From positions 2,852,001 through 2,916,000 of the forward strand of contig NZ_JBEPOC010000001.1 of the NCBI RefSeq assembly GCF_040546585.1: DNA of 64,000 bases, written 5' to 3'. Every line of letters begins with the position of its first letter. The stretch's first letter is position 1. Shown one piece after another: positions 1 through 64,000 of this stretch. Below the pieces are notes generated by a model. It was not told where the DNA came from and made no database searches. It was given only the letters and a program-made list of their open reading frames with translations. The position numbers and the translations under genes were made by a program. Origin of the DNA: Marmoricola sp. OAE513 (GTDB lineage: Bacteria > Actinomycetota > Actinomycetes > Propionibacteriales > Nocardioidaceae).

Positions 1-252
1 GGCGGCGGCCGAGGCGCCGGCCAGGCCGGTGCCGACGATGATCACGTCGAGCTTGCGGCGGTTGGCCGGGTTGACGAGCTTGGCCTCGAACTTGCGGGTC
101 TGCCAGCGCTGGGCGATGTCCCCGGCGGGAGCCTTGGTGTCCTTCAGCGGCGAGCCCGGGGTGTAGTACCCGGCGGCGTCGTCGGACTGCGGGTGGCCCT
201 CCGCGACGTGCGACGGGTCAGGGGTGAGGGTGGTGTCCGGCATGTCAGTCAT
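1..252 (-). CDS. sdhA: Succinate dehydrogenase flavoprotein subunit, N-terminal part (cut by window edge)
   Basis: Only the first 84 codons are present. After a polar N-terminal extension of about 67 residues comes the FAD-binding start of the family, [15 protein letters not shown] (residues 70-84), preceded by NPANRRKLD. The partner sdhC lies just upstream on the same strand, so this is the flavoprotein of a b558-type complex II that oxidises succinate to fumarate at the inner face of the membrane. The ATG at 252 was chosen because it begins the polar leader; an in-frame ATG three codons later is also possible. The iron-sulfur subunit presumably lies beyond the left edge. Confidence 0.85.
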
Positions 253-274
253 GTGCGCAGTGCTCTTCTCTTGA

Positions 275-1003
275 CTACTTCTCGATGATGCCGAGCAGGA
301 CGCCGAGCGGCACCAGCGAGAAACCGCCGGAGATCAGCACGGCCAGTCCGAACGCGGTCCGCTTGGCGAGCTTGCGGGTGCGAACGCTGCCCGTCAGGCC
401 CAGGGTCTGGGTGGCGCTCCACACACCGTGGTGCAGGTGCGCACCGAGCGCGAGCATCGCGATCAGGTAGATGACCGTCAGCCACCAGACGTCGAAGCTG
501 GAGACCAGCAGCAGGTACGGCGAGTCGTGCCCGTCGATCTGGGTCGCGCCGTCGCCGACGTTGACCTTCACGATGGTGAACTCGAGCAGGTGCCAGATGA
601 GGAAGAGCAGCAGCGTGACGCCGCCCCAGCGCATCAGGCGGCTCGCGAAGATGGCGCCGGTGTGCTTCTTGACCTGGTACTTGACGGTGCGGGCGCGCTG
701 GGCGCGCTTCCACAGCGTCGCCGCGGCGTACACGTGCACGATCAGGGCGAGGATCAGGCCGACGCGCATGATCCAGAGGAAACCCTCGTGGGGGAGCATC
801 GGCTCACCCAGCACGCGCAGGTGGTGCGCGTACTCGTCGAACTTCTCCTGGCCCTGGAACGCCTTGAGGTTTCCGTACATGTGTCCGAGTACGAAACCGA
901 TGAAGACGAAGCCGCTGACGGCCATCAGGATCTTCAGGAAGACTGTGCTTCTGACTGCGGATGCGTCCCTGACCAGGGTGCGCTCCGGATTATGAATCGC
1001 CAC
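275..1003 (-). CDS. sdhC: Succinate dehydrogenase cytochrome b558-type membrane subunit
   Basis: This 242-residue protein has five hydrophobic segments (about residues 22-44, 75-96, 124-146, 167-190 and 215-238), the layout of the single di-heme anchor of SdhCAB-type complex II. Histidines suited to heme ligation lie in the segments: [21 protein letters not shown] and AHLHHG. It would carry electrons from SdhA/SdhB to menaquinone. The start is GTG at 1003; a TACGGT hexamer ends 6 nt upstream and no good ribosome site is visible, so the transcript may be leaderless. sdhA follows after a 22-nt gap. The fit to the b558 family is strong; the heme assignment is inferred. Confidence 0.88.
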
Positions 1004-1009
1004 CTTCGC

Positions 1010-1015
1010 ACCGTA
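1010..1015 (-). promoter_or_regulatory. Candidate -10 box for leaderless sdhC
   Basis: TACGGT on the minus strand lies 6 nt before the GTG start of sdhC. This is the spacing seen before many other genes in this window. The rest of the 187-nt divergent space up to 1190 shows no other clear motif. Confidence 0.4.
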
Positions 1016-1190
1016 TCGCCACCCGAGACACCGCGCCTAAGCGAGGGTTGAAATTGAACGGGTGATCAATCCCACCCTTTCCGGAGTGGCCTCTTCCGTC
1101 CGGAGGCGTTAGACGCCATAGTCGGTCGTGCCCAGGTGACCTGGGCCACACGTTGTGCTCACCCGGTGGTTCAGGAACGCGGAGGTGTCG

Positions 1191-2003
1191 ATGTCAGTCA
1201 CGGACGATCGCACGAGGAACGGTGTCGGAGGCCCCACGAGGGCCTCGATCGCTGAGAGGACCCTCCGGACCGATCGCTGGTGGCTGGCACCGTTGGCGAC
1301 CTTCGTCGTCTTCAGCTCGTTCATCGTCTACGCGACGTGGCGGGCCTTCGCGGACAAGGACTACTTCACCGAGCCGTACCTCTCGCCGTTCTACTCGCCG
1401 TGCCTGACCGACAGCTGCAAGGCCGCCGCCGACTTCGGGACGCCGTTCGGGGGCTTCCCGCTCTCCGCGGCGCTGATCATCCTGGTCTTCCCGCTGAGCT
1501 TCCGGCTGACCTGCTACTACTACCGCAAGTCCTACTACCGGGCGTTCTGGCTGAGCCCGCCCGCGTGCGCGGTTGCCGAGCCGCACGCCAAGTACACCGG
1601 TGAGACCCGGCTCCCGCTGATCCTCAACAACATCCACCGCTACGCCTGGTACGCCGCGATGGTGATCGGGGTGATTCTGACCTACGACGTGGTGCTGGCC
1701 TTCGGGCCGGCCGAGGGCGAGAGCGACGGGATCCACATGGGCCTCGGCACGCTGGTGCTGCTGGCCAACGTCGTCCTGATCTGGCTCTACACGTTGTCCT
1801 GCCACTCCTGCCGGCACGCGGTCGGCGGGCGCCTGCGGCACTTCTCCAAGCACCCGGTGCGCTACTGGATGTGGACCCAGGTCTCGAAGCTCAACGCCCA
1901 CCACGCCAAGTTCGCCTGGTACTCGCTGTTCTCGGTCGCGCTCGCGGATCTCTACGTGATGCTCGTGGCCAACGGCACGATCGAGGATCTGAGGTTCTTC
2001 TGA
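1191..2003 (+). CDS. Sdh1-type succinate dehydrogenase membrane anchor with Rieske-like Cys/His motif
   Basis: This is a 270-residue polytopic protein with about five membrane segments, encoded directly before the flavoprotein and iron-sulfur subunits of the same enzyme. Its size and place match the anchor of mycobacterial Sdh1 (Rv0249c type), not the b558 SdhC on the other strand. Near residues 203-208 it carries CHSCRH, followed about 25 residues later by NAHHAKFAW, plus earlier cysteines (SPCLTDSCK). These could ligate the membrane-embedded Rieske-type cluster reported for mycobacterial Sdh1. The ATG at 1191 is preferred over an in-frame ATG at 1155 because GGAGG at 1181-1185 is correctly spaced. 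The stop overlaps the next start (TGATG). Confidence 0.8.
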   Translation: MSVTDDRTRNGVGGPTRASIAERTLRTDRWWLAPLATFVVFSSFIVYATWRAFADKDYFTEPYLSPFYSPCLTDSCKAAADFGTPFGGFPLSAALIILVFPLSFRLTCYYYRKSYYRAFWLSPPACAVAEPHAKYTGETRLPLILNNIHRYAWYAAMVIGVILTYDVVLAFGPAEGESDGIHMGLGTLVLLANVVLIWLYTLSCHSCRHAVGGRLRHFSKHPVRYWMWTQVSKLNAHHAKFAWYSLFSVALADLYVMLVANGTIEDLRFF

Positions 2004-3907
2004 TGAGTGGACAGGACGGCCGTCACCCGATGACCGGGAACGCCCTGGACGGCGACGCCGAGGGCGGCATGGAACGGCACACCTACGACGTGGTCGTGAT
2101 CGGTGCCGGCGGCGCGGGTCTGCGCGCCGCGATCGCTGCGCACGAGGCCGGCGCGCGGACGGCGATCGTCTGCAAGTCGCTGCTCGGCAAGGCGCACACG
2201 GTGATGGCGGAGGGCGGCATCGCCGCAGCCATGGGCAACCGCTGGCCCGAGGACAACTGGGAGGTGCACTTCCGCGACACCATGCGTGGCGGCAAGATGC
2301 TGAACAACTGGCGGATGGCCCAGCTGCACGCGCAGGAGGCCCCCGAGCGGGTGATGGAGCTCGAGGACTGGGGAGCGCTGTTCGACCGCACCGAGGACGG
2401 GTTGATCAGCCAGCGCGACTTCGGCGGTCACAAGTACGCCCGGCTCGCGCACGTCGGCGACCGCACCGGTCTGGAGATGATCCGCACGCTGCAGCAGCGC
2501 GCGGTGCAGCTCGGCATCGACGTGTTCATGGAGTGCACGATCACCGATGTCTTCAAGGACAAGGGGTCCGGCTCGATCGCCGGCGCCTTCGGCTACTGGC
2601 GCGAGTCCGGACGGTTCATCGTCTTCGACACCCCGACGGTGATCCTGGCGACCGGCGGCATCGGCAAGTCCTTCAAGGTCACCTCGAACTCCTGGGAGTA
2701 CACCGGCGACGGTCACGCCCTCGCGATGCGCGCGGGTGCCTCGCTGATCAACATGGAGTTCATCCAGTTCCACCCCACCGGGATGGTCTGGCCCCCGTCG
2801 GTGAAGGGACTCCTCGTCACCGAGTCGGTCCGCGGCGACGGCGGCATCCTGAAGAACTCCGAGGGCAAGCGGTTCATGTTCGACTACATCCCGGAGTTCT
2901 TCAAGGCCGAGACGGCGGACACCGTCGAGGAGGCCGACGCCTGGTACGAGGACAAGAAGAACAACCGGCGGCCACCCGAGCTGCTGCCGCGCGACGAGGT
3001 CGCCCGGGCGATCAACTCCGAGATCAAGGCCGGCCGCGGGACCCCGCACGGCGGCATCTACCTCGACATCGCCTCGCGCCGGACGCCGGAGTTCATCAAG
3101 AAGCGGCTGCCCTCGATGTACCACCAGTTCAAGGAGCTGGCGGACGTCGACATCACCTCCGAGCCGATGGAGATCGGACCGACCTGCCACTACGTGATGG
3201 GCGGCGTCGAGGTGGACGCCGACACCCAGGAGAGCGCGGTCACCGGTCTGTACGCCGTCGGCGAGTGCTCGGGCGGCATGCACGGCTCGAACCGCCTCGG
3301 CGGCAACTCGCTCGGTGACCTGCTGGTCTTCGGCAAACGGGCCGGCGACGCCGCGACGGCGTACGCGAGCAGTCTTGGTGCGAACCGTCCGACGATCGAC
3401 GAGGCGGACGTGAAGGCCGCTGAGCGCAGCGCGCTCGCCCCCTTCGAGGTGGAGGGCGGTGAGAACCCGTACACGATCCAGTCCGACCTGCAGCAGTCGA
3501 TGAACGACCTGGTCGGCATCATCCGCGACGGGTCCGAGCTCGAGCAGTCCCTGGTCGCGATCGAGGCCTTCAAGGAGCGGGCGAAGACGATGAAGGTCGA
3601 GGGGCACCGGCAGTACAACCCCGGCTGGCACCTGGCGATCGACCTGCGCAACATGCTCATCGTCAGCGAGTCGATCGCCAAGGCCGCTCTGGCCCGGCAG
3701 GAGTCGCGCGGTGGTCACACCCGCAACGACTACCCGGCCACCGATCCCGAGTGGGGGACCAAGAACCTGGTCGTCAACCTCACCGCCGACGGGTCCGGCG
3801 TCGAGCTGCACGAGAAGCCGCTCCCGGTGATGCCCGAGGAGCTCACCAAGTACTTCGCGGCAGCAGCGCCGATGGCCAACGTGCAGACCGAGGAAGGGAA
3901 GAACTGA
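2003..3907 (+). CDS. sdhA: Succinate dehydrogenase/fumarate reductase flavoprotein subunit (Sdh1 type)
   Basis: This 634-residue protein begins, after a leader of about 23 residues, with the FAD motif VVVIGAGGAGLRAAIAA. It contains the flavinylation region LLGKAHTVMAEGGI, the active-site HPTGM motif and the C-terminal GGMHGSNRLGGNSLGDLLVFG signature. It dehydrogenates succinate, transferring electrons to the iron-sulfur subunit encoded immediately downstream. Both junctions overlap (ATGA-type at 2003 and 3907), so anchor, flavoprotein and iron-sulfur subunit are translationally coupled. This copy differs from the b558-associated sdhA at the left edge and follows the Sdh1 (Rv0248c) pattern. 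Direction of catalysis in vivo cannot be read from sequence. Confidence 0.92.
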   Translation: MSGQDGRHPMTGNALDGDAEGGMERHTYDVVVIGAGGAGLRAAIAAHEAGARTAIVCKSLLGKAHTVMAEGGIAAAMGNRWPEDNWEVHFRDTMRGGKMLNNWRMAQLHAQEAPERVMELEDWGALFDRTEDGLISQRDFGGHKYARLAHVGDRTGLEMIRTLQQRAVQLGIDVFMECTITDVFKDKGSGSIAGAFGYWRESGRFIVFDTPTVILATGGIGKSFKVTSNSWEYTGDGHALAMRAGASLINMEFIQFHPTGMVWPPSVKGLLVTESVRGDGGILKNSEGKRFMFDYIPEFFKAETADTVEEADAWYEDKKNNRRPPELLPRDEVARAINSEIKAGRGTPHGGIYLDIASRRTPEFIKKRLPSMYHQFKELADVDITSEPMEIGPTCHYVMGGVEVDADTQESAVTGLYAVGECSGGMHGSNRLGGNSLGDLLVFGKRAGDAATAYASSLGANRPTIDEADVKAAERSALAPFEVEGGENPYTIQSDLQQSMNDLVGIIRDGSELEQSLVAIEAFKERAKTMKVEGHRQYNPGWHLAIDLRNMLIVSESIAKAALARQESRGGHTRNDYPATDPEWGTKNLVVNLTADGSGVELHEKPLPVMPEELTKYFAAAAPMANVQTEEGKN

Positions 3908-4683
3908 TGGGCTACACCCTGAAGCTCCGTGTCTGGCGCGGTGACAAGTCCGGTGGCGAGATCAAGGACTACCCGGTCGAGGTCTCCGAGGGCGAGGTCG
4001 TGCTGGACGCGATCCACCGCGTGCAGGGCACCCAGGCCGGAGACCTCGCGGTCCGGTGGAACTGCAAGGCCGGAAAGTGCGGGTCGTGCAGCGCCGAGGT
4101 CAACGGCAAGCCGCGCCTCATGTGCATGTGCCGGCTCTCGGACTTCGAGGAGGACGAGACCATCACCGTCACCCCGATGCGCACCTTCCCGGTCATCCGG
4201 GACCTGGTCACCGACGTCTCCTTCAACTACGAGAAGGCCAAGGAGCTGCCCTACGCCGATCTCGGCCCGCGCGACGCGGACAACAAGCGCCGGATGGCCC
4301 AGGTCGACGTCGAGCGCAGCCAGGAGTTCCGCAAGTGCATCGAGTGCTTCCTGTGCCAGAACACCTGCCACGTCGTCCGTGACCACGAGGAGAACAAGCC
4401 GGCCTTCGCGGGCCCGCGGTTCTTCCTGCGGTACGCCGAGCTGGACATGCACCCGCTCGACCAGAACGACCGCGTCAAGATGTCCCAGGACGCTGCCGGC
4501 CTCGGCATGTGCAACATCACCAAGTGCTGCACCGAGGTCTGCCCCGAGGGCATCAAGATCACCGACAACGCGATCATCCCGATGAAGGAGCGCGTCGCCG
4601 ATCGCAAGTTCGACCCGCTGGTCTGGCTCGGCTCGAAGATCGGCATCCGGAACAAGGACAACGACGGCCGTACCGAGGTCTGA
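3907..4683 (+). CDS. sdhB: Succinate dehydrogenase iron-sulfur subunit (Sdh1 type)
   Basis: The 258-residue protein has all three cluster motifs in the expected order: CKAGKCGSC plus a distal MCMC for [2Fe-2S] (residues about 56-77), CIECFLCQNTC for [4Fe-4S], and CNITKCCTEVCPEG for [3Fe-4S]. It relays electrons from the flavoprotein to the membrane anchor. Its ATG overlaps the stop of the flavoprotein gene. The operon appears to end here; the next gene is 82 nt away and unrelated. No SdhF-like small membrane subunit is visible downstream. Confidence 0.92.
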   Translation: MGYTLKLRVWRGDKSGGEIKDYPVEVSEGEVVLDAIHRVQGTQAGDLAVRWNCKAGKCGSCSAEVNGKPRLMCMCRLSDFEEDETITVTPMRTFPVIRDLVTDVSFNYEKAKELPYADLGPRDADNKRRMAQVDVERSQEFRKCIECFLCQNTCHVVRDHEENKPAFAGPRFFLRYAELDMHPLDQNDRVKMSQDAAGLGMCNITKCCTEVCPEGIKITDNAIIPMKERVADRKFDPLVWLGSKIGIRNKDNDGRTEV

Positions 4684-4765
4684 GGCGGCTCAGGCCCATC
4701 GAGTCGGCCGAGATGAGTACCCGGGCTCACGCGCGCGAACGCCTGCGCGCGGCAGGGTTGGTCCC

Positions 4766-5485
4766 ATGAACGAGACCACGACCTTCCGCCGCGTCGCGGC
4801 GACCCTGACCATCGGCTCCTTCTCGATCGCCGCGCTGATGGGGATCCTCGCGCTCCTCGGTGCCGGCGGCTTCGGCGAGCGCGAGGGCAAGGTCCTGCTG
4901 ACGACGCTGGTCGTCGGTGCGGCCAGCGTCTGCGTGCTCTGCTACCTCGCCACCGCGGGCACCCGGTGGGCTCCCGTCGGTGTCGTGGGCGGGGTGGTCG
5001 CCCTGCTGCCGACGATCACCGCGCTGGTCCTCGTCTGGAGCGACTGGTCGGCCGACAAGTTCGGCGAGCTGGTGCAGCCGTTCGGCGTCGGCGTCGACCT
5101 GTCGCTGACCCTGGCGCAGATCTGCCTGCTGCTCGCGCTCGCCGGCGCGCGCAAGAACCTGGCCCTCGTGCTCTGGGGCACGATCGCCATGGCCGCGCTC
5201 AACGCGGTCCTGGTCAGCGGGCTGATCGTGGAGGCCATCGACGGTGACGTCTGGCAGCTGCTCGGCATCGTCGCGATCCTCGACGTGCTGGGCACACTCG
5301 TGGTGATCGCGCTCGCGAAGTTCAGCGGCGGCGGCGGGGCCGAGGTCGTCGGCGCCGACGACCCGCTGCGGCCGACGCTCACAGCCGCCCAGTCCGCGGC
5401 GATCCGGGAGCGGGCCGCGGCGACCGGTCGCAGCGCGGACGAGGTCGTCGCCGAGGCGGTCGACGGTTACCTCGCGGTCCGCTGA
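4766..5485 (+). CDS. Polytopic membrane protein of unknown function with a C-terminal helical tail
   Basis: I do not recognise the family. The 239-residue product has about six hydrophobic segments (starting near residues 10, 45, 70, 108, 134 and 163), then a glycine-rich break (SGGGGAEV) and a soluble tail of about 45 residues. The tail, with LTAAQSAAIRERAAATGRSA, resembles a short helix-turn-helix or ribbon-helix-helix segment, but this is weak. It follows the sdh1 operon in the same direction after an 82-nt gap. A CAGGGT hexamer 7 nt before the ATG could be a leaderless -10 box. Confidence 0.65.
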   Translation: MNETTTFRRVAATLTIGSFSIAALMGILALLGAGGFGEREGKVLLTTLVVGAASVCVLCYLATAGTRWAPVGVVGGVVALLPTITALVLVWSDWSADKFGELVQPFGVGVDLSLTLAQICLLLALAGARKNLALVLWGTIAMAALNAVLVSGLIVEAIDGDVWQLLGIVAILDVLGTLVVIALAKFSGGGGAEVVGADDPLRPTLTAAQSAAIRERAAATGRSADEVVAEAVDGYLAVR

Positions 5486-5501
5486 GCCGGGTGGTCGGTC
5501 C

Positions 5502-6509
5502 TCAGACGGCGACCGGCTCGCGCCGGTAGTGCCCGACGAGCTCGTCCACCGCGTCGGACCAGGTCCGACCGGTCACCGAGTCCCGGGCGTTCGCGGCCAG
5601 GCGGTCGCGCAGCGCCGGGTCGGCGACCAGGCGTGCGACGGCGCCGGCCAGCCCGCCGGACCCGGGCCGCACCAGCAGTCCGGTGCTCTCGTGGGTGATC
5701 ACCTCGGCGGCAACGCCGGTCGCGTAGGCGACCACCGGGACGCCGCTGGCCAGGGCCTTGCGCACGGCGCTGAGGTTGCGGTCCTGCTTGCGCGGTTGCA
5801 CCAGCACGTCGAGGGACGCGATGGCGCGGGCCTGCTCCAGTCCGTTGGTCGGGCCGACGATCTTGGCGCCGGCCTCCTTCAGGGTCACAGTGCCCGGGCC
5901 GGAGCCGAGCACGACCAGCCGGACGCCGTCGAGCGCCGCGACCTTGGCCAGGCGGCGCACGGACTTCGACGTCGGCAGACCGACCGGACCGACGTACCCG
6001 ACAACAGTCAGCGGGCCTTCGGGCTTGCCGATCTTGGCCCAGCGGTCGTGCAGTTCCGCGGAGCGCAGTCCCGGGTGGTGCTCGTCGGTCCGCACCCCCG
6101 GCCGACAGACCCGGGCGCGCACCCCGGCGGTCGCGAGCACGCGGGCGTAGGCGTCGCTGCTCGCGAGCACGGTACCCAGGCGCGGGTGCAGGGGAGTGGG
6201 GTCGAGGACGACCATGGGGACGCCGGCGGACTCCAACGCCCGCATCGCGGCCCCGCCCATCGCGCGCGGCGCGAGGAACTGGGCGACGTCCGGGGCGAAG
6301 TCGAGCGAGACCCGCCGGATGGTGGCGGCGGAGAAGAGGGTGCGGGTCCGGTGCACCCGGGCTCCGCGGTAGCTGTCGCTGCCAGGACCGGTCGTGACGA
6401 CCACGACCTCGTGCTCGGCGCCGATCAGGGCGTCGGCGATGTGGCGCGCTGCGTCCGCGGCCGGATCGGTGGCCGGGGCGAACGACTCGGTGACCAGGAG
6501 GATCCTCAT
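5502..6509 (-). CDS. Glycosyltransferase family 4-type protein
   Basis: The 335-residue product starts MRILLVTESFAPATDPAAD, the usual N-terminal strand and glycine-poor loop of GT-B enzymes. It carries the linker VVGYVGPVGLPTSKSV, a nucleotide-sugar-side segment LVVLGSGPG, and the C-terminal GVPVVAYATGVAAEVI plus ESTGLLV motifs of the GT4 donor site. It should transfer a sugar from a nucleotide sugar in the cytoplasm; the acceptor is unknown. The ATG at 6509 was preferred because it starts the conserved MRILLV strand, although a TTG at 6533 is in frame. It faces mutA divergently across 142 nt and converges on the membrane protein gene. Confidence 0.82.
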   Translation of the reverse strand: MRILLVTESFAPATDPAADAARHIADALIGAEHEVVVVTTGPGSDSYRGARVHRTRTLFSAATIRRVSLDFAPDVAQFLAPRAMGGAAMRALESAGVPMVVLDPTPLHPRLGTVLASSDAYARVLATAGVRARVCRPGVRTDEHHPGLRSAELHDRWAKIGKPEGPLTVVGYVGPVGLPTSKSVRRLAKVAALDGVRLVVLGSGPGTVTLKEAGAKIVGPTNGLEQARAIASLDVLVQPRKQDRNLSAVRKALASGVPVVAYATGVAAEVITHESTGLLVRPGSGGLAGAVARLVADPALRDRLAANARDSVTGRTWSDAVDELVGHYRREPVAV

Positions 6510-6638
6510 GACTCCGAGGGTGCCTCCGTTCAACGCAGGTCCGGTGAACAGGCGGTGAGTGTCGGGTGAACCCGTGGGCGTCGCGCGGGTGACGTCTCAC
6601 ACACCCGGTTCCGGTCACGCCTACCGGTCGGTCGCCCT

Positions 6639-6644
6639 TATCCT
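6639..6644 (+). promoter_or_regulatory. Candidate -10 box for leaderless mutA
   Basis: TATCCT ends 7 nt before the ATG of mutA, and no ribosome site is visible before that ATG. This fits a leaderless transcript driving the mutA-mutB-meaB operon. Confidence 0.4.
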
Positions 6645-6651
6645 GCGAGTC

Positions 6652-8439
6652 ATGACCTCACCGAGTGCTGCCGTGCCCGAGGGGACCATCCCCCTCGACT
6701 CCGGCCCCGAGCAGACCAGCGCGGACTGGGAGCGGCTCGCTGCCGGCGTCCTGCGCAAGTCCGGCCGCCTGTCCGAGTCCGACGACGACTCCCTGGTCTG
6801 GGACAAGCTCACCCGCACGACGCTGGACGGGATCGCGGTCACCCCCCTCGGTACCCCGGCGCTGGTTGGGGACCTGACCACGTCCGGCCGCCCGGACCGG
6901 GCGGGCGACTGGGACGTCCGCGGGTGGTTCGCGGACCCCGACGCCAAGAACACCGCTGCCGACATCGCGCTCGACCTGGACAACGGCGTGAACTCGGTCT
7001 GGCTCCAGGTCGGCGCAGGCGGGGTGCCCGCCACCGACGTCGCGGCCGCCCTCGAGGGTGTGCTGCTCGACGTCGCCCCGGTCGTGCTCGAGTCCGACGA
7101 CGCGGTCGCCGCCGCGATGGCGTTCGCCGCGCACGCGTCCGGCACGGAGCTCGCCGACGGCACCAACCTCGGTGCCGACCCGCTCGGCCAGGTCGTCCGC
7201 GACGGTGCCGAGCTCGACGTGGACGCGATCGTGTCGGCCGTCGCCGACAAGGCCACCGAGCTCGGTTGCCTCGCCTTGGTCGTCGACGGAACCGCGGTGC
7301 ACGACCTCGGCGCCTCCGACGTCCAGGAGCTCGGCTGGTCGCTGGCCGCGGGTGCGGCGTACCTGCGCTCGCTGGTGGCCGCAGGTCACAGCGTCGCCGA
7401 CGCAGCGGCGCTGCTCGAGTTCCGCTACGCCGCCACCGACGAGCAGTTCCCCACGATCGCCAAGCTGCGTGCCGCCCGCCGGCTGTGGGCCCGGGTGCTC
7501 GAGCTGAGCGGCGTCGAGGAGTCCTCGCGACGCCAGCGCCAGCACGTGGTCACCTCGCGCCCGATGATGACCAAGTACGACCCCTGGGTGAACATGCTGC
7601 GCACCTGCGTGGCGTCCTTCTCCGCCGGCGTCGGTGGTGCCGACTCGGTCACCGTCCTCCCGTTCGACCTGCACCTCGGTCTGGCCGACGTGTTCAGCCG
7701 ACGGATCGCGCGCAACACCTCCGCGCTGCTCATCCACGAGTCGCACCTGGCCCGGGTCGCCGATCCCGCCGGCGGCGCCTACGCGATCGAGAAGCTCACC
7801 GACGACCTCGCGATCGCGGGCTGGGCGGAGTTCTCCGCGATCGAGGCCGCCGGCGGTGCCGCAGCCGCGGTCGCGGACGGCTCGCTGCAGGCCCGGATCG
7901 ACGGCGTCGTCGCCGACCGCGAGCGCCAGATCGCCCTGCGCAAGCGCCCGCTCACCGGCCTCTCGGAGTTCCCGAACCTCGACGAGACGCTCCCCGAGCG
8001 CCGCCCGTACGCCGCCGGTCACCGCGCCGTGCAGCCGTGGGGCCACGCGTTCGAGGCGCTGCGCGACGAGCCCGCCGGCACGGTCTTCCTGGCCACCATG
8101 GGCACGGTCGCCGCGCACACCGCGCGTGCGACGTTCGCGACCAACCTGTTCGCCGCCGGCGGGATCGCCGCTGTCAACCCGGGGCGCAACGACGACGTCG
8201 ACGCCGTCGTGGCTGCGTACACGGGACCGGACGGCGGTCAGCCGGTCGTGTGCCTGACCGGCAACGACAAGGCGTACGCCGAGTGGGGTGCCGAGCTGGC
8301 CGAGGCGCTGCGCGCCGCCGGGGCGACGCACGTGATCCTGGCGGGCAAGGCCCCCGAGGGTGTCGTCGTCGACGACACCTGCGCGATGGGTGTCGATGCG
8401 CTCGACTTCCTGAACCGGACGAGGGAGAAGCTGGCATGA
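6652..8439 (+). CDS. mutA: Methylmalonyl-CoA mutase, small (non-catalytic) subunit
   Basis: This 595-residue protein follows the fold of methylmalonyl-CoA mutase but lacks the cobalamin-binding DxHxxG motif at its degenerate C-terminus ([19 protein letters not shown] instead), as expected for MutA. The TIM-barrel half includes [17 protein letters not shown] and the [19 protein letters not shown] motif. It pairs with MutB to isomerise methylmalonyl-CoA and succinyl-CoA, linking propionyl-CoA to the citric acid cycle. The ATG at 6652 was chosen over upstream starts because the family begins there. The stop overlaps the mutB ATG at 8436. Confidence 0.93.
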
Positions 8440-10613
8440 GCACGATTCCCGAGAGCTTCGCGGGGCTCCCGCTTGCGGACGTCTCGACAGGCTCGACGAC
8501 CGGTGCCGGCTCGACGACCGGGGGCGGAGAGGTCTGGGACAGCCCGGAGGGCGTGCCCGTCCTCCCGGTCTACGGCCCCGAGCACCTGGCCGGCCTGGAC
8601 GCCCAGGACACCTACCCGGGTCTGCGGCCGTTCCTGCGCGGGCCGTACCCGACGATGTACACGACCCAGCCGTGGACGGTCCGGCAGTACGCCGGGTTCT
8701 CCACCGCCGAGGAGTCCAACGCGTTCTACCGCCGTAACCTGGCGGCCGGTCAGAAGGGTCTCTCCGTCGCCTTCGACCTGGCCACCCACCGCGGCTACGA
8801 CTCCGACCACCCGCGGGTGCGCGGTGACGTCGGCATGGCAGGCGTGGCGATCGACTCGATCTACGACACCCGGGTGCTGTTCGACGGCATCCCGCTCGAC
8901 GAGATGTCGGTGTCGATGACGATGAACGGCGCCGTCCTCCCGGTGCTGGCGCTGTACATCGCTGCGGCCGAGGAGCAGGGGGTGAAGCCGGAACAGCTCG
9001 CGGGGACGATCCAGAACGACATCCTCAAGGAGTTCATGGTCCGCAACACCTACATCTACCCGCCGGCGCCGAGCATGCGGATCATCTCCGACATCTTCGC
9101 CTACACCTCGCAGAAGATGCCGCGGTTCAACTCGATCTCGATCTCCGGGTACCACATCCAGGAGGCCGGGGCGACGAACGACCTCGAGCTCGCGTACACG
9201 CTGGCCGACGGCGTCGAGTACATCCGGGCGGGTCTCGACGCGGGCATCGACATCGACGCGTTCGCGCCGCGGTTGTCCTTCTTCTGGGCCATCGGCATGA
9301 ACTTCTACATGGAGATCGCCAAGATGCGCGCCGCGCGTGCGCTCTGGGCGCAGCTCGTGGCGCAGTTCGACCCCAAGAACGAGAAGTCCCTGTCGCTGCG
9401 CACGCACAGCCAGACGTCCGGCTGGTCGCTGACCGCGCAGGACGTGTTCAACAACGTGCAGCGCACCTGCATCGAGGCGATGGCCGCCACCCAGGGTCAC
9501 ACCCAGTCGCTGCACACCAACGCGCTGGACGAGGCCATCGCGCTGCCGACCGACTTCTCCGCCCGGATCGCCCGGAACACGCAGCTGCTGCTCCAGCAGG
9601 AGTCCGGCACCACCGGAACGATCGACCCGTGGGCGGGTTCGTACTACGTCGAGAAGCTGACCCACGACCTGGCCACCCGCGCGTGGTCGCACATCGTCGA
9701 GGCCGAGAAGGCCGGCGGCATGGCGAAGGCGATCGAGCAGGGCATCCCGAAGCTGCGCATCGAGGAGGCCGCCGCCCGTACCCAGGCCCGCCTGGACTCG
9801 GGCAGCCAGAAGCTGATCGGCGTGAACACCTACCGGCTGGCTGACGAGGACAAGCTGGACGTCCTCTCGATCGACAACAACGAGGTCTACAAGCAGCAGG
9901 TCGCCAAGCTCGAGCGGCTGCGCGCGGAGCGCGACCAGGAAGCCGTCGACGTGGCCCTCGCCGCGCTGACGAGCTCGGCCGACCGGGGTGCCGCGAAGGG
10001 TTCGCTGGACGGCAACCTGCTCGCGCTCGCGGTCGACGCGGCCCGTGCGAAGGCGACCGTCGGCGAGATCTCCGACGCGCTCGAGAAGGTCTACGGCCGG
10101 CACAAGGCCGTCATCCGTACGATCTCGGGTGTGTACAAGCGCGAAGCCGGTGACGACGACAAGGTGGCCGCCGTCATCGCCGCCGCTGACAAGTTCGCCG
10201 AGGACGAGGGGCGCCGCCCGCGCATCCTGGTCGCCAAGATGGGCCAGGACGGACACGACCGCGGCCAGAAGGTGATCGTCACGGCGTTCGCCGACCTCGG
10301 CTTCGACGTCGACGTGGGTCCCCTGTTCGCCACGCCGGAGGAGGTCGCCCAGCAGGCGGTCGACGCCGACGTGCACCTGGTCGGCGTGAACTCGCTCGCC
10401 GCAGGTCACCTCACCCTGGTGCCGGCGCTGAAGCAGGCGCTCGCCGACCTCGGTCGCGACGACATCATGGTCGTCGTGGGTGGCGTGATCCCGCCGGACG
10501 ACGTCCCGACGCTGCTGGAGATGGGTGCGGCCGCGGTCTTCCCGCCGGGCACCGTCATCGCGGAGTCCGCCCTCGACCTGCTCGCCAAGCTGTCCGAGCG
10601 ACTCGGTCACTGA
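8436..10613 (+). CDS. mutB: Methylmalonyl-CoA mutase, large catalytic subunit
   Basis: This 725-residue subunit has the TIM-barrel core ([33 protein letters not shown]) and a C-terminal cobalamin domain with the histidine ligand in DGHDRG (near residues 604-609). Active-site segments YHIQEAGA and [12 protein letters not shown] are present. The enzyme uses adenosylcobalamin for the radical carbon-skeleton rearrangement of methylmalonyl-CoA. The ATG overlaps the mutA stop. Residues about 15-30 ([17 protein letters not shown]) are encoded by a dispersed repeat and look like an insertion into the N-terminus. meaB overlaps at the 3' end. Confidence 0.95.
8481..8522 (+). repeat. Dispersed short repeat inside mutB, one copy plus a partial second
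   Basis: GTCTCGACAGGCTCGACGAC followed by CGG (8481-8503) is a member of the dispersed repeat also seen at 10754, 19542, 23951 and 29715. A second partial copy, GGCTCGACGACCGGG, follows at 8508-8522. The reading frame of mutB stays open and gains a Ser/Thr/Gly-rich stretch. Confidence 0.6.
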
Positions 10614-11614
10614 TGCCCGTCGACGTACCTGGGCTGGTTGCCGGCATCCGTGCCGGTAACCGCGCCTCGGTGAGTCGTGCCATCACGCTGGTCGAGAGCT
10701 CACGGGCCGATCACCGGGCAGCGGCGCGGGAGCTGTTGACGGCGCTGGCGGACGTCTCGGCAGGCTCGACGACCGGGACGGCTGTGCGCGTGGGCATCTC
10801 CGGTGTCCCGGGGGTCGGCAAGTCCACGTTCATCGAGGCGCTCGGCGTCCACCTGACCAGGACCGGTCACCGGGTCGGTGTCCTCGCGGTGGATCCCTCC
10901 AGCGTCCGCACCGGCGGCTCGGTGCTCGGCGACAAGACCCGGATGGTCGAGCTCTCGGCAGACCCGAACGCCTACATCCGACCCAGCCCGTCGGCCGGCA
11001 CGCTGGGCGGGGTCGCTCGTGCCACCACCCAGGCGATGCTCGTGCTCGAGGCCGCCGGGTACGACGTCGTCCTCGTCGAGACCGTCGGTGTCGGACAGTC
11101 CGAGGTCACGGTCGCAGGGATGGTCGACAGCTTCCTGTTCCTCACCCTCGCCCGCACCGGTGATCAGCTCCAGGGCATCAAGAAGGGCGTCCTCGAGATC
11201 GCCGACGTGATCGCGGTGAACAAGGCCGACGGTGACCGCGAGACCGAGGCGCGGTCGGCAGCCCGCGAGCTCGCCGGCGCGCTGCGCCTGGTGTACGCCG
11301 GCGGCGACGCGTGGGTGCCTCCCGTCCTGACCTGCTCCGGTCTCGAGGGCCTCGAGGTCAACACGGTCTGGCAGCGCGTGCTGGACCACCGCGCCCACCT
11401 CGGCGAGGACGGTCTGCGGTCCAAGCGGGCCGACCAGCAGCTGGAGTTCACCTGGGCCCTGGTCCGCGACGAGCTCGCCGAGCGGTTGCGCCGTTCCCCG
11501 GGGGTCGCCGCCATCCGTGACCAGGTCCGTGCCGAGGTCCTCGCCGGCGAGCTGACCGCGCCTGTTGCGGCGGACCGGCTGATCGCGGCGTACGACGGCG
11601 ACGACGCGCAGTAA
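10613..11614 (+). CDS. meaB: Methylmalonyl-CoA mutase-associated GTPase MeaB
   Basis: The 333-residue protein is a G3E-family P-loop GTPase with Walker A GVPGVGKST (residues about 64-72), the switch region DPSSVRTGGSVLGDKTRM, the ETVGVGQSE motif and the NKADG base-recognition motif. MeaB gates cobalamin loading and protects the mutase from inactivation. The ATG overlaps the mutB stop (TGATG), so stoichiometric coupling is likely. Residues 47-55 (ADVSAGSTTG) are encoded by the same dispersed repeat that entered mutB, just before the G domain, in a region that tolerates length change. Confidence 0.94.
   Translation: MPVDVPGLVAGIRAGNRASVSRAITLVESSRADHRAAARELLTALADVSAGSTTGTAVRVGISGVPGVGKSTFIEALGVHLTRTGHRVGVLAVDPSSVRTGGSVLGDKTRMVELSADPNAYIRPSPSAGTLGGVARATTQAMLVLEAAGYDVVLVETVGVGQSEVTVAGMVDSFLFLTLARTGDQLQGIKKGVLEIADVIAVNKADGDRETEARSAARELAGALRLVYAGGDAWVPPVLTCSGLEGLEVNTVWQRVLDHRAHLGEDGLRSKRADQQLEFTWALVRDELAERLRRSPGVAAIRDQVRAEVLAGELTAPVAADRLIAAYDGDDAQ
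10754..10777 (+). repeat. Dispersed short repeat inside meaB
   Basis: GTCTCGGCAGGCTCGACGAC followed by CGGG matches the mutB copy at 8481 with one difference in the first 23 bases. It is in frame and encodes VSAGSTTG. Confidence 0.6.
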
Positions 11615-11625
11615 AGTCGGTACTT

Positions 11626-12834
11626 GTGTCCACGCTGCCGCCTTCCGGGCCGACTCCCGGGCCGACCTCCGCACTGATCGACCGGTTCTCCGCCGGTGTC
11701 GATCGGATCGCTGACGACCTGATCGAGGTCCGCCGCGAGCTGCACGCGCACCCGGAGTTGTCCTGGCGCGAGGAGCGCACGACCGCGCTGGTCGCGAAGC
11801 GGCTCGGCGCGGCCGGCATCGACGTCACCCTGCTGCCCGGCAGCGGCCTGTACGCCGACCTCGGTCACGGCACCGGTCCGATCGTCGCCCTGCGCGCCGA
11901 CCTGGACGCCCTCCCGGTCGCCGACCGCACGGGGGACCCGTGGGCGAGCACCGTCGACGGCGTCGCGCACGCCTGCGGCCACGACGTCCACACCAGCTCG
12001 CTGATCGGTGTCGGGCTCGCCCTGAACGAGATCGCCGACGAGCTCCCGGGACGCGTCCGACTCATCTTCCAGCCGGCCGAGGAGATCATGCCCGGCGGTG
12101 CGCTGATGAGCATCGAGGCCGGGGTGATGGCCAGTGTCGGTCAGATCTACATGCTGCACTGCGACCCGTCCCTGGACATCGGTCGCATCGGCCTGCGCGA
12201 GGGACCGTTGACCGGTGCGGCGGACTCGCTGGAGATCGAGCTGTCCGGCAGGGGTGGGCACACCTCGCGACCGCACCTCACCGAGGACCTCACCTTCGCC
12301 CTCGGCAAGCTCGTCACCGAGCTGCCCGCCGTCCTCTCGCGCCGCCTCGACCCGCGGGCCGGGGTCAGCGTGGTCTGGGGGATGCTGCACTCCGGGGCCG
12401 CCATGAACGTGATCCCGTCGACCGGCCGCCTGGCCGGCACCGTCCGGATGCTCGACGCCGTGGCGTGGGCGGACGCGGAGCAGATCGTGCGCGAGACCAT
12501 CGCGGCGATCGTCAGCCCGTACGGCGTGAGCACCGAGGTGACCTACACGCGCGGTGTCCCGCCGGTGGTCAACGCGACCTCCGCGACCCGGACCATGGGC
12601 GCGGCGATCGAGGACGTGCTCGGCCCCGAGGGCCTGGTCAGCACCGCGCAGAGCCTCGGCGGCGAGGACTTCGCCTGGTACCTCGAACGCGCATCCGGCG
12701 CGATGGCCCGGTTGGGCACCCGGACCCCGGGCGGACCGACGTACGACCTGCACCAGGGCGACCTCCGGATCGACGAAGCAGCCATCGGGATCGGGGCCAA
12801 GGTCCTGGGTGCGACCGCCATCCGGGCGCTCTGA
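11626..12834 (+). CDS. M20-family amidohydrolase / metallopeptidase
   Basis: The 402-residue protein has the M20D (amidohydrolase/IAA-hydrolase) metal motifs: ELHAHPELSW near the N-terminus, ACGHDVHTSSL, QPAEEIMPGGA, a MLHCDPS histidine in the position before the lid domain, and LGGEDFAWYL near the C-terminus. It should hydrolyse an amide bond of an N-acyl or N-carbamoyl compound; the substrate is not evident. In mycobacteria two such genes (amiA1/amiB1) sit near deoD and cdd, as here. The GTG at 11626 is chosen because TAAAGT, overlapping the meaB stop, lies 8 nt upstream and no ribosome site is visible. Confidence 0.85.
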   Translation: MSTLPPSGPTPGPTSALIDRFSAGVDRIADDLIEVRRELHAHPELSWREERTTALVAKRLGAAGIDVTLLPGSGLYADLGHGTGPIVALRADLDALPVADRTGDPWASTVDGVAHACGHDVHTSSLIGVGLALNEIADELPGRVRLIFQPAEEIMPGGALMSIEAGVMASVGQIYMLHCDPSLDIGRIGLREGPLTGAADSLEIELSGRGGHTSRPHLTEDLTFALGKLVTELPAVLSRRLDPRAGVSVVWGMLHSGAAMNVIPSTGRLAGTVRMLDAVAWADAEQIVRETIAAIVSPYGVSTEVTYTRGVPPVVNATSATRTMGAAIEDVLGPEGLVSTAQSLGGEDFAWYLERASGAMARLGTRTPGGPTYDLHQGDLRIDEAAIGIGAKVLGATAIRAL

Positions 12835-12983
12835 ACCACGCCGTCATCGGTGCTTGGTCACCGATCGGTAACAACTCGGTCAATGCCCGAGATCGTCCTA
12901 TCCCCGGACGGTGCACCCGCATATGGTGACGACGAATCCGCGCCGTGCCGAGCGGTGCGCCCCAACATCCCTAGGAGGGCATC

Positions 12984-14066
12984 TTGCGTCGCATGAGCAA
13001 GATCGCTGTCGTAGCACTGGTCGCGTCCCTGGCGCTGGTCGGTTGCGGCAAGAACGACGACAAGTCCGGTGACTCCGGAAACAAGGGCAGCGCCAGCAAG
13101 GACGTCTGCGAGACCGCCAAGGGTGACGGCCCGAAGGTCGGCCTCGCGTACGACGTCGGAGGCCAGGGCGACCAGTCGTTCAACGACTCCGCCTACACCG
13201 GTCTGGCGAAGGCCGTGGAGGAGCTCGGCGCGACCTGTGTCGAGGGCGAGGCCACCGAGGGCGAGGCCGAGGCCGCGCGCGAGACCCGCCTCAAGGACAT
13301 GGCCGACAAGGGCCTCAACCCGATCATCGGCGTCGGCTTCGCCTACAGCGACGCCATCAACGCGGTCGCCCCGAACTACCCGAACATCAACTTCGGTGTG
13401 ATCGACGGCTTCGACCCCGATGCCAAGGCCAACGCCAACGTCGCCTACCTCGGCTTCGCCGAGAACCAGGGCTCCTACCTGGTGGGTGTCGCCGCGGCGC
13501 TGACCACCAAGAGCGGCAAGATCGGCTTCGTCGGTGGCGTCCACAACGACCTCATCAAGAAGTTCGAGGCCGGCTACGTGGCGGGCGCCAAGTCCGTCAA
13601 GCCCGACATCAAGGTCGACGTCAAGTACATCGAGGAGAGCGACCTCTCCGGCTTCGGCGACCCGGCGGGTGGCAAGGAAGCCGCCACTGCTGAGTTCGAC
13701 GGCGGCGCCGACGTGGTCTACCACGCCTCGGGTGCCTCCGGCTCCGGTGTGTTCGAGGCCGCGGCCGACGCCGGCGACGGCAAGTGGGCCATCGGCGTCG
13801 ACTCCGACCAGTACCTGACCGCCCCGGACAACCAGAAGACCCACATCCTGACCTCGATGCTCAAGCGCGTCGACGTCGCGACCTTCGACATGATCAAGTC
13901 GGTCGCCGACGGTTCGCCGGTGACCAGCTACGTCACCTACGACCTGGCGAAGGACGGCGTCGGCTACTCGACGTCCGGCGGGTTCGTCGACAGCATCAAG
14001 TCGCAGATCGACGAAGCGGCAGCGAAGATCAAGTCCGGCGACATCACGGTTCCTGACAAGCCCTGA
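12984..14066 (+). CDS. BMP-family ABC transporter substrate-binding lipoprotein, probably nucleoside-specific
   Basis: The 360-residue product has a lipoprotein signal (VALVASLALVGC, Cys at about 22) and then a PnrA/Bmp-type periplasmic-binding fold (VGLAYDVGGQGDQSFNDSAY, NPIIGVGFAYSDAI, GFVGGVHNDLIKKFEAGY). This family binds purine and pyrimidine nucleosides. The start is TTG at 12984, favoured by AGGAGGG at 12973-12979 with 5-6 nt spacing; the ATG at 12993 would be too far from it. It is followed by a strong hairpin (14075-14120) and then the transporter ATPase and permease genes, so it is probably made in excess over the membrane parts. Confidence 0.88.
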   Translation: MRRMSKIAVVALVASLALVGCGKNDDKSGDSGNKGSASKDVCETAKGDGPKVGLAYDVGGQGDQSFNDSAYTGLAKAVEELGATCVEGEATEGEAEAARETRLKDMADKGLNPIIGVGFAYSDAINAVAPNYPNINFGVIDGFDPDAKANANVAYLGFAENQGSYLVGVAAALTTKSGKIGFVGGVHNDLIKKFEAGYVAGAKSVKPDIKVDVKYIEESDLSGFGDPAGGKEAATAEFDGGADVVYHASGASGSGVFEAAADAGDGKWAIGVDSDQYLTAPDNQKTHILTSMLKRVDVATFDMIKSVADGSPVTSYVTYDLAKDGVGYSTSGGFVDSIKSQIDEAAAKIKSGDITVPDKP

Positions 14067-14074
14067 TCGACCCG

Positions 14075-14120
14075 AAGGCCCGGATCCAGACGGTATACGT
14101 TTGGGTCCGGGCCTTATTCG
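14075..14120 (+). terminator. Intrinsic-terminator-like hairpin between the binding protein and ATPase genes
   Basis: AAGGCCCGGA (14075-14084) is perfectly complementary to TCCGGGCCTT (14106-14115), with further weak pairing inside, and is followed by ATTCGTTC. It sits inside the transporter operon, so it probably acts as a partial terminator or a 3' stabiliser of the binding-protein mRNA. Confidence 0.6.
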
Positions 14121-14148
14121 TTCTCCACCCGTGCACGAGGGAGTGTTC

Positions 14149-15665
<1,517 letters not shown>

Positions 15666-15669
<4 letters not shown>

Positions 15670-16766
15670 ACGCCGTGAAGCTCAGCCAGACCGTCGCCCG
15701 GTCCCTGCTGGCCCCGCTGATCGCGGTGGTCGTCTCGATGCTGGTCACCAGCCTGGTGGTGGTCATCGCCGGTGCGTCGGTGGGCGACTTCTTCTCGGTG
15801 CTCTTCCGGGCTCCGAACCACCGCAACATCGTCAACATCGTCAACCAGACCTCGATGCTGTTCCTGGCGGCGCTGGCCGCTTCCATCGGGTTCCGGATGA
15901 ACCTGTTCAACATCGGGGTCGAGGGCCAGTACACGATCGCGGCGTACATGGCCGCGTGGATCGCCGGTGAGGCGTTGCTGCCGGGCAAGCTCAACATCCT
16001 GCTCGCCCTGGTGGTGGCCGTGACGGTCGGAGCCGTCTGGGCCGGGATCGCCGGGGTGCTCAAGGTGACCCGTGGCGTGAGCGAGGTCATCTCGACCATC
16101 ATGCTCAACGCGATCGCGGTGACCATCGTCGGCTACCTGCTGAACAACTACGGTGACGAAGCCGGTCAGGGCCGTCGTACGACGCCGATCCCGGACAGCA
16201 GCCGGCTCGCAGGCTGGCAACCCTGGGACGTCGGCGACGGCGCCATCTGGACGCTCGCGCTGATCGCCGTGCTGGCCGGGGTCTCGATGTCGTTCGTCAT
16301 CAACCGGACCCGGTTCGGCTTCGACCTGCGCGCCACCGGCACCAACGAGGACGCCGCTGTCGCCTCCGGTGTGAACGTGAAGAAGATGGTCGTCATCTCG
16401 ATGCTGCTCTCCGGGGGTATCGCCGGCCTGATCTGGATGCCGGCACTGTTCGGCGGGGCCAACTCCTACGGGACCAGCTTCCAGCCGCTGCTCGGCTTCA
16501 CCGGCATCGCCGTCGCGCTGCTCGGACGCAACCGGCCGCTCGGAATGGCCTTCGGTGCGGTGCTGTTCGCCTGGCTCTCGGAGCAGGCGAACCCGCTGAC
16601 GCTGGACGCCGACATCTCTCCGTCGATCGTGCAGATCACCCAGGGCGTCGTCGTCCTCGCGGTCGTGGTCGCCTACGAGGTCGTCAGACGCTGGGGAGTC
16701 GCCCGGGAGCAACGTGAGCTCCGCGCAGCGTTGGACAGCGGACCGAAGACGGAGGTGACCGCATGA
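15666..16766 (+). CDS. Nucleoside-type ABC transporter permease 1
   Basis: This 366-residue polytopic protein has the BPD_transp_2 family signature (GFRMNLFNIGVEGQYTIAAYMAA at about residues 75-97, split by a loop) and about eight to nine membrane segments. It corresponds to YufP of the YufNOPQ-type guanosine importer. The start overlaps the ATPase stop (ATGA) and its own stop overlaps the start of the second permease, so the transporter genes are translationally coupled. Confidence 0.9.
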
Positions 16767-18026
16767 GCACCGTGGCCGCCCCGACGAAGAAGACGCGGAT
16801 GTCCGCCTCCTCGCGCACCCGGATGTACCTCCTGGTCGGGTTCGCAGCGCTCTGCTCGATCTCGGCCGTCCGGATCCTCACCGACGCCCAGGAGCTCGAC
16901 TCCCAGGCGAGCCTGCGGGCCGCGATCACCGCGACCTGCCCGATCCTGCTGGCCGCCCTGGGCGGTCTGTGGGCCGAGCGTGCCGGAGTGGTCAACATCG
17001 GCCTCGAGGGCCAGATGCTGCTCGGCACCTGGGGCGGCGCCTACTTCACCTACTGGTACGGCCCGTGGACTGGTCTGCTCGGCGCGGTGGCGTTCGGTGT
17101 CCTCGGCGGACTGATCCACGCGCTCGCGACAGTGACGTTCGGCGTCGACCACATCGTCTCCGGTGTCGCGCTCAACACGATCGCGCTCGGTCTCACCACG
17201 TTCCTCGCCGAGGCGTTCTTCTCGGACCTGAACTCGGAGTTCGGCCGCGGCGGTGCCCAGCAGCTGACCGGCCTGATGAAACCGCCGGTGCTCGAGGAGG
17301 TTCCCGGGCTCACGGACGCGGCGACGTCGCTGGCCGACAAGCACTGGTTCGTGGTCTCCGACGTCGCCTCGCTGGTGGCTGCGCTGACGAACAACGTCTC
17401 GGTGGTGACCTACATCGTCTTCGCCCTCGTCGTCGCGACGGCACTGATCCTGTGGCGCACCACCTTCGGCCTGCGGCTGCGGTCCTGCGGCGAGAACCCG
17501 CAGGCCGCCGAGAGCCTCGGCGTCAACGTGATCCGGCACAAGTACGCCGCTGTACTCGTCTCCGGCGGTCTCGCCGGCCTCGGCGGCGGCTACCTGGCCC
17601 TGGTGTCCTCGCCCGGCTTCCACACCGATCAGACGAACGGGCGCGGCTACATCGGCCTCGCCGCGATGATCTTCGGCAACTGGAAGCCCGGCGGCGGCCT
17701 GCTCGGCTCGCTGATGTTCGGCTACACCGACAGCCTGCGCCTGGCGCAGCGCGGAGACCGTGCACGCGCTGCTGCTGCTGATCGCGATCGGCCTGCTGGC
17801 CTACGCGGTCTACCAGCTGGTCAAGGGCTCGAGGAGGACGGCGCTCGTGGTCGGCATCTTCGGCGGCCTGTTCCTGGTCTGGTACCTGACCACCGACGAG
17901 GTGCCGAAGGACTTCACGTCCATGACGCCGTACGTCGTGACGCTGCTGGCGCTGGCGTTCTTCGCCCAGCGACTACGCATGCCGAAGGCCGACGGCCAGA
18001 TCTACCGGAAGGGGTCGTCCGGGTGA
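16763..18026 (+). CDS. Nucleoside-type ABC transporter permease 2, with an apparent frameshift
   Basis: The first 327 codons read as a YufQ-type permease with GLWAERAGVVNIGLEGQ and about nine membrane segments. At FGYTDSLRL the frame breaks. Removing one G from the GG at 17743-17744 restores LRLRSAETVHALLLLIAIGLL and a further 88 residues in the next frame, ending at 18026 with the last membrane helix. The corrected length is about 420 residues, normal for the family. Uncorrected, the frame runs on through cdd to 18409. The lesion is either a sequencing error or an inactivating mutation of the importer; the intact downstream frame and coupled cdd start favour error. Confidence 0.85.
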
Positions 18027-18409
18027 ACTTCGACTGGGACGCCCTGGTGACGGCGGCCAAGGGCGCGATGAAGAACGCCTACGCGCCGTACTCGAAGTTC
18101 CCGGTGGGCGCTGCCGCGCGGGTCGCCGACGGTCGCTTCGTGACCGGGTGCAACGTGGAGAACGCGGCGTACGGCGTGGCGCTGTGCGCCGAGTGCGGAC
18201 TGATCTCGCAGCTGGTGCTCTCCGGGGGCGGTCGGCTGACGCACTTCGCCTGCGTCAACGGTGCCGGCGAGGTGCTGATGCCGTGCGGTCGCTGCCGCCA
18301 GCTGCTCTGGGAGCACGGCGGGCCCGACCTCGAGGTGCTCACCACGCACGGCGTGAAGCGGATGGATGAGGTGCTGCCGGATGCCTTCGGTGCCGACGAC
18401 CTCCATTGA
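18023..18409 (+). CDS. cdd: Cytidine deaminase
   Basis: The 128-residue protein has the tetrameric cytidine deaminase zinc motifs: CAEC with the catalytic glutamate, and PCGRC. The substrate region FVTGCNVENAAYG is also present. It deaminates cytidine and deoxycytidine to uridine and deoxyuridine, feeding the phosphorylase encoded downstream. The GTG at 18023 overlaps the permease stop (GTGA). It belongs to the transporter operon, which fits uptake of pyrimidine nucleosides. Its frame is the one entered by the unshifted permease frame, so raw gene calls may show a permease-deaminase fusion. Confidence 0.93.
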   Translation: MNFDWDALVTAAKGAMKNAYAPYSKFPVGAAARVADGRFVTGCNVENAAYGVALCAECGLISQLVLSGGGRLTHFACVNGAGEVLMPCGRCRQLLWEHGGPDLEVLTTHGVKRMDEVLPDAFGADDLH

Positions 18410-19550
18410 CCTGAGCTCGCCCGAGGTCGTCGCCGACCCGTACCCGTTCTTCGCCGAGGAGCGGGCGGCGCACCCGGTCGCCTGGCACGAGGGACTGGGT
18501 CTGTACCTGGTCTTCGACCACGCCGGGGTCAGCGCGGTCCAGCGGGACCGACGGTTGGGCCGGTTGTGGACCGACAAGGAGCCGGCTCCGTACCTGGAGC
18601 CGTTCAACCTCCTGCACCGCAACCAGATGATGGAGAACGAGCCGCCGACGCACACCCGCCTGCGCCGCCCGGTGGCCTCGGCCTTCGGGCGAGGTCACAT
18701 CGAGCGGCTGCGCCCCCGGGTCGTCGACCTGGCGGCGGAGCTGCTCGCGGAGGCGGCCGTGCAGGGCGGTGACGAGTTCGATGTGATCGCCGACTACGCG
18801 GAGCCGCTGCCGGTGCTGGTGATCGCCGAGCTGCTCGGCGTCCCGGCCGAGCACACGCTGTCGCTGCGGGACTGGTCCCAGGCGATCGTCCGTATGTACG
18901 AGCCGTCGCCGTCTCCCGAAGTGGTCGACGCCGCGGTCCGGGCATCGGTGGACTTCGCGGACCTGGTCCGCGACCTGGCCGACCAGCGCCGCCGTACGCC
19001 GGTCGACGACCTGATCACCGACCTGGTGGCGACCGAGCTCAGCGACGACGAGGTGGTCGCTGCCGTCGTGCTGCTGCTCAACGCCGGCCACGAGGCGTCG
19101 GTGAACGTGTTCGGCAACGGGCTCGTCGCGATGCTCGAGCGCGGGCTGCGTCCCGCCGAGGACACGGCGGCGACCGTCGAGGAGATGCTGCGCTTCGACT
19201 CCGCGCTGCAGCTCTTCGAGCGCACCGCGACCGAGGACCTCGAGGTCGGCGGCGTCCCGGTCGCGGCGGGTGAGAAGGTCGCGGTGCTGCTCGGGTCGGC
19301 GAACCGCGACCCGGCCGTCTTCGCCGAGCCCGACGAGTTCCGGCCTGACCGGGCGACGAATCCGCACCTGGCCTTCGGGGTCGGGGTGCACTTCTGCCTG
19401 GGCGCCCCGCTGGCCCGGATGGAGCTGAGCGAGTCGCTGTTCCACCTGTTCAACGTCTACCCGGACCTGCGCCTGGATGGTCCGCCCGTGCCGCGGGGGA
19501 CCTTCGTGCTCCGCGGCTACCACTCCGTCCCGGTGACCACCGGTGTTTGA
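18381..19550 (+). CDS. Cytochrome P450
   Basis: This 389-residue protein has the heme-binding loop FGVGVHFCLGAPLARME with the cysteine ligand, the K-helix E-M-L-R (ExxR) and the I-helix segment LLLNAGHEASVN. The usual threonine after the acidic residue is alanine here, which could alter proton delivery. It is soluble and class I-like, so it would need a separate ferredoxin; none is encoded nearby. The ATG at 18381 lies inside the 3' end of cdd (29-nt overlap) and the stop codon lies in a dispersed repeat. Its place between cdd and deoA suggests co-expression with nucleoside catabolism, but the substrate is unknown. Confidence 0.9.
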   Translation: MPSVPTTSIDLSSPEVVADPYPFFAEERAAHPVAWHEGLGLYLVFDHAGVSAVQRDRRLGRLWTDKEPAPYLEPFNLLHRNQMMENEPPTHTRLRRPVASAFGRGHIERLRPRVVDLAAELLAEAAVQGGDEFDVIADYAEPLPVLVIAELLGVPAEHTLSLRDWSQAIVRMYEPSPSPEVVDAAVRASVDFADLVRDLADQRRRTPVDDLITDLVATELSDDEVVAAVVLLLNAGHEASVNVFGNGLVAMLERGLRPAEDTAATVEEMLRFDSALQLFERTATEDLEVGGVPVAAGEKVAVLLGSANRDPAVFAEPDEFRPDRATNPHLAFGVGVHFCLGAPLARMELSESLFHLFNVYPDLRLDGPPVPRGTFVLRGYHSVPVTTGV

Positions 19551-19581
19551 GCTGGCCCCGGTGTTTGAGCTGGTCGAAACC
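19542..19581 (+). repeat. Dispersed short repeat, one and a half copies, at the P450 3' end
   Basis: GGTGTTTGAGCTGG (19542-19555) is followed by the fuller GGTGTTTGAGCTGGTCGAAA plus CC (19560-19581). This is the same family as the copy at 29715. The TGA in the first copy is the stop codon of the P450. Confidence 0.6.
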
Positions 19582-19596
19582 TAGTGAGGATTGAGC

Positions 19597-20886
19597 ATGT
19601 CCGCAGCACACGACGCCATCGAGGTGATCATCGCCAAGCGCGAGGGTCACGAGCTGACCGACTCCCAGATCGACTGGGTGATCGACGCGTACACCCACGG
19701 CGTCGTCCGCGACGAGCAGATGTCGGCGCTGGCGATGGCGATCCTGCTCAACGGGATGAACCTGCGCGAGATCTCCCGCTGGACAGCCGCGATGATCGCC
19801 TCGGGGGAGCGGATGGACTTCTCCGGCCTCTCCCGCCCCACCTCGGACAAGCACTCGACCGGTGGGGTCGGCGACAAGATCACCCTGCCGCTGGCACCCC
19901 TGGTCGCCGCGTGCGGCGTCGCGGTCCCGCAGCTGTCGGGTCGCGGCCTCGGTCACACCGGCGGCACGCTGGACAAGCTTGAGGCGATCCCCGGCTGGCG
20001 GGCGGCGCTCTCGAACGAGGAGATGTTCGCCCAGCTCGAGGACGTCGGCGCGGTGATCTGTGCGGCCGGCACCGGCCTGGCGCCGGCCGACAAGAAGCTC
20101 TACGCCCTGCGCGACGTCACCGGCACGGTGGAGGCCATCCCGCTGATCGCGTCCTCGATCATGAGCAAGAAGATCGCGGAGGGCACCGGTTCGTTGGTGC
20201 TCGACGTCAAGGTCGGCACCGGGGCGTTCATGAAGGACCTCGACCGGGCCACCGAGCTGGCCCGCACGATGGTCGGCCTGGGCAAGGACGCCGGCGTGCA
20301 CACGGTCGCACTCCTCACCGACATGTCGACGCCGCTCGGTCTCACCGCCGGCAACGCGCTCGAGGTCCGCGAGTCCGTCGAGGTGCTCGCCGGGGGCGGG
20401 CCAGCCGACGTCGTCGAGCTGACCGTCGCGCTGGCCCGGGAGATGCTCGCTGGCGCCGGGCGCGAGGACGTGGACCCGGCCGACGTGCTCGCCTCGGGTG
20501 GTGCGATGGACGCCTGGAACGCGATGATCGCCGCCCAGGGCGGCGACCCGCACGCGGCGCTGCCGGTGGCCAAGGAGACGCACGTGGTACCGGCACCGAC
20601 GACCGGGGTGCTGACCCGGCTGGACGCGATGGCGGTCGGACTGGCCGCGTGGCGGCTGGGTGCCGGACGCGCTGCGCTGGGCGACGACGTCCAGGCGGGT
20701 GCCGGCGTGGAGTGGCACGCGCGGCCCGGTGACGAGATCACCGCGGGTGCGCCGCTGCTGACCCTGCACACCGACGAGCCGGAGCGCTTCGAGCGGGCGC
20801 TGGCCTCGCTCGAAGGTGGCTACGACATCGCGCCGTCAGGGACGGCGTACGAGTCGACGCCGCTGATCCACGACCGGATCAGCTAG
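19597..20886 (+). CDS. deoA: Thymidine phosphorylase
   Basis: The 429-residue protein is a pyrimidine-nucleoside phosphorylase: it has SDKHSTGGVGDKITLPLAPLVA, broken as usual by the phosphate loop, SGRGLGHTGGTLDKLE, and KKIAEGTGSLVLDVKVG. It converts thymidine or deoxyuridine plus phosphate to the base and deoxyribose 1-phosphate. The ATG at 19597 is preferred over TTG at 19591 because GAGGA at 19586-19590 is correctly spaced. It follows cdd and the P450 and completes the pyrimidine arm of the cluster; the deoxyribose phosphate would be handled by the mutase and DeoC further right. Confidence 0.94.
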   Translation: MSAAHDAIEVIIAKREGHELTDSQIDWVIDAYTHGVVRDEQMSALAMAILLNGMNLREISRWTAAMIASGERMDFSGLSRPTSDKHSTGGVGDKITLPLAPLVAACGVAVPQLSGRGLGHTGGTLDKLEAIPGWRAALSNEEMFAQLEDVGAVICAAGTGLAPADKKLYALRDVTGTVEAIPLIASSIMSKKIAEGTGSLVLDVKVGTGAFMKDLDRATELARTMVGLGKDAGVHTVALLTDMSTPLGLTAGNALEVRESVEVLAGGGPADVVELTVALAREMLAGAGREDVDPADVLASGGAMDAWNAMIAAQGGDPHAALPVAKETHVVPAPTTGVLTRLDAMAVGLAAWRLGAGRAALGDDVQAGAGVEWHARPGDEITAGAPLLTLHTDEPERFERALASLEGGYDIAPSGTAYESTPLIHDRIS

Positions 20887-21174
20887 GACCGACAGCGCCT
20901 CGAGGACTCCCGTGCGGAGATTGCTTCGAAGTCCCTCTTGTCCTGGGCGCCGCCGCGACGTGATGAACCGTGCTCGTTCAGAACCGAGGGTGAGTTTCCA
21001 TTTTGAGCTTTGCTGGTTCAGAACCTGCGGGTGACTCGTCTGTTGTGGACCAGCAAGGTTCAAAAGTCGCCTTGAGGGTCTGGTTCCGGACCTGAGAGGT
21101 TCAGAACCTTCGCATCAGCACCGGTCGAGCTGGTGCGTCGGTCGCCGTCGGGCGCGAGCACCTCATCGAATCGG
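20887..21174 (+). repeat. Convergent intergenic space with palindromic GGTTCAGAACC copies
   Basis: This 288-nt space lies between the stops of deoA and the MaoC gene and holds no gene. It contains three near-identical copies of the palindrome GGTTCAGAACC (about 20975-20985, 21015-21025 and 21089-21099). The first two belong to units about 40 bp apart that start TGCTCGTTCA and TGCTGGTTCA. A related ACCAGCAAGGTTC element lies at about 21049. This looks like a decayed repeat array, weaker than those at 22733 and 55158. Confidence 0.45.
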
Positions 21175-21627
21175 CTACGACAGCAGCAGGACGACGCTCT
21201 CCGCGACGCACGCGGGCTTGTCGGCGTTCTCGATCTCCACGACGTACTTCATCGTCAGCTGGTAGCCGGCCGGGATCTCGGTGACCTCGCCGATCGACAC
21301 GTGCGCGCGCACCCGCGAGCCCACCGGCACGGGGCTCGGGAAGCGGACCTTGTTCACGCCGTAGTTCAGCTTGGCGCCCGGCGTCTCGAGCGTCATCACC
21401 TGGTCGGTCAGACCGGGAACCAGGGACAGCGTGAGGTACCCGTGTGCGATCGTGCCCCCGAACGGACCCTCCTTGGCGCGCTCGACGTCGACGTGGATCC
21501 ACTGGTGGTCACCGGTCGCCTCGGCGAAGGTGTCGACCCGCTCCTGGGTGATCTCCAGCCAGTCGGAGGTGCCGATCTCCTCGCCGGCTGCCTTGATGAC
21601 CTCGTCGAAGGTGGTGAACGTGCGCAT
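21175..21627 (-). CDS. MaoC-family dehydratase
   Basis: The 150-residue single hot-dog-fold protein carries the catalytic Asp and His of the hydratase-2 motif in [10 protein letters not shown], followed by [15 protein letters not shown]. Such proteins hydrate enoyl-CoA to (R)-3-hydroxyacyl-CoA or dehydrate it; the substrate here is unknown. The ATG at 21627 was chosen because the homologous region begins [10 protein letters not shown]. Only 37 nt separate it from the divergent adenosine deaminase start, leaving little room for leaders. Confidence 0.85.
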
Positions 21628-21664
21628 GAGGGACTCTTTCGGTGCGAAGTGCTTGGATGGCCGT

Positions 21665-22732
21665 ATGGGAGAACTTACTAGGGAGACCGTCCGTCGAGCA
21701 CCCAAGGTCTTGCTCCATGATCACCTCGACGGCGGCCTGCGACCGGCGACGATCGTCGAGCTCGCCGGTGAGATCGGCCACGAGCTGCCGGCCCCCGACG
21801 CCGCTTCCCTGGAGAAGTGGTTCGTCGACGCCGCCGACTCGGGATCGCTCGAGCGCTACCTGGAGACGTTCATCCACACCGTCGCGGTGATGCAGACCGC
21901 GGACAACCTCACCCGCGTCGCCCGGGAGTGCGTCGAGGACCTCGCCGCCGACGGTGTCGTGTACGCCGAGATCCGCTACGCCCCCGAGCAGCACCTCGAC
22001 AACGGGCTGACGCTCGAGGAGGTGGTCAACGCCGTGCAGGCGGGCTTCGAGCAGGGAGAGGCGTCCACCGGGATCGTCGTCCGTCAGCTGCTGACGGCGA
22101 TGCGGCACCAGGCCAACTCGCGGCAGATCGCCGAGCTGGCGGTCGCGCACCGGGACAACGGGGTCGTCGGCTTCGACATCGCGGGCGCCGAGGCGGGCTA
22201 CCCGCCGACCCGGCACCTCGACGCGTTCGAGTACCTGCAGCGCGAGAACGCGCACTTCACGATCCACGCCGGCGAGGGCTTCGGCCTGCCGTCGATCTGG
22301 GAGGCGATCCAGTGGTGCGGTGCCGACCGGCTCGGCCACGGCGTGCGGATCGTCGACGACATCACCCTGGACGCTGCGGGCAACGCCTCCCTGGGCCGGT
22401 TGGCGGCGTACGTCCGGGACAAGCGGATCCCGCTCGAGCTCTGCCCGCACTCCAACATCCAGACCGGCGCGGCCGCCTCGATCGCGGAGCACCCGATCGG
22501 GCTGCTCGCCAAGCTTCGCTTCCGGGTCACGGTGAACACCGACAACCGACTGATGAGCGGAACCTCGATGACCACCGAGATGGCTGCCCTGGTCGACGCC
22601 TTCGACTGGGGGCTCGACGACCTGCAGTGGGTGACCGTGAACGCGATGAAGTCGGCGTTCCTCGGGTTCGAGCAGCGGCTGAAGATCATCAACGAGGTCA
22701 TCAAGCCCGGGTACGCGTCGCTCCGCGCCTGA
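21665..22732 (+). CDS. add: Adenosine deaminase
   Basis: The 355-residue protein has the ADA metal and catalytic motifs in order: LLHDHLDGG (two metal histidines), TIHAGEGFG (His and catalytic Glu), RLGHGVRI and [12 protein letters not shown] (metal Asp). It converts adenosine and deoxyadenosine to inosine forms, which purine nucleoside phosphorylase (46652-47446) can split. The ATG at 21665 has a TTGGAT hexamer 6 nt upstream and no ribosome site, so it may be leaderless. The stop codon is followed immediately by the 32-bp repeat array. Confidence 0.93.
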
Positions 22733-23063
22733 CGCCGAGAGGTCTGGGATGTCCCGCCGGCACACGCCGAGAGGTCTGGGATGTCCCGCCGGCACACGCC
22801 GAGAGGTCTGGGATGTCCCGCCGGCACACGCCGAGAGGTCTGGGATGTCCCGCCTCGGCGCGCCGAGAGGTCTGGGATGTCTCACCCCGGTGCGCCGACC
22901 GGGCTCAGATGTCACGCGTTGGTGCTCTGACCTGACTGCATGCGCGAACATCCGCGCCCTCTCGGCGTGGTTCGGCGGGACATCTGCGCCCGCTCGGCGC
23001 CCTAGGGTGGGACATGTGGGCCCGCTCGGCGCACCGGGGCGGGACATCTGGGCCCGGTCAGCG
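22733..23063 (+). repeat. 32-bp repeat array filling a convergent intergenic space: six direct units, 11-bp centre, four inverted units
   Basis: Direct units start at 22733, 22765, 22797, 22829, 22861 and 22893 (the last degenerate). After 11 bp (22925-22935), inverted units end at 22967, 22999, 23031 and 23063. Every unit is 32 bp. In the direct sense a unit starts CGCCGAGAGGTCTGGGATGT and goes on CCCGCCGGCACA; inverted units share CGCCGAGCGGGC and GATGTCCC. There are no unique spacers, so it is not a CRISPR. The array begins the base after the add stop codon and ends the base before the DUF2236 stop codon (TAG, 23066-23064). Long-range pairing of direct and inverted halves would give a large hairpin on either strand, compatible with a bidirectional terminator. 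Confidence 0.9.
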
Positions 23064-24003
23064 CTACATGGGGCGGAGGTCGATCACCTTCCGCAGCCGC
23101 GCGGTGTTGCGGGTGTGGTCACGCTCCAACCGGCGGGCCTCGTAGGCGATCGGGAGGTAGCGCAGCCGCTCGGGCAGCAGCGGCACCACCCGGGCGACGA
23201 CCTTCCCGAGCAGGCGGAGCTGGCGCTCCTGACTCGTGGTCCAGGGTGAGGCCGAGCTTGTCGCGCGCCACCTGCGGCACGGTGCCGACGGTCGCGAGGT
23301 ACTGCACGTAACCGAGCGGGTTGGTGAGCAGCCGCCAGACGGGCTTGAGCAGCGCCGGCGTCCCCAGCGGCGGGCCGGGGTGCCGGATGCCGGCCAGGAA
23401 GTCCTGGGAGACCTGGTTGTTCTCCAGCTGCTCGGCGATCTTCTGCTCGAAGAACGGCACGAAGTCGGCGTACGTCGGTGGGATCTCCTTCTCCGCCACC
23501 TTGAAGCCGCGCATCAGCTGCTTCATCTCCTCGTACATCCCGTCGACGTCGAGGTCGGTTCCGTCGCCGAAGTACTTCGCGCCCTCGGTGTAGGCGTGCA
23601 CTCCCGTCAGCAGCACCCAGGCCCACGGACCCGACGACAGCGCCGTGTGCCGGACGCCGTTCTCGTCGGTGACGTTGAGGGTCGCGTGCATCTCGCGGAG
23701 ACGCTCGACCTCGACCAGCGACTCCTCGTCGCCGTAGACCCACATCATCACCGAGGCGAGGCTGCGCAGGCCGCGCCCGATCGGGTCGGTGCGGAAGGTC
23801 GAGTGCGCATCGACGACAGCGCCGATCGAGGGCTCCATCGTCTGCAGCAGGAACGCGCTGCCTGTGGTCAGCGAGAAGGTCACCAGTCCGGTGCTCTCCC
23901 ACAGGATGCCGCCGGGCTCGGCGCAGCGCCGTACGTCGGGCGTCGCCTCCGCTGATCGAGCCTGGCGAGATCCGGCGCGCTGGTCGGGGAGGGTGCTGGT
24001 CAT
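23064..24003 (-). CDS. DUF2236 (MpaB/Lcp-like) oxygenase-family protein, with an apparent frameshift near the C-terminus
   Basis: The product matches the DUF2236 family of heme oxygenase-like proteins, with GRGLRSLASVMMWVYGD and the histidine-bearing REMHATLN and GVHAYTEGAK regions. The open frame from ATG 24003 ends at 23119 in an unrelated proline/alanine tail. Dropping one base of the CC at 23228-23229 gives ERQLRLLGKVVARVVPLLPE and an ending KVIDLRPM at 23064, a normal family C-terminus of about 312 residues in total. That corrected stop abuts the repeat array exactly, which supports it. The N-terminus includes a dispersed-repeat segment. The ATG overlaps the stop of the TetR gene (ATGA), so the pair is an operon. 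Confidence 0.8.
23951..23973 (-). repeat. Dispersed short repeat in the DUF2236 N-terminus
   Basis: On the minus strand, GGATCTCGCCAGGCTCGATC followed by AGC is a diverged member of the repeat at 8481, 10754 and 29715. It encodes part of AGSRQARSAE, a low-complexity N-terminal tail. Confidence 0.4.
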
Positions 24004-24605
24004 CGGTTGGTTCCTTCCGGTGCGAGGCGGATGAACGGGGCGAGGTGGTCGCGGACGAAGGCCCGGGCCTCGGCGTCGGTGAGGGGTTGCGTCGAGGGTG
24101 TGAGCACCTCGGATTGGGCCAGCCGTGCCAGGCAGTCGGCGACCGGCCGCACGTCGTACGCCGGCAGGTGCCCCTCGTCCTGGAGCCGGGTCAGGAAGGC
24201 CGCGAGGTAGCCGCGACCGATCTCCAGGATCGGGTCGGCGTCGACGGTGATCTTCGGGAGCACCGACTCCGGCTCGGTGGCCAGCACCCGCTGGAGGAGC
24301 TCGTTGGAGCGCAGGCGCGTCGAGACGGTCAGGTGCAGGACGGTGAGCTGGTCGAGCGGGGGAGCGGTGACGTCCACCGCGGCCTCGAGGTCGGCCAGGA
24401 TCTCGGTCGCCTCGCGCAGGCCGACCGCGGCGACGATGTCGGACTTCTGGGCGTACCGGCGGTAGAGCGTGGCCGGGCTGATGCCCGCGCGACGGGCGAT
24501 CTCGGCCATGTTCGTCCGGCGTACGCCGAAGTCGAGGAACGCCGAGAGCGCGCCGTCGAGGATCGGGTCGCTGGTGGCGACGGGTTGGTCGAGAAGTGAG
24601 GTCAC
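24000..24605 (-). CDS. TetR-family transcriptional regulator
   Basis: The 201-residue protein has an N-terminal TetR HTH, FGVRRTNMAEIARRAGISPA followed by TLYRRYAQKSDIV (residues about 26-59), and a divergent ligand domain. It is co-transcribed with the DUF2236 gene (4-nt overlap) and so probably controls it. The GTG at 24605 is preceded by AGGAGG at 24610-24615. That ribosome site overlaps the nested inverted repeats at 24611-24652, consistent with autorepression. The ligand is unknown. Confidence 0.88.
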   Translation of the reverse strand: MTSLLDQPVATSDPILDGALSAFLDFGVRRTNMAEIARRAGISPATLYRRYAQKSDIVAAVGLREATEILADLEAAVDVTAPPLDQLTVLHLTVSTRLRSNELLQRVLATEPESVLPKITVDADPILEIGRGYLAAFLTRLQDEGHLPAYDVRPVADCLARLAQSEVLTPSTQPLTDAEARAFVRDHLAPFIRLAPEGTNR

Positions 24606-24610
24606 GACGC

Positions 24611-24652
24611 CTCCTGAGAGAGAATACGAAAAGTCTCTCAGTCTCTCAGGAG
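24611..24652. promoter_or_regulatory. Nested inverted repeats, likely TetR operator
   Basis: CTCCTGAGAGA (24611-24621) is perfectly inverted as TCTCTCAGGAG (24642-24652). A third half-site, TCTCTCAG at 24634-24641, pairs with CTGAGAGA at 24614-24621. The AT-richer centre (GAATACGAAAAG) probably holds the promoter. The left arm includes the ribosome site of the TetR gene. Confidence 0.65.
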
Positions 24653-24668
24653 CACGTCAAGGGTTCCC

Positions 24669-25283
24669 TCAGATCAGGCGGCTGAGCTCGGCGTACGCCG
24701 TGTCGCCGTCGACCACCCGGCAGCCCAACGACCGCGCGCGCTCGACGATCTTGCGCTGGGCGAGCGCCAGGTGCAGCCCGCGGCGGAGCAGGAAGAACGG
24801 GGGCTTGCGGTGCTCGCGCAGGTCGCGGGTGAAGCGCCGTACGAAGGTGATCGCGGGGTGCTGGGTCACGCAGACGGCGTCGGCGAGCACGCCCAGGCGG
24901 CGGCACTCGGTGACGATCTCCTGGGCGAAGATCCCCTCGGCGACCACCAGGTGCGAGCCGTCCAGCGACACCCGGTGCATCCCCGTACGCCGACTCGTCG
25001 CGATGTCGTACGTCGGCACCTCCGCGGCGCCCGCTGCGCAGAACGTGGCCAGCGCGCGCACCGCGTCGGCGGCGTTCCACGACTCGGGGGAGTCCCAGTC
25101 GACGACCGGGTCCCCGCCCGCGAGCTCGACCATCGGCAACGTCGGGTCGTCCCCGTCCTTGTAGAAGTCGTCCAGGTTGATGGTCGGCACCCCGAGGCGA
25201 CGGGTCAGGCGCGACTTGCCTGAGCCGGAAGGACCGGCGACCACGACCACCCGAGCCTGGGTAGGTGGGGTGGTCGCGGGCAT
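24669..25283 (-). CDS. Uridine kinase-like P-loop kinase
   Basis: The 204-residue protein has Walker A GPSGSGKS (residues about 18-25), the early acidic LDDFYKDGDDPTLP segment seen in uridine kinases and phosphoribulokinases, VVDWDSPESW, and VVAEGIFAQE. It probably phosphorylates a nucleoside such as uridine, which would fit the salvage genes in the window, but it is shorter and more diverged than Udk. The ATG at 25283 lies 60 nt from the divergent LuxR gene. It is 63 nt upstream of the TetR gene in the same direction. Confidence 0.78.
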   Translation of the reverse strand: MPATTPPTQARVVVVAGPSGSGKSRLTRRLGVPTINLDDFYKDGDDPTLPMVELAGGDPVVDWDSPESWNAADAVRALATFCAAGAAEVPTYDIATSRRTGMHRVSLDGSHLVVAEGIFAQEIVTECRRLGVLADAVCVTQHPAITFVRRFTRDLREHRKPPFFLLRRGLHLALAQRKIVERARSLGCRVVDGDTAYAELSRLI

Positions 25284-25329
25284 GTCCCCATTCTTTCGCG
25301 GACCGTCCGCGAGCACGTCGTCACCCCGC

Positions 25330-25335
25330 TAGGTT
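25330..25335 (+). promoter_or_regulatory. Candidate -10 box for the leaderless LuxR gene
   Basis: TAGGTT lies 7 nt before the ATG at 25343, with no ribosome site between. The same TAGGNT-type hexamer precedes several other genes in this window. Confidence 0.45.
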
Positions 25336-25342
25336 TCGAGGC

Positions 25343-26917
25343 ATGGAGGCGGATCTGGGGGACATCGCGGCCCTCGCGCTGTCCCACGACCCGCTGGCCG
25401 CCCGCGCGGCGGCCGAGGCGCACCTGCGGGCCCACGGACCGTGCGCCGACGCCGAGGCGGTGCTCGCCTTCACCCAGGTGCTCACCTGCGAGTTCGACGC
25501 GGCCCTGGCCTGGTTGCCCGAGCCCGGGGACCCGATCACCCGGCAGGTGGCCGACTTCGTCTCGGCGGTCTGCCTGGCCCACCAGCCGACGTACGAGGAC
25601 GAGGGCCCGGTCTCCTCCGCGTACCTGGGGCTCGGCGCCTTCGTCACCGTCGAGACCGCGATGTCCGCGGGTCAGATCACCCGGGCCGAACGGCTCGCGG
25701 TGGCCCAGGCCGGCGCGCTCGCCGACTTCGGTGACGGCACCTACTGGGCCTGGAACCAGGTCGCCCTGGCCCGGTCGCTGGCGTTCCAGGGCCGGGTGAC
25801 CGAAGCGCGCGAGCAGATCGACCTCGTGCTCGCCGACGGGCGCAGCGACGCGTGGCCGGCGGTCGACCGCATCGCGCGCGGCGTACGCGCCTTCGTCGCC
25901 GCCCACGAGGGCGAGCCCGGTCGTGCTGCGGCGTTCGCCGACGGTCTGGCCGACGAGCTCCCCGAGCCCCGCACCTACCTGGAGTCGGCCGCGTTCGTGC
26001 TCGCCGCGTTCGCCAAGCAGGCCGAGGGTCGGGTGGAGGCGGTCGAGTCCCTGCTGCTGCACGGCGGCGGCGGTGCCTACCTCCCGCGCTACCAGATCGT
26101 CGACCGTACCTACGCCTACGAGATCCTGGTCGAGGCGACCATCGCCCGCGGCGATGCCGGTGGTGCGCGCGCCTGGGTGGAGCTCGCCGAGGCGTTGCCC
26201 GTCGACGCCCACGACATGGCCAGCGCCGCCCTCGCGCGCAGCCGTGCCCGGCTCGCCCTTGCCCTGGACGACCCCGAGACGGGCGCCCGGGAGTCGACGC
26301 TCTCGCAGCAGCGCGCCGCGCTCGTCGGGGGATCGCTCGAGGTGCTCCGGTCCCAGCTGCTCAACGCGGCGGCGTCCCGCGCCCAGGGCACCGGTCCCGT
26401 CGACGTCGAGGGCCTCGAGGAGGTGGCCCGGCTGGCGGCCGGCACCGGGGCCAGGGCCGTCCGCGAGTGGGCCGCTCGCGAGCTCGCCCTGCGCGGACGG
26501 CGGGTGCGCAACGTGCTCGGTCAGGGCTGGGACTCGCTGACCGACCGGCAGAAGCTCGTCGGGCTGCTGGCTGCCCAGGGCTTGCGCAACCGGGAGATCG
26601 GCGCCCGGCTGTTCGTCTCCGAGCGCACGGTCGAGGGGCACGTCGCCTCGGTGCTCGAAGCGCTCGGCGCCCCGTCGCGGGTCGGGATCGGGCAACACCT
26701 GCCCGCCTCGGAGCGCACCGGTCGTTCTGGGCACCTCGACCTGACCCCGCGGCAGCGGTCGGTGGCCGACCTGGTGGCCGAGGGTCGGTCGAACGCCGCG
26801 ATCGCGGCCGTGCTCGGGATCAGCGAGAAGACCGTCGAGAAGCACGTGTCGGACCTGTTCGACCGGCTGAAGGTGCAGTCCCGCGCAGGCATCGCGGCTC
26901 TGGTGCGGGACGGCTGA
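25343..26917 (+). CDS. LuxR-family regulator with two tandem C-terminal HTH domains
   Basis: This 524-residue protein has a long helical N-terminal region (residues about 1-395) of alanine-rich repeats, possibly TPR-like. Two GerE/LuxR-type HTH domains follow: one near 398-450 (LTDRQKLVGLLAAQGLRN and ERTVEGHVASVLEALG) and one near 466-522 (LTPRQRSVADLVAEG and EKTVEKHVSDLFDRLK). Two adjacent LuxR domains are unusual; most regulators have one. There is no P-loop or receiver domain. The ATG at 25343 is supported by the TAGGTT box. Targets are unknown; the nearest genes are the kinase (divergent) and a DUF1772 gene (convergent). Confidence 0.85.
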   Translation: MEADLGDIAALALSHDPLAARAAAEAHLRAHGPCADAEAVLAFTQVLTCEFDAALAWLPEPGDPITRQVADFVSAVCLAHQPTYEDEGPVSSAYLGLGAFVTVETAMSAGQITRAERLAVAQAGALADFGDGTYWAWNQVALARSLAFQGRVTEAREQIDLVLADGRSDAWPAVDRIARGVRAFVAAHEGEPGRAAAFADGLADELPEPRTYLESAAFVLAAFAKQAEGRVEAVESLLLHGGGGAYLPRYQIVDRTYAYEILVEATIARGDAGGARAWVELAEALPVDAHDMASAALARSRARLALALDDPETGARESTLSQQRAALVGGSLEVLRSQLLNAAASRAQGTGPVDVEGLEEVARLAAGTGARAVREWAARELALRGRRVRNVLGQGWDSLTDRQKLVGLLAAQGLRNREIGARLFVSERTVEGHVASVLEALGAPSRVGIGQHLPASERTGRSGHLDLTPRQRSVADLVAEGRSNAAIAAVLGISEKTVEKHVSDLFDRLKVQSRAGIAALVRDG

Positions 26918-26924
26918 GCAGGTC

Positions 26925-26964
26925 GTGTGCCTCAGCGCGTCGTCGGTGACGCGCTCAGGCACAC
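26925..26964. terminator. Bidirectional terminator hairpin
   Basis: GTGTGCCT-C-AGCGCGTC (26925-26941) pairs with GACGCGCT-C-AGGCACAC (26948-26964) across a 6-nt loop, with one C:C mismatch. It lies between the convergent LuxR and DUF1772 genes and overlaps the DUF1772 stop codon. Confidence 0.7.
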
Positions 26965-27425
26965 AAGGCGATGCTCCGTGCCAGCGCGACGGTCGCGCCG
27001 GTGCTGAGCAGCACGCGTAACAGGTTCCAGCGGGCCCAGCGCGCCTCGTCGAAGGCGGTTCGTGCCACGGTCGGGTCCTCGCCGGCAGCGTCGGCCGCCT
27101 TCAGCGCGTCGTTGCGAGGGACGTTGACCGCCGCGGTCACGACGACCATCGTCACGTGCATCGTCAGGGCCGCCAGCACCCAGAGCCGTGCGTCGCCCTC
27201 GGTCAGCGCCGCAGCGACCGCAGTGGCGACCGGTGCCCCGAGGAAGCCGGTGACCAGGAAGACCGGGTTCACGATCGCGCGGTCGAGCCTCGCGAAGGCG
27301 TGCACGAACGCCGCGTCGTCGAACCGGCGCAGGGCAGGCATGACGGCGTGCGCGTAGAGCAGGAACGCGCCGGCCAGGATGCCGGACGTCACGGTGGCGA
27401 CCACCAGGACGGCGAGCACCGTCAC
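26955..27425 (-). CDS. DUF1772-type small membrane protein (anthrone oxygenase-like)
   Basis: The 156-residue product has four membrane segments (about 2-24, 56-76, 80-102 and 132-150), and between the third and fourth the NVPRNDAL motif typical of DUF1772 proteins. The family name comes from anthrone oxygenases of polyketide pathways, but most bacterial members have no known function. The GTG at 27425 overlaps the stop of the upstream aldehyde dehydrogenase-like gene (GTGA), so it belongs to the deoC operon. Confidence 0.8.
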   Translation of the reverse strand: MTVLAVLVVATVTSGILAGAFLLYAHAVMPALRRFDDAAFVHAFARLDRAIVNPVFLVTGFLGAPVATAVAAALTEGDARLWVLAALTMHVTMVVVTAAVNVPRNDALKAADAAGEDPTVARTAFDEARWARWNLLRVLLSTGATVALARSIALCA

Positions 27426-28282
27426 AGCCCCATCGGGTGCCAGACGGTCTTCGTCTCCAGGAACTTGGTCATCCGGTCGAGCGGGGGCGTCTCGAGCAGG
27501 TCCTCCAGGCCAGGACGGCGGACCCGCTTGAGGTTCTCGGCGGCCGACGCCTCCAGGTCGCGGGCCAGCGCGGCGTCGGTGACGCCGGTGAGGTCGAGCC
27601 CGTTGACGTCGAGGTGCGAGGCCAGCCACGGGGCGATCTCGGCGGCCGAGCCGGTGAGCACGTTGACGACGCCGCCGGGCAGGTCGCTGGTGGCCATCAC
27701 CTCGGCGAGCGTGATCGCGGTCAGCGGGTGCGGCTCGCTGGCGATCACCACGCAGGTGTTGCCCGTGGTGATCACCGGCGCGACCACGCTGACCAGCCCG
27801 AGCAGCGGGCCCGCGGGCGCGACGACGGCGATCACCCCGGACGGCTCGGGGGTCGAGTGGTTGAAGTACGGGCCGGCCACCGGGTTGGCGCCGCCGGTGA
27901 CCTGGGCGATCTTGTCGGCCCAGCCGGCGTACCAGACCAGCCGGTCGACGGCCGCGTCGACGTACGTGCGCGCCTTCGATGCCGTGATGCCCTCCGCGGC
28001 ACGCAGCTCGGCCTCGAACTGGTCGCGGCGGCTCTCGAGCACCTCGGCGATCCGGTAGATCACCTGACCGCGGTTGTACGCCGTCCTGCCGGACCAGCCG
28101 GCGAACGCGGTCCGCGCGGCCCGGACGGCGTCGCGAGCGTCCTTGCGGGACGCCTGCGCGGCGTTCGCGAGGAACTTGCCCTTCGCGTCGTTGACGACGA
28201 AGGTGCGCCCCGACTCCGAGCGCGGGAAGTCGCCGCCGATGTAGAGCTTGTAGGTCTTCTTCACGTCGAGTCGCGTGCTCAT
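27422..28282 (-). CDS. Half-length aldehyde dehydrogenase-like protein lacking the catalytic cysteine
   Basis: At 286 residues it covers only about the first half of an aldehyde dehydrogenase: the N-terminal dimer and NAD-binding region (TYKLYIGGDFPRSESGRTF, SGVIAVVAPAGPLLGLVSVV, LPGGVVNVLTG). It ends in TKTVWHPMGL before any catalytic cysteine domain. It is not a broken gene: the frame is intact and both ends are coupled, overlapping the full-length enzyme gene upstream and the DUF1772 gene downstream. A paired short ALDH-like gene next to deoC also occurs in Streptomyces, as I recall. It may be a structural partner of the full-length enzyme; catalysis alone is unlikely. Confidence 0.85.
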   Translation of the reverse strand: MSTRLDVKKTYKLYIGGDFPRSESGRTFVVNDAKGKFLANAAQASRKDARDAVRAARTAFAGWSGRTAYNRGQVIYRIAEVLESRRDQFEAELRAAEGITASKARTYVDAAVDRLVWYAGWADKIAQVTGGANPVAGPYFNHSTPEPSGVIAVVAPAGPLLGLVSVVAPVITTGNTCVVIASEPHPLTAITLAEVMATSDLPGGVVNVLTGSAAEIAPWLASHLDVNGLDLTGVTDAALARDLEASAAENLKRVRRPGLEDLLETPPLDRMTKFLETKTVWHPMGL

Positions 28283-29739
28283 CTCAGGTAGGCCTCCAGC
28301 CCGTGACGGCCACCCTCGCGGCCGTAGCCCGACTCCTTGTAGCCGCCGAACGGCGAGGCCGGGTCGAAGCGGTTGAACGTGTTGGACCAGACGACACCGG
28401 CACGCAGCTGCGACGCGGTCCAGAGGATCAGCGACCCCTTGTCGGTCCAGATGCCTGCCGACAGGCCGAACGGGGTGTTGTTCGCCTTCTCGACGGCCTC
28501 CTTCGGCGTGCGGAAGGTGATCACCGACAGGACCGGCCCGAAGATCTCCTCGCGCGCGATCCGGTGCGCCTGGCTGACGCCGGTGAAGATGGTCGGCGGG
28601 AACCAGAAGCCGGTGCTCGGCAGGTCGCACTTCGGGGACCAGCGCTCGGCGCCCTCGGCCTCGCCGATCTCCGAGAGCTCGCGGATCTTGGCCAGCTGCT
28701 CGGCGGAGTTGATCGCCCCGATGTCGGTGTTCTTGTCCAGCGGGTCACCCACGCGCAGCGTCTTCATCCGCCGCTTGAGCTTGGCCAGCACCTCCTCGGC
28801 GATCGATTCCTGGACCAGCAGCCGCGATCCCGCGCAGCAGACGTGGCCCTGGTTGAAGAAGATGCCGTTGACGATGCCCTCGACGGCCTGGTCGACAGGC
28901 GCGTCGTCGTACACGATGTTGGCGGCCTTGCCGCCGAGCTCGAGGGTTATCCGCTTGTCCGAGCCGGCCACGGCCTTCGCGATGGCCCGGCCGACGTCGG
29001 TGGAGCCGGTGAACGCGACCTTGTTGACGTCGGGGTGCGACACGATGGCCCGACCGGTCTCGCCGGCGCCGGTGACGATGTTGACGACACCGGGCGGCAG
29101 GTCGGCCTGTTGGCAGACCTCGGCGAACAGCATCGCGGTCAGCGGGGTGGTCTCGGCCGGCTTGAGCACGACGGTGTTGCCGCAGGCCAGCGCAGGGGCG
29201 ATCTTCCACGCCAGCATCAGCAGCGGGAAGTTCCACGGGATGACCTGGCCGGCGACGCCGAGCGGCTTCGGGCCTTCAGGTCCTGCGCCGTAGCCAGAGA
29301 ACTCGAGCTTGTCTGCCCAGCCGGCGTAGTAGAAGAAGTGCGCGGCCACCGTCGGGACGTCGACGTCGCGGGTCTCCTTGATCGGCTTGCCGTTGTCGAT
29401 CGACTCCAGCACGGCGAACTCGCGAGCCCGCTCCTGGATGATCCGGGCGATCCGGAACAGGTACTTGCCGCGCTCGGCGCCGGACATCCGCGACCACACC
29501 CGGGTGTAGGCGCGCCGCGCCGCCTTGACGGCCTTGTCCACGTCGGCGTCGTCAGCCTCGGCCACCTCGGCGAGCACCTCCTCGGTGCTCGGGCTGATCG
29601 TCTTGAAGGACTTTCCGTGCCCGTCGACGAACTCGCCGTCGACGAACAAGCCGTACGACGGCTTGATGTCGACGATCGCGCGCGACTCGGGGGCCGGGGC
29701 GTACTCGAAGCGTCCGGTGGTTGAGCTTGTCGAAACCAT
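28279..29739 (-). CDS. Aldehyde dehydrogenase, full length
   Basis: The 486-residue enzyme has the conserved NAD and active-site motifs: IPWNFPLLMLAWKIAPALA, FTGSTDVG, LELGGKAANIV with the general-base Glu, GHVCCAGSRL with the nucleophilic Cys, and EEIFGPVLSV. In this operon it probably oxidises acetaldehyde released by DeoC. The ATG at 29739 is inside the dispersed repeat, which encodes MVSTSSTTGR at the N-terminus; the real ancestral start may have been further in. There is no clear ribosome site, and the start lies 5 nt after the deoC stop codon, so coupling is likely. Confidence 0.92.
   Translation of the reverse strand: MVSTSSTTGRFEYAPAPESRAIVDIKPSYGLFVDGEFVDGHGKSFKTISPSTEEVLAEVAEADDADVDKAVKAARRAYTRVWSRMSGAERGKYLFRIARIIQERAREFAVLESIDNGKPIKETRDVDVPTVAAHFFYYAGWADKLEFSGYGAGPEGPKPLGVAGQVIPWNFPLLMLAWKIAPALACGNTVVLKPAETTPLTAMLFAEVCQQADLPPGVVNIVTGAGETGRAIVSHPDVNKVAFTGSTDVGRAIAKAVAGSDKRITLELGGKAANIVYDDAPVDQAVEGIVNGIFFNQGHVCCAGSRLLVQESIAEEVLAKLKRRMKTLRVGDPLDKNTDIGAINSAEQLAKIRELSEIGEAEGAERWSPKCDLPSTGFWFPPTIFTGVSQAHRIAREEIFGPVLSVITFRTPKEAVEKANNTPFGLSAGIWTDKGSLILWTASQLRAGVVWSNTFNRFDPASPFGGYKESGYGREGGRHGLEAYLR
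29715..29737 (-). repeat. Dispersed short repeat at the aldehyde dehydrogenase start
   Basis: On the minus strand, GGTTTCGACAAGCTCAACCA followed by CCG directly follows the AT of the start codon. This is the cleanest copy of the repeat family in the window. Confidence 0.65.
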
Positions 29740-29744
29740 GGCTA

Positions 29745-30719
29745 TCAGTCCAACGTCACGTAGTCGGGACCGGAGTAGGCGCCGGTCTTCATCTTCTTGC
29801 GCTGCATCAGCAGGTCGTTGAGCAGCGTCGAGGCACCGAACCGGAACCAGTCCGGGTCGAGCCAGTCGTCCCCGGCGACCTCGTTGACCATCACCAGGTA
29901 CTTGATGGCGTCCTTGCTGTGCCGGATCCCGCCCGCCGGTTTGTAACCGACCATCTGGCCGGTGGCCTCGCGGAAGTCCCGGACCGCCTCGAGCATCACC
30001 AGCGAGACCGGCAGCGTCGCGGCAGGCTGCACCTTGCCGGTGGAGGTCTTGATGAAGTGGCCGCCCGCCATCATGGCCAACCAGGACGCCCGGCGGACGT
30101 TGTCGTAGGTCTGCAGCTCGCCGGTCTCGAGGATGACCTTGAGGTGGGCGCTGCCGCAGGCCTCCTTGACCGCGACGATCTCCTCGTAGACCTCCATGTA
30201 GCGGCCGGAGAGGAACGCACCCCGGTCGATCACCATGTCGATCTCGTCCGCACCGGCCTCGACGGCGTCCGCGGTGTCCGCGAGCTTGATGTCGCGGGCG
30301 GCCCGCCCGCTGGGGAACGCCGTCGCGACCGCTGCGACCTTCACCCCGGACCCCTTCAAGGTCTTCTTCGCGGTGCCGACCATGTCCGGGTACACGCACA
30401 CCGCGGCCGTCGACGGGCAACTCGGGTCGGTCGGGTCCGGGCGCATCGCCTTGGTGGCGAGCGCGCGTACCTTGCCGGGGGTGTCGTTGCCCTCGAGCGT
30501 GGTGAGGTCGACCATCCGGATCGCGAGGTCGATCGCGAATTCCTTGGCCGAGGTCTTGATGGAGCGGGTCCCGAGGCCGGCCGCCCGCTGCTCGGCTCCG
30601 ACCTGGTCGACACCAGGGAGTCCGTGCAGGAACCGGCGGAGCGCGGCCTCCGAGGCGGTCGCCTCGCCGAGTGCTGCTCCGACCGGTGTTGAGGGCGCCG
30701 TTGCCTTCACCGTGGTCAT
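29745..30719 (-). CDS. deoC: Deoxyribose-phosphate aldolase
   Basis: The 324-residue TIM-barrel aldolase has the Schiff-base lysine motif GHFIKTSTGK, the second lysine in GYKPAGGIR, the acidic EIDMVIDRGAF strand and AVCVYPDMV near the start of the barrel. It splits deoxyribose 5-phosphate to acetaldehyde and glyceraldehyde 3-phosphate. It carries about 60 extra N-terminal residues relative to the short E. coli enzyme, as in other actinobacterial and eukaryotic-type DeoC. It heads an operon with the two aldehyde dehydrogenase genes and DUF1772. The ATG at 30719 is the first in the frame. Confidence 0.94.
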   Translation of the reverse strand: MTTVKATAPSTPVGAALGEATASEAALRRFLHGLPGVDQVGAEQRAAGLGTRSIKTSAKEFAIDLAIRMVDLTTLEGNDTPGKVRALATKAMRPDPTDPSCPSTAAVCVYPDMVGTAKKTLKGSGVKVAAVATAFPSGRAARDIKLADTADAVEAGADEIDMVIDRGAFLSGRYMEVYEEIVAVKEACGSAHLKVILETGELQTYDNVRRASWLAMMAGGHFIKTSTGKVQPAATLPVSLVMLEAVRDFREATGQMVGYKPAGGIRHSKDAIKYLVMVNEVAGDDWLDPDWFRFGASTLLNDLLMQRKKMKTGAYSGPDYVTLD

Positions 30720-30778
30720 CCCAGCAGTCTAGGAGCGAACTCAGGCCCCGGCTAATCCCTCGGCCGGGACCCCCTGTC

Positions 30779-30784
30779 TAGGCT
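30779..30784 (+). promoter_or_regulatory. Candidate -10 box for the leaderless PH-domain gene
   Basis: TAGGCT lies 6 nt before the GTG at 30791. No ribosome site is present. Confidence 0.45.
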
Positions 30785-30790
30785 GAGGCC

Positions 30791-31429
30791 GTGGCAGCGA
30801 GGATCAGGACCGGGAGCGGCGAGCAGCGGTACGGACCCACCGCGGGGACCGTGACCGGCTGGCTCGGTCTGGTCGTCTGCGTGGCCCTCGCCGCCGTGTT
30901 CGCCGTCGTCGACGTGGGTGCCGCCCGCCCGCCGTGGATCTGCGGATTCGTCGGTGGGGCGGTGGTGATCTGGGCGACCATGCTGCGCCCGGTGATCGTC
31001 GTCCGGGCCCCGGACCAGGTCGAGCTGCGCAACCCGCTGTCGTCGTGGCTGATCCCGCTCGCCTCCGTCGAGGTGGTCCAGGTGCGGGCCGTGACCCGGG
31101 TCGTCGCCTCCGGCACGCCGTACGACGCGGTGGCGGTGGGACGGCGGATCCGCAAGATGGTCCGGAACGGTCCCGAGCGGGTCAAGCTCGGTGACTTCGG
31201 CCCGAACACCGGCGTCGCGGTGCCGGTGGACCCGCCGACCGCGCGGTTCGACGTGTCCACGCCCGAGGCGCTCGCCGACCTGATGACCGAGCAGATCCTG
31301 GCCGCGGCCGAGGACGCCCGGCGTACAGGAAAGCCTGCGGGGCCGGCGGTCCGGTCCTGGGCCGTGCTCGAGATCGCGCTGCTCGGCGTCGCGGCGGTCG
31401 CGTTCGTCGTCTCGCTGTTCGTGACCTAG
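30791..31429 (+). CDS. Membrane protein with bacterial PH domain
   Basis: The 212-residue product has two N-terminal membrane segments (about 22-43 and 50-68). A PH-like beta domain follows (VIVVRAPDQVELRNPLSSW, IPLASVEVVQVRAV), then a C-terminal segment (about 190-210). This is the actinobacterial PH_6-like architecture, as in the low-molecular-weight antigen 6 family. Its function is not known. The GTG at 30791 is supported by the -10 box. It converges on the methyltransferase gene, their stop codons overlapping by 4 nt. Confidence 0.75.
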   Translation: MAARIRTGSGEQRYGPTAGTVTGWLGLVVCVALAAVFAVVDVGAARPPWICGFVGGAVVIWATMLRPVIVVRAPDQVELRNPLSSWLIPLASVEVVQVRAVTRVVASGTPYDAVAVGRRIRKMVRNGPERVKLGDFGPNTGVAVPVDPPTARFDVSTPEALADLMTEQILAAAEDARRTGKPAGPAVRSWAVLEIALLGVAAVAFVVSLFVT

Positions 31430-32058
31430 AAGGTCGCGCGACCGATCGTCAGCCAGCCGAACGGGCGGGAGAACTTGGGCCCCGGCGCGTAGCGCTCCTC
31501 GAGGTCGACGAGGGTGAACCCCGCGTCGCGCACCAGTGCCGGGATGTCGCGCACCAGGTGACAGCCGCCGGCGATCTTCCCCCAGCGCGGCTGCAGCTTG
31601 TGCTGCCGCGCTGCCACCTCGGCATCGGGGGACAGGGAGTGCTCGACGAAGTGCAGCGCGCCGCCCGGGCGGAGGACCCGTTGGAACTCGGCCAGGGCCG
31701 TCTCCAGCTCGGGGATCGTGCACATCGTGTACGCCGAGACGACCGCGTCGACGCTGGCGTCGGCGAGCACCAGCTCGGCACCGTCCAGGCCGATCCGGTC
31801 GACCGGGCGCCCGAAGGCCTCCACGCCCTTGCGTGCCCGCCTCCAGGCGAGCTCGGAGGGCTCGACGACGGACAGGTGCCGGACCGCAGCCGGGTAGTGC
31901 CGCAGGTTGGTCCCGGACCCGAAGCCGACCTCGAGGACGTCGCCGGCCAGGGGCGCGCAGATCTGCTCGCGCCAGCGGCCCGTCGCCCGGTCCGAGCAGG
32001 TCACGTCGATCACGCGGGGGAGCAGGTGCTCCTCCCAGATCTCGCCCAGCCGTCCCAT
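31426..32058 (-). CDS. Class I SAM-dependent methyltransferase
   Basis: The 210-residue protein has motif I VLEVGFGSGTNL (residues about 44-55), an acidic motif II region GAELVLADASVDAVVSA and the FVEHSLSPD segment, close to the UbiE/Methyltransf_11 type. The N-terminus EEHLLPRVIDVTCSD is typical of small phospholipid or unknown-substrate methyltransferases. The substrate is not predictable. Its ATG lies 4 nt after the stop of the sugar-phosphate mutase gene, so the two are co-transcribed. Confidence 0.83.
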   Translation of the reverse strand: MGRLGEIWEEHLLPRVIDVTCSDRATGRWREQICAPLAGDVLEVGFGSGTNLRHYPAAVRHLSVVEPSELAWRRARKGVEAFGRPVDRIGLDGAELVLADASVDAVVSAYTMCTIPELETALAEFQRVLRPGGALHFVEHSLSPDAEVAARQHKLQPRWGKIAGGCHLVRDIPALVRDAGFTLVDLEERYAPGPKFSRPFGWLTIGRATF

Positions 32059-32062
32059 CAGG

Positions 32063-33718
32063 TCACAACCCCGCCGCTGCCTGCACGTCGGCGCGGATCG
32101 CGTCGAGGCGACCGGCCGCGGCGATCCGGGCCGCGTCCACTCCCTCCGCCTCACCCTCCTCGACCGGTACGACGACCTCGAGGTAGCACTTGACCTTCGG
32201 CTCGGTGCCCGAGGGCCGCACGATCACCCGCGCGCGATCGGCCAGCACGAACCGCAGACCGTCGGTCGGGGGGAGGTCGGCCGAGCCGAGCGCGAGGTCG
32301 TCGAGTCGCTCGACCGCGAGGCCGCCGATGGTCGCGGGCGGTTCGTTGCGCAGCCGCGCCATCGTCGCCGGGATCTGCTCGAGGTCGGTGAACCGGACGC
32401 TGAGCTGGTCGGTGGCGTGCAGCCCGTGCTCGCGGGCGATGTCGTCGAGGATGTCGAGCAGCGTGCGCCCCTCGGCCTTCGCCGCGGCCGCCAGCTCGCA
32501 GACCAGCAGCAGCGCCGAGACGCCGTCCTTGTCGCGCACCTGCTCGGGGTCGACGCAGTAGCCGAGCGCCTCCTCGTACCCGAACGCCAGCCCTGGGATC
32601 CGGCCGATCCACTTGAAGCCGGTCAGCGTCTCGACGTGCTCCTGGCCGGCAGCCGTCGCCATCGCGCCGAGCAGGCTGGAGGACACGATCGACTGGGCGT
32701 ACACGCCGCGCTTGCCCTTGGTCAGCAGGTGGTGGGCGAGCAGGGCACCGACCTCGTCGCCGCGCAGCATCCGCCACCCGGATCTCGACGCGGTTCGGTC
32801 ACCGGTGGGTACGGCCACGGCACAGCGGTCGGCGTCCGGGTCGTTGGCGATCACGACGTCCGCCCCGACCTCGGCGGCGAGCTCCATCGCCAGGTCCATC
32901 GCCCCGGGTTCCTCGGGGTTCGGGAAGCTCACGGTCGGGAAGTCCGGGTCGGGCTCGGCCTGCAGCGTGACGACGTGCGGCGCGGCGAAGCCGGCGGCCT
33001 GCAGCACGTCGACGGCGGTGTGACCACCGACCCCGTGCATCGGGGTGTAGACGACGGACAGGTCGCGCGGGCCGGGACCGACCAGGCTGGTCACCCGGTG
33101 CTCGTACTGCTCGACGATCTCCTCGTCCAGGGTCACTGCAGTGGTGCCGCGCGGAATGTCCGCAAGCGCACCGACCTCAGCGATCCGGGCGGCGATCTCG
33201 GCGTCCGCCGGCGGCACGATCTGGCTGCCGTCGCCGAGGTACACCTTGTAGCCGTTGTCCTGCGGCGGGTTGTGGCTGGCGGTGACCATGACGCCGGCCA
33301 CGCAGCCGAGCGCGCGGATCGCGTACGCCAGCAGGGGCGTGGGCAGCGGCCGGGGGAGGAGCAGCGCACGCAGGCCCGCGCCGGTGACGACCTCGGCGGT
33401 GTCGCGGGCGAACACGTCGGAGTTGTGCCGGGCGTCGTACCCGATGACGACGGAGTCGTTGCTGCCCGCGCCCTGGTCCTTGAGGTAGGCGACGAGGCCG
33501 GCAGCGGCGCGCAGCACGACGACCCGGTTCATCCGGTTCGGTCCCGCGCCGAGCGCGCCGCGCAGGCCGGCGGTGCCGAACTCCAAGGTGCCCCGGAACG
33601 GGTCGGCCAGAGCATCGAGATCCTCGGCCCCGATCAGCGCCTCGAGCTCGACGCGGGTCTGCGGGTCCGGGTCCTCGGCGGCCCAGGCCCGAGCCCGGGT
33701 CAGCAGGTCGTCACTCAT
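32063..33718 (-). CDS. Phospho-sugar mutase (phosphomannomutase/phosphoglucomutase/phosphopentomutase type)
   Basis: The 551-residue alpha-D-phosphohexomutase has all four loop motifs: catalytic serine TASHNPPQDNGYKVY, metal site NDPDADR, sugar loop GYEEALGY and phosphate loop RPSGTEPKVK. It corresponds to PmmB (Rv3308) in mycobacteria, which lies beside deoD. In this setting it could act as a phosphopentomutase linking the nucleoside phosphorylases to DeoC, but specificity is not visible from motifs. The ATG at 33718 is chosen because TAGGGT lies 7 nt upstream. An upstream in-frame start would extend it by 17 residues. Confidence 0.9.
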   Translation of the reverse strand: MSDDLLTRARAWAAEDPDPQTRVELEALIGAEDLDALADPFRGTLEFGTAGLRGALGAGPNRMNRVVVLRAAAGLVAYLKDQGAGSNDSVVIGYDARHNSDVFARDTAEVVTGAGLRALLLPRPLPTPLLAYAIRALGCVAGVMVTASHNPPQDNGYKVYLGDGSQIVPPADAEIAARIAEVGALADIPRGTTAVTLDEEIVEQYEHRVTSLVGPGPRDLSVVYTPMHGVGGHTAVDVLQAAGFAAPHVVTLQAEPDPDFPTVSFPNPEEPGAMDLAMELAAEVGADVVIANDPDADRCAVAVPTGDRTASRSGWRMLRGDEVGALLAHHLLTKGKRGVYAQSIVSSSLLGAMATAAGQEHVETLTGFKWIGRIPGLAFGYEEALGYCVDPEQVRDKDGVSALLLVCELAAAAKAEGRTLLDILDDIAREHGLHATDQLSVRFTDLEQIPATMARLRNEPPATIGGLAVERLDDLALGSADLPPTDGLRFVLADRARVIVRPSGTEPKVKCYLEVVVPVEEGEAEGVDAARIAAAGRLDAIRADVQAAAGL

Positions 33719-33725
33719 ACCCGCG

Positions 33726-33731
33726 ACCCTA
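33726..33731 (-). promoter_or_regulatory. Candidate -10 box for the leaderless phospho-sugar mutase gene
   Basis: TAGGGT on the minus strand lies 7 nt before the ATG at 33718. Confidence 0.45.
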
Positions 33732-33815
33732 GCCCGCCCTCGATCGCGATAGTCCCCACCTGAGAGCACCGGTTTGCGCGGTCGGACTGGTGCACCGGCG
33801 TGGGGACTACCTGAC

Positions 33816-33821
33816 TAGCCT
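33816..33821 (+). promoter_or_regulatory. Candidate -10 box for the leaderless SRPBCC gene
   Basis: TAGCCT lies 6 nt before the GTG at 33828. Confidence 0.45.
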
Positions 33822-33827
33822 CGACCC

Positions 33828-34274
33828 GTGAGCGCTGCCGAGTACGCCTTCGACCACGTCACCGAGGTGGCAGCGGAGGTCGACCGGGTCCGCGCGGTGC
33901 TGGTCGACCTCGAGCACTACGTGGACTGGTGGCCGCAGGTCCGCGCGGTCGCAAGCCTTGGCCCCGACGACGCGCTCGTGGTCTGCCGCTCCCGGCTGCC
34001 GTACGACCTCGAGCTCATCCTGCACGCGGTCAGCCGGGAGGGCGACGTGCTCCGGGTCGACATCGACGGTCCGATCGCCGGCTACGCGCAGTGGACCCTC
34101 GCCCGGACGCACAACGGCACCCGGCTCGAGTTCGAGCAACGGGTGCGCGCTGTGGGTCGGATGTTCGTGGCGGCGTCGTACGTCGCCAGGCCGGTGCTGG
34201 CCTGGAACCACCACCAGATGATGCGCGGGGCCGAATCAGGCCTCGCCGACTACGTCAGGAGAGCGCCGCGATAG
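33828..34274 (+). CDS. SRPBCC (START-like) family protein
   Basis: The 148-residue product has the cyclase/dehydrase-type START fold start, FDHVTEVAAEVDRVRAVLVD followed by LEHYVDWWPQVR, and a long C-terminal helix (LAWNHHQMMRGAESGLADYV). Such proteins bind hydrophobic ligands; the ligand is unknown. The GTG start is supported by the TAGCCT box. The 3' end overlaps the convergent thiol peroxidase gene by 20 nt. Confidence 0.78.
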   Translation: MSAAEYAFDHVTEVAAEVDRVRAVLVDLEHYVDWWPQVRAVASLGPDDALVVCRSRLPYDLELILHAVSREGDVLRVDIDGPIAGYAQWTLARTHNGTRLEFEQRVRAVGRMFVAASYVARPVLAWNHHQMMRGAESGLADYVRRAPR

Positions 34275-34749
34275 CTGCGTCGTAGTCCGGCTCCTGGCCG
34301 ACGGCCGGGACCAGCTCGCTGTGCAGCACGGTGCCGTCGGCGTCCACGACGACGACCCCACGGCCGTACAGACCCTGGAACTTGGAGTCGGTCAGCGTGA
34401 TGCCGTAGTCCTCGCCGAAGGAGGAGCGGAAGCCGGAGGCGACCTTCACGTTGTCCAGGCCCTCCGCGGCACAGAACTGCTGCAGTGCGAACGGGAGGTC
34501 CTTCGAGACGTTGAGGACGGTGGTGCCCTCCAGGCTCGAGGCCAGCTCGTTGAACTTCCGGACGCTGGCCTGGCAGACGCCGGTGCCGATGCTCGGGAAG
34601 ATGGAGATGACCGTCTTGCCGGTCAGGTCTGCGGAGCTGAGCTCGGAGAGGTCGTCCGCCACGAGGGTGAACGAGGGAGCCTTCGAGCCCTTCGCGGGGA
34701 GGTCGCCGACAGTGTTTGCGGTGGAGTCACCGAAGCCAATGGTTGCCAT
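34255..34749 (-). CDS. tpx: Thiol peroxidase
   Basis: The 164-residue peroxiredoxin of the Tpx subfamily has the peroxidatic cysteine in PSIGTGVCQASV (Cys59) and the resolving cysteine in QQFCAAEG (Cys93). It reduces hydrogen and alkyl peroxides using thioredoxin. The start, MATIGFGDSTANTVGDLP, matches the family. TACAAA lies 6 nt before the ATG, suggesting a leaderless mRNA. Confidence 0.93.
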   Translation of the reverse strand: MATIGFGDSTANTVGDLPAKGSKAPSFTLVADDLSELSSADLTGKTVISIFPSIGTGVCQASVRKFNELASSLEGTTVLNVSKDLPFALQQFCAAEGLDNVKVASGFRSSFGEDYGITLTDSKFQGLYGRGVVVVDADGTVLHSELVPAVGQEPDYDAAIAALS

Positions 34750-34755
34750 GGCTCA

Positions 34756-34761
34756 TTTGTA
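34756..34761 (-). promoter_or_regulatory. Candidate -10 box for leaderless tpx
   Basis: TACAAA on the minus strand lies 6 nt before the ATG at 34749, in a locally AT-rich stretch. Confidence 0.45.
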
Positions 34762-34778
34762 CACCGTCACTGTGTACT

Positions 34779-35249
34779 TCACTCGACGAGGTCGTCGCCG
34801 CCTACGGAGGTCGCGTAGTTGACGGACGGCTCCTTATCGCAGTCCTTGCCGTTCGGGTAGTACCCGTCGAACTCGAACTGCTCGGTGTGCCGCAGCACGG
34901 TGCGGCCCTTCTTGGTCACGCCGATGATCGTCAAGCCGCTGGCGGTGTCGGCCTTCCAGTGCCGGCCGAACAGGCTGACGTCGACCGAGTACGTGTCCTC
35001 GACGAGGAAGACGCCCTTGCTGACGTACCCGTTCGCCTCGGTCGACTTGCTGGCGAAGTTCACTGCCTCGCACCGCTCGCCCTGGCAGAGCTCGACCCGG
35101 AAGTTCTTGCTGAGCTTCTGGATCGCCGGCGGTACCTGGATCCGGATCTGGCTGACACCACCCTTGTCCGTGCAGTCGAGGCCGTCGGCGCACGCGGTCG
35201 TCGCGGACAGGACCAGGACGACGAGTGCGGCCAAGGAACGGAACTTCAC
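34779..35249 (-). CDS. Small secreted protein or lipoprotein of unknown function
   Basis: The 156-residue product begins VKFRSLAALVVLVLSATTAC, a signal sequence that ends in a possible lipobox cysteine (Cys20, a weak match). The mature part has four more cysteines (in LDCTDKGG, ELCQGERC and GKDCDKE) that could form disulfides, and beta-rich segments. I do not recognise a family. The GTG at 35249 has a CAGGAT hexamer 6 nt upstream. It lies 17 nt after the crotonase gene, in the same direction. Confidence 0.65.
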   Translation of the reverse strand: MKFRSLAALVVLVLSATTACADGLDCTDKGGVSQIRIQVPPAIQKLSKNFRVELCQGERCEAVNFASKSTEANGYVSKGVFLVEDTYSVDVSLFGRHWKADTASGLTIIGVTKKGRTVLRHTEQFEFDGYYPNGKDCDKEPSVNYATSVGGDDLVE

Positions 35250-35266
35250 GGCACCATCCTGCCGAA

Positions 35267-36073
35267 TCAGCGGAAGAACCGCGGACCGAAGGTTGCCGGC
35301 ACCTTCTTGAACGCCGCCGTCCGCGCCGCCTTCGTGTTCGCGACGGTGAGGAGCACCAGCTGCTCGGCACGCTCGCGCGCGAACGTCGCGCGCGGCGAGG
35401 AGGTCCAGGTCTGGTTGAAGAGTCGCTTCGCCGCCGCGACCGAGTCCGGCGAGCGCTCGGCGATCTGGCGAGCCAGGTCCAGGGCGGCGACCACGGGGTC
35501 GGCAGCGAGCTCGGTGACCAGGCCGAGCTCGGCGGCCTCCTTGCCGCTGAACATCTGCCCGGTCATCGTCAGCTTCTTGGCGGTGTCGATCCCGATCAGC
35601 TCGGCGAGGCTGCGGATGCCGCTCATGTCGGGGATCAGACCCCAGCGGGCCTCGAGGACCGACCACTCCGAGTCCGGCGTGGCGATCCGGAAGTCGGCCG
35701 CTGTCGCGAGCTGGAGACCGCCGCCGAAGCAGTGGCCGTCGACGGCCGCGATGACGGGCACCGGCAGTCGGCGCCACGCCCAGCACGCTTCCTGGAAGGT
35801 GTTGGTCCCGCGCCAGGGCACCGGCACGAACGCCTTCACGATCCCGGCCGGCGTCTTCATCGCGGACGCGAAGTCCAGACCGGCGCAGAACGAGCTGCCC
35901 TCGCCGCTGATCACGACGGCGCGCAAGGTCTTGTCGCGACGCAGCTCCCGCGCGGTGGCGACGAGCTCGTCGAGGGTCGCCAAGGTCAGGGCGTTCAGCT
36001 TGTCCGCCCGGGTCAGCCGGACGTGGGCGATGCCGTCGGTGACCTCGTGCTGGACGTACTTCCGGGTGCTCAT
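35267..36073 (-). CDS. Enoyl-CoA hydratase/isomerase (crotonase) family protein
   Basis: The 268-residue protein has the crotonase oxyanion-hole segments GEGSSFCAGLDFAS and AAVDGHCFGGGLQLATAAD. The second catalytic Glu position is WSVLEARWGLIPDM. Function is probably beta-oxidation-type hydration or isomerisation; the substrate is unknown. TAACAT lies 7 nt before the ATG at 36073, and an AGGAG sits within that gap, too close to act as a normal ribosome site. Confidence 0.87.
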   Translation of the reverse strand: MSTRKYVQHEVTDGIAHVRLTRADKLNALTLATLDELVATARELRRDKTLRAVVISGEGSSFCAGLDFASAMKTPAGIVKAFVPVPWRGTNTFQEACWAWRRLPVPVIAAVDGHCFGGGLQLATAADFRIATPDSEWSVLEARWGLIPDMSGIRSLAELIGIDTAKKLTMTGQMFSGKEAAELGLVTELAADPVVAALDLARQIAERSPDSVAAAKRLFNQTWTSSPRATFARERAEQLVLLTVANTKAARTAAFKKVPATFGPRFFR

Positions 36074-36080
36074 GGCTCCT

Positions 36081-36086
36081 ATGTTA
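36081..36086 (-). promoter_or_regulatory. Candidate -10 box for the leaderless crotonase gene
   Basis: TAACAT on the minus strand lies 7 nt before the ATG at 36073. Confidence 0.45.
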
Positions 36087-36124
36087 CCCGCTGGTAGGGG
36101 TGCTGTCCCCGCCTGGACGGCCAA

Positions 36125-36208
36125 CCGGGACCCGGCGGCGCCAACCACCCTTCCGCTCGTTCCTCGCTCCAGGGGGCCAGACCCATCCACGGCGCCGCCG
36201 TGTCCCGG
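36125..36208. repeat. Long inverted repeat with 48-nt loop
   Basis: CCGGGACCCGGCGGCGCC (36125-36142) is inverted as GGCGCCGCCGTGTCCCGG (36191-36208) with one two-base mismatch in the 18-nt arms. It lies between the aldo/keto reductase stop and the crotonase start and holds no gene. It may terminate the reductase transcript's opposite-side neighbours or be a decayed mobile remnant. Confidence 0.6.
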
Positions 36209-36234
36209 CCGGCCGCCCTGCAGCGCACGTCACG

Positions 36235-37233
36235 TCAGCGGTCGATGCTCGACATGTCGCCGTACCGGTCTCCCTGGACGGCGTCGCGGGGGACCGCCGT
36301 CTCGAGGCGGGCCACGTCGTCGGAGGTCAGGGTGACCGCGGCGGCGCCGACGTTCTCCTCGAGGTACTTCACCCGCTTGGTGCCGGGGATCGGAACGATG
36401 TCAGGGCCCTGCGCGAGCACCCACGCCAGCGCGAGCTGACCGGGGGTGCAGCCCTTGTCGGCGGCGATCTTCCCGATCTCGTCGACCAGCTTGAGGTTCG
36501 CCTGCAGCGCGTCGCCGTTCAGGCGGGGGAAGTACGCCGAGCGCCGGCTGTCGTTCTCCTCCAGTGTGGCCTCGTTGGTGATCGCGCCGGTGAGGATGCC
36601 GCGGCCGAGCGGGGAGTACGGCACGAGGCCGATGCCGAGCTCGCGCAGGACCGGGAGGATCTCGTCCTCCAGGTCGCGGGTGAACAGCGAGTACTCGGTC
36701 TGCAGAGCAGTGATCGGGTGTACGCCGTGCGCCTTGCGGATGTTCGCGGCCGAGGCCTCGGAAAGGCCGAGGAAGCGGACCTTGCCGGCCTCGACGAGCT
36801 CGGCCATCGCCCCGACGGTCTCCTCGATCGGCACGGACTGGTCGACGCGGTGCTGGTAGTAGAGGTCGATGTGGTCGACGCCGAGGCGCTGCAGCGACGC
36901 GTCGCAGGCTGCCCGCACGTACTCCGGGCTGCCGTTGATGCCCACGCGGGTGCCGTCGGGCAGCCGCTCGTTGCCGAACTTGGTGGCGAGCTGGACTTCG
37001 TCGCGCCGTGAGGCGATCGCCTTGCCCACCAGCTTCTCGTTGGTGAAGGGCCCGTACATGTCCGCGGTGTCGAGGAAGGTGACGCCGAGGTCGAGGGCGC
37101 GACCGATGGTCGCGAGGCCGGCCGCCTCGTCGGCACTGCCGTAGAACTCCGACATTCCCATGCAGCCGAGGCCGAGGGCGGAGACGGTCAGAGGGGCGGT
37201 GGTCCCGAGGGTGCGTGTCTGGATCTGAGTCAT
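36235..37233 (-). CDS. Aldo/keto reductase
   Basis: The 332-residue TIM-barrel oxidoreductase has the AKR catalytic residues: Asp and Tyr in [12 protein letters not shown], Lys in LATKFGNE and His in [13 protein letters not shown]-binding residues are in [14 protein letters not shown]. It reduces aldehydes or ketones. The ATG at 37233 was chosen over an upstream GTG because a -10-like TTGGCT lies 6 nt before it and the family starts near [10 protein letters not shown]. The adjacent MerR gene and the 19-bp-spacer promoter indicate inducible control. Confidence 0.9.
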
Positions 37234-37239
37234 GCCACC

Positions 37240-37270
37240 AGCCAACTCCTTCGAGCGCACTCGAAGTCAA
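37240..37270 (-). promoter_or_regulatory. MerR-type promoter of the aldo/keto reductase gene
   Basis: On the minus strand, -35 TTGACT (37270-37265) and -10 TTGGCT (37245-37240) are separated by 19 bp, the long spacer typical of MerR-activated promoters. The spacer region holds a perfect dyad: CTTCGAG (37249-37255) and CTCGAAG (37260-37266). The -10 lies 6 nt before the ATG, so the mRNA would be leaderless. The -35 overlaps the merR stop codon. Confidence 0.75.
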
Positions 37271-37650
37271 GCCCCTCTGGGAACCTGCGCGAGCTTCCCC
37301 TCGTAGATGCCGATCTTGTGGTCGATGGCGCGCAGGTTGGCGGTCACCTCGGCGAGCTGGGCCTCGACCCGTCCGCGGTGCGCCATCAGCAGCTCGAGTC
37401 GTTCGAGCTCGTTGCCGTCACCGTCGCGCACCAGGGCGGCGTACCGGCGTACGTCGCGGATCGGCATGCCCGTGGAGCGGAGCCGGGTGATCAGCGTGAT
37501 CCAGGTGAGGTCGCGCTCGGAGTAGCGCCGGTGCCCGGATGCGGACCGGTCGGGGGCGGCCAGCATCAGGCCGTCGCGCTCGTAGTACCGCAGGGTGTGC
37601 GCGGTCAGGCCGGTCTGCTCGGCCGCCTCGGCGATGGTCAGGGAGGTCAC
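37267..37650 (-). CDS. MerR-family transcriptional regulator
   Basis: The 127-residue protein has a winged HTH of MerR type (LTIAEAAEQTGLTAHTLRYY and GHRRYSERDLTWI) followed by a coiled-coil dimerisation helix (about 80-115). It lacks cysteine-rich metal-binding loops, so it probably senses an organic or electrophilic signal. The GTG at 37650 is chosen because -10 GACACT lies 6 nt upstream. It probably regulates itself and the aldo/keto reductase through the two matching dyads. Confidence 0.9.
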   Translation of the reverse strand: MTSLTIAEAAEQTGLTAHTLRYYERDGLMLAAPDRSASGHRRYSERDLTWITLITRLRSTGMPIRDVRRYAALVRDGDGNELERLELLMAHRGRVEAQLAEVTANLRAIDHKIGIYEGKLAQVPRGA

Positions 37651-37656
37651 CGCCTC

Positions 37657-37687
37657 AGTGTCGCCCTTCGAGTGCACTCCAAGTCAA
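37657..37687 (-). promoter_or_regulatory. MerR-type promoter of the merR gene
   Basis: On the minus strand, -35 TTGACT (37687-37682) and -10 GACACT (37662-37657) are 19 bp apart. The dyad CTTCGAG (37666-37672) and CTCCAAG (37677-37683) matches that of the reductase promoter with one mismatch in one arm. Confidence 0.75.
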
Positions 37688-37771
37688 ACAGGAAATGCTC
37701 GCTGGCACGTATCACCGGGTACTGAGCCGACTCATCCCCGGCAAGACCCCTCCCAGACGAAGGACCCCACC

Positions 37772-38212
37772 ATGCGCAACCGTTCCCTGATCAGCACCGG
37801 CCCGGCACCTCGCGGAGACGTCACCGCGGAGATGCGTCTGCTCGGCGCCGTGCCCTCGTTCACCGATGCGCCCGCGTCCCTGCTGCGCACCTTGGTCGAG
37901 GTCGGTCACGTGGTGAAGGTCCGCCCCGGCTGGGCGATCCTCGCCGAGCAGACGACGCCCGACAAGGCCTACGTGCTGCTCGACGGTGAGGTCGACGTCC
38001 GCAGGGGAGGCGTCGACCTCGAGCCGTGCCACCGGGGCGAGATCCTCGGCGAGCTCGGCATCGTGCGCCGGCGCCTGCGCTCGGCCACCGTCGTCACCAG
38101 CCGCCGCAGCACGCTCCTGCACCTCGAGCGCAGCGCGTTCGAGGCGGTCTTCGCGGAGGACTCCTACTTCCGCGACCTGGTCGGCGAAGCAGTCGTGCGC
38201 AAGTCGGCCTGA
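37772..38212 (+). CDS. Stand-alone cyclic nucleotide-binding-domain protein
   Basis: The 146-residue product is a single CRP-type sensory domain (VVKVRPGWAILAEQ, KAYVLLDGEVDVRRGG, GEILGELGIVRRRLRSATVV). The phosphate cassette GELGIVRRRLRSATV keeps the Glu and Arg positions, so binding of a cyclic nucleotide is plausible. There is no DNA-binding or enzyme domain. AAGGA at 37759-37763 supports the ATG at 37772. Its role is unknown; it converges on heme oxygenase with a 22-nt gap. Confidence 0.8.
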   Translation: MRNRSLISTGPAPRGDVTAEMRLLGAVPSFTDAPASLLRTLVEVGHVVKVRPGWAILAEQTTPDKAYVLLDGEVDVRRGGVDLEPCHRGEILGELGIVRRRLRSATVVTSRRSTLLHLERSAFEAVFAEDSYFRDLVGEAVVRKSA

Positions 38213-38234
38213 GCGTCTGTGCCCGCGCTGGTTC

Positions 38235-38912
38235 TCAGCTCCCGGTGGGGATCCGCTTCCACGCCTCGAGGTTGCCGCTCAGCTCCGCGAACAGCGCCTG
38301 GTTCAGGTTGAACGCGACCTTCACCTCGTCGACGACCCGGGCGATCTGCCCGGCGTCGAGGCCCAGTCCGTCCATCCGGGCACGGTAGGCGTCCTTGTAC
38401 GGCTTCGGCTTCGGGATTTCGGTGAACTTGTAGAACGAGGCGCCCACGTCGCCGAGGTCGAACTCGCGCTTCAGCACGGCACCGAAGGCCTGGCCGCCGG
38501 ACAGGTCGCCCAGGTAGCGGGTGTAGTGGTGGGCCAGGTAGAGACCGCCCCACGACGCGCTGTCCTCGAGCCGGGCGACGTACGCGTCGGCAGCCGGGCT
38601 GCTGATCACCGGGGGGTGACCGGCGGACCAGTGGTCCATGTCGGCGTCGATCGACTCGAGGCGCTCGAGCACGGGGTCGTGGACCGCGGCGACGATCGGG
38701 TCGTCAGCGAGCTCGCGTCCGACCGACTCCATCGCGGCGTAGATCATCCGGAGACGCCCGAGGAACTGGACGTAGCCGCGCTCGTTGACCTCGCCGGCGA
38801 GCAGCTTCTCGACGAACGCCGACCCCTCGGCGTGCTTGTGCTCCGCCATCGAGCCCTCGCGCATCGCGGTGGAGAGCGGCGCGTTCGTCGCGTCGGATTC
38901 GAGCACGGTCAT
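38235..38912 (-). CDS. hmuO: Heme oxygenase (biliverdin-producing)
   Basis: The 225-residue protein has the proximal-histidine helix (AEHKHAEGSAF, His25 likely) and the distal helix YLGDLSGGQAFG of HmuO-type heme oxygenases. It cleaves heme to biliverdin, CO and iron in the cytoplasm. CAGGAG at 38919-38924 supports the ATG at 38912. It is divergent from the heme importer, and the shared 63-nt space carries two iron-regulator boxes, so both sides should be induced by iron starvation. Confidence 0.93.
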   Translation of the reverse strand: MTVLESDATNAPLSTAMREGSMAEHKHAEGSAFVEKLLAGEVNERGYVQFLGRLRMIYAAMESVGRELADDPIVAAVHDPVLERLESIDADMDHWSAGHPPVISSPAADAYVARLEDSASWGGLYLAHHYTRYLGDLSGGQAFGAVLKREFDLGDVGASFYKFTEIPKPKPYKDAYRARMDGLGLDAGQIARVVDEVKVAFNLNQALFAELSGNLEAWKRIPTGS

Positions 38913-38933
38913 GGGGGACTCCTGGCGGTAGGT

Positions 38934-38952
38934 TAAGGTAAGGCTGCCCTTA
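38934..38952. promoter_or_regulatory. DtxR/IdeR-type iron box 1
   Basis: TAAGGTAAGGCTGCCCTTA is a 19-bp imperfect palindrome that fits the DtxR/IdeR consensus class (TTAGGNTAG...CTAA). It lies between hmuO and hmuT and is adjacent to box 2. Confidence 0.7.
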
Positions 38953-38953
38953 G

Positions 38954-38972
38954 TAAGTTTTGCCTTACCTTA
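38954..38972. promoter_or_regulatory. DtxR/IdeR-type iron box 2
   Basis: TAAGTTTTGCCTTACCTTA, read as TAAGGTAAGGCAAAACTTA on the minus strand, is a second 19-bp iron-box-like sequence one base away from the first. Its right end is 3 nt before the hmuT ATG, so a bound repressor would cover the promoter and start. Confidence 0.7.
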
Positions 38973-38975
38973 CCA

Positions 38976-40109
38976 ATGATTGCAGGTGTGGTCGTGCGGC
39001 GTTCCAGCGCCTCGTTCCTCAGCGCAGTTGCGGGAGCAACGGTACTGCTCGGAACCGTTCTCCTCGCAGGCTGCTCGGCTCCGGTGGACTCCGCCTCGGC
39101 CCGGGGCAAGGTCGCGCCCGATCTCTCGTCGGTGACCCCCCTGAAGGACCCGCGTTCCTGGGACGGTCCGAGCACCGCGGTCGTCGCGGATGACGTCGTC
39201 CGTGCGGTGGAGGCCGGTACGCCGCAGCTGCCGACCACCGTGAGGGACGCGCAGGGCACGAAGGTCACCGTGACGGACACCAGCCGCATCCTCGCGCTGG
39301 ACATCTACGGCACCCTGTCGCGCACGGTCTTCGAGCTGGGCCAGGGTCCGAAGCTGGTGGGACGGGACATCTCCACCCAGTTCCCGGAGGCGTCCGGGCT
39401 CCCGCTGGTCACCCACAACGGCCACGAGCTGAACGCCGAGTCCATCCTCGCGCTGGACCCCACGGTCGTCCTGACCGACACCTCGCTCGGACCGTGGGAC
39501 GTGATCCTCCAGCTGCGCGACTCCGGGATCCCCGTCGTGGTCACCGACTCCGAGCGCAGCCTCGACAACGTCGACGAGATCACCGAGCAGGTGGCGGCGG
39601 CTCTCGGGGTACCGGACGCAGGGGCACGGCTCACCGCGCGCGTCGCGACACAGCTCGCGAGGACCAGGGCCGAGATCGCCGCGGTCGCGCCGACCGACGA
39701 CGGCCGGAAGCTCCGGACGATGTTCCTCTATGCCCGCGGCGCCTCCGGGGTGTACTACATGTTCGGGGAGGGCTCCGGCGCCGACTCCCTGATCGACGCG
39801 CTCGGCCTGTACGACGTCGCCGCCGAGATCGGTTGGAAGGGCTCCAAGCCGATCACCGACGAGGCGATCGTCGCCGCGCAGCCCGACGTGATCCTGATGA
39901 TGACCAAGGGCCTGGAGTCCGTGGGCGGTGTCGACAAGCTGCTGGACCGATTCCCGGCCCTGGCAGCCACCCCGGCGGGTCAGCACCGTCGTGTCGTCGA
40001 CATGGCCGACGCCGAGATCCTCGGGTACGGACCGATCACTCCCCAGGTCCTGAACGCGCTCGCCGTCGCCGTCTACGCGCCCGGTGCGATCGCGGAGGGA
40101 ACGAAGTGA
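38976..40109 (+). CDS. hmuT: Hemin ABC transporter substrate-binding lipoprotein
   Basis: The 377-residue protein has a lipoprotein signal ending LLAGC (Cys about 32) and a class III binding-protein fold (VTVTDTSRILALDIYG, LVGRDISTQFPE, ALDPTVVLTDTS). The downstream permease and ATPase, the heme oxygenase and the HtaA-like genes support hemin as ligand. The ATG at 38976 is used; in-frame GTG codons at 38988 and 38994 are alternatives. The stop overlaps the permease start (GTGA). Confidence 0.9.
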   Translation: MIAGVVVRRSSASFLSAVAGATVLLGTVLLAGCSAPVDSASARGKVAPDLSSVTPLKDPRSWDGPSTAVVADDVVRAVEAGTPQLPTTVRDAQGTKVTVTDTSRILALDIYGTLSRTVFELGQGPKLVGRDISTQFPEASGLPLVTHNGHELNAESILALDPTVVLTDTSLGPWDVILQLRDSGIPVVVTDSERSLDNVDEITEQVAAALGVPDAGARLTARVATQLARTRAEIAAVAPTDDGRKLRTMFLYARGASGVYYMFGEGSGADSLIDALGLYDVAAEIGWKGSKPITDEAIVAAQPDVILMMTKGLESVGGVDKLLDRFPALAATPAGQHRRVVDMADAEILGYGPITPQVLNALAVAVYAPGAIAEGTK

Positions 40110-41209
40110 CGACGCTGACCCGGGTCGCTCCCCAGACCGCCGCGCCGCTGCGCGCAAGGGTCCGCGGATCGCGCGTCGCGGTCGTGTTCGCCGGACTCGC
40201 TGCCGCGCTGGTCGTCGCCGTTCTCGTCGCTGCCGGCCGCGGTCAGCTCGACATCCCGCCAGGGGAGGTCCTCGACTCGATCCTGCGCCGCCTCGGCGAC
40301 CTGGTCGGCTGGAACCTGGGTTCGGTGCCGACGCACCCTCAGGGTGACAACGCGCTGTGGGAGGTCCGCTTCCCCCGGGTCGCCCTCGGCGTGGTGGTCG
40401 GCGCGGCCCTCGCCACGGCAGGCGCGATGATGCAGGGCGTCTTCGGCAACCCGCTCGCCGAGCCCGGCGTGGTCGGCGTCTCCGCCGGCGCTGCCCTGGC
40501 GGCGGCCTCGGCGATCGCCTTCGGGATCACCGTCGCAGGCATCTGGACGATCCCGCTCTTCGCGTTCCTCGGGGGGCTGGCCACGACGCTCCTGGTCTAC
40601 CTGATGTCGCGCGACGGTGGTCGCACCGAGGTGGTCACGCTCGTGCTCACCGGCATCGCGGTGAACGCCGTCGCACAGGCCGGCATGGCGCTGGTGATGT
40701 TCATGGCCGACACCCAGGCCCGGGAGCAGATCGTGTTCTGGACCCTCGGGTCGCTCAACGGCACCCGCTGGCAGTACGTCGGGGTGGTCGCACCGCTGTG
40801 CGTGGCCGGCATCCTCGGCGCGATGCTGCTCAGCCGGCAGCTCGACCTGCTCTCGCTGGGGGACCGGGCTGCCCGCCACGTCGGCGTGGACGTCGAGCGC
40901 CTGCGCATCAAGGCGATCTTCCTCGTCGCCGTCCTGACCGCCGCGGCGGTCTCCTTCTGCGGCGTGATCGGCTTCGTCGGTCTCGTCGTCCCGCACCTGA
41001 TCCGGATCGTGCTCGGCCCCGGTCACCGGCTGCTGCTGCCGGCCAGCGCCCTGGCCGGTGCGGTGCTCCTGGTGGTCGCTGACCTGTTCGCCCGCACGTT
41101 GGTCGAGTACGCGGATCTCCCGATCGGCATGCTCACCGCCCTGGTCGGTGGCCCGTTCTTCTTCTGGCTGCTGCGCCGCACCCGTCGTACGGCGGGAGGC
41201 TGGGCGTGA
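40106..41209 (+). CDS. hmuU: Hemin ABC transporter permease
   Basis: The 367-residue FecCD-family permease has about ten membrane segments and the family motifs RFPRVALGVVVGAALATAGA, GNPLAEPGVVGVSAGAALA (both broken by the usual loops) and GVIGFVGLVVPHLIR. The GTG at 40106 overlaps the hmuT stop. Earlier in-frame starts lie inside hmuT and are not credible. Confidence 0.92.
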   Translation: MTTLTRVAPQTAAPLRARVRGSRVAVVFAGLAAALVVAVLVAAGRGQLDIPPGEVLDSILRRLGDLVGWNLGSVPTHPQGDNALWEVRFPRVALGVVVGAALATAGAMMQGVFGNPLAEPGVVGVSAGAALAAASAIAFGITVAGIWTIPLFAFLGGLATTLLVYLMSRDGGRTEVVTLVLTGIAVNAVAQAGMALVMFMADTQAREQIVFWTLGSLNGTRWQYVGVVAPLCVAGILGAMLLSRQLDLLSLGDRAARHVGVDVERLRIKAIFLVAVLTAAAVSFCGVIGFVGLVVPHLIRIVLGPGHRLLLPASALAGAVLLVVADLFARTLVEYADLPIGMLTALVGGPFFFWLLRRTRRTAGGWA

Positions 41210-42084
41210 GTCACCCCACCACGGTCGGGCAGCTCGCGCCCGAGAAGCTGCCCCCGGCGTTGTCCCTGCGGGGAATCGAGGTGACCCTCGGTGGAAGTCC
41301 GGTGTTGTGCGGGGTCGACCTGGACGTGCACCGCGGCGAGGTGCTGGCCCTGGTCGGTCCGAACGGCGCCGGCAAGTCGACGCTGCTCGCGGTCGCCTCG
41401 GGTGACGTCGACGCGGACGCCGGGTCGGTCTCGCTGCTGGGCGAGGACCTGGGCAACCTCGCCCCGAAGCGGGCAGCACGACTGCGGTCGGTGCTCCTGC
41501 AGGAGCAACGGATCGCGTTCGGCTTCACCGGCTACGAGGTCGTCGAGATGGGCCGGACCCCGTGGTACCGGCACCCCGAGGAGGAGCGCGACGAGATCGC
41601 GATCGACCTCGCGATGAGGCGCACCGACGTCGTCGAGTTCGCCGAGCGCCGCTACCCGACGCTGTCGGGCGGTGAGAAGTCGCGGGTGTCCCTGGCGCGG
41701 GTCCTCGCCCAGGAAGCACCGGTGGTACTGCTCGACGAGCCGACCGCAGCGCTCGACATCCGCCACCAGGAGCAGGTCCTGGCGACCGCGCGCGACCTCG
41801 CGCGCACGGGGGCCAGCGTCGTCGTGGTGCTCCACGACCTCTCGCTGGCGGCGGCGTGGGCGGACCGGATCTGCGTGATGTCCCGAGGTGAGGTCCGCGC
41901 CCTGGGGACGCCGCGCGAGGTGCTCGTCGAGGACGTCCTCGACGAGGTCTACCAGCACCCGCTCCAGGTCGTGGAGCACGCCGGCGGACTGCTCGTCGTC
42001 CCGCGGCGGGAGCACCTGGTCGATCCGGGCAGCACGTCCCAGCCGAGCACCCGGCCCGTCACGTCCGCAGTGGAGGTTTCCTGA
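41206..42084 (+). CDS. hmuV: Hemin ABC transporter ATPase
   Basis: The 292-residue ATPase has Walker A GPNGAGKST, Q-loop region VLLQEQRIAF, signature LSGGEKSRVSLARVLAQ and Walker B VVLLDEPTAALD. It energises hemin import with HmuT and HmuU. The GTG at 41206 overlaps the hmuU stop, and its own stop overlaps the next ATG (TGATG), coupling the heme-binding surface protein to the importer. Confidence 0.93.
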   Translation: MSHPTTVGQLAPEKLPPALSLRGIEVTLGGSPVLCGVDLDVHRGEVLALVGPNGAGKSTLLAVASGDVDADAGSVSLLGEDLGNLAPKRAARLRSVLLQEQRIAFGFTGYEVVEMGRTPWYRHPEEERDEIAIDLAMRRTDVVEFAERRYPTLSGGEKSRVSLARVLAQEAPVVLLDEPTAALDIRHQEQVLATARDLARTGASVVVVLHDLSLAAAWADRICVMSRGEVRALGTPREVLVEDVLDEVYQHPLQVVEHAGGLLVVPRREHLVDPGSTSQPSTRPVTSAVEVS

Positions 42085-43169
42085 TGCATCCCACGTTCTC
42101 ACGGACATTCGCTGCCTCCGGGGCGCTGGCCGCAGCGCTCGTCCTCGGCCTGGTCCCCGGCGTGAGCCTGTCGCCCGCGAGCGCCGCCGCGCGGGTGAGC
42201 ATCGACAACGGGTCGGGCAGCGCGGTCGTCGACCCGACGTACGCGACCACGCTGACGCTGCGCGGCAGCGGGTTCCAGTCGATCAAGAAGGGCTACGGCG
42301 GCATCTACGTGCTGTTCGGTGTCGTCAAGGGCAGCTGGCGCCCCAGCAAGGGGGGGCGCAGCGGCGTGAACTACCTGGCCGTGCCCGACTCCGAGAGCAA
42401 GAACAACGCGGGCTACGCCCGGTTCATCGCGTTCCCGGGCAGTGAGACCGCCGGGTCGGCCAACGGAGGCCTGATCTCCGCGAAGGGGACCTGGTCGGCG
42501 AAGATCACCGTGCCCGGGGGCACGTTCACCACCACCGACGCGCAGCAACGGGTCGTCAAGGTCGACTGCCGCGTCTCCGTTTGCGGCGTGATCACCGTCG
42601 GGGCGCACGGCGTCGCCAACGGCAGGAACGAGACGTTCACCCGCGTCCGCGTCGGCAAGGTCGCCGGCGCGGAGGAGAACAGGTCGACGACCACGAGCTC
42701 CGGCGCCGCGACGCCGTCGACCGGGAGCGGCCTCGCCACCGCGCCCGTCGCCCAGGTCCCCGCGGCCCCGACGATCGCGACCAACTCGGCACTGGAGGTC
42801 GACCGCGCGTCGGCCAGACCCGGACGGGTGCTGTCCTTCCACGCCGAGGGCCTGAGGCCCGGCAGCCAGGTCAGCGCCACCTTCGAGGACGGCCGGGCCG
42901 CCGTCGGCCCGATGACGGTCGGTGCGAACGGCGAGGTCGCGGGAGTGCTCACGCTGCCGAACGACCTGCGCACCGGTACCTACGAGCTCCGCATCGTCGG
43001 GGGCGAGGCGCCTCCTTCGGTCCGGTTCGCCGTCGTCGCCGACACGAGGAAGCCGGCGCTCCAGAAGGACGACCCCTGGCCGATCGTCTTCGTGGTCGCC
43101 AGTGCCGCGGTGCTGGCGGGCGCGGTCGCGTTCGCCGGGCTCCGGTGGAGGAGGCGTCGTGCGGCCTGA
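42084..43169 (+). CDS. Cell-surface heme-associated protein, HtaA-like, membrane-anchored
   Basis: The 361-residue protein has a signal peptide (about 1-35, ending SPASAA), a beta-rich N-terminal domain (about 36-200) and a Ser/Thr linker. An Ig-like segment follows (SARPGRVLSFHAEGLRPGSQ region), then a C-terminal membrane helix with RRRR. The place right after hmuTUV and before an HtaA-domain gene points to heme capture at the envelope. Similarity to HtaA proper is modest, so the function is inferred from context. It overlaps the next gene by 11 nt. Confidence 0.75.
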   Translation: MHPTFSRTFAASGALAAALVLGLVPGVSLSPASAAARVSIDNGSGSAVVDPTYATTLTLRGSGFQSIKKGYGGIYVLFGVVKGSWRPSKGGRSGVNYLAVPDSESKNNAGYARFIAFPGSETAGSANGGLISAKGTWSAKITVPGGTFTTTDAQQRVVKVDCRVSVCGVITVGAHGVANGRNETFTRVRVGKVAGAEENRSTTTSSGAATPSTGSGLATAPVAQVPAAPTIATNSALEVDRASARPGRVLSFHAEGLRPGSQVSATFEDGRAAVGPMTVGANGEVAGVLTLPNDLRTGTYELRIVGGEAPPSVRFAVVADTRKPALQKDDPWPIVFVVASAAVLAGAVAFAGLRWRRRRAA

Positions 43170-44487
43170 ACGCCGAGCCCTGCGCACGCTCGGACTCGTC
43201 CTGGCCGCCCTCGCTGCGCTCGTCGTACCGGCGCAGGGGTGGGCCGCCGACGAGGCCCCGGCCGGTGCCCCGACCTCGGTGGCGACTTCTGGCGCGACCA
43301 ACGTCCCGGCGGACGCGGCGACCGGCCTGCCCGCCCCCACCCAGACCGTCTCGCCCAGCCCCACCTCCACCGCGGAGCCGACCGAGCCCGCCGAGGGCCC
43401 GGTCGACGTCGAGGACGCCGTGCTGCGCTGGGGGATGAGCAACGAGGCGAACAACGCCGCGTTCGCCCAGGGCACCTTCAACTTCTTCTCCGCGGGCAAG
43501 ATCGCCGACCCGGGCAAGGGCAACGTGAAGCTCACCGCCGCGGGTTGGAAGCAGCAGCAGGGTGCCGTGCGGATCGAGAAGTGGAACGGGACGGCGTACC
43601 GGGCGGCCACCTGGGCCGGTCTCGGGACCGACAGGGACGGAGTCACGATCCCCGGACCCGGCTCCGGCCGGTTCAGCGACCACCAGTTCGTGTTCGCCGG
43701 AGGCACCGGCTCGGTGGACCGGGAGGCGGGCACCGCTCACGTCGCGTGGACCGGCGACGTGACCGTGCTCTTCTACTCGGGCTACACGTTCTTCTACCTC
43801 TCCGACCCGGTGCTCGACGTCGCCGACGGCAAGGGTGCCCTCCGGGCCACGTTGAGCGGTTACGGGTCGACGCGGGCCAACCCGGACGTGTGGACCGCGA
43901 TCCCGGCGAAGACGGTCACGGTCGCCGACCTGCCGGCCGTCGACCTCGGAGACCTGGCCGGGTTCAGCGCCACCCCGGCGTACGACGCGGTGACGACGAC
44001 CCTCGACGGCGTCAGCACCACGGGCTCCTTCCCGCAGTCCTACGTCTCGTTCATGAACGACCTCGGCACCGCGCCGTTCTGGATGAACAGCGGCAGCGCC
44101 ACCGACGTCGCCAAGAGGGCGCTCCCGGTCACCGTCAGCTACGACGCGTCCCAGCCCGTCGAGACACCCGAGCCTCCCGCGCACACCCCGGCGCCGGACG
44201 TCGAGAACGAGGCTCCCGAGCCCCCGGAGTCGAGGACCGTGACGGTCACCCGCACCGTCACCGTGACGGCCCCCGCGGCGGCTGCTGCCGCCACCGTGCC
44301 CGTCGCGGGGTCCGCTCCTCACGCGTCCGGCCCGGGCGTGCAGCTGATGGCCCGGACCGCCGCCTCCCCGGCCGAGCACGACTCCGCCTGGGCCTGGTGG
44401 CTGGGCGGAGGCCTCCTTCTCCTCGCGGCGCTGGTCCTGGCCGGCTCCGCCCTGATCCCCATCCCCGCTTCGCGCCCCCTGGCGTGA
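43159..44487 (+). CDS. HtaA-domain heme-binding surface protein, membrane-anchored
   Basis: The 442-residue product has a signal peptide (ALRTLGLVLAALAALVVPAQ region), a Pro/Thr linker, an HtaA-type domain (VLRWGMSNEANNAAF, YVSFMNDLGTAPFWM region, about 75-320), a Pro/Glu stalk and a C-terminal membrane helix (about 415-437). HtaA domains in corynebacteria take heme from host proteins and pass it to HmuT; here environmental heme is as likely. The GTG at 43159 is backed by GGAGGAGG at 43147-43154. Several aromatic and Tyr residues suitable as heme ligands are present, but I cannot single one out. Confidence 0.82.
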   Translation: MRPERRALRTLGLVLAALAALVVPAQGWAADEAPAGAPTSVATSGATNVPADAATGLPAPTQTVSPSPTSTAEPTEPAEGPVDVEDAVLRWGMSNEANNAAFAQGTFNFFSAGKIADPGKGNVKLTAAGWKQQQGAVRIEKWNGTAYRAATWAGLGTDRDGVTIPGPGSGRFSDHQFVFAGGTGSVDREAGTAHVAWTGDVTVLFYSGYTFFYLSDPVLDVADGKGALRATLSGYGSTRANPDVWTAIPAKTVTVADLPAVDLGDLAGFSATPAYDAVTTTLDGVSTTGSFPQSYVSFMNDLGTAPFWMNSGSATDVAKRALPVTVSYDASQPVETPEPPAHTPAPDVENEAPEPPESRTVTVTRTVTVTAPAAAAAATVPVAGSAPHASGPGVQLMARTAASPAEHDSAWAWWLGGGLLLLAALVLAGSALIPIPASRPLA

Positions 44488-44527
44488 GGCACCACCACAA
44501 CGGCTCCATCCCCGTGAAAGGACAGCC

Positions 44528-46576
44528 ATGAACACCATCGGATCGCGCACACGGAGGCGGCTCGCAGCCGCCGTCGCGAGCGCCGTCGCCCTCGGCGGCC
44601 TCGTCGCTCTCGCACCGGGCGCCACCGCTGCACAGACCGGACCCGTCGTCGACAGCGGAGTCGCGACCTGGGGCATCTCCGACGTCCTCGGAACCGCCCG
44701 GACCGGCTTCCCCGCCCCGACCGCGAGTGCGTACGGAACGCCGGCGACGTACGACGCGAGCACCAAGCTCAGCACCTTCGGCAACGGCAACGCCTCCGGC
44801 GCCGTCGCTGCTGACGGTTCGGCCACGCTCAGCTTCAAGGGCGCGACCGTCAACTGGGCCGCGGGCACCGGGAACGGATGGATCCGCATCGCCGACCCGA
44901 CGGTCGTGGTCGACGCGACGGGAACCGGCTCGGTGACCGCCGACGTCTCCTTCGGCACCACGCCGGACGCTGCGACCCTGCCGCCGGCGGGAGTCGTCCG
45001 TGGCCCGTCGCGGATCGTCATCGAGACCCTGTCACCCAACTCCGAGGACGGCGACGCCACCTACCCGACGACGCTGTCGAACCTGACCTACGGCTTCGCC
45101 GCGACCTCGACGAAGTACACCTGGTCGAACCTGATCGGCCGCTGGTCCCCGGAGCTCCTCGCGTTCCTCGCGACCAACGACGGCACCAACGGCAGCGGTT
45201 GGACCTTCAAGAGCACCATCGTCAACGGCGTCGCGACGAGCGGGAGCACCAACGGGATCTCCCGCTACCCGTCGGCGTTCAACCTGACGCTGGACCGGAC
45301 CGTCGCCGCGACCACGGCCACCGCCAGCCTGGATGCGGACGGCATCAAGATCGCCGTCAACGGCACCGGCTTCCTCAAGACCGCGCCGGGTCTCTACGCC
45401 AGCCTGCGCGAGCGCGTTGCCGGCGACTCGGCCTACACAGGAACCGGTGGCGGCGTTACCAGCGACTCGCCGACCGCGTGGATCAGCAACAGCGCAGCCG
45501 ACATCGGCCCGGACCCGGCGACGGGCGCGAACGCCGCCATCGGCGACAACGGCGCGTTCAGTGCGACGATCGCGATCACCAAGGCGCAGATCGCGACCCT
45601 GGATGCTGCCAAGAGCTACACCATCGTGACGCGCAAGGCGCACGGTCAGGGCGGCAGCCCGGCCCACGCGGACCAGGTCACCGAGACGCCGGTCGACCTG
45701 GCTGCGGTCATCAGCGCAGCCAAGGCGCGCAAGGACACGACGGTCACGGCCACCGCACCGGCCGTCGCCTACCCGAGCGCTGCCTCGGCGACCGTCACGG
45801 TCACGGCGGCCAGCGGCACCCCGAACGGCGTCGTCACCATCAAGGACGGGGCGAACGTCGTCGACACCGCTCCGCTGCTCGACACCGGATCGGTGACCCT
45901 CACGGTCCCGAACCAGACGCCGGGCACCAAGCAGTACGCCGTGGAGTACGCCGGTGACGCCGGTTTCTGGAAGTCGACCGGCACCCTGAGCGTCACCGTG
46001 ACCAAGGCCCCGTCGACGATCACCGTCACGGGCCCGGCGTCGGTCGCGTACCGGACGGCGGCGACCTACACCGCGAACGTCAGCGGAGGCGCGACCGGCA
46101 ACGTCGTCATCACCGGGGCCGGCGTCAGCTACACCCGTCCGATCAGCGCTGGCAAGGCGACCTTCGTGCTGCCTGCGACCCTGCCGGCAGGTGCCCGAAC
46201 CCTGTCGTTCGCGTACGCCGGCAGCAGCACGACGGCGGCCGCGACCACCGTGACCAAGTCGGTCACGATCGGCAAGGGCGCCACCGCGATCACCGCCTCG
46301 GTGGAGCGCAAGGCGACCACCAAGAAGGCGGGCAAGGTCAAGGTCGTCGTGGCCTCGGCCAAGGGCGGTCCGGTCCCGACCGGCAAGGTCACGCTCACCC
46401 TGACCAAGGGCGGCGTCACCAAGAAGCTCTCCGCGAAGACCTTGTCCAACGGCAAGGTCGTCGCGACCCTCCCGAAGGTCGGCAAGGGCACCTGGGTGCT
46501 CAAGGTGACCTACGCCGGCTCGTCGCAGCACGTGAAGAGCACCGCGACCAAGAGCATCAAGGTCAAGAAGAAGTAG
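44528..46576 (+). CDS. Large secreted HtaA-like protein with Ig-like repeats
   Basis: The 682-residue protein has a twin-arginine-containing signal peptide (RTRRRLAAAVASAVALGGLV). An HtaA-like N-terminal domain (VVDSGVATWGISDVLG to about 230) and at least three Ig-like modules follow: TVTATAPAVAYPSAASATV, TITVTGPASVAYRTAATYT and AITASVERKATTKKAGKV. It ends in a lysine-rich tail. There is no membrane anchor or sortase motif, so it is secreted or held by charge. It probably captures heme outside the cell and hands it to the anchored proteins encoded upstream. AAAGGA supports the ATG at 44528. Confidence 0.78.
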   Translation: MNTIGSRTRRRLAAAVASAVALGGLVALAPGATAAQTGPVVDSGVATWGISDVLGTARTGFPAPTASAYGTPATYDASTKLSTFGNGNASGAVAADGSATLSFKGATVNWAAGTGNGWIRIADPTVVVDATGTGSVTADVSFGTTPDAATLPPAGVVRGPSRIVIETLSPNSEDGDATYPTTLSNLTYGFAATSTKYTWSNLIGRWSPELLAFLATNDGTNGSGWTFKSTIVNGVATSGSTNGISRYPSAFNLTLDRTVAATTATASLDADGIKIAVNGTGFLKTAPGLYASLRERVAGDSAYTGTGGGVTSDSPTAWISNSAADIGPDPATGANAAIGDNGAFSATIAITKAQIATLDAAKSYTIVTRKAHGQGGSPAHADQVTETPVDLAAVISAAKARKDTTVTATAPAVAYPSAASATVTVTAASGTPNGVVTIKDGANVVDTAPLLDTGSVTLTVPNQTPGTKQYAVEYAGDAGFWKSTGTLSVTVTKAPSTITVTGPASVAYRTAATYTANVSGGATGNVVITGAGVSYTRPISAGKATFVLPATLPAGARTLSFAYAGSSTTAAATTVTKSVTIGKGATAITASVERKATTKKAGKVKVVVASAKGGPVPTGKVTLTLTKGGVTKKLSAKTLSNGKVVATLPKVGKGTWVLKVTYAGSSQHVKSTATKSIKVKKK

Positions 46577-46590
46577 GCGGGAAACGACCC

Positions 46591-46628
46591 GGACGGCGGG
46601 TCCCACTTCGCGGTGGGGTCCGCCGCCC
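46591..46628. terminator. Terminator hairpin after the heme locus
   Basis: CGGCGGGTCCCAC (46594-46606) pairs with GTGGGGTCCGCCG (46613-46625) across a 6-nt loop with two wobble pairs and flanking GC pairs. It lies between the convergent heme-protein and PNP genes and has no U-tract. Confidence 0.65.
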
Positions 46629-46651
46629 CGGTTCGGGGTGTCGGTTGGCGG

Positions 46652-47446
46652 TCAGATCCTCGGCACGATCGCGCCGAGCAGCTCACCCATCCGGGTGGCC
46701 GCGGCCTTTCCCGCCTCGAGGACCTCCTCGTGGTTGAGCGGCTCCCCGGTCATGCCGGCGGCGGCGTTGGTGACCAGTGAGATGCCGAGCACCTCCATCC
46801 CCGCCTCGCGCGCGGCGATCGCCTCGAGCGTGGTGCTCATCCCCACCAGGTCCCCGCCGATCGCGGCGACCATCCGGATCTCGGCCGGGGTCTCGTAGTG
46901 CGGCCCCGGGAACTGCACGTAGACGCCCTCGTCCAGGTCGGGCTCGATCTCCTGGCACAGCGCCCGCAGCCGCGGGCTGTACAGGTCGGTGAGGTCGACG
47001 AAGTTCGCGCCGACGATCGAGGACGTGCCGGTCAGGTTGATGTGGTCCTTGATGAGCACCGGCGTGCCGGGGGCCCACTCGGGCTTGAGACCACCGCAGC
47101 CGTTGGTGAGCACGACCGCGCGGCATCCGGCCGCAGCCGCGGTGCGGACGCCGTGGGCCACAGCGGCGACGCCGAGGCCTTCGTAGTAGTGGGTGCGGCC
47201 GAGGAAGACCAGCAGGTTCGTGTCGCCCGAGCGCACCGAGCGGAGCTTGCCGCCGTGACCGGCGACAGCAGGAGCGGCGAAACCGGGCAGGTCGGCGATG
47301 TCGATCTCCGCGACGGCCTCACCGAGGGCGTCGACCGCGGGGAGCCAGCCCGACCCCATCACGAGTGCCACGTCGTGACGCTCGACACCGGTCTTCTCGG
47401 CGAGGGCGACGGCTGCTTCGGAGGCTGCTTCGTAGGGGGTGCTCAC
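46652..47446 (-). CDS. Purine nucleoside phosphorylase, trimeric type
   Basis: The 264-residue protein has the trimeric PNP motifs: VMGSGW, GRTHYYEG, LTNGCGGLKPEWAPG, GPHYETPAEI, VGMSTTLEAIAAREAGMEVLG (in two parts) and VTNAAAGMTGEPLNHEEV. It splits inosine, guanosine and deoxy forms to base and (deoxy)ribose 1-phosphate. It follows adenosine deaminase in the pathway. The GTG at 47446 has TAGAGT 7 nt upstream. In M. tuberculosis the equivalent gene is annotated deoD and lies beside pmmB. Confidence 0.93.
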   Translation of the reverse strand: MSTPYEAASEAAVALAEKTGVERHDVALVMGSGWLPAVDALGEAVAEIDIADLPGFAAPAVAGHGGKLRSVRSGDTNLLVFLGRTHYYEGLGVAAVAHGVRTAAAAGCRAVVLTNGCGGLKPEWAPGTPVLIKDHINLTGTSSIVGANFVDLTDLYSPRLRALCQEIEPDLDEGVYVQFPGPHYETPAEIRMVAAIGGDLVGMSTTLEAIAAREAGMEVLGISLVTNAAAGMTGEPLNHEEVLEAGKAAATRMGELLGAIVPRI

Positions 47447-47453
47447 GCGCCCG

Positions 47454-47459
47454 ACTCTA
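47454..47459 (-). promoter_or_regulatory. Candidate -10 box for the leaderless PNP gene
   Basis: TAGAGT on the minus strand lies 7 nt before the GTG at 47446 and overlaps the end of the upstream gene's intergenic gap. Confidence 0.45.
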
Positions 47460-47915
47460 TTACCCGCCGAAGGTGCTGCGGCACGGACGGCGGCGCAGTG
47501 CGGCCACGTAGTCGCTGGGGGCGTCGGCCGCCTCGGCCGAGTCCGCCAGCGTGCCCAGGTAGGTCGCCGAGGGCAGCCCGCCCTCGAACGCGTCGAGGAC
47601 GTAGACCCAGGCCACGACCTCGCCGGTCATCGTGGACACGCGGACCTTGGTCTTGCGGAACAGGCCGGTGTCGGCGGACTCCCAGCCGTCGAGGCTGGCG
47701 CTGTCCTCGTCGGTGACGTCGTACAGCGCGACGAAGACCTGCTCGAACGGGTCCTGCACGATCGTGGCCAGCGCCCCGTCCCAGCCGTGCTCCTCGCCGC
47801 CGAACGTGAGTCGCCAGCCGTCCAGCCAGCCGGTCCCGTGCAAGGGGGAGTGGGGGCACCGCTCGCCCATCCTGGTCGGGTCCAGGTTGGTGCCGTACGC
47901 GGCGTACAACGTCAT
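47460..47915 (-). CDS. Gamma-glutamylcyclotransferase-like protein
   Basis: The 151-residue product starts MTLYAAYGTNLDPTRMGERC, which is the YGSNL-type substrate loop of the GGCT/AIG2 fold, and continues LDGWRLTFGGEEHGWDGALA. The expected Glu and ATIV segment are present. The family includes enzymes of glutathione or gamma-glutamyl turnover, but many members are uncharacterised. The ATG at 47915 has TACCCT 7 nt upstream. It is divergent from lpdA across 54 nt, as Rv3304 is from lpdA in mycobacteria. Confidence 0.8.
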   Translation of the reverse strand: MTLYAAYGTNLDPTRMGERCPHSPLHGTGWLDGWRLTFGGEEHGWDGALATIVQDPFEQVFVALYDVTDEDSASLDGWESADTGLFRKTKVRVSTMTGEVVAWVYVLDAFEGGLPSATYLGTLADSAEAADAPSDYVAALRRRPCRSTFGG

Positions 47916-47922
47916 GGGGAGA

Positions 47923-47928
47923 AGGGTA
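47923..47928 (-). promoter_or_regulatory. Candidate -10 box for the GGCT-like gene
   Basis: TACCCT on the minus strand lies 7 nt before the ATG at 47915. Confidence 0.4.
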
Positions 47929-47957
47929 GGGCCAACGGTGCCGCGGCCCGGGTAGGA

Positions 47958-47963
47958 CACAAT
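47958..47963 (+). promoter_or_regulatory. Candidate -10 box for leaderless lpdA
   Basis: CACAAT lies 6 nt before the GTG at 47970. The match to TAnnnT is imperfect. Confidence 0.35.
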
Positions 47964-47969
47964 GAGTCC

Positions 47970-49361
47970 GTGACTCGTGTGGTGATCATCGGTGGCGGTC
48001 CCGGCGGCTACGAATCTGCGTTGGTGGCTGCGCAGCTGGGCGCCGAGGTGGTCGTCGTGGACTCCGACGGGCTCGGCGGCTCGGCCGTCCTCACCGACTG
48101 CGTGCCCAGCAAGACCCTGATCGCGACCTCCGAGCTGATGACCGAGCTGTCGACCGCGCCCGAGCTCGGCATCGGGCTCGTCGACCCGCTCGCCCCGGGG
48201 TCCCAGGTCCAGATCGACCTCGGCGTGGTCAATGCCCGGGTGCTCCGGCTCGCGGCCGAGCAGTCCCGTGACATCGGTCGGCGCCTCGAGCGCGACGGCG
48301 TCCGGGTCGTCGCGGGCCGGGGCCGGTTGGCCTCGCCGGACCGTGTCGTGGTGGACCTCGCGGAGGGTGGTACCGAGACGATCGAGGCCGACACGGTGCT
48401 CCTCGCCACCGGTGCCGCGCCGCGCACGCTGCCGACCGCGCAGCCCGACGGCGAGCGGATCCTCACCTGGGAGCAGGTCTACGACCTCACCGAGACGCCG
48501 GAGAAGCTGATCGTGGTCGGCTCCGGCGTCACCGGCGCCGAGTTCGCCAGCGCGTACCTCGCGCTGGGCATCGAGGTCGTGCTGGTCTCCTCGCGCGACC
48601 GGGTGCTGCCCGGCGAGGACGCCGATGCCGCCGAGGTGCTCGAGCAGGTGCTCACCCGCCGCGGCATGCAGGTGCTCGGGAAGTCCCGGATGGAGTCGGT
48701 GACCCGCGACGGCGACACCGTGACGGTGACGCTCACCGACGGCCGCTCGGTCTCGGGCTCGCACTGCCTGCTGGCCCTCGGGTCGGTCCCGAACACCGCC
48801 GACCTCGGCCTCGAGGAGGCCGGCGTCGCCACCGACGACGGAGGCTTCATCGCGGTCGACCGGGTCTCCCGCACCACGGCTCGGGGCGTCTACGCCGCCG
48901 GCGACTGCACCGGCGTGCTGATGCTCGCCTCGGTCGCCGCGATGCAGGGCCGGATCGCGATGTGGCACTTCCTCGGTGACGCGGTCGCACCGCTGGACCT
49001 GAAGAAGGTCTCCTCCAACGTCTTCACCGCACCCGAGATCGCCACCGTCGGCTGGTCGCAGCAGGCCGTCGACGCTGGTGAGATCGTTGCGGAGTCGGTC
49101 GTGCTCCCGCTGGCGGGCAACCCGCGCGCCAAGATGCAGGGCGTGCGCGACGGCTTCGTGAAGCTGTTCTGCCGTCCCGGCACCGGCATCATCGTGGGCG
49201 GCGTGGTCGTCGGTCCGCGTGCCAGCGAGCTGATCCACCCGGTCTCGCTCGCGGTCGCCGAGAGCCTCACCGCCGACCAGGTGGCGAACGCGTTCACCGT
49301 CTACCCGTCGAACTCCGGGTCCGTGGCCGAAGCGGCCCGGAGGTTGCACCACCCTGCTTAG
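47970..49361 (+). CDS. lpdA: LpdA-type NAD(P)H quinone reductase (flavoprotein disulfide reductase family)
   Basis: The 463-residue protein has the FAD motif VVIIGGGPGGYESAL, an NAD-binding motif IVVGSGVTGAEFASAYLALG and the C-terminal dimerisation domain. The redox-active site reads GGSAVLTDCVPSKTL: one of the two cysteines of CxxxxC is missing, so it cannot act as a true dihydrolipoamide dehydrogenase. This matches mycobacterial LpdA (Rv3303c), which reduces quinones. The GTG at 47970 is supported by the FAD motif position and the upstream CACAAT. Confidence 0.9.
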   Translation: MTRVVIIGGGPGGYESALVAAQLGAEVVVVDSDGLGGSAVLTDCVPSKTLIATSELMTELSTAPELGIGLVDPLAPGSQVQIDLGVVNARVLRLAAEQSRDIGRRLERDGVRVVAGRGRLASPDRVVVDLAEGGTETIEADTVLLATGAAPRTLPTAQPDGERILTWEQVYDLTETPEKLIVVGSGVTGAEFASAYLALGIEVVLVSSRDRVLPGEDADAAEVLEQVLTRRGMQVLGKSRMESVTRDGDTVTVTLTDGRSVSGSHCLLALGSVPNTADLGLEEAGVATDDGGFIAVDRVSRTTARGVYAAGDCTGVLMLASVAAMQGRIAMWHFLGDAVAPLDLKKVSSNVFTAPEIATVGWSQQAVDAGEIVAESVVLPLAGNPRAKMQGVRDGFVKLFCRPGTGIIVGGVVVGPRASELIHPVSLAVAESLTADQVANAFTVYPSNSGSVAEAARRLHHPA

Positions 49362-49364
49362 GAT
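49359..49364 (+). promoter_or_regulatory. Candidate -10 box for the leaderless SpoIID gene
   Basis: TAGGAT overlaps the lpdA stop codon (TAG) and lies 7 nt before the ATG at 49372. It argues against the ATG at 49363, which overlaps the hexamer. Confidence 0.45.
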
Positions 49365-49371
49365 GGTCGGC

Positions 49372-50538
49372 ATGCGTACTCGGACCGCGCTCGTGACCAC
49401 TGCTCTGCTCGGAGCCTCCTTCCTCGCCGCGCCCGCGCCGGCCTCAGCGGCCGAGGCGTGGGTGGACTACGACGCCGACGGCATCACCGTGCTGACCCAG
49501 GGCTTCGGCCACGGCATCGGGATGTCCCAGTACGGCGCGAAGGGCCGGGCGGACGCCGGTCAGACGGCCGCGCAGATCCTGGACTTCTACTACCCGGGCA
49601 CCAAGCTCGGAACCGACGCGCGTCGCGTCAAGGTGCTGCTCACCGGTGACGACGACGGCAACGTGATCGTGTTCCCCGAGAAGGGCCTCAAGGTCGTCGA
49701 CCTGGCGACCGGCAAGGGGTACAAGCTCCCGACGAGCGGCCAGAAGCTCTGGCGGTTGCGCACCAAGGCCGGCAAGACCCGGGTCGCCTACTCCAAGGGC
49801 AACGGCTGGAAGCTCTACCGGATCAAGGGCAGGGCGTCGCTGAAGGGAGCCGGGGAGTTCCGCGGCAGCACCGGTGCGCTGACGCTGCGCACCCCGGAGG
49901 CTGACAGGCGTTACCGGGGCGGTATCCGGCTGATCAAGGGCAACGTCGTCAACATCCTCACCCTGGACTCCTACCTGCGTGGCGTCGTCCCGGCCGAGAT
50001 GCCGGCACTGTGGGCGCCCGAGGCGGTCAAGGCGCAGGCGGTCGCGGCGCGCACCTACGCCGCGTTCGAGATGTCCGCGAACCCGAAGCGCACCTTCGGT
50101 GTCTACGACACCACCCGCAGCCAGGTCTACAAGGGCGTCTCCGCCGAGCAGCCCGGCAGCGACGCAGCGATCCGGGCGACCGCGGGCAAGATCGTGACCT
50201 ACCAGGGCAAGCCCGCCTTCACCCAGTTCTCGGCGAGCAACGGCGGCGTCACGGCGAAGGGTGGTCAGCCGTACCTGGTAGGCGCCCGGCCGGACACGTT
50301 CGACACGGCGTACCGGAACCGCGAGCTGGTGATCGGCCCGAACACCAAGGCCAAGCTCGAGAAGAAGTACCCGGCGCTCGGCAGTCTGCAGCGGGTGCGG
50401 GTCGTGGAACGGGACACCGACCAGCGCGTGCTCAAGGTCCAGCTCGACGGTGCCAAGAACGACTCGGTGATCATCAAGGGCACCGACCTGCGCACGCTGA
50501 TCGGTCTGCGGTCGCACTACTTCACCTTCACGCCCTGA
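49372..50538 (+). CDS. SpoIID/LytB-domain secreted protein
   Basis: The 388-residue protein has a signal peptide (1-27, ending APASAAEA), a GFGHGIGMSQYGAKGRA motif and the SpoIID core LRGVVPAEMPALWAPEAVKA and QAVAARTYAAF, then FSASNGGVTAKGGQPYL. SpoIID proteins are peptidoglycan lytic transglycosylase-like; in non-sporulating actinobacteria they are thought to act in cell wall remodelling. The catalytic Glu is in PAEM. The start at 49372 was chosen for the signal peptide and the -10 spacing. Confidence 0.87.
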   Translation: MRTRTALVTTALLGASFLAAPAPASAAEAWVDYDADGITVLTQGFGHGIGMSQYGAKGRADAGQTAAQILDFYYPGTKLGTDARRVKVLLTGDDDGNVIVFPEKGLKVVDLATGKGYKLPTSGQKLWRLRTKAGKTRVAYSKGNGWKLYRIKGRASLKGAGEFRGSTGALTLRTPEADRRYRGGIRLIKGNVVNILTLDSYLRGVVPAEMPALWAPEAVKAQAVAARTYAAFEMSANPKRTFGVYDTTRSQVYKGVSAEQPGSDAAIRATAGKIVTYQGKPAFTQFSASNGGVTAKGGQPYLVGARPDTFDTAYRNRELVIGPNTKAKLEKKYPALGSLQRVRVVERDTDQRVLKVQLDGAKNDSVIIKGTDLRTLIGLRSHYFTFTP

Positions 50539-50540
50539 AC

Positions 50541-50546
50541 TAACGT
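50541..50546 (+). promoter_or_regulatory. Candidate -10 box for the leaderless SDR gene
   Basis: TAACGT lies 7 nt before the ATG at 50554. Confidence 0.4.
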
Positions 50547-50553
50547 TCGGAGC

Positions 50554-51354
50554 ATGACCCTTCCTGCTCCCGGCCCAGACCGTGCTGCCGTCGTCACCGG
50601 CGCCTCCTCAGGAATCGGGGCGGAGATCGCTCGGGATCTCGTCCGCCGCGGTCACCAGGTCGTCCTGGTCGCCCGCACCGAGTCCAAGCTCAACGAGCTC
50701 GCCGCCGAGCTCGGCTCCGGCGCGCACGTGCTCGCGGCCGACCTGTCGGACCGCGCCGCCCGCGCAGCGCTGCCCGACCGGATCGCCGGGCTCGGCCTGA
50801 TCCCGGACATCGTGATCAACAACGCGGGGCTCTCCACCCTCGGCCCGGTGCACCGCAGCGACCCCGAGGCCGAGATGCGGATGGTCGAGGTGGACGTCGT
50901 GGCGGTCGTCGACCTGTGCAGCCGCTTCCTGCCGGGGATGGTCGAGCGCGGGCGGGGTGCCGTGCTCAACGTCGCCTCGACCGCGGCGTTCCAGCCGTTG
51001 CCGGGGCAGGCCGGCTACGGAGCGGGCAAGGTCTTCGTGCTGTCGTACACGCAGAGTCTTTCCGGAGAGCTGAAGGGGACCGGAGTGAGTGTCTCGGTGC
51101 TGTGCCCGGGACCGGTCGACACCGGGTTCGGCGAGGCGGCGGGGTTCACGAAGGAGCAGGCGGACGAGGCGCTGCCGGCGTTCATGTGGATCGCACCGGA
51201 CGTGGTCGCGAAGACGGCCGTAGACGGGCTCGATCGCGGGAAGCTCGTGATCATTCCGGGGGTGGGGAACAAGGCCGGCGCGCTGTTCGCGAAGATCACG
51301 CCGAAGCGGATCCTGATCCCGATCCTGACGAAGCAGCACCCGGGTCTGCCCTGA
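50554..51354 (+). CDS. Short-chain dehydrogenase/reductase
   Basis: The 266-residue classical SDR has TGASSGIGAEIA for NAD(P) binding, NNAG, the catalytic serine in VASTAAF and YGAGK (YxxxK). The N-terminal basic residue after the second strand (ARTESK) favours NADP(H). The C-terminus (LFAKITPKRILIPI) is membrane-associating or lipid-like, as in DltE-type SDRs. The substrate is unknown. It converges on the DUF2236 operon. Confidence 0.87.
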   Translation: MTLPAPGPDRAAVVTGASSGIGAEIARDLVRRGHQVVLVARTESKLNELAAELGSGAHVLAADLSDRAARAALPDRIAGLGLIPDIVINNAGLSTLGPVHRSDPEAEMRMVEVDVVAVVDLCSRFLPGMVERGRGAVLNVASTAAFQPLPGQAGYGAGKVFVLSYTQSLSGELKGTGVSVSVLCPGPVDTGFGEAAGFTKEQADEALPAFMWIAPDVVAKTAVDGLDRGKLVIIPGVGNKAGALFAKITPKRILIPILTKQHPGLP

Positions 51355-51440
51355 CCTGCCTCGCGGGGTGCGGCGCCCACGCCGCGGACCGGTGCGTGCG
51401 CCGCGCTCCGTGCCGCGCACCCTCAGCGCGCTAGGTCACC

Positions 51441-52346
51441 TCAGTAGGGCGCCGGGGCGTCGCTGACTCCGGGCATGCTGACTCGGCCTCGTCGTCGCCA
51501 GCGCTTTTCGGTGGCAGCGACGGACGCGTAAGAGCGTTGGCTGCTTCCGTGCAGGAGGGGGGACCTGGCGAGTCGGGGCAGGTGGGTATGGGCCACGCGA
51601 CTTGCTCGGCAGACTGCTTGGAAGGTGGCTTGCTGGGCTGCCGTCGGTTGGATGTCGTACAGGTTGAGGACGGGGGCGGGGAGGCTTCCGATCACGACGG
51701 CTGCCAGGGCAGGGGAACCGATCACGGCCGGGCCCGGGAGGGGGTAGCCGGCGGAGCCGGCGAGGTAGCCGCCGACCAGGCGGGCCTCGTCGGTGAGGTA
51801 GGCCTCGCCGTTGACCAGGCGCTCGTCCATCCGGGTCCGGAAGGCGGCGTACGACGGGGGAGCGGCGTCGCGGGGCATGCCGAAGAGGCACGCCCAGTCG
51901 ATGAAGTCCGCCAGCAGCGCCTCCCGCTCACCGTCGGTCAGGCGGCGTACGAGCAGGTCGTGCATCACCTCGACGGAGTCGAGGGTGAAGGCGGCGGTCA
52001 TCCACATCAGGTCGCCGCGGGCGGCGTCGTACGGGGTGCCGGTGGGGGCGTGCGGGCCACCGTCGACCGAGGTGGTGCCGGCGACCGGGGCGTGCCGCTT
52101 CGCGGTGAACGCCAGGGCTCGGTCGGCTTCCTCGCGGCTGCCGAGGAAGACGCTCTCGAAGAGCCGGGCTGTCAGGGCCAGGCGCTTCCAGGGCGTCTCC
52201 CGGTGGCTGGTGTGCTGCGCGGTCCCGACGAACAGCACCGGGTGGGTGGCGCCGACGACGAGGGCACGCTGGCCGTAGGTGAGTCCGACGGCGCGCTGCT
52301 GCAGGGCGCGCACCGCCATCGAGCTCGGGGCGAAGTAGCCGGTCAT
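51441..52346 (-). CDS. DUF2236 (MpaB/Lcp-like) oxygenase-family protein
   Basis: The 301-residue protein belongs to DUF2236, with VGATHPVLFVGTAQHTSH, WMTAAFTLDSVEVMHDLLV and AFRTRMDERL. The family includes heme-dependent rubber oxygenase Lcp and MpaB. The histidine in the first helix region is the likely heme-side residue; substrate unknown. Its ATG overlaps the stop of the second DUF2236 gene upstream (ATGA). It is the last gene of a three-gene operon. Confidence 0.78.
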   Translation of the reverse strand: MTGYFAPSSMAVRALQQRAVGLTYGQRALVVGATHPVLFVGTAQHTSHRETPWKRLALTARLFESVFLGSREEADRALAFTAKRHAPVAGTTSVDGGPHAPTGTPYDAARGDLMWMTAAFTLDSVEVMHDLLVRRLTDGEREALLADFIDWACLFGMPRDAAPPSYAAFRTRMDERLVNGEAYLTDEARLVGGYLAGSAGYPLPGPAVIGSPALAAVVIGSLPAPVLNLYDIQPTAAQQATFQAVCRASRVAHTHLPRLARSPLLHGSSQRSYASVAATEKRWRRRGRVSMPGVSDAPAPY

Positions 52347-53554
52347 GCCGCGGGGACGGGGGCGATCGGCGGGCGCTTGCCGGCGTACTGGAGCCGCTCC
52401 ATCCTGACCAGGGCGCGCTCGGCCCGTCGGTCCAGCAGGGTGGTGCCGCCGGGGAGGCGTCCGATCAGCTGGGTCCAGAGGGTGTTGGCCGCGATCCGGT
52501 ACGCCGGGTACCACGGCGGCCGCATCGGCTGTCCGACGTCGTGCATGCCGCTGCCGAGGTTCAGCAGGGTCGCCATGCTCAGCGCCCGCTCGCGCTCGTA
52601 GAACCGTCGCCAGCGCGGCAGGCCGGGAGCCGTGTCGAGCATGGTGATCAAGCCGGCGCCGAGCTGCTTGCTGGACTCCTCGGGCAGCGAGAAGCCGGCC
52701 ACGACGTTGGCCAGCACGCGGCGACCGATCCGCTCGGTGCGCGGCAGCCAACGCTCGTCGACGCCCATCAACCAGCCGACGTAGGACCACAGGTGCATGA
52801 TCGCCCGGGCGTCGTCCGCCGGGATCCGGATGCCGAGCGCGCGGGCCTGGAGCAGGTAGCTGGTGCTGAACGAGCCGATGGTGCCGGCCCGGTCGTACTG
52901 GTTGATCGGGACGCCGCGGAACTCCCAGTCCCAGGACGGGTCGCGCTCGAGCTGGTAGTTCACGAAGCCGTGCATCACCCGCACGTGCACGCTCAGCTTC
53001 CAGCCCTCCCCGTCGCGGCGCAGGCCTTCCGGGGCGGTGCACGCCAGCCACCACTGCCCGGTCTCGCCGACCCGGTTCAGGGTGTCGTCGAAGCGTCCCG
53101 TGCGGACCAGCGGCTGCAGCGCCGCTCCCGAGCGGTAGCCGCCGAGCAGCGACCCGTAGGCCAGGATGTCGAAGCCGTCCTTGCCGATCCGGCGGGCCGC
53201 GGCCGCACCGCGCTCCAGCAGGGCGTCGTCGACCCAGGCCGGTCGGTCCTCGAGCTCGGCGAAGAGCGCGCGCAGCGGAGCCGGTGCGTCCGCCGGTACG
53301 CCGGAGGCGAGCGCCTCGCGGAACGCGGGCATCGTGACCGCGTGGTCCTCGCGGACCGCCCGGACGAAGGTGTCCGCGACCTCGTCGCGACGCATCAAGC
53401 CGGCCTTGAGGTCCTCGAGCTCCTGGCCCGTCATTCGGGAACCGGGACCGGCCACCCGGAACAGCGGGGCGGCGAATCGGCGCGCCCACTCGCCACCCCC
53501 GCCGTACCGGGTCGGCACGGCGGGGCGGCTGACGACCTCCGCGAGGTCAGCCAT
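52343..53554 (-). CDS. DUF2236 (MpaB/Lcp-like) oxygenase-family protein, longer type
   Basis: The 403-residue protein has the features of latex-clearing-protein-like DUF2236: ILAYGSLLGGYRSGAALQPL, VHVRVMHGFVNYQLERDPS with a histidine suited to heme ligation, PINQYDRAGTIGSFSTSYL, and MHLWSYVGWLMGVDERWL. It is therefore probably a heme b protein acting on a hydrophobic substrate. There is no signal peptide. The ATG at 53554 overlaps the DUF5995 gene by 8 nt. The pairing of two DUF2236 genes of different length suggests a heteromeric or sequential system. Confidence 0.83.
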   Translation of the reverse strand: MADLAEVVSRPAVPTRYGGGGEWARRFAAPLFRVAGPGSRMTGQELEDLKAGLMRRDEVADTFVRAVREDHAVTMPAFREALASGVPADAPAPLRALFAELEDRPAWVDDALLERGAAAARRIGKDGFDILAYGSLLGGYRSGAALQPLVRTGRFDDTLNRVGETGQWWLACTAPEGLRRDGEGWKLSVHVRVMHGFVNYQLERDPSWDWEFRGVPINQYDRAGTIGSFSTSYLLQARALGIRIPADDARAIMHLWSYVGWLMGVDERWLPRTERIGRRVLANVVAGFSLPEESSKQLGAGLITMLDTAPGLPRWRRFYERERALSMATLLNLGSGMHDVGQPMRPPWYPAYRIAANTLWTQLIGRLPGGTTLLDRRAERALVRMERLQYAGKRPPIAPVPAA

Positions 53555-54482
53555 GGTGAGTGGCGCAGTACGCGGCACGTTTGTCGGGGCTCGGGCTGGC
53601 GAAGAGCGCCTTGATGAACTGGGCCTGCCCGGCGGCGTACTCGCTGATCTCACGCTCCACCAGCGGGCGCACGAAGGACGGAGCGTTCGCCAGCGCCTCG
53701 GCGTGCCGCCAGACGACCTCGCGCCAGCCGCGCATGATCGCTCCGACCAGGACCTCGTCGACCGGGCCCAGGTCGAGCTTGTTGAAGGTCGGGTCGAACC
53801 GGGCCGCCTCCTCGTCGAAGACCGGGTGGTAGAGCGAGTCGAGCCGCTGGTTGTACGCGTTGTGGTCGGCCTTGTGCGAGGTGCCGTCCGCGGCGGTGAG
53901 CCCGACCTTCTCCAGCACGTAGGGGAAGTCGTTGTTGATGTGCGCGTTCATGTTCATCATGAAGTCGCCGAGGCCGCTCATCTTCCGGTCCTCGGTGGCC
54001 TGCAATGCGATCTGCCAGGCCTTGGCGACCGAGGACTTCTTGCCGGCCTTCCAGGCGTCCATCGTGTCGAAGTACATCTGCGCGAAGGCGGCGTCGATCT
54101 GGGTCAGCCACTTCCGGTCCGCGAAGTAGCCGTTGTCGGCGGCGTTCTTCACGTTCTGGGTCACCCGGAGGTAGGCCAGCGAGAAGATCGCGTCGTGGCT
54201 GCAGGACGCTGCGAGCGGGACGAGCCGGCGCTCCATCTCAGCGATGACGTCCTCGATGCACTGCGGGTCGCCGCTCACGCAGACGGGGCCCTGGTACGGA
54301 CCCTTGTACGGCGTCGGCAGGGCCGCCAGCAGGTTGACCAGCGGATCGAACAACGTGGGGGAGAGCAGAGCGCCCAGGGGGTCGGGTTTCGGGGCGGCCT
54401 CGACCGGCCCGGTGGTCGAGCCGACGGCGAGGGCACACGCGACGGCGGCGACGGCGACGCGCAGGGAGCGGTTCAGGGGCAT
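53547..54482 (-). CDS. DUF5995-family secreted protein
   Basis: The 311-residue protein starts with a signal peptide (NRSLRVAVAAVACALAVGST to about 30). Its mature domain matches what I know of DUF5995: ERRLVPLAASCSHDAIFSLAYL, a KWLTQIDAAFAQMYFDTMDAW helix in two parts, DFMMNMNAHINNDFPYVL, HKADHNAYN and WREVVWRHAEAL. The many histidines could bind metal or heme. Function is unknown. It heads the operon with two DUF2236 genes. TAACCT lies 6 nt before the ATG at 54482. Confidence 0.75.
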   Translation of the reverse strand: MPLNRSLRVAVAAVACALAVGSTTGPVEAAPKPDPLGALLSPTLFDPLVNLLAALPTPYKGPYQGPVCVSGDPQCIEDVIAEMERRLVPLAASCSHDAIFSLAYLRVTQNVKNAADNGYFADRKWLTQIDAAFAQMYFDTMDAWKAGKKSSVAKAWQIALQATEDRKMSGLGDFMMNMNAHINNDFPYVLEKVGLTAADGTSHKADHNAYNQRLDSLYHPVFDEEAARFDPTFNKLDLGPVDEVLVGAIMRGWREVVWRHAEALANAPSFVRPLVEREISEYAAGQAQFIKALFASPSPDKRAAYCATHHG

Positions 54483-54488
54483 GGGCAC

Positions 54489-54515
54489 AGGTTAAAGTGA
54501 GTAAATGCTCAACTT
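54489..54515. promoter_or_regulatory. Divergent promoter with TetR-like operator
   Basis: TAACCT (minus strand, 54494-54489) is a candidate -10 box for the DUF5995 gene. Next to it lies the palindrome TGAGTAAATGCTCA (54498-54511) inside a longer imperfect one, AAGTGAG...CTCAACTT (54495-54515). A repressor bound here would cover both divergent starts. Confidence 0.55.
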
Positions 54516-54521
54516 CTACTC

Positions 54522-55157
54522 GTGTTCTGCGGTCGTCTAGTGGCGCCAGAGATCAGGCGCAGCAGGCCGGTCCAGGCGCGGTCGAAAGCCATGGTCGAGC
54601 GGATCCTGGACGCCGCTACTCGCGTTCTCGCGACCGGTGGGTACGTACAGATGAGCACCAACCGGGTGGCGGACGAGGCGGACGTCAGCATCGGTTCGCT
54701 GTACCGCTACTTCCGGGACAAGGACGAGATCATCGCCGAGCTCCAGCAGCGGGCCTCGACCGGGATCGTCGAGGAGATCACCGCGGCGATGGCCGATGCC
54801 GCACCGATGGACGCGTACGCCGGCACCCGGCACGTGGTCGCGACGATCGTCGCCTCGCTGCGAGCACGCGGGCCGTTGATCAGCGCGATGATCAACGAGG
54901 TGCCGCTCGGGTCGCACTCCAACGCGCTGCCCGAGGTCGAGCGCAACCTGGGCGCCTTCGTCCGGATGTACGCCGTCCAGCGGGCACCGAGGATGCCGCG
55001 CGAGGAGCTCGACGCGCGCGTCTACCTCGCGATGGGCATCACGCTGAGCAGCTGCCTGCGCATCGCGCTGGAGAAGCCGGAGCACCTCGACGCCGAGCAC
55101 CTGATCGACCTCACCGCCGGGATGCTCGCGCTGGGCCTCACCGCCCACCCGGCTTGA
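54522..55157 (+). CDS. TetR-family transcriptional regulator
   Basis: The 211-residue protein has a clear TetR HTH (QARSKAMVERILDAATRVLA and MSTNRVADEADVSIGSLYRY, residues about 20-70) and a C-terminal ligand domain of TetR_C type. It is divergent from the DUF5995/DUF2236 operon and should control it. The GTG at 54522 was taken; a GTG at 54540 is an alternative that removes six residues. The stop is followed at once by the second repeat array. Confidence 0.87.
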   Translation: MFCGRLVAPEIRRSRPVQARSKAMVERILDAATRVLATGGYVQMSTNRVADEADVSIGSLYRYFRDKDEIIAELQQRASTGIVEEITAAMADAAPMDAYAGTRHVVATIVASLRARGPLISAMINEVPLGSHSNALPEVERNLGAFVRMYAVQRAPRMPREELDARVYLAMGITLSSCLRIALEKPEHLDAEHLIDLTAGMLALGLTAHPA

Positions 55158-55322
55158 ATGTGCACCAAAACAACGCCGACCCGGCAGAGATGTGCTCCAA
55201 AACACCGCTGACCCGGCAGAGATGTGCAGATGTTGGTGCACATTCCTGCCGGGTCAGCGCACTTACGTGCACATTCCTGCCGGGTCAGCGCACATTACGT
55301 GCACATTCCTGCCGGGTCGGGG
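55158..55322 (+). repeat. 32-bp-period repeat array filling a convergent intergenic space: direct then inverted copies
   Basis: Two direct 32-bp units (55158-55189 and 55190-55221) start ATGTGCACCAAAACAACGCC and ATGTGCTCCAAAACACCGCT and end GACCCGGCAGAG. A third partial unit follows. Inverted units, starting CCTGCCGGGTCAGCGCAC, then follow with 31 and 32 bp periods and a final partial copy. The array starts the base after the TetR stop and ends the base before the accA3 stop codon. Rotated to CGCTGACCCGGCAGAGATGT, the unit matches unit CGCTGACCGGGCCCAGATGT of the array at 22733 at 17 of 20 positions, so both belong to one family. Confidence 0.85.
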
Positions 55323-57128
55323 CTACTCGGCGTCCTTGATCTCGCAGAGCACCTCGCCGTTGCCGACGGTCGCGCCGACCTCGGCGGTCAGGCCGGTGAT
55401 CGTGCCGGCCTTGTGCGCCTTGAGGGGCTGCTCCATCTTCATGGCCTCGAGCACGACGACGACGTCACCCTCGGCGACAGTGGCGCCGTCCTCGACGGCG
55501 ACCTTCACGATGGTGCCCTGCATCGGGCTGGTCACCGAGTCGCCCGACGCCGCAGCGCCGGCCTTCTTGCCGCCTGCGCGCTTCGGCTTCTTCGCGCCGC
55601 CACCGGCGGGTGCGGAGCCGATGCCGCCGAGACCGGCAGGCAGGACGACCTCGAGACGGCGACCGCCGACCTCGACGGTGACCTTCTGGCGCTCGCCAGC
55701 CTCCCCACCATCGCCAGCCTCGCCGCCCTTGTTCACGTAGGGAACGATCTTGTTGTCGAAGTCCGTCTCGATCCACGTCGTGTAGACGTCGAAGGAGCCC
55801 TCGCCCGACGGGTTGGACGCGGCCACCCAGGCCGGGTCGCGGGTGATGACCTCGTGGAAGGTGATCGCGGTCGGCATGCCGTCGACGACGAACTCGCTCA
55901 GCGCGCGGCGCGAGCGCTCGATCGCCTGGGTGCGGTCCTTTCCGGACACGATCAGCTTGGCGACCAGGGAGTCGAACGCGCCCGGAACGGTCTCGCCGAC
56001 CTCGTAGCCACCGTCGAGACGCACGCCCGGGCCGGACGGCGGGTTCCACGCGGTCAGGGTGCCGGGGGCGGGCATGAAGTTGTTGCCACCGTCCTCGGCG
56101 TTGATCCGGTACTCGATCGAGTGCCCGATGATGGCCGGGTCGTCGTAACCGAGCTCCTCGCCCGCGGCGATGCGGAACATCTCGCGGACCAGGTCGATCC
56201 CGGTGACCTCCTCGGAGACGCAGTGCTCCACCTGGAGCCGGGTGTTGACCTCGAGGAAGGAGATGGTGCCGTCGGCGGCCACGAGGAACTCGCAGGTCCC
56301 GGCCCCGACGTACTTCGCCTCGCGCAGGATCGCCTTGGAGGACTCGTACAGCCGGGCGACCTGGTCGTCGGTCAGGAACGGCGCGGGGGCCTCCTCGACC
56401 AGCTTCTGGTGGCGGCGCTGCAGCGAGCAGTCGCGCGTGGAGACGACCACGACGTTGCCGTGCTGGTCGGCGAGGCACTGGGTCTCGACGTGGCGCGGCT
56501 TGTCGAGGAACTTCTCGACCAGGCACTCGCCACGGCCGAAGGCGCTGACCGCCTCGCGGTACGCCGACTCGTACAGCTCGGGGATCTCCTCGAGCGTGCG
56601 GGCGACCTTGAGGCCGCGACCGCCGCCACCGAAGACCGCCTTGATGGCGACCGGGAGACCGTGCTCCTTGGCGAACTCGACGATCTCGTCGGCGTCCTTG
56701 ACGGCGTCCTTGAGGCCCGGCGCGAGCGGCGCGCCCGCGGCCAGAGCGATCTGCTTGGCCTTGGCCTTGTCGCCGAGGCCCTCGATCGCGGCAGGGGACG
56801 GGCCGATCCAGATCAGGCCGGCGTCGAGGACGGCCTGGGCGAACTCGGCGTTCTCGGCGAGGAAGCCGTAGCCGGGGTGCACCGAGTCGGCTCCCGACTC
56901 CTTGGCCGCCGCGATGATCTTGTCGATGACCAGGTAGGAGTCACCGGGCGTGGACCCGTTCAGCGAGTACGCCTCGTCGGCCAGGCGCACGAACAGCGCG
57001 TCCCGGTCGGGCTCGGCGTACACGGCGACGCTGCCGATCCCGGCGTCCTTGCACGCGCGGATCACGCGTACGGCGATCTCGCCTCGGTTGGCGATGAGGA
57101 CCTTCTGCAACGGACGGATCTCGGGCAC
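55323..57128 (-). CDS. accA3: Acyl-CoA carboxylase alpha subunit (biotin carboxylase plus biotin carrier)
   Basis: The 601-residue protein has an N-terminal biotin carboxylase ([64 protein letters not shown]) and a C-terminal biotin carrier with the biotinylated Lys in EAMKMEQP (near residue 571). A Lys/Gly/Ala-rich linker separates them. It carboxylates biotin with bicarbonate and ATP and supplies AccD-type partners, one of which is at the right edge. The GTG at 57128 is backed by AGGAG at 57135-57139; the TTG two codons earlier is less well spaced. A TAGACT (-10-like) lies at 57168-57163. Confidence 0.94.
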
Positions 57129-57154
57129 GCTCAACTCCTGAAGTCTGGTCGAAT

Positions 57155-57182
57155 CCTCCGGGAGTCTATTGGTCTCCGGGAG
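57155..57182. promoter_or_regulatory. Paired CTCCGGGAG palindromes around the accA3 -10 region
   Basis: CTCCGGGAG occurs at about 57156-57164 and 57174-57182, flanking the TAGACT hexamer on the minus strand; a related ACCGGGAGGT lies at about 57207. The spacing of about 19 bp suggests a regulator site, but this is tentative. Confidence 0.35.
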
Positions 57183-57220
57183 CGGGTCGTGCTGGGGTCT
57201 CAGTTACCGGGAGGTACTGC

Positions 57221-57673
57221 TCAGCTGCCGGGTTTGTAGACCATCAGGAAGACGATCCCGGCGAAGATCAGCCCGACGATCCCGCCGGACGCGGCGACCT
57301 TGCCGATCGCGGCGTCGACGGCCTCGCCGGCCGTGATCTTCGCCGTCGCCGCCTCGAGCGCGGGGGCGATCACGACGAGGGCGAGACCGACCGCGACGAA
57401 CCAGAGCAGGACCGAGATCCAGATGTACGGGTCACTGAACGACGCCACGTTCTCGTCGGGGTTCCAGGGCGCCTTCGACGACATCACGCCGAAGCCGAAC
57501 ACCACCACGACCACGGAGACGTAGGAGTACAGCGTCACCGTCCGTGCCGCCGAGGCGGTCGCGCCGGCGTCGGCGGTGCGCAGGCCGCGCGAGGCGGTGG
57601 TGGCTGCGTGGACCAGCGGCCCGATCGCGAAGATGGCGGTGAGCAGGTGCAGCGCGAAGAGGATCTTGAACAC
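57221..57673 (-). CDS. Small four-helix membrane protein of unknown function
   Basis: The 150-residue product has four hydrophobic segments (about 2-24, 46-66, 84-105 and 126-146). It has LHLLTAIFAIGPLVHAATTA at the start and PWNPDENVASFSDPYIWISV in the middle loop. It resembles DUF2269-like proteins but I am not certain. The GTG at 57673 overlaps neither neighbour; the gene for the lipoprotein ends 4 nt upstream, so they are probably co-transcribed. Confidence 0.7.
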   Translation of the reverse strand: MFKILFALHLLTAIFAIGPLVHAATTASRGLRTADAGATASAARTVTLYSYVSVVVVVFGFGVMSSKAPWNPDENVASFSDPYIWISVLLWFVAVGLALVVIAPALEAATAKITAGEAVDAAIGKVAASGGIVGLIFAGIVFLMVYKPGS

Positions 57674-57676
57674 GAC

Positions 57677-58447
57677 TCAGGCTCCTGCCGCTGCGCCGAC
57701 GAGGTCCCGGGCGTCGGGGATGTCGAGGTCCAGGGGCGTCAGGTCGGGCGCGGACTTGCCGTCGACGATCGGAGCGAGCCGGTCGTAGGCCCGCTGCACC
57801 AGGTCGTCAGCGTCCTCGAGGTCGGTGACCGCGTTGACGTAGCCGACCAGGGCCACGTCGTTGCCGATCTGGATCGCGGTGAAGCGGACACTGAAGGGGA
57901 ACTCGAACCCGTCTCCGGACGCCGTGCCGGTGGCGTTCAGGTTGACCTGGCCGGTCGCACCGTCGTCGGTCTTGTCCTGGTCGGAGCTGACGTCGAGCCG
58001 GATCCGGAAGCCGTCGCCGTCGGTCTCGTCGATGGCCTTGCAGTCCTCCACGGTGTCGGAGAACTTGGTCAGCACCTCGGCGGCGTCCTTCGTGGACTTG
58101 AAGGTGCCGACGGTGCTGTACACACCCGGCAGGCCGAGGTCGCTGTCTGCCTCGAACGAGGACTCCTCGTCCCGTTCGGGTTCGATCGAGTCGTCGTCGC
58201 CGAGCTCGTCGAGGCCGTTCAGGCAGCCCAGGTTGGTGTCGTCGTCATCGTCGTCGTCATCGTCCTTCTCCACCTTGAAGCCGTCGCCGAGGTCGTCGAG
58301 GGTCACCAGGGCGTCGGACAGCTCGGACTTGCTGAGCAGCGCTGATCCGCCCTTCGAGCCGCCGTCGGAGGAGTCGTCGCTACCGCAGCCGGTCAGGGTG
58401 GCGACCGCCACCAGCGTCGTGGTGGCCAGGAGGATGGAGGTACGCAT
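57677..58447 (-). CDS. Lipoprotein with poly-aspartate tract, function unknown
   Basis: The 256-residue product has a lipoprotein signal with lipobox LTGC (Cys about 21) and a Ser/Gly/Asp linker. Next to a DALVTLDDLGDGF motif, as in sensor-like or DUF-type actinobacterial lipoproteins, is a run of nine Asp encoded by alternating GAC/GAT codons near 58240-58266. The mature domain has a beta pattern with one pair of cysteines (NLGC and VEDCKA). The ATG at 58447 has TAGAGT 7 nt upstream. The Asp run may bind cations or vary in length. Confidence 0.75.
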   Translation of the reverse strand: MRTSILLATTTLVAVATLTGCGSDDSSDGGSKGGSALLSKSELSDALVTLDDLGDGFKVEKDDDDDDDDDTNLGCLNGLDELGDDDSIEPERDEESSFEADSDLGLPGVYSTVGTFKSTKDAAEVLTKFSDTVEDCKAIDETDGDGFRIRLDVSSDQDKTDDGATGQVNLNATGTASGDGFEFPFSVRFTAIQIGNDVALVGYVNAVTDLEDADDLVQRAYDRLAPIVDGKSAPDLTPLDLDIPDARDLVGAAAGA

Positions 58448-58454
58448 GCGCGTC

Positions 58455-58460
58455 ACTCTA
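58455..58460 (-). promoter_or_regulatory. Candidate -10 box for the leaderless poly-Asp lipoprotein gene
   Basis: TAGAGT on the minus strand lies 7 nt before the ATG at 58447. It argues against the GTG at 58456, which overlaps it. Confidence 0.45.
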
Positions 58461-58518
58461 GGGGACCGGGTCCGCCCGGGTCGTCACGTGCACACGTCGG
58501 CGCCGACAACAACGTCAG

Positions 58519-58549
58519 GGTTAACAACCGTTAACCTTGGGTCTAGGAT
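58519..58549 (+). promoter_or_regulatory. Acyl-CoA dehydrogenase promoter with overlapping palindromic operator
   Basis: GGTTAAC-AACC-GTTAACC (58519-58536) is a perfect inverted repeat. It contains the -35-like TTAACA (58521-58526), which is 17 bp upstream of -10 TAGGAT (58544-58549), itself 7 nt before the ATG. A repressor bound to the palindrome would block the promoter. Confidence 0.7.
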
Positions 58550-58556
58550 GCTGCCC

Positions 58557-59750
58557 ATGAGCTTTGAGCTGAGCCCCGAACTCGAGCAGTTCCGTCGTAC
58601 CGTCCGTGACTTCGCCGAGAAGGAGGTCGCCCCGCACGCAGCGCAGTGGGACCGCGACCACTACTTCCCGGTCGAGGTCGTCGCCAAGATGGGCGAGCTC
58701 GGGCTGTTCGGCCTGACCGCGCCCGAGGAGTTCGGCGGCGCCGGGCTGACCGGCGAGGACGGCGGCTTCACCAGCCTGTGCCTCGCGATCGAGGAGCTCG
58801 GACGGGTCGACCAGTCGATCGGCATCACCCTGGAGGCCGCTGTCGGTCTCGGCATCAACCCGATCCTCACCTTCGGCACCGACGAGCAGAAGCAGCAGTG
58901 GCTCCCCGACCTGGTGGCCGGCCGCACGCTCGCCGGTTTCGGCCTCACCGAGCCGGGGGCAGGCTCGGACGCCGGCGCCACCAAGACCCGGGCCGAGCTC
59001 AGGGGCGACGAGTGGGTCATCAACGGGTCCAAGCAGTTCATCACCAACTCGGGCTCCAGCCTGACCTCGGTGGTCGCGGTCACCGCGCGCACCGGCACCG
59101 TGACCGACGCGAAGGGCACGGAGAGGGCGGAGATCTCTGCCCTGCTCGTCCCGGCCGGCACGCCCGGGTTCACCGCCGAGAAGGCCTACGACAAGCTCGG
59201 CTGGCACGCCTCGGACACCCACCCGCTCTCGTTCGAGGACGTGCACGTCCCCGCTGCGAACCTGCTCGGTGACCGTGGGCGCGGGTACGCCCAGTTCCTC
59301 GCCACGCTGGACGACGGGCGGGTCGCCATCGCCGCGCTCGCGGTCGGCCTCCTGCAGGGTTGCCTCGACGAGTGCGTCCGGTACGCCGGCGAGCGCACCA
59401 CCTTCGGCGTACCGATCGGGCGCAAGCAGGGCGTGGCGTTCCAGATCGCCGACCTGCAGGTGATGCTCGAGGCGAGCCGGCTGCTCACCTACAAGGCCGC
59501 AGCCATGAAGGATGCCGGCGTCGAGGGCCCCGCCTTCAAGCACGCGGCCTCGATCGCCAAGCTCTACGCGACCGAGTCGGCCGTCACGGGCACCCGGATC
59601 GCCACCCAGGTCTTCGGCGGTTACGGCTTCATGGAGGAGTACCCGGTGGCGCGCTTCTACCGGGACGCCAAGATCCTGGAGATCGGTGAGGGCACCTCGG
59701 AGGTCCAGCGGATGCTGATCGCCCGTGGTCTCGGCCTCCCGGTCGAGTAG
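58557..59750 (+). CDS. Acyl-CoA dehydrogenase
   Basis: The 397-residue flavoenzyme has FGLTEPGAGSDAGATKT and the FAD-side ERTTFGVPIGRKQGVAFQ. The catalytic Glu region is at the end of the FGGYGFMEEYPVARFYRDAK motif and in GEGTSEVQRMLIARG. It oxidises acyl-CoA to enoyl-CoA with electron transfer flavoprotein. The chain-length preference is not visible. The ATG at 58557 is preferred over 58548 because the -10 TAGGAT overlaps the latter. Confidence 0.93.
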   Translation: MSFELSPELEQFRRTVRDFAEKEVAPHAAQWDRDHYFPVEVVAKMGELGLFGLTAPEEFGGAGLTGEDGGFTSLCLAIEELGRVDQSIGITLEAAVGLGINPILTFGTDEQKQQWLPDLVAGRTLAGFGLTEPGAGSDAGATKTRAELRGDEWVINGSKQFITNSGSSLTSVVAVTARTGTVTDAKGTERAEISALLVPAGTPGFTAEKAYDKLGWHASDTHPLSFEDVHVPAANLLGDRGRGYAQFLATLDDGRVAIAALAVGLLQGCLDECVRYAGERTTFGVPIGRKQGVAFQIADLQVMLEASRLLTYKAAAMKDAGVEGPAFKHAASIAKLYATESAVTGTRIATQVFGGYGFMEEYPVARFYRDAKILEIGEGTSEVQRMLIARGLGLPVE

Positions 59751-59792
59751 GACCGGATAGCAGGGTCCTCCAAAAGAACGGCGCGGTGCCGG

Positions 59793-59798
59793 ATAGAG
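59793..59798 (+). promoter_or_regulatory. Candidate -10 box for rmlB
   Basis: TAGAGT lies about 42 nt before the ATG of rmlB, so the transcript would have a short leader. That leader contains the GGAG ribosome site at 59828-59831. Confidence 0.35.
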
Positions 59799-59839
59799 TC
59801 GCTTCCTGTGGGACACACCGACCAGATGGAGCGCGCTCG

Positions 59840-60829
59840 ATGAAGTTGTTGGTCACGGGTGGTGCCGGATTCATCGGCAGCCACTACGTCCGTTCGGTTC
59901 TCACCGGCGCCTGGGGCGACGTGGAGCCGGAGCTGGTGATCATGCTCGACGCGTTCACGTACGCCGGCAACCACGCGAACCTCGCCCCGGTCGCCGACGA
60001 CCCGCGGCTCCGGATCGTCGAGGGGGACATCCTCGACCGTGACCTGGTCGACAAGCTGATCGGCGAGGTCGACGCAGTCGTGCACTTCGCGGCGGAGAGC
60101 CACGTCGACCGCTCGATCATGGGCGCCCGCGACTTCGTGATGACGAATGTCGTCGGTACCCAGACGTTGCTGGACGCGGCGCTCACCCTCGGTGTGGAAA
60201 AGTTCGTGCACGTCTCGACCGACGAGGTCTACGGCTCGATCGACGAGGGCAGCTGGGACGAGGACGAGCCGCTGCTGCCGAACTCGCCGTACTCGGCCTC
60301 GAAGGCGTCCAGTGACCTCCTCGCCCGGGCGTACCACCGCACCCACGGGTTGCCCGTCTGCATCACCCGCTGCTCCAACAACTACGGCCCGTACCAGTAC
60401 CCCGAGAAGGTCATTCCGCTGTTCGTCAGCAACCTCATCGACGGCGCTCGGGTGCCCCTCTACGGCGAGGGCACCAACGTGCGCGACTGGCTCCACGTCG
60501 ACGACCACTGCCGCGGGATCCACCTGGTGCTGACCCGAGGTCGAGTCGGCGAGATCTACAACATCGGGGGCGGCACCGAGCTGACCAACAAGGAGCTCAC
60601 CGGCCTGCTCCTCGAGGCCACCGGAACCGACTGGGACCGGGTCGAGCGGGTCGCCGACCGCAAGGGTCACGACCTCCGCTACTCCGTCGACATCTCCAAG
60701 ATCACCGCGGAGCTCGGCTACACCCCGCAGGTGCCGTTCGAGCAGGGCCTGGCCGACACGGTCCAGTGGTACCGCGACAACCGCTCGTGGTGGGAGCCCC
60801 TGAAGTCGCGCAGCTCGGCTGAGGGCTGA
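59840..60829 (+). CDS. rmlB: dTDP-glucose 4,6-dehydratase
   Basis: The 329-residue extended SDR has the NAD motif TGGAGFIGSHYV, the catalytic STDEVYGS and YSASKASSD (YxxxK), and the nucleotide-sugar segment NNYGPYQYPEKVIP. It makes dTDP-4-keto-6-deoxyglucose, a step to dTDP-rhamnose for cell-wall glycans. The ATG at 59840 is supported by GGAG 8 nt upstream. The GtrA gene follows after 6 nt and rmlA converges on them. Confidence 0.94.
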   Translation: MKLLVTGGAGFIGSHYVRSVLTGAWGDVEPELVIMLDAFTYAGNHANLAPVADDPRLRIVEGDILDRDLVDKLIGEVDAVVHFAAESHVDRSIMGARDFVMTNVVGTQTLLDAALTLGVEKFVHVSTDEVYGSIDEGSWDEDEPLLPNSPYSASKASSDLLARAYHRTHGLPVCITRCSNNYGPYQYPEKVIPLFVSNLIDGARVPLYGEGTNVRDWLHVDDHCRGIHLVLTRGRVGEIYNIGGGTELTNKELTGLLLEATGTDWDRVERVADRKGHDLRYSVDISKITAELGYTPQVPFEQGLADTVQWYRDNRSWWEPLKSRSSAEG

Positions 60830-60835
60830 TCACGG

Positions 60836-61333
60836 GTGGGTCGACGTCTGCGCCGCATTTCCGGGGAGGTAGCACGCTTCTCTGCGGTCAACGTCGTCGC
60901 CACCATCATCGCGCTGATCATCTTCAACCTGCTGGTCCACGGGGTGAAGGGCTGGTTCGGCGGTCCGGGGCACGACCGGCCGCTGACGTCGTACCTGATC
61001 GCCAACAGCGTCGGTATGTTCGTCAGCTACTACGGCAGCCGCTACTACGCCTTCCGGCACCGGCACGCGGCGGGGCCTGGTGGCGGACTGCTGATCTACG
61101 TCGTCATCAACCTCACGTCCTTCGTGATCCCGATCAGCTGTCTGTGGATCTCGCGCAACGTGTTCGAGGTGTCCTCGATCTACGCCGACAACATCGCCGG
61201 CAACGTCGTCGGGGCGATCCTCGGCAACATCTTCCGGTTCTACTTCTTCCGGAAGTTCGTCTTCACCAAGCAACCGACCACGTTCTTCGGCAAGCCCGCG
61301 GGTGAGCACGCGCAGGCTCAGGTCGAGGGCTGA
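60836..61333 (+). CDS. GtrA-family membrane protein
   Basis: The 165-residue product has four membrane segments (about 15-37, 53-70, 82-104 and 120-140) and the GtrA motifs NSVGMFVSYYGSRYYAFRHR and GNIFRFYFFRKFVF. GtrA proteins are thought to flip lipid-linked sugars across the membrane. Its place between rmlB and rmlA fits a role in cell-surface glycan assembly. The GTG at 60836 lies 6 nt after rmlB. Confidence 0.85.
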   Translation: MGRRLRRISGEVARFSAVNVVATIIALIIFNLLVHGVKGWFGGPGHDRPLTSYLIANSVGMFVSYYGSRYYAFRHRHAAGPGGGLLIYVVINLTSFVIPISCLWISRNVFEVSSIYADNIAGNVVGAILGNIFRFYFFRKFVFTKQPTTFFGKPAGEHAQAQVEG

Positions 61334-61336
61334 ACC

Positions 61337-62212
61337 TCAGCGGTAGTCGTCGGACTCGAGCAGTCGCAGCAGGTACTTGCCGTAGCCGGACTTCTCGAGC
61401 TTCTCGCCACGCACCCGCAGTTCGTCGTCGGTCAGGAAGCCCTGGCGCCAGGCGACCTCCTCGGGCGCGCAGACCTTGAGGCCCTGCCGGTTCTCGATCG
61501 TCCGGATGAAGTTGCTGGCGTCGTTGAGGGTGTCGAACGTGCCGGTGTCGAGCCAGGCGGTACCGCGCGGCAGCACCTCGACCCGCAGGCGGCCCTGCTC
61601 GAGGTAGACCCGGTTGACGTCGGTGATCTCGTACTCGCCGCGGTCCGAGGGCTTGAGGCCCTTGGCGATCTCGACCACGTCGTTGTCGTAGAAGTACAGG
61701 CCGGGGACGGCGTAGTGGCTCTTCGGGTCGGCGGGCTTCTCCTCCAGGGAGATCGCCCTGCGGTCGGCGTCGAACTCGACCACGCCGTACGCCGACGGGT
61801 CGGCGACCCAGTAGGCGAACACGGTCGCACCCTCGACGTCCTGGACCCGGTTGAAGTCCCGACCGAAGGACGGGCCGTGGAACAGGTTGTCACCCAGGGC
61901 GAGCGCACAGGTGTCGTCGCCGATGAACTCCTCGCCGATGGTGAACGCCTGCGCGAGGCCCTCCGGCTTGGGCTGCTGGGCGTAGGTCAGGTTGATGCCG
62001 AAGTTGCTGCCGTCGCCGAGCAGCTCCTCGAAGCGGGCCGCCTCCTGGGGGCTGGTGATGATCAGGATGTCGTTGATCCCGGCCATCATCAGGGTCGACA
62101 GCGGGTAGTAGATCATCGGCTTGTCGTAGACGGGGACGAGCTGCTTGCTGGTCACCAGGGTGAGCGGGTGGAGCCGAGAACCGGTACCTCCGGCAAGGAT
62201 GATTCCGCGCAT
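61337..62212 (-). CDS. rmlA: Glucose-1-phosphate thymidylyltransferase
   Basis: The 291-residue nucleotidyltransferase has the signature [11 protein letters not shown], the [16 protein letters not shown] segment and [10 protein letters not shown], and [19 protein letters not shown]. It makes dTDP-glucose, the substrate of RmlB. It faces rmlB/GtrA tail to tail with a 3-nt gap, so the two dTDP-sugar genes are not in one operon. The ATG at 62212 starts the conserved MRGIILAGG. Confidence 0.94.
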
Positions 62213-62233
62213 GGCGTCAGTCTGCCGTGTTAC

Positions 62234-62845
62234 TCAGGTGACGGAGGCGTTAGTCCAGAACTCGTGCCAGACGAAGCCCAGCTCGTCGAACATCAGACGC
62301 AGCAACGGGACCGAGATGCCGACCACGTTGTGCGGATCGCCCGTGATCCCGGACACGTACGCGGCTCCCCGACCATCGAGCGTGAAGGCCCCGGCGACGT
62401 GCAGCGGCTCCCCGCTGGCGACGTACGCCTCGATCTCCTCGTCGTCGATGTTGGCGAAACGCACCTGGGTCGCGGCCGACCGGGCCAACCAGACCTCGCG
62501 GTGCGTGTCGATGAGGCAGTGCCCGGTGTGCAGCACACCGGAGTTGCCACGCATCCGCCGCCAGCGGTCCACGGCGTCGGCAGCGTCGGCCGGCTTGCCG
62601 AGGATCTCGCCCTCGAACTCGAGCACGGAGTCGCAGCCGATGACCAGGGCGCGGGGCTGGTCCGCGGCGACCGCGATGGCCTTGAGCTGCGCGAGCTTGA
62701 GCGCGTACTCGGCCGGGTCGCTGAGCTCGACGATGTCCTCGTCGACCCCGCTCACGATGACCTCGGGGTCCAGGCCGACAGCGCGCAGCGTCGCGAGCCG
62801 GGCGGGGGAGGCGGAGGCGAGGATCAGGCGGGTCGGTGCAGGCAC
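62234..62845 (-). CDS. maf: Maf-like nucleotide pyrophosphatase
   Basis: The 203-residue protein has the Maf motifs LASASPARLATLR, VIGCDSVLEFEG, a GNSGVLHTGHCLID segment and GAFTLDGRGAAYVSGITGD. It removes pyrophosphate from non-canonical or methylated nucleotides. The GTG at 62845 starts in front of the SASPAR motif. It lies 20 nt after accE, as in mycobacteria (Rv3282). Confidence 0.91.
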   Translation of the reverse strand: MPAPTRLILASASPARLATLRAVGLDPEVIVSGVDEDIVELSDPAEYALKLAQLKAIAVAADQPRALVIGCDSVLEFEGEILGKPADAADAVDRWRRMRGNSGVLHTGHCLIDTHREVWLARSAATQVRFANIDDEEIEAYVASGEPLHVAGAFTLDGRGAAYVSGITGDPHNVVGISVPLLRLMFDELGFVWHEFWTNASVT

Positions 62846-62865
62846 GGGTGGAGCCTACGGCGTGT

Positions 62866-63165
62866 TCAGCGCGGAAGGCCGCTGGCGCGCCAGCCGCCCG
62901 GGCCGTGCGGGTGCTGCGGGCGCAGGCGGGCGTGGTTCGAGGACCAGGCGGGGGTGGGCTTCTTGGTGGGGGCGGCTTCTCCGCCACCCATCGCGGAGAA
63001 CACCGCGACGATGGCGGCGATCTGCTCAGGGGTGGCGTTGGCGTCCACGATGCGGAGAGTGGGTGGGGTCGCCGACACGTCGCTTGCTGACGCCTCCGCT
63101 GGCGCTCCGGCATCACCAACCGACGGGTCGGCTCCGCTCCCGCTGTTCCCTCCTACGTCGGTCAC
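62866..63165 (-). CDS. accE: Acyl-CoA carboxylase epsilon subunit
   Basis: This 99-residue small protein has a disordered Ser/Gly/Ala N-terminus ([20 protein letters not shown]-type), then [20 protein letters not shown], a linker and the conserved C-terminal [10 protein letters not shown] and [12 protein letters not shown]. AccE subunits of this kind bind AccD and raise carboxylase activity. The GTG at 63165 overlaps the accD stop (GTGA). Confidence 0.87.
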
Positions 63166-64000
63166 AGCGGGATGTTCCCGTGCTTCTTGGCCGGGAGCGT
63201 CTCGCGCTTGGACTCCAGCAGGCGCAACGCCCGGACGATCTCCTTGCGGGACTCGTGCGGCGCGATCACCGCGTCGACGTAACCGCGCTCGGCAGCGATG
63301 TACGGGTTGGCCAGCGTCTCCTCGTACTCGTCGATCAGCTGGGCACGCTTGGCCTCGACGTCGCCGCCCTCGGCCTCGACGGCCGCCAGGGTCTTGCGGT
63401 GGATGATGTTCGCCGCACCGGAGGCGCCCATCACGGCGATCTGCGAGGTCGGCCAGGCGAGGTTGATGTCGGCGCCGAGGTGCTTGGACCCCATCACGTC
63501 GTAGGCGCCGCCGTAGGCCTTGCGGGTGATCAGCGTGACCAGCGGGACCGTCGCCTCGGCGTACGCGTAGATCAGCTTGGCGCCGCGGCGGATGATGCCG
63601 TTCCACTCCTGGTCGGTGCCTGGCAGGAAGCCGGGGACGTCGACCAGGGTGAGGACGGGGATGTTGAACGCGTCGCAGGTCCGGATGAACCGGGCGGCCT
63701 TCTCGGAGGCGTCGATGTCCAGCGTGCCGGCGAACTGCATCGGCTGGTTGGCCACGACGCCGACCGACTTGCCCTCGACCCGGCCGTACCCGATCAGGAT
63801 GTTCGGGGCGAACAGCGGGCTGACCTCGAGGAACTCCTGGTCGTCGAGCAGGGCCTCGATGACCTCGTGCATGTCGTAGGGCTGGTTCGGGGAGTCCGGG
63901 ATGATCGTGTCGAGCGACAGGTCCAGGTCGGTGAACTCCAGGTCGGCGACCTCGTCGTACGAGGGCGCCGGGTCCAGGTTGTTCTGCGGGAGGAAGCTCA
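63162..64000 (-). CDS. accD: Acyl-CoA carboxylase beta subunit (carboxyltransferase), cut by window edge
   Basis: The C-terminal 278 residues or so are present. They include [20 protein letters not shown] (in two parts), [20 protein letters not shown] and [19 protein letters not shown], then the family end [20 protein letters not shown]. The Asp in GGAYDVM is the residue that in Streptomyces PccB favours propionyl-CoA, so this is probably a propionyl-CoA carboxylase like AccD5. It would work with AccA3 and AccE and feed methylmalonyl-CoA to MutAB. The start codon lies beyond the right edge. Confidence 0.93.

What the first reader, a model, noticed from the sequence alone, without database searches (positions are those of the whole stretch)
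22733..23063. Stop-to-stop 32-bp repeat array with inverted halves between convergent genes
Six direct 32-bp units and four inverted units, with an 11-bp centre, fill the whole 331 bp between add and the DUF2236 gene, starting and ending exactly at the stop codons. There are no spacers, so it is not a CRISPR. Each strand would transcribe a region able to fold back on itself over more than 100 nt. Such a precise fit to a convergent gap suggests that arrays grow to fill, or define, the 3' ends of both genes, perhaps as bidirectional terminators, transcription insulators or nucleoid-protein sites. I know of no described family with this architecture.
Basis: seen in the sequence. Interest (0 to 1): 0.82.

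Follow-up and report, generated by a model that had tools for sequence, protein, structure and literature searches.

The report
Nuclease-linked repeat arrays at gene ends
The odd 331-base repeat block between two genes is one of about 38 scattered copies of a repeat that also surrounds a gene for a probable DNA-cutting enzyme elsewhere in the same genome, and related bacteria carry the same kind of gene wrapped in their own private repeats, which looks like an undescribed kind of self-spreading DNA.

Summary
The array is real: 6 direct and 4 inverted 32-bp units plus an 11-bp centre fill the 331 bp between two stop codons. It is one of 38 arrays of two subtypes, A and B, found in this genome; all 33 with both orientations run direct units first, then inverted ones. 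Each subtype also brackets one gene for an AbiEi-like helix-turn-helix joined to a PD-(D/E)XK-type (MTES_1575/DUF559) nuclease. In 60 of 71 homologous loci of the family the gene is bracketed by inverted repeats, against 12 of 796 mismatched flank pairs. Repeat types are private: 12 of 12 testable same-genome pairs differ, and two units read from a nuclease flank were found dispersed in that genome (21 and 75 copies) and in 0 of 7 and 0 of 9 comparison genomes. Tandem periods cluster near 2, 3 and 4 DNA turns. No Y1/RAYT transposase was found in 9 genomes. Best reading: REPIN-RAYT-like non-autonomous arrays with a cognate nuclease, lodged at gene 3' ends. The association is shown; mobilisation by the nuclease and any termination are inferred.

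The parts
21371..22732 (+). ORF containing add (adenosine deaminase); stop TGA at 22730-22732 abuts the array
22733..22764 (+). direct unit 1 (32 bp, subtype A)
22765..22796 (+). direct unit 2
22797..22828 (+). direct unit 3
22829..22860 (+). direct unit 4
22861..22892 (+). direct unit 5
22893..22924 (+). direct unit 6 (core differs from units 1-5)
22925..22935 (.). 11-bp centre between the direct and inverted halves
   Evidence: coordinates
22936..22967 (-). inverted unit 1
22968..22999 (-). inverted unit 2
23000..23031 (-). inverted unit 3
23032..23063 (-). inverted unit 4 (outermost; begins CGCTGA, abuts the stop codon of the minus-strand gene)
23064..24003 (-). DUF2236-type gene, 3' end at 23064 (TAG 23064-23066); its 5' part reads in another frame (ORF 23119-24003)
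55142..55322 (.). second array of the window, subtype B: cores + 55142, 55174, 55206 and - 55240, 55271, 55303; stop TGA 55155-55157 of the left gene lies inside the first unit, right-hand gene ends at 55323

Best explanation
The array is a non-autonomous copy of a repeat family whose source locus is a single nuclease gene bracketed by the same repeats. SHOWN: (1) subtype A and subtype B units of this genome each bracket one gene for an AbiEi-like winged-helix plus PD-(D/E)XK-type nuclease, as '-> array, gene, <- array'; (2) the same layout, with units that differ between genes and species, recurs across the family; (3) in the two cases tested, units are dispersed only in the genome that has the matching gene; (4) most array sites compared differ between sister species while the A-type gene locus stays put; (5) arrays sit next to stop codons; (6) unit spacing clusters near 2, 3 or 4 DNA turns. 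INFERRED: the nuclease binds its own units side by side on one face of double-stranded DNA through its helix-turn-helix; it cuts or nicks DNA, and repair or replication from a hairpin or donor array copies units into new gene-end sites, where insertions are tolerated or preferred; tandem slippage then lengthens each half. Between convergent genes the inverted halves would also give both transcripts a long hairpin, so arrays may serve secondarily as bidirectional 3'-end elements.
For: Genes bracketed by A and by B in this genome. Inverted-repeat score >=20 in 27 of 31 loci and 33 of 40 more = 60 of 71; controls: 12 of 796 cross-locus pairs from non-homologous neighbourhoods (max 27.5) and direct orientation 4 of 31 and 4 of 40, 0 of 45 window genes. 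12 of 12 same-genome pairs in which both paralogues pass have different repeats (22 pairs examined). Units read from the nuclease flank alone, then searched: 21 copies in G062 (7 at the gene), 0 in 7 other genomes; 75 in G033 (8 at the gene), 0 in 9 others. Protein identity and repeat similarity correlate weakly (Spearman 0.15; 0 of 500 permutations). Nuclease gene between two gene 3' ends in 57 of 69 loci, never in a divergent gap. Periods 21-22 (13), 31-33 (68), 42-44 (8) of 96 periodic flanks, none inside the genes. 2 of 15 array stretches of the sister genome have an array at the same place in G000, one being the nuclease locus. Array-free add/DUF2236 gap in 5 of 5 relatives that keep the adjacent pair, the sister genome included. 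Candidate catalytic residues invariant in 30 of 30.
Against: No transposition, binding, cleavage or transcription was observed. 11 of 71 loci fail the flank test. Other genes of the nuclease loci also lie between two 3' ends fairly often (46 of 119). One distant paralogue (L119) reaches a borderline flank score of 20.5 without known arrays; L118 does not (11.0). No target-site duplication was identified. Inner units of the two halves are not better matched than chance in subtype A (p = 0.16 and 0.15), only in B (p = 0.0002), so exact hairpins are not strictly maintained. 5 of 38 arrays have one orientation only. In G033 stop-codon contact is weaker: 5 of 14 3' ends within 10 bp, 0 of 8 5' ends. 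The nuclease assignment rests on weak Pfam hits and conserved residues; the single-sequence structure model failed (pLDDT 31) and PDB profile hits are weak (E 0.45-0.7). G196, with a mild excess of the core, has a nuclease with a different repeat.
Confidence: 0.66

Rival explanations
1. The arrays are host-serving bidirectional terminators or 3'-end protectors; the nuclease gene is bracketed only because it sits in such a site.
For: 44 of 54 flanking 3' ends and 0 of 22 5' ends within 10 bp; strong folding; at L107 the array stands where the sister genome has a 14-bp-stem hairpin between the same genes.
Against: Does not explain why 60 of 71 nuclease genes are bracketed by inverted repeats while 0 of 45 window genes are, why types differ within a genome (12 of 12), or why sites differ between sister species. 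18 tandem and 2 divergent arrays; whole-turn spacing points to a double-stranded DNA-binding protein.
Confidence: 0.15
2. The arrays are resident binding platforms (operators, self-marks or bait) for a regulatory or defensive AbiEi-type nuclease and are spread by selection for that role, not as mobile DNA.
For: AbiEi-like N-terminus (Pfam AbiEi_4 in 24 of 30; PADLOC AbiEi models in 4 of 4); whole-turn spacing.
Against: Array sites differ between sister species, insertion exactly into a 0-21 bp gap, gene-end rather than promoter location (0 of 22 5' ends abutting).
Confidence: 0.13
3. The repeats spread by replication slippage, template switching and gene conversion alone; the nuclease gene is a passenger.
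For: Halves look locally homogenised (identical neighbouring units); quasi-palindromic centres in some arrays.
Against: One gene, one repeat type and two of two predictions from gene flank to dispersed copies borne out.
Confidence: 0.05
4. It is a REPIN-RAYT (REPtron) system driven by a Y1 tyrosine transposase.
For: Dispersed inverted-repeat elements with one dedicated gene per type, as described for REPINs (PMC3116915, passages).
Against: PF01797 found in 0 of 9 genomes including this one, while 5 of 14 control genomes ring.
Confidence: 0.01

Closest known systems
REPIN-RAYT / REPtron (PMC3116915 and PMC3733652, passages read)
   Same: Non-autonomous inverted-repeat elements dispersed between genes; one single-copy cognate gene per repeat type, itself beside or flanked by the repeats; several types per genome; co-diversification.
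   Different: Partner is an AbiEi-wHTH plus PD-(D/E)XK-type nuclease; no Y1 transposase found in the genome; units form tandem arrays spaced near 2-4 helical turns; no GTAG in the window's units; units abut stop codons.
CGTC-tagged REPs (PMC3733652, passages)
   Same: Dispersed palindromic repeats without a Y1 partner.
   Different: Described there as lacking a dedicated transposase; here a dedicated gene is identified. The window's units start CGCYGA.
TIRtrons (RAYT-like genes flanked by terminal inverted repeats; PMC3733652, passages)
   Same: Gene flanked by inverted repeats, some of which also form dispersed families.
   Different: Enzyme class again HUH/Y1.
Vsr-like homing endonucleases such as I-Bth0305I (recalled; weak PDB profile hit 3r3p 'Mobile intron protein', E 0.7)
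   Same: Small PD-(D/E)XK/Vsr-like nuclease as the gene of a mobile element (recalled).
   Different: Intron-borne single insertion, no repeat arrays (recalled); relationship not established here.
AbiE type IV toxin-antitoxin (AbiEi)
   Same: Similar N-terminal winged helix.
   Different: A nuclease-type domain follows in the same protein; AbiEii was not looked for.

Membership tests
REPIN-RAYT | Y1 (HUH) REP-associated tyrosine transposase in the genome | tested here: not met
   PF01797: 0 of 9 genomes at E <= 0.001, 5 of 14 controls ring
REPIN-RAYT | Repeats occur as inverted pairs dispersed between genes | tested here: met
   33 of 38 arrays have both orientations, all direct-then-inverted; 5 have one only
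REPIN-RAYT | One single-copy gene per repeat type, flanked by that type | tested here: met
   but the gene is a nuclease-type gene, not a RAYT
REPIN-RAYT | GTAG tetranucleotide at one end of the repeat | tested here: not met
   No GTAG in the unit sequences of the two window arrays
CRISPR array | Direct repeats separated by unique spacers, with cas genes | tested here: not met
   No unique spacers, inverted halves; cas genes not searched
Intrinsic terminator | Stable G+C-rich hairpin followed by a U tract | tested here: inconclusive
   Very stable fold; no T run seen in the array; termination not measurable here
Known Rfam RNA | Match above gathering score | tested here: not met
   Window 22000-24000: only microRNA models far below gathering
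MTES_1575 / DUF559 PD-(D/E)XK nucleases | Profile match and conserved E...D...E-Y-x-G...H residues | tested here: met
   MTES_1575 in 27 of 30 at E<=0.01 (the three proteins score below its gathering cut-off); invariant E210, D242, E253, Y254, G256, H260; activity untested
AbiEi | AbiEi winged-helix profile | tested here: met
   AbiEi_4 in 24 of 30 at E<=0.01; the L086 protein just above gathering, the L042 protein just below
Insertion sequence or MITE | Terminal inverted repeats with target-site duplication | tested here: inconclusive
   Inverted arrays present; no clear target duplication at the empty sites examined

The most novel reading that the evidence does not exclude
A previously undescribed class of intragenomic mobile DNA, widespread in this family of Actinobacteria and probably present in others: a solitary AbiEi-HTH plus PD-(D/E)XK nuclease that recognises its own private tandem units, spaced in whole DNA turns, and homes them into the seams between genes, one nuclease per repeat type, without any transposase.
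Probability: 0.5. Interest if true: 0.92.

Novelty: categorically new. Interest (0 to 1): 0.84.

Why it matters
REPIN-RAYT is the known example of bacterial non-autonomous palindromes with a captive enzyme; CGTC-type palindromes were described as lacking a dedicated transposase (PMC3733652, passages). Here the enzyme class is different, which would make 'one enzyme, one private repeat population' a convergent way of life rather than a quirk of one transposase family. It gives a poorly studied actinobacterial protein family (homologue in 140 of 197 genomes of this family at E <= 1e-30) a concrete DNA partner and a testable specificity code. It also explains unusual gene-end repeats that could set the 3' ends of many transcripts.

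Tried and rejected
CRISPR: no unique spacers. Rfam: nothing above gathering. Frequent inversion of the nuclease gene: one search seemed to show it, but those loci were not gene-oriented; redone, the opposite relative orientation remains for L138 and L144 against nine others at one home site (one search adds L221 to the minority and L241 to the majority), and for L137 and L145 against L128, L134 and L135 at another. So orientation has changed in evolution; frequent switching is not shown. One search read add 3' ends in locus orientation and is valid only for loci on the plus strand; redid all with strand taken into account. Strict hairpin matching of the two halves: supported only for subtype B. 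Structure prediction from a single sequence was useless and no fold search was run; the other homologues came from sources the tool's description does not name, so no alignment-based job was sent. Viral contigs: no relative. Replacement of longer ancestral gaps: array-free convergent gaps already have median 14 bp (n = 27), so simple insertion suffices. The first cross-locus control was contaminated by homologous neighbourhoods and was replaced. by construction kept only arrays with the direct half first, so the order of halves is counted instead. Literature: searches listed no paper linking DUF559, MTES_1575 or AbiEi nucleases to flanking repeats; only open-licence PubMed Central papers are held, no preprints, and the listed papers were not read except passages of two.

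Full report
1. The observation. The 331 bp from 22733 to 23063 hold six direct and four inverted 32-bp units and an 11-bp centre. The add ORF ends with TGA at 22730-22732; on the other strand a TAG lies at 23064-23066. The pattern is far beyond chance (14 matches, 3.34 expected, 0 of 100 shuffles; 147 matches in the genome, 0 for the reversed control).

2. It is one of a genome-wide family. Two exact patterns give 96 + 45 = 141 matches, at least two of them chance hits in coding sequence (in L094 and L099); the arrays also hold inexact units. I fetched 40 stretches around the hits: three (L113-L115) held no array. With the two window arrays this gave 39 clusters; one (L099, a '-+' overlap inside a coding region) was dropped, leaving 38 arrays. 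Arrays made only of inexact units would be missed. There are two subtypes: A (core like CGCCGAGCGGGCnnAGATGT followed by CCCGC) and B (core like CGCYGACCCGGCAnnRATGT followed by GC-rich GCAC-like sequence). By the orientation strings, 33 of 38 arrays have both orientations and in all 33 the direct units come first; 5 (L087, L089, L091, L093, L100) have one orientation.

3. Where they sit. 18 arrays are between convergent genes, 18 between tandem genes, 2 between divergent genes (L099 excluded); array-free neighbours in the same stretches are 16 convergent, 93 tandem and 22 divergent. Counting, 44 of 54 flanking gene 3' ends lie within 10 bp of a unit (often at 0, or with the stop codon inside the unit's CGCTGA), but 0 of 22 flanking 5' ends. 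Gene calls come from my own codon-usage script and may err; the right end of the array of the finding is counted as a miss for this reason. In G033 the picture is weaker: 11 clusters (two of them halves of one array, one at the nuclease gene) gave 5 convergent, 4 tandem and 2 divergent, with 5 of 14 3' ends and 0 of 8 5' ends within 10 bp.

4. Empty sites. All 24 genus genomes have add. With strand taken into account, 6 of the other genomes have a DUF2236-like gene facing it within the locus. In L151 another gene lies between. In the other five the two stops are 0 (L154, L160), 8 (L152), about 9 (L153) and about 21 bp (L158, the sister genome G081) apart, without an array (the last two read by eye). 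So the 331-bp array was added between two stop codons in the G000 lineage. At L107 a subtype-B array separates two tandem genes whose orthologues in the sister genome (L034) are 24 bp apart by my gene calls, with a 14-bp-stem hairpin at 6006-6037 there. Of 15 sister-genome stretches caught by an exact tandem pattern (not all its arrays), 3 share a neighbourhood with a G000 array stretch and 2 have the array at the same place: the nuclease locus and a divergent pair. That these stretches belong to G081 follows from identical loci.

5. The gene. Three stretches have an ORF of about 0.8-0.95 kb between the direct and the inverted half: L086 (A), L104 (B) and L042 in the sister genome (A). They encode related proteins with an AbiEi-type N-terminus and an MTES_1575/DUF559 nuclease-like C-terminus, with invariant E210, D242, E253, Y254, G256, H260, D268, R271 over 30 homologues. 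PDB profile hits are weak: PvuRts1I (E 0.45, 0.47) and a mobile intron protein (3r3p, E 0.7). In G000 five homologues reach E 1e-3; the two best are bracketed by arrays. Of the three distant ones, L118 has no flanking repeat (11.0), L119 a borderline score (20.5), L120 none in a test with flanks set from a partial match. A fourth stretch (L092) has a YqeY-like gene between halves.

6. The layout is general. Homologues at E <= 1e-30 occur in 140 of 197 genomes and 23 of 26 genera of the family. I compared 500 bp upstream with the reverse complement of 500 bp downstream of the gene. Best loci (one per genome, plus L117): 27 of 31 score >= 20; cross pairs from non-homologous neighbourhoods 12 of 796 (max 27.5, so scores of 20-27 are weak singly); direct orientation 4 of 31. 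A further 40 loci (7 chosen because their genomes mattered here, 33 next in the hit list) gave 33 of 40, direct 4 of 40. Together 60 of 71; misses are L125, L130, L141, L145, L218, L224, L228, L233, L234, L244, L253. Window genes: 0 of 45 (700-bp flanks). Beyond the family, 12 of 396 phylum genomes, G000 included, have homologues at E <= 1e-40 (five candidates scored per genome). Of 27 loci from these other genomes 8 score >= 20, but direct matches are as frequent (11 of 27; counted, leaving out L208, which is from G000), so that extension is suggestive only.

7. One gene, one repeat. In 12 of 12 same-genome pairs in which both paralogues pass, the repeats differ (22 pairs examined; in one pair below threshold, G055, the two loci share a repeat). 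The unit read from the L146 flank has 21 copies in its genome, 7 at the gene and 14 elsewhere, and none in 6 same-genus genomes and G000. The unit from L248 has 75 copies in its genome, 8 at the gene, and none in 9 others. These were the only two such tests. The repeats bracketing genes of G004, G058 and G111 resemble the dispersed units listed for those genomes; in G196 they do not (its listing was cut off). Across 2060 of 2485 pairs with unrelated neighbourhoods, protein identity and repeat similarity correlate weakly (Spearman 0.15, 0 of 500 permutations). The unit head (CGCYGA, then a G+C-rich stretch) is usually shared, the tail differs (read by eye).

8. Spacing. 96 of 142 flanks have a tandem period: 21-22 bp in 13, 31-33 in 68, 34 in 2, 42-44 in 8, and 26, 29, 52, 63 and 75 once each; no periodic stretch inside the genes. 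The loci share ancestry, so these are not independent counts. Clusters near 2, 3 and 4 turns of B-DNA are what a protein bound on one face of the double helix would select (inference). This points to DNA rather than RNA as the working form, although the RNA would fold strongly.

9. Home sites. The gene lies between two gene 3' ends in 57 of 69 loci and never in a divergent gap; for comparison 12 of 57 window genes and 46 of 119 other interior genes of the same loci lie so. Eleven genomes of two genera share one home site, with the gene in the opposite orientation in L138 and L144; L221 and L241 are at that site too, one in each orientation. Its flanking genes look like rbpA and a 6-phosphogluconolactonase gene (names recalled). 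A second site also shows both orientations. At the A locus the nuclease is 63% identical between sister species while neighbours are 78-92% identical, so the gene is inherited in place and evolves fast.

10. Reading. Dispersed inverted repeats, one captive single-copy enzyme per type, several types per genome and joint change are marks of REPIN-RAYT (PMC3116915, passages). But no Y1 transposase was found in any of 9 genomes, and the enzyme here is a predicted nuclease. I therefore call it REPIN-RAYT-like in behaviour but not a member. That the nuclease moves the arrays is inference; so is any effect on transcription. Papers: only passages of PMC3116915 and PMC3733652 were read; the rest were search listings.

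11. Changes made on checking. 

Noticed in passing
window 23064-24003, minus strand: The DUF2236-type gene seems frameshifted: its C-terminal part ends at 23064 in one frame, the long ORF (23119-24003) is in another; sequencing error or decay not resolved.
   Followed up: partly
L092 2418-3153: Seven direct and four inverted subtype-A units lie on either side of a YqeY-like gene instead of a nuclease gene.
   Followed up: partly
L102 2476-2550: A subtype-B pair of identical units encloses a 35-bp near-perfect palindrome that looks like an older terminator hairpin.
   Followed up: no
L103 and L037: An array conserved between the two sister species lies between divergent genes, next to a similar AGTGGAAC...GTTCTA element; the array may affect promoters there.
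   Followed up: no
L188, L191, L200, L205, L211: Related nuclease genes of other actinobacterial families are also flanked by inverted, partly tandem repeats of unrelated sequence.
   Followed up: partly
L074, L049 (G111): In G111, 22-bp units form one-way arrays running away from the stop codon, without inverted partners found nearby.
   Followed up: no
L141 and L234 (G055): Two paralogous nuclease loci share a repeat with each other (25.5) though neither shows a strong inverted pair of its own.
   Followed up: no
L119 (G000 603 kb): A distant nuclease paralogue has a borderline inverted repeat in its flanks (20.5); it may be a third, nearly single-copy type.
   Followed up: no
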